From: Sphingopyxis sp.
GTDB taxonomy: Bacteria > Pseudomonadota > Alphaproteobacteria > Sphingomonadales > Sphingomonadaceae
Assembly (NCBI GenBank): GCA_013821905.1
Contig: PNJO01000010.1
Coordinates: 1-34,245 of the forward strand
DNA: 34,245 bases
Reading direction: 5' to 3'
Shown: piece after piece, positions 1 through 34,245 of the stretch
Numbering within the stretch: the stretch's first letter is position 1
How the letters are laid out: each line of letters begins with the position of its first letter
Position numbers and translations under genes: made by a program
The notes under the pieces: model-generated
Databases searched by the model: none
The model's input: only the letters and a program-made list of their open reading frames with translations
What the model was told of the DNA's origin: nothing

Positions 1-158
1 TCATCACCCGCGTCCAGCAGGGGATGCAGTCGAAAAGTTTCTCGATGGGGCCGCTCAGCGACAAGGAAGTCTGCCTCAAGCATTTCTGCGCCCGGATGCG
101 CGACATCATTCCCGAGGCGCGGCTGGAGAAAGCTCCATCGCCGGGGTGGAGCCGATAA
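1..158 (+). CDS. C-terminal end of a probable Rieske-type aromatic ring-hydroxylating oxygenase alpha subunit (5' truncated by window)
   Basis: An open frame enters from the left edge (first full codon at 3) and ends at TAA 156-158, giving 52 residues. The visible tail contains VQQGMQSKSF followed by GPLSDKE and a histidine-containing helix (LKHFCARMRDII). This resembles the C-terminal helix of Rieske non-haem iron oxygenase alpha subunits, where a Q-x-G-M/L-x-S segment precedes a GPL-S-x-x-E helix. The catalytic parts lie outside the window, so the assignment rests on this short motif only. The next gene on the same strand, 105 bp downstream past a hairpin repeat, is an FAD monooxygenase, which would fit an oxidative catabolic cluster. 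Another SRPBCC-fold or unrelated protein remains possible. Confidence 0.4.
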   Translation, partial: ITRVQQGMQSKSFSMGPLSDKEVCLKHFCARMRDIIPEARLEKAPSPGWSR

Positions 159-161
159 GTT

Positions 162-262
162 CCCCTCCCGCTTGCGGGAGGGGTTAGGGGAGGGCCGTTC
201 CCTCCAGTCATCGTCAGCGGGACAGGCCCTCCCCCGGCCCCTCCCGCAAGCGGGAGGGGAGA
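162..262. repeat. REPIN-like paired-hairpin repeat, copy A
   Basis: Two copies of a palindromic hairpin face each other in inverted orientation. The left unit (about 162-195) and right unit (222-262) each contain the palindrome CTCCCGCTTGCGGGAG or its complement plus an adjoining GGGGAGGG/CCCTCCCC tail. The 26-nt middle is not palindromic. The right 41 nt match positions 26128-26168 with one mismatch, so this is a dispersed family. Two REP units in inverted orientation are the architecture of REPINs/BIMEs, which REP-associated tyrosine transposases are thought to spread; no such transposase is in the window. The last bases (GGGAGGGGAGA) lie directly before the next ATG and act as its Shine-Dalgarno. 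Confidence 0.85.
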
Positions 263-1480
263 ATGGGAGATCTTCCAGTCATCATCGTCGGCGGCGGCCC
301 CGCCGGCATGGTCGCGGGACTGCTGCTCGCGCGGGCCGGCGTGCGCGTGACCGTGCTCGAAAAGCATGCCGATTTTCTCCGAGATTTCCGCGGCGACACC
401 GTGCACCCTTCGACACTCGAGTTGTTCCATGAAATCGGGCTTCTCGAAGACCTGCTCAAGGAACCGCACGCCGCGATCGACACGATGACGCTCAATCTGC
501 TGGGTGGGCGTTATACGATCGCGACAATGAAGCACCTGCCCGTCGCGGCGCGCTTTGTCGCCATGATGCCACAATGGGATCTGCTCGATTTCATCGCGGG
601 ACAGGCAGGGCGCTACCCGACCTTCGACCTGCGAATGTCGACCGAGGCCACCGGGCTGACCGGTGACGACAGGGGCCGCGTCAATGGCGTGACCCTGGCG
701 AGCGGCGAAACCCTGCCCGCGCGGCTCGTGATCGCCGCCGACGGCCGCCGCTCGGTGCTGCGCGATGCCGCCGAGCTGCCGCTCGAAGTCCTGGGCGCGC
801 CGATGGACGTGCTCTGGTTCCGCGTCCCCGTCCCGGCTGGCATGGACATGTCGGAAGTCGCGCTCGGCACGATCGACCGGGGCGGAATGGTCGTCGCAAT
901 CCCGCGAGGCGACTATTGGCAATGCGCTGAAATCATCGGCAAGGGCGGATTCGCGCCGATCGAGGCGCGGGGCATCGCGGCCTTCCGCGAACGGATCGTC
1001 GAGATCGTGCCGGGCCTCGCCGCCGGGATCGACGCCGTCCAGAGCTTCGACGACGTCAAACTGCTCTCGGTCGCACTCGACCGGCTGACGCGCTGGTCGC
1101 GCCCCGGGCTGCTCGCGATCGGCGACGCGGCGCACGCCATGTCGCCCGTCGGCGGCGTCGGAATCAACCTTGCAGTGCAGGATGCGGTTGCGGCCGCGAA
1201 CATCCTCGCTGCGCCGCTCGCCGCCGGCGCCGACCCCGATCCGCTGCTTGCAAAGGTGCAGGAACGGCGCTGGAAGCCGACCACGAAGATGCAGGCGCTT
1301 CAACGGATGGCGCATCAACGCGTCGTCGAGCCGATGCTGCGCGGCGAAATCACCCATGTGCCGTTCGCGGTGCGCTTGCTCGACGCCGTCCCGCTGCTTC
1401 GCCGCATTCCGGGCCGCATCCTCGGCCTCGGCTTCGGCCGCCAGCATGTCCAATCCCCGCTTGCGAAAGACCTCCCATGA
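263..1480 (+). CDS. FAD-dependent monooxygenase (UbiH/PHBH-type fold), 405 aa
   Basis: A class A flavoprotein monooxygenase expected to hydroxylate an aromatic or related substrate with NAD(P)H and O2 in the cytoplasm. An N-terminal Rossmann dinucleotide motif GGGPAG lies at residues 10-15, the mid DG motif (AADGRRSVLR) at about 158-167, and the FAD-ribityl GD motif GDAAHAMSPVGGVG at 287-300. Length is normal for the family. The ATG at 263 sits 5 nt after a GGAGG that belongs to the upstream REPIN-like repeat, which decides the start. The stop overlaps the next gene's ATG (ATGA at 1477-1480), so the two flavoproteins are translationally coupled. The substrate cannot be read from sequence. No membrane segment marks it as a ubiquinone-pathway enzyme, and ubiE/ubiB lie far away on the opposite strand. 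Confidence 0.88.
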   Translation: MGDLPVIIVGGGPAGMVAGLLLARAGVRVTVLEKHADFLRDFRGDTVHPSTLELFHEIGLLEDLLKEPHAAIDTMTLNLLGGRYTIATMKHLPVAARFVAMMPQWDLLDFIAGQAGRYPTFDLRMSTEATGLTGDDRGRVNGVTLASGETLPARLVIAADGRRSVLRDAAELPLEVLGAPMDVLWFRVPVPAGMDMSEVALGTIDRGGMVVAIPRGDYWQCAEIIGKGGFAPIEARGIAAFRERIVEIVPGLAAGIDAVQSFDDVKLLSVALDRLTRWSRPGLLAIGDAAHAMSPVGGVGINLAVQDAVAAANILAAPLAAGADPDPLLAKVQERRWKPTTKMQALQRMAHQRVVEPMLRGEITHVPFAVRLLDAVPLLRRIPGRILGLGFGRQHVQSPLAKDLP

Positions 1481-3081
1481 CCAAAGCCTATGACGCGCTG
1501 ATCATCGGCGCGGGCCACAACGGCCTCGTCTGTGCCTTCTATCTGGCGAAAGCCGGTCTCCGTGTTCGCATTGTGGAAGCGCGCGACGTCGTCGGCGGCG
1601 CGGCGGTGACCGAGGAATTCGCGCCGGGCTTCCGCAATTCGGTCGCAAGTTACACGGTCAGCCTGCTCCAGCCGAAGGTGATCGCCGACATGCGCCTCGC
1701 CGATCATGGCTACCGCGTGATCGAACGGCCGATCAGCAATTTCCTGCCGCAGGAGGATGGTGGTTACCTCAAGCTCGGCGGCGGGCTCGAACGCACGCAG
1801 GCCGAATTCCGTAAATTCTCGAACCGCGATGCCGAGGCGCTGCCGGCCTATTATGACGCGCTCGAAAATGTCGCCGAACTGCTCCGCGACTTGGCGCTTC
1901 GCGTGCCGCCGAACGTCGGCGAAGGGCTGCGCACGCTTCTCGACGGCGCGCGGCAGGGGCGGCGCTTCGCGACGCTCAGCCTCGAACAGCAGCGCGACGT
2001 GCTCGACCTGTTCACCAAGTCGGCAACCGCGATGCTCGGAAGCTGGTTCGAAAGCGAGGCGGTCAAGGCCGCCTTCGGCTTCGACGCGGTCGTCGGCAAC
2101 TATGCCTCGCCCGACACGCCGGGCAGCGCCTATGTCCTCCTCCACCACGTCTTCGGCGAGGTGAACGGCAAGAAGGGCGCATGGGGCCACAGCGTCGGCG
2201 GCATGGGCAAGATCACCGAGATCATGGCGAAGGTCTGCCGCGACGCCGGGGTCGAGATCAGCCTCGAAAGCCCGGTCGCGAAGGTGCTGGTCGATGGCGG
2301 CAAGGCGGTCGGCGTGAAGCTCGTCGGCGGCGAGGAGATTGCCGCCGCGCGCGTCATCGCCAATGTCGGGCCGAAGCTGCTCTACGAACGCATGATGGAC
2401 GCCGCCGACCTGCCGTCCGATTTCGAACGGCGCATGAAAGGCTTCAAGGCGGGCAGCGGCACTTTCCGCATGAATGTCGCGCTCAGCGAGCTGCCGAAAT
2501 TCACCTGTCTTCCCGAACCGGGCGAGCATCATCAGTCGGGGATCATCCTCGCGCCGACGCTCGCCTATATGGACCGCGCCTTCCTCGACGCGAAGCGCGA
2601 CGGCTGGTCGAAGGAACCGATCGTCGAGATGCTGATCCCCTCGACCGTCGACGACAGCCTTGCGCCCGAGGGGTGCCATGTCGCGAGCCTCTTCTGCCAG
2701 CAGTTCGCGCCCGAATTGCCCGACGGTCGCGACTGGGACGATGAAGAAGGGGCCGCGGCCGACACGATCATCGACACGGTCGAGAAATATGCGCCGGGCT
2801 TCCGCGCCAGCATCGTCGGCCAGACGCGCCTTTCGCCCAAGGGCCTCGAACGCAAGTTCGGTCTCGTCGGCGGCGACATCATGCACGGCAATATGAGCCT
2901 CGACCAGCTCTGGTCGGCGCGACCGGTGCTGGGCAACGGCGGCTATCGCGGGCCGGTGAAGGGCCTCTACATGTGCGGGGCGGGGACGCATCCCGGCGGC
3001 GGCGTCACCGGCGCGCCGGGGCACAATGCGGCGCAGGTGATCCTACGCGACCGGGGTCTCTTCGCGCCGCGCTGGCGCTGA
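1477..3081 (+). CDS. CrtI/PYROXD2-type NAD(P)/FAD-dependent oxidoreductase, 534 aa
   Basis: A flavoprotein of the phytoene desaturase-related amine-oxidase superfamily. The N-terminal FAD motif is GAGHNG (residues 11-16), followed by the second-strand acid and GG pair (VEARDVVGGAA). The C-terminal FAD signature is MCGAGTHPGGGVTGAPGHNA. This C-terminal form and the length are closer to the PYROXD2-like branch than to genuine carotenoid desaturases, and no other carotenoid gene is visible. The gene starts inside the stop of the FAD monooxygenase (ATGA overlap), so both probably act on one pathway. Its last 39 bp overlap the 3' end of the convergent permease gene. The substrate is unknown. Confidence 0.85.
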   Translation: MTKAYDALIIGAGHNGLVCAFYLAKAGLRVRIVEARDVVGGAAVTEEFAPGFRNSVASYTVSLLQPKVIADMRLADHGYRVIERPISNFLPQEDGGYLKLGGGLERTQAEFRKFSNRDAEALPAYYDALENVAELLRDLALRVPPNVGEGLRTLLDGARQGRRFATLSLEQQRDVLDLFTKSATAMLGSWFESEAVKAAFGFDAVVGNYASPDTPGSAYVLLHHVFGEVNGKKGAWGHSVGGMGKITEIMAKVCRDAGVEISLESPVAKVLVDGGKAVGVKLVGGEEIAAARVIANVGPKLLYERMMDAADLPSDFERRMKGFKAGSGTFRMNVALSELPKFTCLPEPGEHHQSGIILAPTLAYMDRAFLDAKRDGWSKEPIVEMLIPSTVDDSLAPEGCHVASLFCQQFAPELPDGRDWDDEEGAAADTIIDTVEKYAPGFRASIVGQTRLSPKGLERKFGLVGGDIMHGNMSLDQLWSARPVLGNGGYRGPVKGLYMCGAGTHPGGGVTGAPGHNAAQVILRDRGLFAPRWR

Positions 3082-4389
3082 GCCGCGCATCAGGAGGTAA
3101 ATGGGGAGCCCTGCCGCGGTCATCAGCAGGCTCCACAGGCTCGCCTCCAGCCCGGCGCCATAGAAGGCCCAGCAACTATAGACGAAGCCGGTGATCGTTG
3201 CGGCGGCAAAGCCCGTGGACACCTTGATCGCGCCGCGCCGTTCGAGCACCAGCGCCGCGAGAGCGCCGACGATGTAGAGGATGATCGCCGTCGAGGTCGT
3301 GACCTTGACCATGAAGGCGAAAAGGTCGGCGAGGCCGCGCGAATAATTGGCATAGACGATCACGCTCGCAAGGCCGCTCGATACGAGCTGGGTGATCCAC
3401 GGCGAGGCGAAGCGGTTGTCGCGCGCGAAGGCTGCCGGGAGCAGGCGCCGGTGCGCAAGGTCGCGCGGGATATCGCCCTGCAGCAGCACGAAGCCGTTGA
3501 GTGCGCCGAGCGCGGCGATCGCCGCGAACAGCGCCACGACCCGCCCCGCCTCGGGGCTGACGAGCTGCGAAAAGAAGGTCGCATAGGCCGCGTTCGACTG
3601 GTGCAGCGTTTCGAGCGGGACCATCAGCGTCACCGTCGTGCACGACAGCAGATAGAGCAGGCCGACCGCCGCCGCCGCGATCACCGTCGCGCGCGGGATG
3701 GTGCGTTCGGGATCCTTCACCCGGCCGCTGACGACGCAGGCGCTTTCGAAGCCGAGCAGGGCGAACAGCGTCAGCGTCGCGGCCGAGCTGATCCCCGACA
3801 GGCTGACCGGCTCGGTGCCCGCCATCGTCGGCGGCGGCGCCGCGCCGGTGCCGAGCGCCCAGGCGCCGACGATCACCGCGCCGACGACGGGAATGAGCTT
3901 GAGCCCGAGCGTCAGCAGCTGGGCCCCGCCGGCGCGCCTGACCCCGAACAGGTTGACGAGGGTGAAGAACCAGATACAGCCGATCGCGATCCACGCCGGC
4001 GCCGCGCCCTGTTCGCCGAGCCAGGGCATCAGGATCGACATGTTGCTGATCGCCGCGACCGCGAGCGTCGCGACGACGGTCCAGCAGCTGATCCAGTAGC
4101 TCCAGGCCACGATGAAGCCGGTGCCCGGGCCGAAGGCGGAGGCGGCATAGGTAAAGGCCGCGCATCCTTCGGGCAGGCGCCGCGCGAGGCGCGCGAAGAC
4201 GACCGCCAGACAGAGCGTGCCGGCGATCGACACCCCCCAGCCAATGATCGCATTCCAGCCGAGCGGGGCGAGGTCGCGCGGGAGCAGGAACACGCCCGAC
4301 CCGATCATATTGCCCATGCCGAGCGCGATACACATCAAAAGGCCGAGCTTTTGGCCCGGCCTTTCGTGGTTGGTCATGCCATCGGTCAC
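3043..4389 (-). CDS. APC-superfamily amino acid/polyamine permease (AdiC/PotE-like), 448 aa
   Basis: A polytopic inner-membrane transporter with about 12 hydrophobic segments. The first helix carries GNMIGSGVFLLPRDLA, very close to the unwound substrate-binding helix of the basic amino acid/polyamine antiporter family (AdiC, PotE, CadB: MGSGVFLLP). The later GFESACVVSGRVKDPERTIPRA is the conserved APC cytoplasmic motif. The frame opens with GTG at 4389, four bases after the TonB receptor stop; an ATG at 4377 is an alternative, giving 444 aa. An AAGGA about 11 nt before the GTG lies in the receptor's last codons. This spacing suggests an operon receptor-permease, so the same solute may cross the outer then the inner membrane. 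Substrate unassigned. Confidence 0.85.
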   Translation of the reverse strand: MTDGMTNHERPGQKLGLLMCIALGMGNMIGSGVFLLPRDLAPLGWNAIIGWGVSIAGTLCLAVVFARLARRLPEGCAAFTYAASAFGPGTGFIVAWSYWISCWTVVATLAVAAISNMSILMPWLGEQGAAPAWIAIGCIWFFTLVNLFGVRRAGGAQLLTLGLKLIPVVGAVIVGAWALGTGAAPPPTMAGTEPVSLSGISSAATLTLFALLGFESACVVSGRVKDPERTIPRATVIAAAAVGLLYLLSCTTVTLMVPLETLHQSNAAYATFFSQLVSPEAGRVVALFAAIAALGALNGFVLLQGDIPRDLAHRRLLPAAFARDNRFASPWITQLVSSGLASVIVYANYSRGLADLFAFMVKVTTSTAIILYIVGALAALVLERRGAIKVSTGFAAATITGFVYSCWAFYGAGLEASLWSLLMTAAGLPIYLLMRGSAPARREETPVA

Positions 4390-4393
4390 CCGG

Positions 4394-6766
4394 TCAGAAA
4401 TCCTTGCTGACCTTGATCCCGATCAGCCGCGGCCGGATGACATTGTCATAGAAGACGCCGCCGTTGACCGTGTCACCGAACGCGTCGCCACAAATGGTTT
4501 CGCCGCATTGCACCGCACTGTTGATCACGCCGCGACTGTTGAACAAATTTGTTCCGAACAGCTCGGCGCTCCAGCCCTCGCCCTTGACGCCGACGCTGAA
4601 GTCGGCGGTCGTATAGGCTTTGAAATTGCCGACGATGTCATTTTCGAAGGTACGCAGGTCGGACCGGCGTTTGCCGATATGGTTCACCGCGAACTGGACA
4701 TGCCCGTTCACGCCGCCAACCGGAAATTCATAGCGCGCGATCGCGTTGCCCTTGAACTTCGCGGTAACCGGCAGGCGCGACCCCGACGGAGCGAGCAGCG
4801 CGTTGCCGGGCGTCGTGCAGTCGAAATCGGCGTTGGCGATCGAGCAGAAATCGCGGCGGATCGTCGCGTCGTTATAGCTGGCGCCGAGGCTGAGCGTCAG
4901 GCCGCCGGCGCGATAGCCGAGGTCGGCCTCGATCCCGCGGATGCGGGCGATACCGGCGTTGCGGACCTCGCTGAGGCCGTTGGCGCCGAGGAAGGACAGC
5001 TGGATATTCTTCCAGTCCTCCTGATAGATTGCGCCGTTGAAGCGGACGTCACCGAAGCTCGTTTTCCAGCCGAACTCGTAATTGTCGAGCGTATCGGGGC
5101 CATAGGGCGGCAGACTGCCGCGGCGGTTGATGCCGCCCGGCCGGAACCCGCGCGACCAGGTCGCATAGACCATCACATCCGGGTTGATCTTGTACGTCAG
5201 GTTCAGCTTGTGGATGAAATCGGTGTCGTTCGTGCTCTTGTCGAGGTTGGTGCAGGGCGAACCGGCGACGACCGCCGGCCCCTGGCAGGCATAGACCGGA
5301 TTGCCGCTGAAGCCGGGGTTGTTGTAGCCGAAGAAGCCGACAAGGCTGTTATCGAACTTGTAGAGGCGGCCGCCGCCGGTCAACGTCAGCTGGTCGGTGA
5401 TGTCGAAGCTGATTTCGCCGAACGCCGCATAGTCGCGGTCGATACGCAGCTGCTTGGTCAGCCAGATATTGTCGTCGGTGCCGGGCACCTGAATATCGTC
5501 CGAAATATCGTCGATAATATAATGTTGTTCGATATTATGCGCCTGGCGCTGCCAGAACAGGCCGCCGATGAAGCGGACGCGTGCATCGGCCGGCGAGGCG
5601 ATGCGGATTTCGGCAAAGCTGCGCTTATAATGATCGATCCCCTGGATATATTGGTTCGGGTTCACGAGGTCGCCGTTGTTGTCGTAAAAATAGGCCCCCG
5701 ATCCGTTGATCGCGTCATAAAAATAGGCATAGTCCGAATAGTCGCTGTCGGTCAGCGTCTTGCGGCGCAGGTGCCCGCCGGTTGCGGTCAGGTCCCAGCT
5801 CCCGATCTTGCCCTCGATCGTCAGCGCGGCCTGGATCCACTTATCGTCGGTGCGTTCGGGATTGTACTGCACCGTCTGCAGGCTGCGGTTCACTGCCGAC
5901 GAGCGTTCCTGCGCAAAGCTGCCGTCGGCCTTCTGGATCTGGCCCATGATCGTGGGACGGATCGTCCAGTCGTCGTCGAGCTCGATGCCGAGCGCGAGGC
6001 GCGCGCCATAGGTGTCGACATCATTGTAATTTTTTTCGACGAAGGCGTCGTTGTTCTGGGTGATTCCGCTGGTCGGATAGGTGCGGCTGCCCGCGATATT
6101 GTCGATATAGCCGCCGTCGTGGCGATACCAGGCCACGAGGCGCAGCGCCGCCCGGTCGCTGAGCGCCGCGTTGATGAAGCCCTCGGCGACGCCGCCGATG
6201 TCGCCGCTCGACACGCTGTTCAGTTCGAGCCCGACCGAGCCGTAGGTGCCGCTGGTGTCGGGCGCGTTGGTGACCAGCTTGATCGTGCCGGCCATCGAGC
6301 TCGCCCCGTAAAGCGTGCCCTGGGGACCCGCGAGGGCCTCGACGCGGGCCAGGTCATAGGCATGGATATCGAGCGCGCCCTGGATCGTGGTGATGGGCAT
6401 TTCGTCGAGATAGGTGCCGACGGTCGGCAGCGAGGTCGAGTGATTGGCATTCTCGCCCGACGCCACGCCGCGGAAATAGACCTGGCTGAACCCGGGGGCG
6501 AGCGTCTGGATCGTCACCGACGGCAGGAATTTGACGACGTCCTGGAATTCCTTGACCTGCAACTCGTCGAGCCGCTCGGTCCCGATCGCGGTGATCGCGA
6601 GCGGCACGTCCTGCAGATTCTGTTCGCGCTTCGACGCGGTGACGACGATGTCGTTCGTGTCCTCGGTCGTCGATCCCTGCGCCAGCGCAGTGCCCGACGT
6701 ACAGAGAATGGTGGTGCCGAGCAGCATGGCGCCGCCGCGTGCCAGGACCGCTTTTACGTTCCGCAT
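4394..6766 (-). CDS. TonB-dependent outer-membrane receptor, 790 aa
   Basis: An energised outer-membrane transporter. Residues 1-30 form a signal peptide ending in GTALAQ. It is followed by a TonB-box-like DIVVTASKREQNLQDVP (39-55), a plug domain with VKFLPSVTIQ, and a long beta-barrel rich in aromatic/Gly strands that ends in the terminal-Phe signature (GIKVSKDF). I place the start at the ATG at 6766, because AGGGGGG lies 5 nt upstream; a further in-frame ATG at 6787 lacks an RBS. The sequence is of the sphingomonad iron-complex/large-substrate type with no visible N-terminal signalling extension, so ligand and regulation are unknown. The next gene, 4 nt downstream, is a permease. Confidence 0.95.
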   Translation of the reverse strand: MRNVKAVLARGGAMLLGTTILCTSGTALAQGSTTEDTNDIVVTASKREQNLQDVPLAITAIGTERLDELQVKEFQDVVKFLPSVTIQTLAPGFSQVYFRGVASGENANHSTSLPTVGTYLDEMPITTIQGALDIHAYDLARVEALAGPQGTLYGASSMAGTIKLVTNAPDTSGTYGSVGLELNSVSSGDIGGVAEGFINAALSDRAALRLVAWYRHDGGYIDNIAGSRTYPTSGITQNNDAFVEKNYNDVDTYGARLALGIELDDDWTIRPTIMGQIQKADGSFAQERSSAVNRSLQTVQYNPERTDDKWIQAALTIEGKIGSWDLTATGGHLRRKTLTDSDYSDYAYFYDAINGSGAYFYDNNGDLVNPNQYIQGIDHYKRSFAEIRIASPADARVRFIGGLFWQRQAHNIEQHYIIDDISDDIQVPGTDDNIWLTKQLRIDRDYAAFGEISFDITDQLTLTGGGRLYKFDNSLVGFFGYNNPGFSGNPVYACQGPAVVAGSPCTNLDKSTNDTDFIHKLNLTYKINPDVMVYATWSRGFRPGGINRRGSLPPYGPDTLDNYEFGWKTSFGDVRFNGAIYQEDWKNIQLSFLGANGLSEVRNAGIARIRGIEADLGYRAGGLTLSLGASYNDATIRRDFCSIANADFDCTTPGNALLAPSGSRLPVTAKFKGNAIARYEFPVGGVNGHVQFAVNHIGKRRSDLRTFENDIVGNFKAYTTADFSVGVKGEGWSAELFGTNLFNSRGVINSAVQCGETICGDAFGDTVNGGVFYDNVIRPRLIGIKVSKDF

Positions 6767-6874
6767 ACAGACCCCCCTAATTGACATTTATGTGACGGAG
6801 AATGACGCGGTGCAGCGTAAGCGCAAGCCTTGTCGACGAAGCGGCTCGCCCGTTAGTCGAAAATGTCGCCCGCT

Positions 6875-6890
6875 GTTGCCCAAAGGCAAC
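6875..6890. other. Short hairpin upstream of the TonB receptor
   Basis: GTTGCC-CAAA-GGCAAC is a perfect 6-bp inverted repeat in the 162-bp gap between the receptor start and the sulfotransferase stop. It lies about 110 bp upstream of the receptor ATG. It could be an operator or a weak transcription end; no T-run follows on the minus strand. No convincing -35/-10 pair was found in this gap. Confidence 0.3.
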
Positions 6891-6928
6891 GTTTTATCAC
6901 ACGCGCGCCGCGCTGCTGCCGCGGAAAT

Positions 6929-8743
6929 CTATGCGAATTCCGGCGGGATTTCCGGATAGGCGCCGAGCACCGGACCGAGCGCCTGCTCAAGCGGAGCGAG
7001 CCACGCCGCATAGCGACGCCACTGGTCGACGCCGTCGCGGTTGATCGGCCGGCGGACCTGCTCGCTCGACGCGGTGCGAACCGCGCGGGCGTTGCGATGG
7101 AAGGCCAGGCACGCGTCCTCGAACGGCTGGTCCAGATAGGCGAGCATCGCGCGCACCTCGGCCTCGGGATCGTCGAGCAGCGCTTCGTGGATGACGCGGT
7201 GGATGCGGCCGGGCTGGACCGTGTCGAGATGCGCCATCAGGCGAACATAGTCGCGGTAATAGGCGCCGATATCGCCGAGGCGATAGCTGAACGCCTGGCC
7301 CTTCGCATAATGCTGGCGAAAGTTCGAGAAACAGCAATCGAGCGGATGGCGCCGGGCGTCGATGATCCGCGCGTTCGGGAGGATCAGGCGAATGAAGGCG
7401 ACATAGAGCCAATTGTTCGGCAGCTTGTCGATATAGGAGGGCTTCGCCGTCTTGCGCTGCACCGCGGTGTCGCGAAGATAGGTGGCACCCAGATCGGCGA
7501 GCCGTTCGCCGGGCAAGTCGGCGAGTGCGTCGATCCAACGCCTTCCGTCTCCCTTTGTCTCACGGCCGAGGCCGAGGGCGAGGGCGGGGATGTCGGGCAA
7601 TTCCATCGTGCCCTCGATCGCCGAATGGCTGGCGAGAATTTGCTCGATCAACGTCGATCCGGCACGCGGCATGCCGAGGATGAAGATCGGGTCGGGCGCC
7701 GGATCGCCAGCATTCGCGCGCGCCGCGAAGAAATCGGGGGTGCAGATATCGATGATCCGGTCGACCAGCGCCGTCGTCTCGGCCGCGTCGTAGCCGAGTT
7801 GCTCTGCCCGGATCGCGTTGCCCGCGGCAAAATGGCGAAAGGCGGGATCGGGCTCGCCGATATCGTCATAGGCCTTGCCGAGCGCGAAATGCAGGTGGAG
7901 CCGGTCGTCGGCGCGCGCTTCGCCCGCGGGTTCGGCTTCGACCAGCGCCGCTTCCATTGCCGCGCGGTCGCTTTCGTCGAACCGGATCGTCTTGAGGTTC
8001 GCCAGGCTCCACCAGAGTTCGCCGAGGCCGGGATCGGTGGCGAGCGCGTGACGATAGGCGGCGATGCTGTCGTCCTGGCGCCCGACGGTCTTGAGCATAT
8101 GCCCATAGCTCATCCAAAGCTTGGCGTGGTCGGGGAAGCGGCGCGTCAGCTCTTCGTAGAGCGCGAGCGCTTCGTCATAGCCGCCGATCCGGCCGAGCGC
8201 GGCGGCCTTGAGGTTGGCGTGCGCGGGATTTTCCGGGTCGTCGCCGAGCACTGCGTCGAGCGTCGCCGCCGCATCGGCGAAGCGGTTCTGCTTGTAATAG
8301 ACGGTGGCGAGATTGGCGCGCGCGGCGCCGAAACCCGGCGCGAGTTCAAGCGCTCGGCCGAGCAGCTTTTCGGCGTCGCCATAGCGTCCGATCCGCCCCG
8401 CGACTTCGGCGAGCATGCGGATCGCGGCGACGTCGGTCGCATCCTCGCGCAGCCGCTGGCGCAACGCTGCCTCGGCATCGGGCAGGCGGTTCTCGGCGAG
8501 CGCCAGCGCCGCATCGACCATCGCTTCGTCGTGGATCGCTGCCGAGACGGCGGCGAGCGAAGCCGCCTGCGCCTCCGCCTCGCGCCCGAGCGCGCGCAGC
8601 GCATGCGCCGCGAGCCGGTGCGCGGTGGCCGAGGTCGGCACGGCCTCCAATATCGCTTGCGCCTGCGCGAGTGCTGCACCGGGCTGGCCCCTCAGCAACT
8701 GCCGGGCGTTGGCGAGCGCCTGATCGTGGGTAACGGTTGCCAA
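6929..8743 (-). CDS. TPR-repeat sulfotransferase family protein, 604 aa
   Basis: A two-part protein. The first roughly 280 residues are tandem TPR helices (repeated A/L/Y-spaced 34-mers such as DEALALYEELTRRFPDHAKL). The second half is a PAPS-dependent sulfotransferase-like domain, with the 5'-phosphosulfate loop GMPRAGSTLIEQILASH at about residues 357-373 and a 3'-phosphate-type segment RHPLDCCFSNF. The predicted start is TTG (8743), 11 nt after the DsbA-like stop; no ATG occurs until about residue 70, which would cut into the TPRs. Such TPR-sulfotransferases commonly sit near TonB receptors in sphingomonads, and one lies immediately downstream here. The acceptor is unknown, and some family members may not be true sulfotransferases. 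Confidence 0.88.
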   Translation of the reverse strand: MATVTHDQALANARQLLRGQPGAALAQAQAILEAVPTSATAHRLAAHALRALGREAEAQAASLAAVSAAIHDEAMVDAALALAENRLPDAEAALRQRLREDATDVAAIRMLAEVAGRIGRYGDAEKLLGRALELAPGFGAARANLATVYYKQNRFADAAATLDAVLGDDPENPAHANLKAAALGRIGGYDEALALYEELTRRFPDHAKLWMSYGHMLKTVGRQDDSIAAYRHALATDPGLGELWWSLANLKTIRFDESDRAAMEAALVEAEPAGEARADDRLHLHFALGKAYDDIGEPDPAFRHFAAGNAIRAEQLGYDAAETTALVDRIIDICTPDFFAARANAGDPAPDPIFILGMPRAGSTLIEQILASHSAIEGTMELPDIPALALGLGRETKGDGRRWIDALADLPGERLADLGATYLRDTAVQRKTAKPSYIDKLPNNWLYVAFIRLILPNARIIDARRHPLDCCFSNFRQHYAKGQAFSYRLGDIGAYYRDYVRLMAHLDTVQPGRIHRVIHEALLDDPEAEVRAMLAYLDQPFEDACLAFHRNARAVRTASSEQVRRPINRDGVDQWRRYAAWLAPLEQALGPVLGAYPEIPPEFA

Positions 8744-8754
8744 GCCGCCGCGCC

Positions 8755-10341
8755 TCAGCTCGCCGCCCGCGCCTTCGCGATGGCGCGTCGCAGCGCGTCA
8801 TAGCCGATCTGCCCCTGGAAAAGCTGGTCGCCGACGATCCAGGTCGGAGTGGCGTTGAGCTGGAGCTGCGTCGCGATGGCCAGATTGCTGTCGAGCTCGC
8901 GCTGGAACAGCGCCTCGTTCGCGGTTGCGTCGGCGCTGCCGTCGGTGACGACACCCGCCTTTTCGGCCGCGGCGGCGATCGCGGCCGGGTCGAGCGACCG
9001 GCTGGCGAACATCGCATGGTGGAAGGCGTCATATCGGCCCTGCCGCGCTGCGGCGAGCGCCATGACCGCGGCGTCGCGGCTCTGCGGCGCGATGATCGGC
9101 AGCTCGCGGAACACGACCTTCAGGCGCTTGTCTTCGCGGATCAGCCGGTCGACATCGGGCACGCTCGCGCGACAGAAGCCGCACGCATAATCGGTGAACA
9201 CCACCAGCGTGACGTCGCCGTCGGCATTGCCTGCCCAGGCGCCCGCATAGGGTTTTTCGAGCGCAGGGCGGATCGCGTCGACCGCCTTGGCGATCTCGTT
9301 GTTCCGCTGCGCCTCCAGCGCTTCGGGAATGATCTGCGGGTTCGCGCGGATATAGTCGGCGACGACGGTCTCGACCTCGCCCTTGCTCATCCCGCCGCCG
9401 AAGCGGCCGCCGAGCCAGAAGACGGCGGCAAGCAGCAGGATGGCGCCGCCGGCGATCATCCACAGCGGCGCCGGAAGCGCGGGCGCGGCGGGGCGCGGAG
9501 CCGGTACCGGACGGTGCGGCGCACGATCGTCGGGCGCGGGTGCCGACAGCGAGGGCGGCGGCGTCGCGGCGGCGGCCTTCGTCTTTGCGGCCCGCGCGGG
9601 GGCGACCGGCATATCGGGCTCGCCGGCGAACAGCGGCAGATCGGGCGCGGCGGGGCGCACTGCGACGGCTGCTTCCTGCTCCTCGCGTGCGAGCAATTGT
9701 TCGAGGCCCGATGGTGGAGGCGCAATTTCCTCGCTTGCCGGGCGCAGCTTGGTCGCCGCCTCGCCGATGCTTTCGCGCAAACTCTCGGTGCCCGCCTTGG
9801 CGACCTGGCCGATCCCTGCCTTCGTCTTGCCGGCCACCTCGCCGAGGCCGCGGCCGGCTTCGCTCGAAATCTTTGCGACCCGGTCGCCGAGCGCGAGCTT
9901 GTCCCACGCCTGGCCGCCGGCATCGGCGGCGGCGCGGCCCGCCTTTGCCGAGCCGCGGCCGATCGCGCGCAGCGCACGCGCCGTCAGCGTCCCGCTGCGC
10001 TGCGCCAGTTCGCGGCTGCGGCGCGGAATTTCCATCGCTTCGACCTTCGCCGGAATATCGGCGCGGTCGCCGACGTCGATCGTCCAGTCGGCAAAGGCTG
10101 CGGCGCCGTCGCGGATGCGATCCCAGAGCGTCGCGGCGCCGGCGCGGATCTGTTCGGGCTTCACCAGCGGCGCGCGCGCGGGTTTCTCGGCCGCCTGATA
10201 GCGCGCCAGGTCGATCCCGACCGGCGGCTCTTCGCGCGGTTTGGCGAGGCCCTCGTCGGCGGCGTGGGTGCGGGCAGGCTCCGCCGCGGGCGCCTGATCG
10301 CGCAGCCAGGGCTGGTAATAATCGTCTTTCTTGTCGGTCAC
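8755..10341 (-). CDS. Membrane-anchored DsbA-family thiol oxidoreductase with long cytoplasmic N-terminal extension, 528 aa
   Basis: Residues 1-290 are hydrophilic, Ala/Pro-rich and partly amphipathic (GEVAGKTKAGIGQVAKAG), with no recognised domain. One transmembrane segment (about 294-311) follows, then a periplasmic thioredoxin-fold DsbA domain with TDYACGFCRASVP (redox CGFC at 387-390) and the cis-proline loop ATPTW (Pro499). Ordinary DsbA proteins are about 200 aa with a cleaved signal, so more than half of this protein is additional. The start is GTG at 10341 with AAGGGCGA 3 nt upstream. It lies between the M48 peptidase gene (54 bp upstream) and the sulfotransferase gene (11 bp downstream). 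A role in thiol oxidation or isomerisation of envelope proteins is inferred; the extension's function is unknown. Confidence 0.88.
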   Translation of the reverse strand: MTDKKDDYYQPWLRDQAPAAEPARTHAADEGLAKPREEPPVGIDLARYQAAEKPARAPLVKPEQIRAGAATLWDRIRDGAAAFADWTIDVGDRADIPAKVEAMEIPRRSRELAQRSGTLTARALRAIGRGSAKAGRAAADAGGQAWDKLALGDRVAKISSEAGRGLGEVAGKTKAGIGQVAKAGTESLRESIGEAATKLRPASEEIAPPPSGLEQLLAREEQEAAVAVRPAAPDLPLFAGEPDMPVAPARAAKTKAAAATPPPSLSAPAPDDRAPHRPVPAPRPAAPALPAPLWMIAGGAILLLAAVFWLGGRFGGGMSKGEVETVVADYIRANPQIIPEALEAQRNNEIAKAVDAIRPALEKPYAGAWAGNADGDVTLVVFTDYACGFCRASVPDVDRLIREDKRLKVVFRELPIIAPQSRDAAVMALAAARQGRYDAFHHAMFASRSLDPAAIAAAAEKAGVVTDGSADATANEALFQRELDSNLAIATQLQLNATPTWIVGDQLFQGQIGYDALRRAIAKARAAS

Positions 10342-10395
10342 TTGTCGCCCTTGCGCATCGTCGGATGCGATGCCTGCCCCTGTCGTCGTTCGAAT

Positions 10396-11799
10396 CTAGC
10401 GCCGTTTGCGCTCGCGTTCCACCTCGGCGCGAGCCACCAGCGCAATATCCTGTGCACGGATCCAGTCGGGCGACCCTTCGGGCAGGCCCTGCATCGCGGT
10501 TTCGGCATTACGCAGCGCCAGCCCCGACTGTCTACCCTCCAACTGATAGCGTTCGGCCGAGGCGAGCGCCGCACGCGCCTGATCGCCCTTGTTCGCATAG
10601 ACGATGCCGAGCTGATACCAGGCGAAGGGATTCTGGTTGTCGAGCGCCACCGCGGTTTTCAGCACCTCTTCGGCCTCGGCATAATTGGCCTGGTCCTCGG
10701 TCGCGATCAGCGCATGGCCGAGCGTCGCGCTGATCAGGGGCTGCGACCGCGATTGCGAGACCGCCTTGCGCAGCGCCGGGATCGCCTCCTTCGGCCGCCC
10801 CGATTCGAGGAGCACCTGCCCCTCGAGCTCGAGGAAATAGGGGTCGTCGGGATTGGTCGCGAGCAGGCCTTCGACCTCCGCCAGCGCCTTTTGCGGATAG
10901 GCGCTCTTGTGCCAAGCATAGGCGCGGGCGTAGCGCGCCGGGATCGTCTTGTTGCTTTCGGGATATTTGCGCAGCGTGCGCTCGGGATCGGCGATATAGC
11001 CCGACAGCTTCGCCTTGATCCGCTGGAAACGCGCCTCGATCGCCGCATTGGCTGGTTTTTCCCACGCCGGATCTATCACATAGACCTCGCGCAGCGCCTG
11101 GATGCGATCGCCCGACATCGGGTGGGTGCGGCCATAGGCCTGGTCGTCGTCCTGCTTTACGCCATAGCGGAATTCGAGATTTTGCAGCTTCTTGAAAAAG
11201 GCGAGGCTGCCGCGGCCGCTGATCCCCGCCTTCGACAGATATTGCGCGCCGGCGGCGTCGGCAGTCGATTCCTGGACGCGGCTGAAAGCGAGGAACTTGC
11301 CTAGCGCGGCCTGCTGCCCTGCCATCATGATCCCCATGCCGGCTTCGCCGCCGCCGGCTGCAATCGCCGCGGCGCCGAGCAGCAGGCTGAGCAGCGAAAT
11401 GCCGGTCGCGGCGCTCGCGCCCTCGTTGATGCGGATCGCGTGGCCGCCCATGACGTGGCCGAGCTCGTGCGCGAGCACGCCCTGCACCTCTTCGGCGCTG
11501 TCGGCCGCCTCGATCAGCCCGCTGAAGACATAGATGTCCTGGCTGCCCGCGACAAAGGCGTTGATGCTGCGGTCGCCGAGCAAGTGCACGCGCACCTGGC
11601 CGGGCTGCAGCCCTGCGGCGACGAGCAGCGGGTCCATCATGTCCTGGAACAGCGCCTCGGTCTCGGCATCGCGCAGGATCGACTGCGCTGCGGCCGGGCG
11701 AACGGCGATCGCGACCATCGCGAGCAGGGTCAGCGTTATGCGAAGGAGCGCGCGCAATCCTTGTGCGCCGGATGCGATGGGCGGCGGGAGAGCGGTCAT
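10396..11799 (-). CDS. M48-family zinc metalloprotease with C-terminal TPRs (BepA-like), 467 aa
   Basis: A periplasmic metallopeptidase related to E. coli BepA/YfgC, which degrades or assists folding of outer-membrane proteins. A signal peptide (RITLTLLAMVAIAV then AAAQS) precedes the peptidase domain. The zinc motif is HELGH (111-115), with a third-ligand helix ESTADAAG near residue 175, and TPR helices follow in the last 180 residues. I chose the ATG at 11799, because the earlier in-frame ATG (11844) would put 15 non-signal residues ahead of the leader. The gene follows rne by 115 bp on the same strand and is followed by the DsbA-like gene. With TPRs, DsbA and M48 together, an envelope quality-control operon is a fair inference. 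Confidence 0.9.
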   Translation of the reverse strand: MTALPPPIASGAQGLRALLRITLTLLAMVAIAVRPAAAQSILRDAETEALFQDMMDPLLVAAGLQPGQVRVHLLGDRSINAFVAGSQDIYVFSGLIEAADSAEEVQGVLAHELGHVMGGHAIRINEGASAATGISLLSLLLGAAAIAAGGGEAGMGIMMAGQQAALGKFLAFSRVQESTADAAGAQYLSKAGISGRGSLAFFKKLQNLEFRYGVKQDDDQAYGRTHPMSGDRIQALREVYVIDPAWEKPANAAIEARFQRIKAKLSGYIADPERTLRKYPESNKTIPARYARAYAWHKSAYPQKALAEVEGLLATNPDDPYFLELEGQVLLESGRPKEAIPALRKAVSQSRSQPLISATLGHALIATEDQANYAEAEEVLKTAVALDNQNPFAWYQLGIVYANKGDQARAALASAERYQLEGRQSGLALRNAETAMQGLPEGSPDWIRAQDIALVARAEVERERKRR

Positions 11800-11914
11800 T
11801 GCCGCTTCTCTTGCGCCGCGCGCCTGAACCCCGGGTGAAGCCATGCAGGCTTATTGGGGGTCAGGTCGCGCGGACGCAAGATCGCGATGCGAATTCTGCG
11901 ATCAGTTGCCGCAA

Positions 11915-14524
11915 TCAATTGCCGAAGGTGCGCTGCCACCAGCCGCGGCGCGGTTCGCCATCGGCGCCTTCGCTTTCGGCGTCCGCTTCGGCCGCATCCG
12001 CAGTTACGGACTCGGCGGTCGGCTCGGTTACGGCTTCGGCGACGGCCTCGACAGCAACCGCCTTTTTGGCGCGGCTGGCGCGCTTTTTCGGCGCGGGCTT
12101 TGCAGCTTCGGCGGGTGCTTCGGGCGCGGGCGCCTCGGCAGCAGGCGCTTCCACCCGCTCGGCCGTTTCGGCTTCGGCTGCCGCAGTCGCCTTGGCCTTG
12201 CGCGGCGCGCGCTTGCGCTTCGGCTTTTCCTCGGCGGAGGCGGCTTCCTCGGCGACCGGTTCGGGCTCGGCGTCGGCGGCGGGGGCCGCTTCGACCGGGG
12301 CCTCGGCCTCGGCTTCGTCGGCCTTCTTGCGGCCGCGTCCGCCGCGGCGGCGCTTCGGCTTCGCCTCTTCGGCTTCCGCGTCGGTCTCGGCCGCTACCGG
12401 CGGAGCCTCTTCGGCGGGAGCCTCATCATCGGCTGCTTCGCCGTCGTCGGAAACCGGCGCATCGCCCTCGGGCTCTTCGCTGCCTTCCTCGTCGCGGCGG
12501 CCGCGGCGGCCGCGACGGCGGCGGCGGCGGCGCTTGCGGCCCTCGCCATCCTCACCGTCCTGGCGCTCCTGCCGTTCGCGGCGCGCGGGCCGGTCCTCGG
12601 CCGCTTCTTCCTCGGCTTCCTCTTCCTCGTCCTCTTCGACGAAATCTTCCTCTTCTTCCTCGATCTCGACGATCGGGGCGAAGCTGCGGCGAGCGACCGG
12701 CGGCGGGCCGCCGACCTCGATCGCCATTCGCGCGCCCTCGGTCTCGCCGTCGGGCAGGATTTCGACGCTGACGCCGTAGAGTTCCTCGATCTCGCGCAGT
12801 TCGCGGCGCTTTTCGTTGAGGAGATAGAAGGTCGCTTCCTGGCTTGCGCGCAGGATGATCTTGCTGCCCTTGCCGCGCGCGGCTTCCTCTTCGATCAGGC
12901 GCAGCGCGCTGAGACCGGCCGAGCTGGCGGTGCGGACGAGGCCGGTGCCTTCGCAATGCGGGCACGGGCGGGTCGAGGCTTCGAGCACGCCGGTGCGCAG
13001 GCGCTGGCGGCTCATCTCCATCAGGCCGAAGCCCGAGATGCGGCCGACCTGGATGCGCGCTCGGTCGTTCTTCAGCGCGTCCTTCATCGCGCGCTCGACC
13101 TTGCGGACGTTCGAGCCATGATCCATGTCGATGAAGTCGATGACGATCAGCCCGGCCATGTCGCGCAGGCGGAGCTGGCGGGCGATCTCGTGCGCGGCTT
13201 CGAGGTTCGTGCTGAGCGCGGTCTGCTCGATATTATGCTCGCGCGTCGACCGCCCCGAGTTGATGTCGATCGACACCAGGGCCTCGGTAGGGTTGATGAC
13301 CAGATAACCGCCCGATTTCAGTTGCACGACCGGATTGAGCATACCCGCTAGCTGGTCTTCGACGCCGTAGCGCTGATAGAGCGAGACGGGGTCGGCATAT
13401 TGCTTCACGCGCCGCGCGTGGCTCGGCATCAGCAGCTTCATGAACTGCTTCGCGGCCTTGTAGCCCTCGTCGCCCTCGACGAGCACTTCCTCGATATCCT
13501 TGTGATAGATATCGCGGATCGCGCGCTTGACGAGGTCGCTGTCCGAATGGATCAGTGCAGGCGCGCTCGATCCCAGCGTCTTTTCGCGGATCTCGTCCCA
13601 CAGGCGCGCGAGATAGTCGAAGTCGCGCTTGATCTCGACCTTGGTGCGGCTCATCCCCGCGGTGCGGACGATGCAGCCCATCGTCGGCGGCAGGTTGAGC
13701 TCGTCGATCATCGCCTTCAGCTTGCGGCGATCGGCGCCGTTCGAAATCTTGCGGCTGATCCCGCCACCGTGCATCGTGTTCGGCATCAGTACGCAATAGC
13801 GGCCGGCGAGCGAGAGATAGGTGGTGAGCGCGGCACCCTTGTTGCCGCGTTCTTCCTTGACGACCTGCACCAGCATCACCTGACGGCGGCGGATGACGTC
13901 CTGGATCTTGTAGCGGCGGCGCAGCGACATGCGGTTTTCGCCGCCATCCTCGTCGTCGTTACGACGGCCGCGACCGCCCTTGCGGCCGTTGCGACCGCCC
14001 TTGCCGCGTCCGCGACGGCGATCGCCGCGACCTTCCTTGGCCTCTTCGCCACTTTCTCCAGCTTCGCCTTCGCCATTGTCTTCGGCGTCGTCATGCTCTT
14101 CGTCGTCGCTTTCCTCGCCGACGGTTTCGGGCGCCGACGGGGCGTCGCGATTGTCGTCGTCATGGTCTTCGACGTCGGCGACATCGCCCTCGAGCTCGTC
14201 GAGGTCGTCCTCGGCGCGCTGGGCCGCCGCGGCGGCATGTTCGGCCTCTTCGCGCAGCAGCGCTTCGCGATCTTCCTTCGGAATCTGGTAATAGTCGGGG
14301 TGGATTTCGCTGAAGGCCAGGAATCCGTGGCGGTTGCCGCCATATTCGACGAACGCCGCCTGCAAGGACGGTTCGACGCGGGTTACCTTGGCCAGATAGA
14401 TATTGCCCTTGAGCTGCTTGTGCTCGGCAGACTCGAAATCAAACTCCTCGATGCGGTTTCCCGTGGTGACGGCGACCCGGGTCTCTTCCCGGTGCCGCGC
14501 GTCGATCAACATGCGCGTGGTCAT
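11915..14524 (-). CDS. rne: Ribonuclease E/G family endoribonuclease (RNase E), 869 aa
   Basis: The main mRNA decay and rRNA/tRNA processing endonuclease, acting with degradosome partners. An N-terminal S1-type region begins after TTRMLIDARHREETRVAV and is split by a roughly 100-residue Asp/Glu then Arg/Gly-rich insertion (about 95-205), as in other alphaproteobacterial RNase E proteins. The 5'-sensor/DNase I-like core follows, with GLIVIDFIDMDH (about 455-466) and the zinc-link CPHCEGTG at about 520. Residues after about 610 form a low-complexity Glu/Ala/Pro and Arg/Lys scaffold ending in GWWQRTFGN. The start is ATG at 14524, with GGAG 8 nt upstream; an upstream in-frame ATG at 14560 has no RBS. 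A structured leader precedes it, suggesting autoregulation as known in E. coli. Confidence 0.96.
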   Translation of the reverse strand: MTTRMLIDARHREETRVAVTTGNRIEEFDFESAEHKQLKGNIYLAKVTRVEPSLQAAFVEYGGNRHGFLAFSEIHPDYYQIPKEDREALLREEAEHAAAAAQRAEDDLDELEGDVADVEDHDDDNRDAPSAPETVGEESDDEEHDDAEDNGEGEAGESGEEAKEGRGDRRRGRGKGGRNGRKGGRGRRNDDEDGGENRMSLRRRYKIQDVIRRRQVMLVQVVKEERGNKGAALTTYLSLAGRYCVLMPNTMHGGGISRKISNGADRRKLKAMIDELNLPPTMGCIVRTAGMSRTKVEIKRDFDYLARLWDEIREKTLGSSAPALIHSDSDLVKRAIRDIYHKDIEEVLVEGDEGYKAAKQFMKLLMPSHARRVKQYADPVSLYQRYGVEDQLAGMLNPVVQLKSGGYLVINPTEALVSIDINSGRSTREHNIEQTALSTNLEAAHEIARQLRLRDMAGLIVIDFIDMDHGSNVRKVERAMKDALKNDRARIQVGRISGFGLMEMSRQRLRTGVLEASTRPCPHCEGTGLVRTASSAGLSALRLIEEEAARGKGSKIILRASQEATFYLLNEKRRELREIEELYGVSVEILPDGETEGARMAIEVGGPPPVARRSFAPIVEIEEEEEDFVEEDEEEEAEEEAAEDRPARRERQERQDGEDGEGRKRRRRRRRGRRGRRDEEGSEEPEGDAPVSDDGEAADDEAPAEEAPPVAAETDAEAEEAKPKRRRGGRGRKKADEAEAEAPVEAAPAADAEPEPVAEEAASAEEKPKRKRAPRKAKATAAAEAETAERVEAPAAEAPAPEAPAEAAKPAPKKRASRAKKAVAVEAVAEAVTEPTAESVTADAAEADAESEGADGEPRRGWWQRTFGN

Positions 14525-14537
14525 TATTATCACTCCA

Positions 14538-14555
14538 GGCGCGCCGCGGCGCGCC
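14538..14555 (-). promoter_or_regulatory. rne: Perfect 18-bp GC palindrome next to the rne ribosome binding site
   Basis: GGCGCGCCGCGGCGCGCC is its own reverse complement and sits one base upstream of the GGAG Shine-Dalgarno of rne. In the transcript it can form a very GC-rich hairpin abutting the ribosome binding site. Its role is inferred from position only. Confidence 0.6.
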
Positions 14556-14640
14556 AACAAAAAAGGCCGCGGCTGCCCTTGCGGGGCGGCTGCGGTCGAT
14601 AGGGTTCAAAGAAAAAAAGACGTTATTGCCTTGTGCGGCC

Positions 14641-14687
14641 CGCGTCCGGTCCTGGACGCGCATGCGGTCTTCGGTCGCGACGCATGC
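14641..14687 (-). promoter_or_regulatory. rne: Two adjacent hairpins and a U-tract in the presumed rne leader
   Basis: CGCGTCC-6 nt-GGACGCG (14641-14660) and GCATGCG-14 nt-CGCATGC (14660-14687) are perfect 7-bp stems side by side. In the minus-strand transcript they are followed about 22 nt later by seven consecutive U (about 14612-14618). Hairpins plus a single-stranded U-rich tract are the kind of features through which E. coli rne mRNA is cleaved by its own product; equivalence here is inference. Confidence 0.5.
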
Positions 14688-15147
14688 AGGGGCGAGAGCA
14701 CCCGCGTCGCGATCAGAAGAGGGCATGGCAAGCCTCATGCGGCATCAACCTGTTTCGGGATGAACGGTCGGGGCAGGGCGGCATTGTATGTGCCGCGCCG
14801 TCCGTCCGCCCATCCGGGTGGAACTGACGAAAGTCCGTCTTCCCCGCATGTCCGGCACCAGGGCGGCCATGATCTGCGAATCCCGCAAGACCAGGCCTTT
14901 TTCCCTTCAAAAGGCCGAACGGCGCCGGGAAGGACACCGTCAGTGGGCGTGGTGCTAGCATCGGCATGGGCCGACGGCAACCTCCGCCGCCGAACAAAGA
15001 TGGGATCGCGCCCGACTGTTGCAACCATGTCCCACTGACGAATCGGCTGAATCTACGGGTAACCCCGCCGGTAGGCGGCGATTGGGGGCGTTCTGGCTAA
15101 CGGGTGGTTCACCCTGCCGCGCGGCCGGGACCCCAAGTTTTCGAATA

Positions 15148-16089
15148 ATGGCTGGACCAGCGCCCCCGCGGCGGCATAGTCGCACGATGGGCCTGCTTCT
15201 CCTTCTGCTTGCCGCGACCCTGGAACCCGCGTCGGGGGGCGAGATCGCGCGCGCCGCGTGGCGGCCGCCGATCGAGCTGCAGCCATCCGCGCGGTTCCGT
15301 GCCCGGTCGCCGGGGAAGCGCTACAGCGTGACGGTGCCGATCGGGCGGCCCAAGCCCGCGGTCGCATTGCCGAAGATCGAGGGTCCGGCGAACCCGCGCC
15401 TGCCGCTCGTCGTCCTCGACGCCGGTCACGGTGGTCACGACCCGGGCGCGACCTCGCCGCACAACGGCAAGCGCGAAAAGGACATCACGCTGGCGCTGGC
15501 GCGGGCGATTCGCGACGAACTGGTCGCCGGCGGCCGGGCCCGCGTTGCGCTCACGCGGTCGGACGACCGCTATCTGGTGCTCGAAGAACGCTATGGCATC
15601 GCGCGGCGGCTGAAGGCCGACCTGTTCATCTCGGTCCACGCGGACGCCGCCGAAACCGAGCAGGCAAGCGGCGCATCGATCTACACGCTGTCCGAAGTCG
15701 CCTCCGACCGCGAGGCGGCGCGACTCGCGGCGCGCGAAAACAAGGCGAATATCATCAACGGCGTCGATCTCGGCGCGCACAGCAGCGACGTGTCGTCGAT
15801 CCTGCTCGACCTGACCCAGCGCGAAACGATGACCGTCTCCGCCGATTTCGCGCGCCTGCTGCAGCGCGAGGCGTCGGACGACATGAAATTCCGCACCAGC
15901 GCGCACCGCTTCGCTTCCTTCGTCGTGCTCAAGGCGCCCGATACGCCGTCGGTCCTGTTCGAAACCGGCTTCATCTCGAACAAGGGCGACGCCGAATTCC
16001 TTGCTTCGGCCGAGGGGCGGAAAAAGGTTGCGCGCGGCGTGGCCGACGCGGTGCGGATCCATTTCGCGCGTCGGATCGCGGCGCCCTAA
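15148..16089 (+). CDS. N-acetylmuramoyl-L-alanine amidase (Amidase_3, AmiC-like), 313 aa
   Basis: A periplasmic zinc amidase that cleaves the lactyl-amide bond between MurNAc and the stem peptide. The Amidase_3 domain covers about 85-305, with the metal/catalytic set visible: His94 in VLDAGHGGHD, Glu110 in KREKDITLA, His164 in ISVHADA and Glu272 in LFETGFISN. I favour ATG 15148 (MAGPAPPRRHSRTMGLLLL), because it gives a basic n-region before the hydrophobic signal. ATG 15187 is the alternative, and neither has a good RBS. No AMIN domain of normal length is evident between signal and catalytic domain. In many alphaproteobacteria this gene is followed directly by mrcA; here three unrelated genes intervene. 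Confidence 0.9.
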   Translation: MAGPAPPRRHSRTMGLLLLLLAATLEPASGGEIARAAWRPPIELQPSARFRARSPGKRYSVTVPIGRPKPAVALPKIEGPANPRLPLVVLDAGHGGHDPGATSPHNGKREKDITLALARAIRDELVAGGRARVALTRSDDRYLVLEERYGIARRLKADLFISVHADAAETEQASGASIYTLSEVASDREAARLAARENKANIINGVDLGAHSSDVSSILLDLTQRETMTVSADFARLLQREASDDMKFRTSAHRFASFVVLKAPDTPSVLFETGFISNKGDAEFLASAEGRKKVARGVADAVRIHFARRIAAP

Positions 16090-16110
16090 TCACCCACCAC
16101 AGTTGAAATA

Positions 16111-16122
16111 TAGTCTTGACTA
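16111..16122. promoter_or_regulatory. Possible operator palindrome upstream of the oxidase/aldolase/tetR cassette
   Basis: TAGTC-TT-GACTA is a perfect 12-bp palindrome within an AT-rich island (16101-16132) between the amidase stop and the oxidase start. It overlaps a TTGACT hexamer that could be a -35 and a TATAGT that could be a -10, so a repressor here would block transcription. Because the last gene of the cassette is TetR-type, autoregulation is a reasonable guess, but the promoter assignment is ambiguous. Confidence 0.3.
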
Positions 16123-16170
16123 ACTTTTTGTTCGTGCCAGCCTCCCGAGGGTATGGCGCGGGAGAGTGGC

Positions 16171-17424
16171 ATGGGCTGGAGCAACTGGTCGGGCAGCGTC
16201 GTCGCAGCGGCGGGCCTCGTCCGTCCGCGCAGCGAGGACGAACTCGCCGCGCTGGTCCGCAGCGCGCCGCGCCTGCGCGTTACCGGAGCGGGGCACAGCT
16301 TCATGCCGCTGTGCGAATCGGATGCGCTGATCGTCAGCCTCGACGACATGCCCGGCACGATTGCTGTCGCCGCCGACCGCCGCGCTGCGCGCATCCCGGC
16401 GGGCTGGAGCATCCGCCGCCTCACCGCGGCGCTGTGGGAAGAAGGGCTCGCGCTTGCCAACCAGGGCGACGTCAATCCGCAGTCGCTCGCCGGAGCGATG
16501 GCGACGGGCACGCATGGCACCGGCGTCGATCTGGGGTCGCTGTCGACCTTCGCGCGCGGTTTCCGCCTGCTCGATGCGGCGGGCGAAGCGCATTGGTGCG
16601 ACGCCGATACCAATAGTGATCTCTATCAGGCGCAGCGGCTGTCGCTCGGGCTGTTCGGCGTGGCGATGGAGATCGAGGTCGCGGTCGTTCCGGCCTTCCA
16701 TCTCGCCGAGCGAATCGAAAAGCGGCGCTGGGCCGAAATCCGCGAAAGCTATGACGAGCTGGCGGCGCAGCACCGTCACGTCGAATTCTGGTTCTTCCCG
16801 CACAGCGACGACGTGATCCTGAAAACGCTCGATCCGTGCGATCCGTGCGATCCGCCGCCCACGACGACCGACATGGAGGAGGCGACTTTCCGCCGCATCC
16901 TCGACATTTCGGCGCGCCTGCCCTTTTTGACGCCCTTCCTCCAGCGACTGATGATGAAAAGCGGGATTTCGGGGCGGCGGCGCGGTCCGGCGCACAGCAT
17001 CTTCCCGTCCGACCGCACGATCCGGTTCGAGGAGATGGAATATGAAATGCCGCGCGCCGCGGGGCTGGAGACGATCGAAGAGGTGGTGCGCTGGATCCGG
17101 CAGCGGCGGCTGCCCGTCGCCTTTCCGTTCGAATATCGCACCGTCGCCGGCGACGATATCTGGATGAGCCCGATGAACGCGGGCCCGGTCGCCGCGATTT
17201 CGATGCACCAATATGCGAAAATGCCGTGGCAAGGCCTGTTTGCCGAGGCCGAGGCGATCTTTCGCGGCCACGGTGGGCGGCCGCACTGGGCGAAGCGTCA
17301 CACGCTGACGCGCGCCGATGTCGACGCGCTATATCCGATGGCGGGGCGCTATGGCGCGGTGCGCCGCGCCGCCGACCCGACCGGAAAATTCCTCAACCCG
17401 CATCTGGAGGCGCTTTTTGCATGA
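16171..17424 (+). CDS. FAD-binding aldonolactone oxidase-like protein (D-arabinono-1,4-lactone oxidase/alditol oxidase family), 417 aa
   Basis: A VAO/PCMH-fold flavoprotein. NWSGS at the start, VTGAGHSF (His42 is the candidate FAD-attachment position), LANQGDVNPQSLAGAMATGT and HGTG form the FAD-binding domain. The C-terminal ending DPTGKFLNPHLEALF is typical of aldonolactone/alditol oxidases. Expected activity is oxidation of a sugar lactone or polyol with O2 or another acceptor. I use ATG 16171, preceded by GGGAG at 6 nt, over ATG 16153, whose purine tract lies too close. A 9-bp tandem repeat (16831-16857) encodes DPCDPCDPP. The stop overlaps the next start (ATGA at 17421-17424). True substrate unknown. 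Confidence 0.85.
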   Translation: MGWSNWSGSVVAAAGLVRPRSEDELAALVRSAPRLRVTGAGHSFMPLCESDALIVSLDDMPGTIAVAADRRAARIPAGWSIRRLTAALWEEGLALANQGDVNPQSLAGAMATGTHGTGVDLGSLSTFARGFRLLDAAGEAHWCDADTNSDLYQAQRLSLGLFGVAMEIEVAVVPAFHLAERIEKRRWAEIRESYDELAAQHRHVEFWFFPHSDDVILKTLDPCDPCDPPPTTTDMEEATFRRILDISARLPFLTPFLQRLMMKSGISGRRRGPAHSIFPSDRTIRFEEMEYEMPRAAGLETIEEVVRWIRQRRLPVAFPFEYRTVAGDDIWMSPMNAGPVAAISMHQYAKMPWQGLFAEAEAIFRGHGGRPHWAKRHTLTRADVDALYPMAGRYGAVRRAADPTGKFLNPHLEALFA

Positions 17425-18566
17425 ATGACGACCGGACGCTGCACGCCCATCTGATCGGCCGGCAGGGCTCGCGTGCCGACCTCAACACCCCCGCGCTCAC
17501 GCTCGATATCGGGGCGCTCGACCGCAATATCGCGGCGATGGCGGCGCTCGTTGCCGAGCGGGGCGTCGCGCTGCGCCCGCACGCCAAGACACACAAGAGC
17601 GTCGATATCGCCAAGCGCCAGATCGTGGCGGGCGCGGTCGGCGTCTGCTGCGCCAAGATCGGCGAGGCCGAGGCGCTCGTCGAGGGCGGTGTGACCGGCA
17701 TCCTCATCACCTCGCCCGTCGCGGCGCCGCGCGCGATCGAGCGACTGGCGGCGCTCGCCGGGCGCGCCGAGGGGCTGATGGCGGTCATCGACCATCCGGC
17801 GGTCGTCGAGCGGTTGCAGGCCGCGCTCGCGGCGGCCGACGCCCGGCTCGACGTCATCATCGACATCGATCCGGGCATCGCGCGCACGGGCGTCGCATCG
17901 CCCGAAGCGGCGGTTGCGCTGGCCGAACGCGTCGCGGCGTCGCCGAATCTCGTCTGGCGCGGGGTGCAATATTATTGCGGATCGCAGCAGCATATCGAGG
18001 CTTTCGCCGACCGCCGCGCCGCGATCGTCGAGCGCACCGCCTATCTGCAAGAGGTGATCGCTGCGCTCGCCGCCGAGGGCTTCGCGCCCGAAATCGTCAC
18101 CGGATCGGGCACGGGCACGCACCGCATCGACCTCGAACTCGGCGTTTTCACCGAATTGCAGGCGGGCAGCTATGTCTTCATGGACAAGCAATATCTCGAT
18201 TGTGACCTGACCGGCGACGGCGCGGCGCCGTTCGAGGTGTCGCTGGGTGTCGACGCGCGCGTCGTCAGCGCCAACCACAGCGGGCTCGTCACCATCGATG
18301 CCGGCTACAAGTCGCTCTCGACCGACGGCGGGGTTGCCGTGGTTCAGCGCGGCGCGCCCGAAACGGCCTTTTTCGCCTTCATGGGCGACGAACATGCCGC
18401 GCTGATCGCGCCCGAGATCGGCGCCCGGCTCCAGCCGGGCGATCCGGTGAGCCTGACCGTGCCGCACTGCGACCCGACGGTGAATCTCTATGATTATTAC
18501 CATGTCGTCGCGGGCGACACGCTCGTCGATATCTGGCCGGTGAGCGCGCGCGGGCGGGCGCGGTGA
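17421..18566 (+). CDS. D-threonine aldolase / D-serine dehydratase-like PLP enzyme (alanine racemase N-terminal fold), 381 aa
   Basis: A fold-type III PLP enzyme acting on beta-hydroxy-D-amino acids. The PLP lysine is Lys56 in RPHAKTHKS. GTGTHRID and the C-terminal metal site PHCDPTVNLYDYY (His349, Asp351) are present. D-threonine aldolases use His and Asp as the two metal ligands, whereas eukaryotic D-serine dehydratase uses His and Cys one residue apart. The His-Cys-Asp arrangement therefore favours retro-aldol cleavage of D-threonine-like substrates to glycine and an aldehyde, which is an inference. The start ATG overlaps the oxidase stop, and its TGA overlaps the tetR GTG (GTGA), so all three genes are coupled. 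Confidence 0.85.
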   Translation: MNDDRTLHAHLIGRQGSRADLNTPALTLDIGALDRNIAAMAALVAERGVALRPHAKTHKSVDIAKRQIVAGAVGVCCAKIGEAEALVEGGVTGILITSPVAAPRAIERLAALAGRAEGLMAVIDHPAVVERLQAALAAADARLDVIIDIDPGIARTGVASPEAAVALAERVAASPNLVWRGVQYYCGSQQHIEAFADRRAAIVERTAYLQEVIAALAAEGFAPEIVTGSGTGTHRIDLELGVFTELQAGSYVFMDKQYLDCDLTGDGAAPFEVSLGVDARVVSANHSGLVTIDAGYKSLSTDGGVAVVQRGAPETAFFAFMGDEHAALIAPEIGARLQPGDPVSLTVPHCDPTVNLYDYYHVVAGDTLVDIWPVSARGRAR

Positions 18567-19189
18567 ACGGCGCGGTCGCGGCGAAGCGTCGGCCGCAACA
18601 GGACCGCGCGCGCCAGACGCAGGCGCGCCTGCTCGATGTTGCGGGCGAACTGCTCGCCGAGGTCGGGATCGAGCGGATTTCGACCAATATGATCGCGGCG
18701 CGCGCCGGCCTCTCGCCCCCCGCGCTCTACCGATATTATGACGATAAATATGCGGTGCTCGAAGCGCTCGGGCGGCGGCTGATGGCGCGCCAGAATGCGG
18801 TGCTCGATGCGTGGATCGCGCGTCACGGACCGGGCGGCATCGCGGACATGGCGGAGCATGTCGGCGATCTGCTCGCCGTCAATGCCGCCGTGACGCGCGC
18901 CGAGCCGGGGGCGGTGTGGATCCTCCGCGCGCTGCACGCGACGCCGCGCCTCGTCCACGTCCGGCTCGAATCGCACCGGCAGGTGACCGACCGGCTGGCC
19001 GACGCCTGCGCGCCGCACCTGCCGGGCCTGTCGCGCGACCGGCTGTGGCAGCGCCTGCGTCTCGCGGTCGAGATCGGTTTCGCCGCCGACGAGATGCTTT
19101 ACGAGGAGGATCGCGTCTCGGCGATGGCGGTGCTGGACGACGTCGCGCAGATGCTCCGTCCGCTGATGCTCGACCTTGCCGCCGGCTGA
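18563..19189 (+). CDS. TetR/AcrR-family transcriptional regulator, 208 aa
   Basis: The N-terminal helix-turn-helix at residues 38-60 (RISTNMIAARAGLSPPALYRYY) matches the TetR DNA-binding domain. The remaining 140 residues are the variable ligand/dimer domain. It starts with GTG at 18563 overlapping the aldolase stop and is the last gene of the three-gene cassette, so it probably regulates that cassette. The palindrome at 16111-16122 is a candidate site. The ligand is unknown. A 58-bp gap separates it from mrcA. Confidence 0.9.
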   Translation: MNGAVAAKRRPQQDRARQTQARLLDVAGELLAEVGIERISTNMIAARAGLSPPALYRYYDDKYAVLEALGRRLMARQNAVLDAWIARHGPGGIADMAEHVGDLLAVNAAVTRAEPGAVWILRALHATPRLVHVRLESHRQVTDRLADACAPHLPGLSRDRLWQRLRLAVEIGFAADEMLYEEDRVSAMAVLDDVAQMLRPLMLDLAAG

Positions 19190-19247
19190 CCGGCCCGCCG
19201 CAACCATACTTCCCTTTCGGCGAAGCAGGCTTTAGAGGCTTGGGCCT

Positions 19248-21767
19248 ATGGTCGCCGACAGCACGTCCCATTTCCGCCTCCGCCTTCGCCGCGATAGCAA
19301 TGCCGTGATCAACTGGTTCCGCGACATGTGGACGCGGCGCTGGTTCCGCTGGCTCGGTTGGCTCGCGCTCGCGGGCCTGCTCGGTATCGCGTTGATCTGG
19401 GTGGTCTTCGCGCGCGACCTGCCGTCGGTCGACCAGCTGCGCGACTATGAGCCGCCGCTGCCGACGATGGTTCGCGACGGCGAGGGCAAACCGGTGCACA
19501 GCTATGCCCGCGAACGGCGCGTCCAGCTCGAATATAGCGAATATCCGCAGCTCCTCGTGCGCTCCTTTCTCGCTGCCGAGGACAAGACTTTCTTCGAACA
19601 TGGCGGCATCGACTATCCGGGCATCGCGACCGCCATCATCACCAACCTGACCAACAGCGGCCGCCCGGTCGGCGCCTCGACGATCACGCAGCAGGTCGCG
19701 AAGAATCTGCTGCTGACCAACGAGCTCAGCTATCGCCGCAAGGTGCGCGAGGCGATCCTCGCGATGCGCATCGAGAGTGCTCTGACCAAGGAACAAATTC
19801 TCGAGCTTTACCTCAACGAAATCCCGCTCGGCCGCCGCAGCTTCGGCGTCCAGGCGGCGAGCCGGGCCTATTTCGACAAGGATGTAGACCAGCTCCAGCT
19901 CCACGAAATGGCCTTCCTCGCCATCCTCCCCAAGGCGCCGGAAAAATACGGCCGTGCGCGTTTCGAGCGCGAGGCGCTGGCTCGCCGCAATTTCGTGCTC
20001 GGCGCGATGGAAAGCAACGGCTGGATCAGCGCCGCGCAGCGCGACGCCGCGCGCGCGATGCCGCTCGGCCTCACCAACAGCGGCAACCGCGCGGTGGCGC
20101 AGGTCGGCGGCTATTATATGGAAGAGGTACGGCGCCAGCTGATCGCCGAATTCGGCGAGACCGCCGACAATGGCCCGCACAGCGTCTATGCCGGCGGCCT
20201 CTGGGTGCGCACGCCCTTCGACGGCAAGATGCAGACGGGCGCGACGATGGCGCTGCGCAAGGGGCTGCAGCGCTATGACGCGGGCAAGGGCTGGTCGGGC
20301 CCGATCGCGACGATCGAGGCCGACGACCAGTGGCAGAGCCGCCTCGCGTCGAGCTTCATCGGGATCGACTACGACAATTGGCGCGTCGCCGCGGTGCTGT
20401 CGAAATCGCCGACCGCCGCGCGCCTCGGCTTCGCCAACGGCGACACCGGCACGCTGCCCGCGAGCGCCGCGGCGCTGGGCTATCGCAAGACCGGCGGCAG
20501 CGCTTTTTCGGCGATGCGTCCGGGCGACCTGATCGTCGTCAAGTCGAGCGGCGGCAGCACCTATGCGCTGCGCAACATTCCCGAAGTGTCGGGGGGCATG
20601 ATTGTCGAAAGCCCGCATTCGGGCCGCATCTACGCGATGCAGGGCGGCTTCGACGTGCGCCTGTCGCCCTTCAACCGCGCGACGCAGGCCGAGCGCCAGC
20701 CGGGTTCGACGATCAAGCCCTTCGTCTATGCCGCCGCGCTCGACAATGGCATGACCCCTGCGACAATGATCGTCGACGGGCCCTTCTGCGTCTATCAGGG
20801 CGCGCGTTTCGGCAACAAATGCTTCCGCAACTTCGGCGGCGCGGGCGGGTCGGGCGAACATACGATGCGCTGGGGCCTCGAACAGTCGCGCAACCTGATG
20901 ACGGTGCGCGCGGCGAGCCAGGTCGGCATGGAACCGATCGTCGAGACGATCCAGACGATGGGGATCGGCAAGCACGAGCCCTATCTGTCCACCGCGCTCG
21001 GCGCCGGTTCGACGACGGTCGAGAAAATGACCAACGCCTATGCGATGCTCGTCAACCACGGTCGCTCGCTCAAGCCGCGCGTCATCGATTATGCGCAGGA
21101 TCGCCGGGGCAAGGTGATCTTCCCGAAGAACTGGAGGCCGTGCGACGGCTGCAACAAGAAGGATTGGGACGGCAAGCCGATGCCGCGCTTCACCGCGTCG
21201 GGCAAGCAGCTGATGGACCCGATCACCGCCTATCAGGTCGTCCATATGCTCGAAGGCGTCGTCCAGCGCGGCACCGCGGTGCGCCTGCGTGACCTCGGCG
21301 TGCCGCTCTTCGGCAAGACGGGCACGACATCGGGTCCGAACGACGTCTGGTTTGTCGGCGGCACCCCCGACGTGGTCGCGGGCATGTATATCGGCTTCGA
21401 CCAGCCGCGCAGTATGGGCGGCTATGCCCAGGGCGGCAGCTATGCGGCGCCGATCTTCAAGGATTTCGCGCTCGCCGCGCTCGCCGACCGCCAGCCGATC
21501 CCCTTCTCGGCGCCGAAGGGCGTGCGCATGGTCCGCATCGACCGCCAGTCGGGCCGCCGCGTCTATGGCAGCTGGCCGGGCACCGATCCCAAGGCGTCGA
21601 TCATCTGGGAAGCGTTCAAGCCCGAAAGCGAACCGCGCCGGACGATCCGCGAAGAGGAGATCAAGCCGATCAGGACGCAGCGGCGGACGACCGGCGGCGC
21701 GGCGCAAAAGGGGACGTCGGGCCGGAGCGACAGCGACTTCCTCGACGACCGCGGCGGCATTATCTGA
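19248..21767 (+). CDS. mrcA: Penicillin-binding protein 1A (bifunctional class A PBP), 839 aa
   Basis: It polymerises and cross-links peptidoglycan at the cytoplasmic membrane. A single transmembrane helix (about 37-53) is followed by the GT51 glycosyltransferase domain, with catalytic Glu111 in [21 protein letters not shown] and [10 protein letters not shown]. The transpeptidase domain has SxxK S487-T-I-K490, SRN at 547-549 and KTGTT at 690-694. Residues 700-839 end in a basic low-complexity tail. ATG 19248 has GAGG about 10 nt upstream; a start nearer WTRRWFRW is possible. The amidase, PBP1A and RF2 genes form a conserved block in many alphaproteobacteria, here broken by the upstream cassette. 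Confidence 0.95.
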
Positions 21768-21837
21768 CGCTGCGCCTTCTTCCCCTGCGGCGTTTGAGGC
21801 CGTAAGGGCGGGATCAACATATTTCAGGAGCCAAGAC

Positions 21838-22965
21838 ATGCGCGCCGAAGCGCAGGACCATATCGACACGATCAACGCCGCGCTGGCGTTGCTGCGCCGC
21901 TTTCTCGACTGGGACCGCGCGGTGCGCCGGCTCGACGAACTCAATGCCAAGGTCGAGGACCCGACGCTGTGGAACAATCCCAGGGCGGCGCAGGAAGTGA
22001 TGCGCGAACGCCGGCGGCTCGATGAGGCGATCACCGCAACGCGCGCGATCGAGCAGGAGCGCGACGATACCGCCGAGTTGATCGAACTGGCCGAGATGGA
22101 AGGCGACGAGGCGCTGGTCGACGATGCCGTCGCCAGCCTCGCCGCGCTTGCCGCACGCGCCGAGGACGACAAGATCAAGGCGCTGCTCGCGGGCGAAGCC
22201 GACGCCAACGACGCCTATATCGAGGTCCATGCCGGCGCCGGCGGCACCGAAAGCCAGGACTGGGCCGAGATGCTGCAGCGCATGTATATGCGCTGGGCCG
22301 AAAAGCGCGGCATGAAGGTCGAGCTGGTCGAATATCAGGCGGGCGAGCAGGCGGGGATCAAGTCGGCGACGATGCTGGTGAAGGGCGAGAATGCCTATGG
22401 CTATGCGAAGACCGAAAGCGGGGTCCACCGCCTCGTCCGCATCTCGCCCTACGACAGCTCGGCGCGCCGCCACACCAGCTTCTCGAGCGTCTGGGTCTAT
22501 CCGGTGATCGACGACAATATCGAGATCGAGATCAACGAAGGCGACCTCAAGATCGACACCTATCGTGCCTCGGGCGCGGGCGGCCAGCACGTCAACACGA
22601 CCGATTCGGCGGTGCGCATCACGCACATCCCCACCGGCATCGTCGTCGCGAGCCAGAACGACCGGTCGCAGCACAAGAACCGCGCGACCGCAATGGGGAT
22701 GCTGAAGGCGCGCATGTACGAGGCCGAGCTGCAGAAGCGCGAGGCCGCGGCATCGGGCGAATATCAGGCCAAGACCGAGATCGGCTGGGGCCACCAGATC
22801 CGCTCCTATGTCCTCCAGCCCTATCAGCTGGTGAAGGATCTGCGCACCGGCGTCACCTCGACGGCACCCGGCGACGTGCTCGACGGCGCGCTCGACCCCT
22901 TCATGGCGGCGGCATTGTCGCAGAAGGTGACGGGCGAAAAGGTCGAGGTGGAGGATATCGATTGA
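21838..22965 (+). CDS. prfB: Peptide chain release factor 2 (RF2), 375 aa
   Basis: It terminates translation at UGA/UAA. The peptidyl-tRNA hydrolysis motif GGQ is at residues 248-250 ([10 protein letters not shown]). The codon-recognition tripeptide position reads SPY (203-205) instead of the E. coli SPF. The start ATG 21838 has AGGAG 8 nt upstream. Where E. coli prfB carries its programmed +1 frameshift (CUU UGA C), this gene reads CTC GAC TGG (Leu23-Asp24-Trp25) in an uninterrupted frame, so no frameshift autoregulation is possible. Its TGA overlaps the TTG start of the next gene. Confidence 0.96.
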
Positions 22966-23687
22966 TCCGGCGCGCCGTCGTCCTGGCCGCGTTGACGCTG
23001 TTGTCGCTGCTCGGCGGCTGCGACGCGCCGTGGAGCGACGATAGCGACCGGCTCGAGACGGCGCGCAAATTTCCGCCCGCCGACCGCCCGGTCGCGCCGA
23101 CCGTCTCGACCAAATGGTCGACCGAGGAAGCGCGCGACCGGGTCAACGAGGCCGAGGACGTCATGGATTCGGCCGACGTCCGTCCCGGCATGACCGTCGC
23201 CGACATCGGCGCGGGCGACGGCTATTACACCGTCCGGCTCGCGCAGCGCGTCGGCACCGGCGGGCGGGTGCTCGCGCAGGACATCCTGCCCGAGGTGATC
23301 GAGCGGCTCGCCGACCGCGTCGCGCGCGAGCGGCTCGACAATGTCTCGCTGAAGCTCGGCGCGGTCGACGATCCGCGGCTTCCCGCGAACAGCTTCGACC
23401 GCGTCTTCATGGTCCATATGTATCACGAGATCGGCGAGCCCTATGCCTTTCTGTGGCGGTTGCGGTCGGCGTTGCGCCGCGGCGGGCAGGTGCTCGTCGT
23501 CGACGGCGACCGGCCGATCGCCGATCATGGCACACCCTTCCGCCTGCTCGTCTGCGAGTTCGAGGCGGTGGGCTACAAGCTCGTCTCCTATGACGACAAG
23601 CAACATGCCGGGGGTTATCTCGCGCGCTTCGTGCCCGCGGGCAAAAGGCCCGATCCCGAGCAGATCAAGGTCTGCGACAATCCCTGA
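22962..23687 (+). CDS. Lipoprotein-like class I SAM-dependent methyltransferase, 241 aa
   Basis: The frame starts at TTG 22962, overlapping the prfB stop (TTGA), with GGAGG 8 nt upstream. Residues 1-20 form a signal with lipobox LLGGC (Cys20), predicting export and lipidation. Residues about 66-215 form a Rossmann methyltransferase core with motif [13 protein letters not shown] (79-90), DIL as the second-strand acid and [13 protein letters not shown] as motif IV. The combination of an export signal and a SAM-binding fold is odd, because SAM is cytosolic. It may bind another ligand or be an inactive binding protein. The substrate is unknown. Confidence 0.85.
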
Positions 23688-23689
23688 TG

Positions 23690-23740
23690 GACGATCGGCG
23701 GATCGTCGGGCCCTAATAGACGATCACCTGATCGTCGGGC
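23690..23740. repeat. Tandem duplicated hairpin at the convergent gene ends
   Basis: Two 22-nt units, 23690-23711 and 23719-23740, match at 19 of 22 positions. Each forms a 7-bp GACGATC/GATCGTC stem with a 4-nt loop. The first lies in the gap after the methyltransferase gene, and the second encodes the last residues of the convergent DsrE-like protein. Position suggests a transcription end for both genes, but no T-run follows. Confidence 0.6.
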
Positions 23741-24078
23741 GTCGCGGCGGCAAGGAAGCTGACGAGGCCGCCGGCGCGCACCTGCGGCACCAGCTCGCTC
23801 GCCGTCATGCCGACGAGCGCCATGCCCGACTGGCAGACGGTCAGGCCGACGTCCATCGCCGCTGCCTCGGCGATCAGCGAGGCGAGGTCGGGCTGTCCCG
23901 CCGCGCGCCGCGCCGCATCGCCCTCGAACGCCACGGGGGTGCGGAGCAGGGCGACGGCAGCGCCCTGCAGGAAGATGCGCGCCGGGCGGCCCAGCGCGGA
24001 GGCGGCGGTCGCGGCCTCCAGCGCGGCGTAGAAACGCTCGCCCTCGGCCGAGGCGACGATGATGTTCAGCCCCGGCAT
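23713..24078 (-). CDS. DsrE-family-like small protein, 121 aa
   Basis: A compact alpha/beta protein beginning MPGLNIIVASAEGERFYAAL, with a conserved-type cysteine loop MDVGLTVCQSGMALVGM near residues 75-91. Both are characteristic of DsrE/DsrF-like sulfur-carrier or peroxiredoxin-like proteins. It starts at ATG 24078 inside the last codons of the ThiF-like gene (13-bp overlap), so the two are co-translated. Pairing with an E1-like adenylyltransferase that has a candidate catalytic cysteine suggests sulfur transfer, but no ThiS/MoaD-like carrier is in the window. Function is inferred from fold and context. Confidence 0.72.
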   Translation of the reverse strand: MPGLNIIVASAEGERFYAALEAATAASALGRPARIFLQGAAVALLRTPVAFEGDAARRAAGQPDLASLIAEAAAMDVGLTVCQSGMALVGMTASELVPQVRAGGLVSFLAAATPDDQVIVY

Positions 24079-24815
24079 GTCGGGCACCCCGGATCCTTGG
24101 CAACCCCGATTTCGCGCCAGCGGCGATCGAGCATGTCGATGATCGCGAGCCGTCCGGTCAGCATCTGCCCCCAGCCGGTGAGCGCGCGCACCGCCTCGAG
24201 CGCCGCCATCGTCCCGATCATCCCCGCGAGCGCCCCCATCACGCCGGTTTCGGCGCAGTTCAGCCCCTGCTGGTTCGGATCGTTGCCGACTAGGCAGGCG
24301 TAGCAAGGGCTGTCCGGCCGCCAGCCTTCGTAGAGCGCGACCTGCCCCTCGAACGCACCGATCGCGGCGGAGAGCAGCGGGATGCGGAGCGCGACCGCGG
24401 CGCGGTTGACGCCAAGCCGCGTCGCGAAATTGTCGCAGCCGTCGAGAATCAGGTCGGCGCCGGCGAGCAGCGCGGCGGCGTTGTCCGCGCCCAGCCGCTC
24501 GGCGACCGCGAGAACCTCGACATTCGGGTTGATGCGCCGCGCGGCATCGGCGGCGACCGTCGCCTTGGATGCGCCGATATCGGCGTCGGCGAACAGCGGC
24601 TGGCGGTGCAGGTTGCTGAGCTCGACGACATCATCGTCGATGATCGTCAGCGTGCCCACCCCCGCCGCCGCGAGATAGGTGATCGCCGGACAGCCGATCC
24701 CGCCGGCACCGACGACGGCAATATGGCTCGCCTTCAGTTTCGCCTGCCCCGCGCCGCCGAAAGGGGGCACGATGATCTGGCGCGCGTAGCGGTCGAGTTC
24801 GGCGTCCGACAGCAA
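24066..24815 (-). CDS. ThiF/MoeB/HesA-family adenylyltransferase (E1-like), 249 aa
   Basis: It would activate the C-terminal Gly-Gly of a ubiquitin-like sulfur carrier by adenylation. The ATP motif GAGGIG is at 36-41, and DDDVVELSNLHRQPLF at 60-75 is the family signature. Zinc pairs are CYAC (171-174) and CPTC (244-247). A catalytic-cysteine candidate is Cys187 in GLNCAETGVMG. Length matches MoeB/ThiF. The start is TTG 24815, two bases after the dut stop, without a clear RBS, suggesting coupling. It cannot be assigned to thiamine or molybdopterin synthesis from sequence alone; no thi or moa genes are nearby. Confidence 0.9.
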   Translation of the reverse strand: MLSDAELDRYARQIIVPPFGGAGQAKLKASHIAVVGAGGIGCPAITYLAAAGVGTLTIIDDDVVELSNLHRQPLFADADIGASKATVAADAARRINPNVEVLAVAERLGADNAAALLAGADLILDGCDNFATRLGVNRAAVALRIPLLSAAIGAFEGQVALYEGWRPDSPCYACLVGNDPNQQGLNCAETGVMGALAGMIGTMAALEAVRALTGWGQMLTGRLAIIDMLDRRWREIGVAKDPGCPTCRG

Positions 24816-24817
24816 GG

Positions 24818-25375
24818 CTATTCGCCGGGCTGGCGCAACTTCATCGCGGCGAGCGATCCGACATTGTCGGGGATATGGTCGTCCTCGACCTCGTCGGCGG
24901 CTTCGCTCGCGACGCCCGTCGATCCGAAACCGCCCGCGCCGCGCGCGGTTTCGTCCAGCGTCTCGACCTCGGCAAAGGCGGCGCGCTGGACGGGCGCGGG
25001 AACGAGCTGCGCGATGCGGTCGCCGCGCTTGATGTCGAAGGGCTCGTCGCCGAGGTTGGCGAGGATCACCTTCACTTCGCCGCGATAGTCGCTGTCGATC
25101 GTGCCCGGCGTGTTGAGGCAGGTGATGCCATGCTTGAGCGCGAGGCCCGAGCGCGGGCGGACCTGCACTTCATAGCCGACGGGGATCGCCATCGCGAAAC
25201 CGGTTGCGACCGCGTGGCGCGTGCCGGGACGGATCGTCAGCGTCTCGGCCGCGACGACGTCCATCCCCGCCGCGCCATCGCTGGCATAGGCGGGCAGGGG
25301 CAGGCCGCCGCCGTTGGGCAGCCGCTGGATGGCGATTTCAATCTCTTTCGAGGGGGAGGCGGCTTTCGAGCTCAT
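24818..25375 (-). CDS. dut: dUTP diphosphatase (dUTPase), 185 aa
   Basis: It hydrolyses dUTP to dUMP and PPi as a trimer. All five motifs are visible: AGMDV (36-40), PRSGLA (74-79), GTIDSDYRG (91-99), GDRIAQLV (118-125) and the glycine-rich motif [10 protein letters not shown] (145-154). Most bacterial dUTPases end just after motif V; here a 31-residue, partly acidic tail ([16 protein letters not shown] and onward) follows. The ATG at 25375 lies inside the end of coaBC (38-bp overlap). The coaBC-dut order is common in proteobacteria. Confidence 0.96.
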
Positions 25376-26705
25376 CGGCGATCTTTTCCATCAATTTGCG
25401 GGCGACGGCCTGTTTGGGCAGCCGGTCCCAGCTATCTACGCCCGCTTTGCTAACGATATGCACCCGGTTCGTCTCGCCCCCCATCGGGTCGGCGGAGACG
25501 TCGTTGGCGACGATCCAGTCGCAGCCCTTGCGCGCCAGCTTGGCCTCGGCATGCGCGATGACGTCGTTGGTCTCGGCGGCAAAGCCGATCAGCAGCGGCG
25601 GGCGCTGCGCGCTTTTCGCAAGGCCGGCGAGAATGTCGGGATTTTCGGCGAGCGCGAGCGGCGGGACCGCGCCGCTGCCGTCCTTCTTGATCTTTTGCGG
25701 CGCGGTGTCGGCGGCGCGCCAGTCGGCGACCGCGGCGACCATGATCGCGGCATCGACGGGCAGGCTGGCCTCGACCTCGGCCGCCATTTCGCGCGCGGTC
25801 TCGACATCGACGCGGGTCACGCCGGGCGGTGTGGACAGCGGGACCGGGCCCGCGACCAGCAGCACCTCGGCACCGGCCTCGGCGGCGGCGGCGGCGATGG
25901 CAAAGCCCTGTTTCCCGCTCGACCGGTTGGCGATGTAGCGCACCGGGTCGATCGGCTCGTGCGTCGGGCCCGCGGTGACGAGGATGCGGCGGCCGAAGAG
26001 CGGGCGGTGGTTGGCGGGTGCAAAATCGGGCTGGCCGTCAATGTGCCCCTCCCGCTTGCGGGAGGGGCTAGGGGAGGGCGTGTCGGTAGAGAAACGAGAG
26101 TCGTCTAATGGTAAGACTAACGACGCAACAGGCCCTCCCCCGACCCCTCCCGCAAGCGGGAGGGGAGAAGAAAGCGCCGCCTCGATCGCCGCCTTGATCG
26201 CTTCGGGCTCGGGCAGGCGGCCGGGGCCATATTCGCCGCACGCCATCTCGCCCTCGTCGGGCTCCATTACCGTCACGCCGTCGCCGCGCAGCGTGGCGAC
26301 GTTGCGCCGCGTCGCGGCGTGCAGCCACATGCGCACGTTCATCGCGGGTACGGCGAGCACCGGCTTGTCGGTCGCGAGCAGCAGCGTCGTCGCGAGATCG
26401 TCGGCGATGCCCGCGGCCATCCTGGCGAGCAGGTCGGCGGTTGCGGGCGCGACGACGACCAGATCGGCCTCGCGGCTGAGCTGGATATGCCCCATCTCGA
26501 CCTCGTCCTTCAGGTCGAAGAGGCTGGTATAGACCTTGTTCTCGCTGAGCGCGGCGAGCGTCAGCGGGGTAACGAACTGCTCGCCCGCGCGCGTGATGAC
26601 GCAGCGCACTACCATGCTCGATTTGCGGAGCAGCCGGACGAGTTCGATCGCCTTATAGGCCGCGATGCCGCCGCCGATGATCAGGAGGATGCGGGGAGCG
26701 GCCAT
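25338..26705 (-). CDS. coaBC: Bifunctional phosphopantothenoylcysteine decarboxylase/phosphopantothenate-cysteine ligase with in-frame repeat insertion, 455 aa
   Basis: It catalyses two steps of coenzyme A synthesis. The N-terminal CoaC flavoprotein domain has GGGIAAYKA (11-19), the PAMNVRMW motif (120-127) and the cysteine loop [15 protein letters not shown] (153-167). The C-terminal CoaB ligase domain has [17 protein letters not shown] (241-257), [15 protein letters not shown] and [10 protein letters not shown]. Between them, residues 181-220 are encoded by a REPIN-like repeat (26046-26168, 123 nt = 41 codons) read in frame as low-complexity [18 protein letters not shown] sequence. This explains the length of 455 rather than about 400-415. 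The start ATG 26705 has AGGAG 7 nt upstream. All catalytic motifs are intact, so the enzyme is probably active. Confidence 0.95.
26046..26168. repeat. REPIN-like paired-hairpin repeat, copy B, inside coaBC
   Basis: Left unit 26046-26079 and right unit 26128-26168 are inverted copies of the hairpin palindrome CTCCCGCTTGCGGGAG with GGGGAGGG-type tails. The right unit differs from 222-262 of copy A at one position, and the left unit from 162-195 at one. The 48-nt middle differs wholly from copy A. The element is 123 nt, a multiple of three, and has no stop in the coaBC frame. Confidence 0.88.
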
Positions 26706-26729
26706 GGATTGATCTTCTCCTTTGCCCGC

Positions 26730-26758
26730 TAGTTATGCGCCGGGCCCCGCCAGTTCAA
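26730..26758 (-). promoter_or_regulatory. coaBC: Probable sigma70-type promoter of coaBC
   Basis: On the minus strand TTGAAC (26758-26753) and TAACTA (26735-26730) are separated by exactly 17 bp. They lie 25 bp upstream of the coaBC ATG, which would give a short leader with the AAAGGAG ribosome binding site. This would make coaBC-dut-thiF-dsrE a separate transcription unit from the glycosyltransferase genes upstream. Confidence 0.5.
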
Positions 26759-26772
26759 GCGCGGCGCCTGCC

Positions 26773-27885
26773 TTAGACCGCGGCGGGCGAAACGGAAACC
26801 CCGGGGTGCAGCAGCGACCGGAGGAGCGCGGCGATCGCCGCCGGCGCGAAGACCAGCCCGATGAACAGGGTCGGCGCGATCAGCATGCCCCAATAATCAT
26901 TGTCGGTGCGCGCGAAGATCATGAAGGCGGCGGCATAGCCGAGCTGGACGAGAAAGCCTGCGGTGCCGAGCCGCCCGCGCCACGCGAGCCAGCCGAGCAG
27001 CGACAGCGGGACGAGGATCGTCGCGGCCCAATAGGGGGCGACGAAGCGCAGAATCGACGTCTTGTAAACGAAGGAAATATAATTGTTCCAGCCGCCGAGC
27101 CCGAGCCAGCCGCCGCCCGCCAGATCGGTCGGGCTGGTCGCGGCGGTCACTGCCGCCGCGTGAAAGGCGAGGCCGACGGCAAAGGCGACCACCAGGGCGA
27201 TCCAGCCTCCGACGGCGCGCCAGTCGCGGTCGATCAGCGCGAAAAGGCCGAACAATATCGCGACGGGCAGCACCGTTTCGCGGATGGCGAGCGCGGCGGC
27301 GATCGCCGCCATCGCCGCCCAGGGGCGTTCGGGCCGGTAAAGGGCGAGCGCGAGCGCGATCAGTGTGCCCGCGACGACCTCGTGGATCAGCACCCACTGT
27401 CCCGACACGAGCTGCCCCAGATTGACCGCGACCAGCATCACCGCGAAACGGCTGTAGGCGGGAAGGTCGGGTTCGCGCGTCAGGCGGCGGCGCCACGCGA
27501 CGAGCGTCGCGAGGCCGAGCAGGCTTGCGATCGCGACGCCCGCGGGCAGGCCGGTGATGCTCAGCGCCGTCGTCAGTGTTGGCAGCCGCACCGCCGCAAA
27601 GGGACGGAGCGGGTAATGATAGGCGCGGTGCTCCTCGACCACCGCCGGATAATAGGGCGTGCCCGCCTCCATCTTGCGGAGGATCTTCAGATAAAGGGCA
27701 TGGTCGCCGATCATGCCTTCGGCTTTCGCGATGGCGGGCGACGACAGGTTCGGGTTGACGGTCTTGCGGCCCTCGGCGGTGCCGAGCAGCATCAGTCCGG
27801 CGAGCAGCGCGAGCAGCAGCGCCGCGAGCGGGCGCGGCAGTGCCGCAAGGCGGTTCCAGCCCGCGGGTGTCGCTATTTGCGCCAC
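26773..27885 (-). CDS. Polytopic membrane protein, probable GT-C-type glycosyltransferase partner of the GT2-GtrA protein, 370 aa
   Basis: A hydrophobic protein with about 9-10 membrane segments. After the first helix, a large loop carries AEGMIGDHALYLKILRKM, then GTPYYPAV and YPLRPFAAVRLPTL. An acidic first external loop is typical of GT-C lipid-sugar-dependent transferases, but I do not recognise the exact family. The start is GTG 27885, overlapping the last 13 bp of the GT2-GtrA gene, so translation is coupled. By analogy with gtrA-gtrB-gtrC modules, it could move the sugar from the polyprenol carrier to a surface polymer or lipid. The acceptor is unknown. Confidence 0.7.
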   Translation of the reverse strand: MAQIATPAGWNRLAALPRPLAALLLALLAGLMLLGTAEGRKTVNPNLSSPAIAKAEGMIGDHALYLKILRKMEAGTPYYPAVVEEHRAYHYPLRPFAAVRLPTLTTALSITGLPAGVAIASLLGLATLVAWRRRLTREPDLPAYSRFAVMLVAVNLGQLVSGQWVLIHEVVAGTLIALALALYRPERPWAAMAAIAAALAIRETVLPVAILFGLFALIDRDWRAVGGWIALVVAFAVGLAFHAAAVTAATSPTDLAGGGWLGLGGWNNYISFVYKTSILRFVAPYWAATILVPLSLLGWLAWRGRLGTAGFLVQLGYAAAFMIFARTDNDYWGMLIAPTLFIGLVFAPAAIAALLRSLLHPGVSVSPAAV

Positions 27886-29000
27886 GTCAGCGCCGCCGAC
27901 ATGGCGAAGTTCCACATCGCGCCGACAAGCACGCCGGCGATACCCGCGACCCACCAGCGTTCGTGCTGGCCCGCGACCCAGGTTCCGATGCCGATATTGG
28001 CGACCGCGCCGATCGCCGAAATCGCATAGAAGCTGGCGAGCCCGCCGAGGAGGCGCCAGCCCTTGAGCTTGCGATCGGCATAGGTGAAGCTGTTGTTGAG
28101 GAAGAAGTTGAAGGCGATTGCGACCATCACCGCGCTCGTCTGCGCGGCGATGAAGGCGCTGCCCGTGCCCAGCGCGGCGCGCAGGACGGCGAGGTGGACG
28201 AAAACGCCGAGCCCGCCGACCGTCAGGAATTTGAGCAGGCGGACGGGCACGAAGCGGCCGATCGTCTTGTCGGCGATCAGCTCGAGATATTCGGCGATGA
28301 CGCGCGCGCCGATCTTGCTCTCGCCGGCCTCGCGGCTGCGGAAATGATAGGGGATCTCGGCAACGCGCAGCGGCGTCGGGGCCGAGGCGATGATGTCGAG
28401 CAGGATCTTGTAGCCGATCGCCGACAGGCGCGGCATCGCGGCGTCGAAGGCTTCGCGGCGTATCGCGAAAAAGCCGCTCATCGGGTCGCTGACATCGGTG
28501 CGCAGCGCGATCTGGCCGACGCGCGTGGCGAGGCGGCTCATGCGCACGCGGCCCTGGTCCCAGTCACCGGTGCCGCCGCCATCGACATAGCGCGTGCCGA
28601 CCGCGATATCGGCGCGTCCCGACGCGACCGCTTCGATCAGCCGCGGCAGCGCATCCTCGCTATGCTGCAGATCGCCGTCCATCACCGCGATCACCGGCGC
28701 GGCGGTCGCCAGAACGCCCTCGATGACCGCCGAAGACAGGCCGCGCCGACCGACGCGTTGGACGATGCGGACGTGGCGCGAGGTGCGGCCGATGCGGCGC
28801 ACGAGGTCGCTGGTGCCGTCGGGCGAATTATCGTCGACGAACACGACTTCCCAGCCGCGCCCGGCGAGCACGGTGGACAGTTTTTCGATCAGGCGCTCGA
28901 CATTGGCCGCCTCGTTGAGCGTCGGCACGATGACCGCGACGTCGAGCGGCAGCGTATCGACCGGCAATATGGGGTCGGCGAGAATCGTGTCGTGGCGCAT
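27873..29000 (-). CDS. Fused GT2 polyprenol-phosphate glycosyltransferase and GtrA-like membrane protein, 375 aa
   Basis: Residues about 20-250 are a family 2 glycosyltransferase of the dolichol/polyprenol-phosphate mannose synthase type: VIVPTLNEAANV (23-34), VDDNSPDGT (55-63), DGDLQH (108-113) and a DPMSGFFAIRR segment. Residues about 255-375 contain four hydrophobic helices of the GtrA type (LKFLTVGGLGVFVHLAVLR, then FNFFLNNSFTY). It would make a polyprenol-phosphate sugar on the cytoplasmic face and possibly help it flip. The ATG at 29000 is the start. It is encoded between ubiB and a polytopic partner gene that overlaps its stop. Sugar identity unknown. Confidence 0.9.
   Translation of the reverse strand: MRHDTILADPILPVDTLPLDVAVIVPTLNEAANVERLIEKLSTVLAGRGWEVVFVDDNSPDGTSDLVRRIGRTSRHVRIVQRVGRRGLSSAVIEGVLATAAPVIAVMDGDLQHSEDALPRLIEAVASGRADIAVGTRYVDGGGTGDWDQGRVRMSRLATRVGQIALRTDVSDPMSGFFAIRREAFDAAMPRLSAIGYKILLDIIASAPTPLRVAEIPYHFRSREAGESKIGARVIAEYLELIADKTIGRFVPVRLLKFLTVGGLGVFVHLAVLRAALGTGSAFIAAQTSAVMVAIAFNFFLNNSFTYADRKLKGWRLLGGLASFYAISAIGAVANIGIGTWVAGQHERWWVAGIAGVLVGAMWNFAMSAALTWRK
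27876..27890. repeat. 15-bp direct repeat, copy 1
   Basis: TTTGCGCCACGTCAG occurs here, at the extreme 3' end of the GT2-GtrA gene, and identically at 29091-29105, so the pair brackets that gene almost exactly. Confidence 0.6.
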
Positions 29001-29090
29001 GAAACCTCGGTTTTTGCCGGATTTTACGTCCGGGGCTGGTCGAGGTCCTGCTCTAGGGAATTAGGGTAAATGTTCGGTAACCACGGCGGC

Positions 29091-29105
29091 TTTGCGCCAC
29101 GTCAG
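29091..29105. repeat. 15-bp direct repeat, copy 2
   Basis: The second exact copy of TTTGCGCCACGTCAG, spanning the stop of ubiB and the start of the 101-bp gap before the GT2-GtrA gene. The copies are 1215 bp apart. Confidence 0.6.
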
Positions 29106-30655
29106 GCCAGCCAGCCGAACAGGCCGGCCCCGGCCGCCGCGCCCGCGATGGCGGTCAGCGCATAGCGCCACCAGGTCTGTCGTTCGCCCCGGTCCCACAT
29201 CAGCGGAATGTCGGGCAGCGGCGGGGCGGGCGGCGCGGCGCCCTTGCGCGGCAGCTGCTCGTCGAGGCGGCGGATGATGTCGGGGATCAGTGCCAGCGTC
29301 TTGCCCTGTGCGCGGATGCCGTCGGCGAGCGCCGCTTCGGGGCCGAGTTCGTCGCGGATCCATTCGCGCACGAAGGGGCCCGAGACGTCCCACATGTTGA
29401 TCTTCGGGTTTAGCATCGTCGCGACACCCTCGACCATCACCATCGTCTTTTGCAGGAGGAGGAGGTGCGGCTGGGTCTGCATGTCGAAATCGCGCGTGAT
29501 CGCGAACAGCCCATCGAGCATCTGGCCGACGCTGAGTTCGCTCACCGGCTTGCCGCGCATCGGCTCGCCGACCGCGCGCAGCGCGGTCGCGAATTCCTCG
29601 ACGTTGTGATAGTCGGGGACGTACTGGGCCTCGAAGTGGATTTCGGCGACGCGGCGGTAGTTGCCGGTGGTCAGGCCATAGAGGATTTCGGCGAGCCAGT
29701 AGCGCGCCTGGCGGTTGATCCGCCCCATGATGCCGAAATCGACCGCGGCGATCGTCCCGTCGGCCTTCACGAACAGATTGCCCTGGTGCATGTCGGCGTG
29801 GAAAAAGCCCTCGGCGATCGCCTGGCGCAGGAAGGCGTTGACGAGGTCCGCCGACAATTTCTCCATGTCGTGCCCCGCGGCGATCAACTTGTCGCGGTGC
29901 GAGATCTTGATCCCGTCGATCCAGCTCATCGTCATCACGCGGCTCGCGGTGCGGTCCCAGTCGATCGCGGGCACCTCGTAATGCGGCACCGCCGCCATCG
30001 CGTCGGCCAGCTCGGACGCCGATGCCGCCTCGCGCCGCAGATCGAGTTCGCGCAGGGTCCAGCGGCGGAAATTCGCGATGACCTCGCGTGGGCGGAGCCG
30101 CTTTGCCTCGCCCCCGAAGGCTTCGAGATGCGCCGCCGCCCATTCATAGGTGTCGATGTCGCGCGCGAACTGCTTGTCGATGCCGGGGCGGCGCACCTTG
30201 ACCGCGACGGTACGGCCGTCGGTGGTCACCGCGCGGTGGACCTGCGCGATCGAGGCCGATCCGACGGGGTCGGGATCGAATTCGCTGTAGAGGCTTTCGA
30301 GCGGGACTTCGAAGGTCGCCTCGATTTCCTGCCGGATGCGGTCGAGGGCAACGGGGGCGAGCGCGTCCTGCAGCGTGAGCAGGTTACGCGCGGCTTCCTC
30401 GCCGACGAGATCGGGGCGCGTCGCGAGCGTCTGGCCGAGCTTGACCGCCGCGGGGCCGATCGCCTGGAAAGCGGCGGCATAATCGGGGACCCGGGGCTGG
30501 ATCGTGCCGAGCCGGGCGAGGCGGCACAGCCGCTTCACACCCGGCGGCGTCTGCGGCGCGCTCTCGATGCCGCGCAGCGCCCCGTGGCGCGCGAGGATGC
30601 GGCCCCACTTCAGCAGGCGCAGGATATGGGTGACGGGTCGGGTCAAGCTTTCCAC
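29102..30655 (-). CDS. ubiB: UbiB/ABC1/ADCK-family atypical kinase-like protein for ubiquinone biosynthesis, 517 aa
   Basis: A membrane-associated protein needed for ubiquinone synthesis. It has the family KxGQ motif (VKLGQTLATRPD, 71-82), the Ala-rich loop replacement VGSASIAQVHRA (131-142), the ATP lysine region AVKVRRPG (151-158), the catalytic-type HADMHQGNLF and the DFG-like VDFGIMG. Hydrophobic residues at the C-terminus form the membrane anchor. The start is GTG 30655, overlapping the last 13 bp of ubiE, so the two are co-translated. A 101-bp gap separates it from the GT2-GtrA gene. Confidence 0.95.
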   Translation of the reverse strand: MESLTRPVTHILRLLKWGRILARHGALRGIESAPQTPPGVKRLCRLARLGTIQPRVPDYAAAFQAIGPAAVKLGQTLATRPDLVGEEAARNLLTLQDALAPVALDRIRQEIEATFEVPLESLYSEFDPDPVGSASIAQVHRAVTTDGRTVAVKVRRPGIDKQFARDIDTYEWAAAHLEAFGGEAKRLRPREVIANFRRWTLRELDLRREAASASELADAMAAVPHYEVPAIDWDRTASRVMTMSWIDGIKISHRDKLIAAGHDMEKLSADLVNAFLRQAIAEGFFHADMHQGNLFVKADGTIAAVDFGIMGRINRQARYWLAEILYGLTTGNYRRVAEIHFEAQYVPDYHNVEEFATALRAVGEPMRGKPVSELSVGQMLDGLFAITRDFDMQTQPHLLLLQKTMVMVEGVATMLNPKINMWDVSGPFVREWIRDELGPEAALADGIRAQGKTLALIPDIIRRLDEQLPRKGAAPPAPPLPDIPLMWDRGERQTWWRYALTAIAGAAAGAGLFGWLA

Positions 30656-31380
30656 CCGCTGTGGATCGCGACGAGGCCGCCCAGGATCGGCTCGACCTTG
30701 ACCGCGGTGAAGCCCGCGTCGCGGATCATCTGCGCGAAGGCGGGCATCGGCGGGAAACGGCGGATCGATTCGATCAGGTAGCGATAGCTGTCCTCGTCGT
30801 CGGCGATCAGCTTGCCGAGCTTGGGCACCAGATGGTGCGAGTAAGCGTCATAGGCCTGCGCGAAGCCCGGCCACTCGTTGGTCGAAAATTCGAGGCAGAA
30901 GAAACGCCCGCCATAGCGCAGCACGCGGTGCGCTTCCTTCAGCGCCGCCGGGATGTCGGTGACGTTGCGGATGCCGAAGGCGATCGTATAGGCGTCGAAG
31001 AACTGGTCGGGAAAGGAGAGTTTCTCGGCATTCTGCTCGGACCACACCAGCGTATCGATCCCGCGCTCCGCCGCGCGTTCCATGCCGACGCCGAGCATGT
31101 CGGGGTTGATGTCGGCGACGGTGATGCTGGCGCCCGAGCGCTCCATGCGAAAGGCGATGTCGCCGGTACCGCCCGCCATGTCGAGAATCGTCTCGCCCGC
31201 GCGCGGCTTCACGCGGCGCACGAAGCGGTCCTTCCACAAACGGTGCATCCCGCCCGACATCGCGTCGTTCATGATGTCATATTTGCGCGCGACGCGGCTG
31301 AACACCTCGCCGACCATCGCGGTCTTCGCGCCCGCGGGGACTTGCTCATAACCGAAGCTGACGGTGTCGGGGGTGGGCAT
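30643..31380 (-). CDS. ubiE: Ubiquinone/menaquinone C-methyltransferase UbiE, 245 aa
   Basis: A SAM-dependent C-methyltransferase of ubiquinone biosynthesis. Family motifs are VFSRVARKYDIMNDAMSGGM (26-45), motif I LDMAGGTGDIA (66-76), AFGIRNV, and GRFFCLEFS. The start is ATG 31380, with AAGG about 10 nt upstream; an in-frame ATG at 31449 would add a basic leader unlike the family. It is first of the ubiE-ubiB pair and divergent from mutM. Confidence 0.96.
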   Translation of the reverse strand: MPTPDTVSFGYEQVPAGAKTAMVGEVFSRVARKYDIMNDAMSGGMHRLWKDRFVRRVKPRAGETILDMAGGTGDIAFRMERSGASITVADINPDMLGVGMERAAERGIDTLVWSEQNAEKLSFPDQFFDAYTIAFGIRNVTDIPAALKEAHRVLRYGGRFFCLEFSTNEWPGFAQAYDAYSHHLVPKLGKLIADDEDSYRYLIESIRRFPPMPAFAQMIRDAGFTAVKVEPILGGLVAIHSGWKA

Positions 31381-31420
31381 GGAGTGCGCGCCTTTACGGG
31401 GAGATGGTCTGTTGCGTCGG

Positions 31421-31449
31421 CCTTTAGCGGGGCCTTGTCGCGCAGGCAA
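31421..31449 (-). promoter_or_regulatory. ubiE: Possible promoter of ubiE
   Basis: On the minus strand TTGCCT (31449-31444), 17 bp, then TAAAGG (31426-31421), about 40 bp upstream of the ubiE ATG in the 92-bp ubiE/mutM divergent gap. The -10 is a weak match. Confidence 0.3.
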
Positions 31450-31472
31450 ATGGCGCGTAGCCCGAGCGCGAT

Positions 31473-32285
31473 ATGCCCGAGCTTCCCGAAGTCGAAACCA
31501 CCGTTCGCGGCCTTGCGCCCTTCCTCGAAGGCCAAAGGCTGGCCGCGGTCACGACCTTCCGCCCCGACCTGCGCCGCCCCTTTCCCGCCGATCTGGCGCA
31601 GCGGCTCACCGGCGCGACGGTCACCGGCCTGTCGCGGCGCGCCAAATACGGCATCGTGTCGACCGACCGCGACGACCATATGATCTTTCACCTCGGCATG
31701 TCGGGGCGCTGGCGGACCGAGGGCGGCGATGCCGGCAAGCACGATCATCTGCTGCTCGAAACCGGCGCCGGGCACCGATTGTTCCTGCACGACCCGCGGC
31801 GTTTCGGCTCGGTCGACCTGGTGAGCGGCGACCCGCTGACGCTGTTTCCGGCGTTCGTGTCGCTCGGTCCCGAGCCGCTGTCGGACGATTTCGATGCGGC
31901 CTATCTGGCGCGCGCGCTCGCGGGACGGCGCGCGCCGATCAAGGCGATGCTGCTCGACCAGACGATCGTCGCGGGGCTCGGCAACATCTATGTCTGCGAG
32001 GCGCTCAACATGGCGAGGATTTCGCCGCTGCGTGCCGCCGCCGATGTGCCGAAGGCGAGGCTTGCGGCGCTGGTGCCCGCGGTCAAGGACGTGCTGAGCG
32101 CGGCGATCGCGGCGGGCGGATCGACCTTGCGCGATTTCCTGAGTCCCGAAGGCGACCTCGGCTATTTTGCCAAGGACTGGCGCGTCTATGGGCGCGAGGG
32201 CGGTCAGTGCGCGTGCGGCGGGACGGTCGCGCGCGTCGTGCAGAGCGGGCGATCGACCTTTTACTGCCCGAAATGCCAGCGTTAG
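31473..32285 (+). CDS. mutM: Formamidopyrimidine-DNA glycosylase (Fpg), 270 aa
   Basis: A base-excision repair glycosylase/AP lyase for 8-oxoguanine and ring-opened purines. MPELPEVET at the N-terminus supplies the catalytic Pro (after Met removal) and Glu. LSRRAKYG carries the conserved Lys, and QTIVAGLGNIYVCEALN is the helix-two-turn-helix. The C-terminal zinc finger has cysteines at 246, 248, 265 and 268; the first pair is spaced C-x-C rather than the usual C-x2-C. The start at 31473 is fixed by the family N-terminus. It lies upstream of rpsT-dnaA, as in many alphaproteobacteria. Confidence 0.96.
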   Translation: MPELPEVETTVRGLAPFLEGQRLAAVTTFRPDLRRPFPADLAQRLTGATVTGLSRRAKYGIVSTDRDDHMIFHLGMSGRWRTEGGDAGKHDHLLLETGAGHRLFLHDPRRFGSVDLVSGDPLTLFPAFVSLGPEPLSDDFDAAYLARALAGRRAPIKAMLLDQTIVAGLGNIYVCEALNMARISPLRAAADVPKARLAALVPAVKDVLSAAIAAGGSTLRDFLSPEGDLGYFAKDWRVYGREGGQCACGGTVARVVQSGRSTFYCPKCQR

Positions 32286-32298
32286 GGGCGGTTCCCGG

Positions 32299-32327
32299 TT
32301 GACCCGAGGGGGCAATCTGGCTATGGG
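32299..32327 (+). promoter_or_regulatory. rpsT: Probable sigma70-type promoter of rpsT
   Basis: TTGACC (32299-32304) and TATGGG (32322-32327) are spaced 17 bp apart, starting 14 bp after the mutM stop. Transcription would begin near 32334 and leave a leader of about 130 nt. That leader contains overlapping CCGGT/ACCGG inverted repeats (about 32347-32365). S20 autoregulates in E. coli, and this leader could serve that, as inference. Confidence 0.5.
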
Positions 32328-32462
32328 CGCACCCTTCGAGCAGGGTCCGGTCGTCCGGAACCGGCCGCATCCGGACATTGATTCGCCGCTTTCGCGCGAT
32401 TCGGCTGCTCCGCTGAGGCTGTGCTCCGACCATGTAGACCGTTTGAAAGACTAGAGGAATTT

Positions 32463-32726
32463 ATGGCCAATACGCCGCAGGCAAAGAAGCGCATCCGCCG
32501 CAACCAGGCGCGCACCGTCGTGAACAAGAATCGCGTGTCGCGCATCCGCACGCTGGTGAAGAAGGTGGAAAACGCCGTCGCCGCCGGTGACAAGGACGCT
32601 GCGGCGACCGCGCTGAAGGCCGCCCAGCCCGAAATGGCCCGCGGCGTCGCCAAGGGCGTGCTCCACAAGAACACCGTGGCGCGCAAGTTTTCGCGCCTGA
32701 CGAAGAGCGTAAACGCGATCGGCTGA
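32463..32726 (+). CDS. rpsT: 30S ribosomal protein S20, 87 aa
   Basis: A small basic ribosomal protein binding 16S rRNA. It begins [20 protein letters not shown] and ends [12 protein letters not shown], the family pattern, at normal length. ATG 32463 is preceded by GAGGA at 6 nt. A strong terminator follows at 32751, so it is a single-gene unit ahead of dnaA. Confidence 0.97.
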
Positions 32727-32750
32727 TTCCACCGCGTACCGAAACGGGAC

Positions 32751-32790
32751 AAAAAGGACCCGCGGACATTTGGTTCGCGGGTCCTTTTTT
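32751..32790 (+). terminator. Rho-independent terminator of rpsT
   Basis: A perfect 14-bp stem, AAAAAGGACCCGCG pairing with CGCGGGTCCTTTTT across an 11-nt loop (32765-32775), ends in a run of six T. It lies 24 bp after the rpsT stop. The A-run on the opposite side could also make it work in reverse. Confidence 0.93.
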
Positions 32791-33230
32791 CTGCCCGTAA
32801 TTGTGACACAGCGATGGCAATAGTGTTGCATCGCGGTAAGTGGCGGATTTGCTGCGATTCGTTTATTGGTAACCGCGTCGTCACAAATAAATTATTGAAA
32901 TAATTGAATAAAAAGTGATTTGATCGCTTTTCCGAGCGGTCCGGCGAGTCAAGAATTTTATTTCAGTATTTTTACATGGGCGACCCTTGATCGACTCGCG
33001 CGCCCTTGCCTAGGAAGGGGGGTCGCTGGCCTTCGCCGGTGGCCGCCACATCAACATGATTCGCGCTTTTTCGGGCTGATGGCCCGGGACAGGATGCCTG
33101 CGTCCTGCGCAGGCGACGGATCGGCGTGGGCTGGCCTGACGCAGGACGCGGCGACCGGGGGTTCAAGGGGGCGGAGTCTAGGGTGGCACATTTCGGGGAT
33201 CGGCATGACGTGGACGCAAGGGATGGAGCA
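32791..33230. other. 440-bp upstream region of dnaA
   Basis: No gene seen. The stretch 32880-32975 is strikingly AT-rich for this genome (ATAAATTATTGAAATAATTG, AATTTTATTTCAGTATTTTT). It probably holds the dnaA promoter or a duplex-unwinding tract, but I could not fix a -35/-10 pair. GANTC, the methylation site of alphaproteobacterial CcrM, occurs at 32856, 32946, 32993, 33058 and 33174. No TTATCCACA-type DnaA box was found, so an origin is not supported. A long hairpin lies at 33100-33149. Confidence 0.6.
33100..33149 (+). promoter_or_regulatory. dnaA: Long bulged hairpin in the probable dnaA leader
   Basis: GCGTCCTGCGCAGGC (33100-33114) pairs fully with GCCTG-A-CGCAGGACGC (33134-33149): 15 base pairs, one bulged A at 33139 and a 19-nt loop. 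An alternative small hairpin, GCCTGCG (33096-33102) with CGCAGGC (33108-33114), would compete with it. No T-run follows, so it is not an intrinsic terminator. It ends 81 bp before the dnaA GTG. Confidence 0.65.
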
Positions 33231-34245
33231 GTGAGCGGTGACGCCGCTACGCTCTGGCCGCGCGTCGCCGAAGGGCTGCGCCGCGACCTCGGTGCGCGCA
33301 CCTTCGACCATTGGCTGAAGCCCGTGCGCTTCGCCGACTATTGTACGCTGTCGGGCGTCGTCACGCTCGAAACCGCAAGCCGCTTTTCGGCGAACTGGAT
33401 CAACGAACGTTTCGGCGAGCGTCTCGCGCTCGCGTGGCGCCATCATCTGCCTGCGGTGCGCAGCGTGATGGTGCGCGGCGGTGCTGCCGCCGAGGATCGC
33501 GCCGCGGTTCTCGCGAACCAGCCGCTGCCGGCGTTCGAGGTGCCTGCGGCGGTCCCGGCGGCCAATCCTGCGCTGCTCGGTTTCGACCCGCGGCTGTCGT
33601 TCGACCGCTTCGTCGTCGCGCGCAGCAATATTCTGGCCGCCAACGCCGCGCGCCGCATGGCGATGGCCGAAGTGCCGCAGTTCAACCCACTCTATCTCTG
33701 CTCGGGTACCGGCCAGGGCAAGACGCACCTGCTGCAGGCCATTGCGCAGGCTTATGCCGAGACGCATCCGACCGCGACCATCATCCTGATGTCGGCGGAA
33801 AAATTCATGCTCGAATTCGTCGGCGCGATGCGCGGCGGCGACATGATGGCGTTCAAGGCGCGGCTGCGCGCCGCCGACCTGTTGCTGCTCGACGATCTGC
33901 AGTTCGTGATCGGCAAGAATTCGACGCAGGAAGAATTGCTCCACACGATCGACGACTTGCTGACGGCGGGCAAGCGCCTCGTCGTCACCGCCGACCGTCC
34001 GCCGGCGATGCTCGACGGGGTCGAGGCGCGGCTGCTGTCGCGCCTGTCGGGCGGGCTCGTCGCCGACATCGAGGCGCCCGAGGACGATCTGCGCGAACGC
34101 ATCATCCGCCAGCGGCTCGCCGCGATGCCGATGGTCGAGGTGCCCGACAGCGTCGTCGCCTATCTGGTCAAGCATTTCACGCGCAACATCCGCGAGCTCG
34201 AAGGCGCGCTCAACAAATTGCTCGCTTATGCCGCGCTCACCGGCA
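33231..34245 (+). CDS. dnaA: Chromosomal replication initiator DnaA (3' truncated by window), 338 residues visible
   Basis: An AAA+ ATPase that opens the origin. The start is GTG 33231, with AAGGGA 7 nt upstream. Domain I (about 1-85) has the family TFDHWLKPVRF. After a short linker comes the AAA+ domain (SFDRFVVARSN), with Walker A S158-GTGQGKT165, Walker B LLLLDDLQF (Asp221-Asp222), IGKNSTQEELLHTIDDLL, sensor TADRPP and the box VII region RLLSRLSGGL (near 266). The first Walker A glycine of the usual GxxGxGKT is a serine here. Domain II is very short. The DNA-binding domain IV lies beyond the window edge. Confidence 0.95.
   Translation, partial: MSGDAATLWPRVAEGLRRDLGARTFDHWLKPVRFADYCTLSGVVTLETASRFSANWINERFGERLALAWRHHLPAVRSVMVRGGAAAEDRAAVLANQPLPAFEVPAAVPAANPALLGFDPRLSFDRFVVARSNILAANAARRMAMAEVPQFNPLYLCSGTGQGKTHLLQAIAQAYAETHPTATIILMSAEKFMLEFVGAMRGGDMMAFKARLRAADLLLLDDLQFVIGKNSTQEELLHTIDDLLTAGKRLVVTADRPPAMLDGVEARLLSRLSGGLVADIEAPEDDLRERIIRQRLAAMPMVEVPDSVVAYLVKHFTRNIRELEGALNKLLAYAALTG

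What the first reader, a model, noticed from the sequence alone, without database searches (positions are those of the whole stretch)
26046..26168. REPIN-like repeat inserted in frame between the CoaC and CoaB domains of coaBC
A 123-nt element (41 codons) with two inverted hairpin units is read straight through by the coaBC frame, adding residues 181-220 at the flexible interdomain linker while every catalytic motif on both sides remains intact. The same element occurs as an intergenic copy at 162-262. Palindromic elements inside coding sequence are known from Rickettsia (RPEs), but REPINs are normally extragenic. Here a mobile hairpin has become protein sequence in an essential CoA enzyme.
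Basis: partly seen in the sequence, partly recalled or inferred. Interest (0 to 1): 0.78.

Follow-up and report, generated by a model that had tools for sequence, protein, structure and literature searches.

The report
Hairpin repeat inside an essential enzyme gene
A short repeated hairpin DNA sits, in frame, inside the linker of the coenzyme A enzyme CoaBC in a Sphingopyxis bacterium, and related species carry the same or unrelated hairpin repeats at that spot and in other housekeeping proteins, so the case is real but belongs to a known kind of event.

Summary
Window 26046-26168 (minus strand) holds two inverted 22-nt palindromes inside coaBC, read without a stop as codons 180-220 between two intact domains. 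The genus is Sphingopyxis. Of 75 genus genomes with a readable linker, 15 carry a two-unit insert: 9 the window's allele (A1), 2 the same family in another layout (A2), 4 unrelated families (B in 3, C in 1). G183 keeps a one-unit footprint; 59 have 72-105 nt linkers. Eight of 105 family genomes outside the genus also carry two units. Families A and B also sit in frame in Mfd (the window's genome too, family A) and CarA; family A in ValS and UvrA of one genome. The model makes the insert disordered linker. The A1 arms hardly vary while their spacer has drifted. A1 carriers are not one clade but most share a spacer, suggesting allele exchange or loss rather than re-insertion. 'REPIN' fits by shape only: no Y1 transposase was found in 20 of 25 genomes, some of high copy, and none of seven found is flanked by this repeat. 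In-frame REPs are in print (Rickettsia; Di Nocera 2013, including Sphingopyxis alaskensis). New here is the repeated occupation of the same few sites by unrelated families.

The parts
25338..26705 (-). coaBC, 455 aa: CoaC domain about 1-178, inserted linker, CoaB domain from about 235
   Evidence: Pfam Flavoprotein 5-174 and DFP 238-418; best solved relative M. smegmatis CoaBC 6tgv
26046..26168 (-). in-frame palindromic element (family A, allele A1), codons 180-220
   Evidence: model pLDDT under 50 at residues 185-224
26046..26067 (.). palindrome unit CCCCTCCCGCTTGCGGGAGGGG (downstream unit in the coaBC sense)
26144..26165 (.). palindrome unit CCCCTCCCGCAAGCGGGAGGGG (upstream unit in the coaBC sense)
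26068..26143 (-). 76-nt spacer; includes inner inverted segments 26071-26078 / 26133-26140 and a stretch shared with coaBC of other A1 carriers but, read by eye, with no other element of this genome that was fetched
162..259 (.). intergenic family-A element with a different spacer; units 162-183 and 238-259
263..1480 (+). gene with an FAD-binding (monooxygenase-type) domain whose ATG follows the GGGAGGGGAGA end of the intergenic element

Best explanation
A non-autonomous palindromic element, present in tens of copies in most Sphingopyxis, entered the flexible CoaC-CoaB linker of coaBC in an ancestor. Copies that kept the frame and had no stop survived, because the linker tolerates about 35 extra disordered residues. 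The resulting alleles have since been exchanged or replaced between species and occasionally trimmed in frame. The same process has put elements into Mfd, CarA, ValS and UvrA. Shown: the element, its copy number, the open frame, intact domains, relatives without it, other families at the same place. Inferred: that the peptide is made, that it is close to neutral, how the element moves, and that alleles move by recombination.
For: element and intact domains; multi-copy, reversed control 0; relatives with and without it; A1 not one clade on the flank tree; shared spacer; arms conserved; 8 of 105 family genomes outside the genus with two units; families B and C multi-copy in hosts, reversed control 0; Mfd; CarA, ValS, UvrA; 70 (low-confidence linker between two mostly confident domains).
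Against: No protein or RNA data. No recombined tract is visible in the flanks; only the 33-nt tail behaves so in some pairs (L047-L049, L053-L047), and on average A1-A1 tails are not closer than plain-plain ones (0.274 against 0.221). The near-invariance of the arms is more than mere tolerance predicts. Open frames are hardly commoner in the 18 two-unit elements of this genome than in mononucleotide shuffles (3.39 against 3.19 of six), so the element is not specially fit for coding. Part of the plain linker is missing at the insert, so a simple insertion does not explain the junction.
Confidence: 0.85

Rival explanations
1. The insert is kept for a function in the message: its stable hairpin slows or uncouples translation between CoaC and CoaB, and in some alleles its GGGAGGGG end followed by a start codon lets CoaB be translated on its own.
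For: Insert RNA -98.1 kcal/mol, z -10.3. Allele A2 reads GGGAGGGGAGAAATG in frame before CoaB, and 4 of 9 A1 alleles (L046, L047, L049, L051) GGGAGGGGGACTTG in frame. Elsewhere in the genome such ends lie a few nt before start codons of genes with Pfam domains.
Against: In the window's own allele the TTG at that spacing is out of frame. 59 of 75 genus genomes have a short linker without such an insert. Start codons of ORFs of 100 aa or more are not clearly enriched near element ends: 15, 11, 11 and 14 per 15-nt bin.
Confidence: 0.1
2. It is a REPIN in the strict sense, moved by a RAYT transposase encoded in the cell.
For: Two inverted palindromic units in 18 of 34 elements, many copies. The five genomes of the 25 in which a Y1_Tnp was found all have many copies (55-79).
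Against: No Y1_Tnp in 20 of 25 genus genomes tested, among them the 112-, 87- and 68-copy genomes (the 129-copy genome G209 was not among the 25). None of the seven Y1_Tnp loci read (L180-L186) holds a family-A unit.
Confidence: 0.07
3. Ordinary linker divergence or an assembly error that happens to be palindromic.
For: Linkers of this protein vary much in length in the family, 17-660 nt in 105 genomes.
Against: Genome-wide identical units, the same allele in 9 assemblies, relatives with plain linkers, and other palindrome families at the same place.
Confidence: 0.02

Closest known systems
Intragenic GTAG/CGTC REPs (Di Nocera et al. 2013, PMC3733652; section 15, the first of two parts of section 17, and passages seen)
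   Same: Palindromes, often dimers, within genes of replication, repair and RNA metabolism, including uvrA and tRNA synthetases; Sphingopyxis alaskensis among the hosts (tRNA synthetases, TruB); CGTC type has no dedicated transposase; flexible linkers or loops proposed as neutral sites
   Different: No GTAG or CGTC within 8 nt of any of 52 family-A units; coaBC and mfd are not named in the main text (the supplementary list of intragenic REPs could not be opened); the section read reports a shared site only for recB of two Xanthomonas species
Rickettsia palindromic elements (RPE; seen through passages of PMC2229807 and PMC3733652)
   Same: Palindromic element of about 105-146 bp translated in frame inside conserved proteins; Gmk with an RPE is reported as translated and active
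   Different: Different host; sequence not compared here; no product tested here
REPINs (Bertels and Rainey 2011, PMC3116915; passages seen)
   Same: Inverted pair of short palindromes, tens of copies
   Different: No RAYT link found; coding copies present
Intragenic enterobacterial small mobile sequences (Delihas 2007, PMC2759123; search listing and abstract start seen, and its account in passages of PMC2229807)
   Same: Small repeats reported to carry reading frames fused in frame to genes
   Different: Different repeats and hosts

Membership tests
REPIN | two REP units in inverted orientation with a short spacer | tested here: met
   18 of 34 elements have two units, this one included
REPIN | associated with a RAYT (Y1) transposase flanked by the same repeat | tested here: not met
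   none of seven Y1_Tnp loci flanked by family A; 20 of 25 genomes without Y1_Tnp. Own assembly 90% complete
REPIN | repetitive and predominantly extragenic | tested here: inconclusive
   19 frames read through an element with 70 aa or more on each side; only CoaBC and Mfd have Pfam domains on both sides. The other 32 elements were not each shown to be intergenic
GTAG or CGTC REP superfamilies | GTAG or CGTC tag at one end of the unit | tested here: not met
   0 of 52 units have either tetranucleotide, on either strand, within 8 nt outside the 18-nt core. The family-E insert of L021 does read CGTC before its palindrome
Rickettsia palindromic element | palindromic repeat in frame in conserved protein genes | tested here: met
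   It works like it; membership is not claimed
MITE | target-site duplication | not tested
   the empty site is not a clean join, so the ends are uncertain

The most novel reading that the evidence does not exclude
A small set of linkers and loops (CoaBC, Mfd, CarA, probably others) are standing docking sites in sphingomonads: unrelated palindrome families enter the same place again and again, the resulting cassettes are swapped between species, and the hairpin arms are held identical by DNA-level correction although they are coding sequence.
Probability: 0.35. Interest if true: 0.65.

Novelty: new member of a known kind. Interest (0 to 1): 0.5.

Why it matters
It turns a single oddity into a replicated natural experiment: the same linker with no insert, with several unrelated inserts, and with a deletion footprint, in close relatives. 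This allows direct tests of how mobile hairpins become protein, how much extra linker an essential enzyme tolerates, and why coding hairpin arms stay unchanged.

Tried and rejected
Rejected: assembly artefact (same allele in 9 assemblies). Rejected: other long read-through frames at family-A elements as coding copies. One search lists 19 frames with 70 aa or more on each side of an element; all 19 were scanned with Pfam (coaBC and L176 by their start-to-stop or listed frame). Only CoaBC and Mfd have domains on both sides; ArgJ, HisS-type, an amidohydrolase, a zinc-ribbon protein and a prohead-protease-type protein have a domain on one side; the rest none. Rejected: special openness of the element in all frames. 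Not supported: a recombined tract in the flanks of A1 carriers. The start-codon idea was tested and is not clearly enriched. Literature searches. No listed title or abstract start tied these repeats to coaBC, and no held paper contains the two core strings or the peptide searched; the supplementary tables of PMC3733652 could not be opened.

Rows dropped before counts. Genus: of 80 genomes, G190 had no coaBC match, and G184, G194, G210 and G221 had split or partial genes, leaving 75. Family: of 149 genomes, 143 matched, 3 of them in the genus (own, G042, G122); of the 140 others, 107 were fetched, L045 and L295 lacked one half, leaving 105; 33 were not fetched, most because the listing gave no coordinates. 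Spacer comparison: L048 and L052 left out (short spacers). One search gave 54 places but listed only the first ones; the stretches fetched hold 52 units at up to two mismatches. Mfd: 77 of 80 genomes matched, 30 loci read. CarA: 80 of 80 matched, 30 loci read.

Full report
What is there. The coaBC gene lies at 25338-26705 on the minus strand (455 aa). Between its two domains (Pfam Flavoprotein 5-174, DFP 238-418) codons 180-220 are made of an element with two 22-nt palindromes in inverted order and a 76-nt spacer. As RNA the region folds into one long stem at -98.1 kcal/mol (z -10.3). In the AlphaFold model both domains are mostly confident, residues 185-224 are under pLDDT 50, and pTM is 0.52, so the relative placement of the domains is unsure. 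The best solved relative is M. smegmatis CoaBC, 6tgv, where the matched CoaC and CoaB parts are about ten residues apart (177 to 188).

The element is a repeat. The core palindrome occurs 44 times exactly and 54 times with up to one mismatch in the 3.35 Mb assembly; the reversed control has no match. In the stretches fetched there are 34 elements with 52 units, 18 of them two-unit. Spacers differ between elements; by eye the coaBC spacer has no second copy among them. In 80 genus genomes the exact count runs from 0 to 129, with at least one in 76. Two of the 34 elements are shown to lie in genes with domains on both sides (CoaBC, Mfd); the others were not each resolved.

It is not a strict REPIN on present evidence. 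One Y1_Tnp gene was found in the own genome; the repeats around it are of another kind. Of 25 genus genomes tested 20 have none, including those with 112, 87 and 68 copies. Against this reading, the five that have one all hold many copies (55-79), and G209 with 129 copies was not tested. No family-A unit lies in any of the seven Y1_Tnp loci read; one (L184) holds a family-C core. The own assembly is 90% complete.

Relatives. Named loci show that the genus is Sphingopyxis. CoaBC was matched in 79 of 80 genus genomes, and 75 gave a readable linker. Fifteen carry a two-unit insert: allele A1 in 9 (window, G157, G216, G208, G174, G161, G185, G156, G195); family A in another frame and orientation (A2) in 2 (G175, G189); family B in 3 (G042, G211, G187); family C in 1 (G215). 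G183 has a one-unit footprint (84 nt). The other 59 have linkers of 72-105 nt; one of them (G155) holds a degenerate core at up to 4 mismatches, the rest no core. Outside the genus, 105 family genomes were read: 8 have two units of families B, C or E (L018, L020, L021, L024, L025, L229, L238, L249; in L020 the two are direct copies), L242 has an 18-nt inverted repeat with one recognisable unit, and three single-core hits (L038, L279, L280) are weak or chance. Among the named loci, L084 holds a further palindromic insert, family D, and L087 a family-C pair. Long acidic linkers of other genera (over 300 nt) are a different matter. Families B and C are multi-copy in their hosts, with no match to the reversed control; D and E were not tested for copy number.

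Other proteins. In the own genome a second in-frame copy lies in Mfd, between the UvrB_inter and CarD/RID domains. In the genus this part of Mfd was matched in 77 of 80 genomes. Of 30 loci read, 18 carry a two-unit insert in frame at the same loop (11 family A, 7 family B), L207 (G209) holds two family-A units where the frame seems broken, L205 looks degenerate, L208 keeps one family-B core, 8 are plain and L206 could not be read. CarA was matched in 80 of 80 genomes, but in seven (own, G190, G194, G197, G198, G212, G221) only weakly, so CarA itself was not found there. Of 30 CarA loci read, 23 carry an insert between the two domains (18 family A, 5 family B), 6 are plain and 1 could not be read. 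In G156 family A also lies in UvrA between UvrA_inter and UvrA_DNA-bind, and in ValS at or inside the anticodon-binding domain.

History. On a quick tree of coaBC flanks the 9 A1 carriers need 9 changes, at least 7 forced by starred branches, and one A1 clade is rejected (p-AU 1.1e-47). Seven of the 9 have a spacer that aligns (19% mean difference), while the nearest 300 nt of each flank differ by 11-12%. This fits old alleles exchanged or replaced among species better than repeated insertion, but no recombined tract shows in the flanks, and the tail after the insert supports exchange only in some pairs.

Hairpin arms. Among the 9 A1 alleles the arms differ by 2.0 and 2.3%, at third positions by 3.2 and 0%, against 28 and 26% at third positions of the flanks. 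Against this, 3.6% of 22-nt windows of the flanks are as conserved. L053 shows one matching change in both arms, but also an unmatched one, and L047 and L049 have a change in one arm alone. Correction between arms, or conversion from other copies, is a likely cause (inference).

Literature. PMC3733652 describes REPs inside genes in several species, including tRNA synthetases and TruB of S. alaskensis, and CGTC REPs without a dedicated transposase. RPE in Rickettsia is the classic case (passages). The kind is therefore known. The repeated use of one linker by unrelated families across a genus, in three proteins, I did not find in the searches named in Tried and rejected.

Noticed in passing
window 238-265: The end of the intergenic element (GGGAGGGGAGA) stands as a Shine-Dalgarno-like sequence right before ATG 263. 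Similar element ends lie 6-10 nt before start codons of genes with Pfam domains RuvC, Formyl_trans_N, GATase and NAD_binding_11, though starts are not clearly enriched overall.
   Followed up: partly
L207 (G209 mfd): In G209, which has the most core palindromes (129), the mfd frame appears broken at the insert; an indel and an assembly error are both possible.
   Followed up: no
L180 (own genome contig C12): A Y1 transposase gene with repeated GGAATTACGGTG.CAGTTTACT-like sequences around it, a different repeat family (by eye).
   Followed up: no
L217, L221, L222, L224 and other long linkers: In many Sphingomonadaceae the CoaBC linker is 300-660 nt and acidic, with recurring GLL.S.I.R and APPTD motifs seen by eye; this looks like a separate conserved element of the linker.
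   Followed up: no
L179:1127-1846 (-), own genome contig C28: A single family-A unit lies just before or at the start of a prohead-protease (Peptidase_S78) domain.
   Followed up: no
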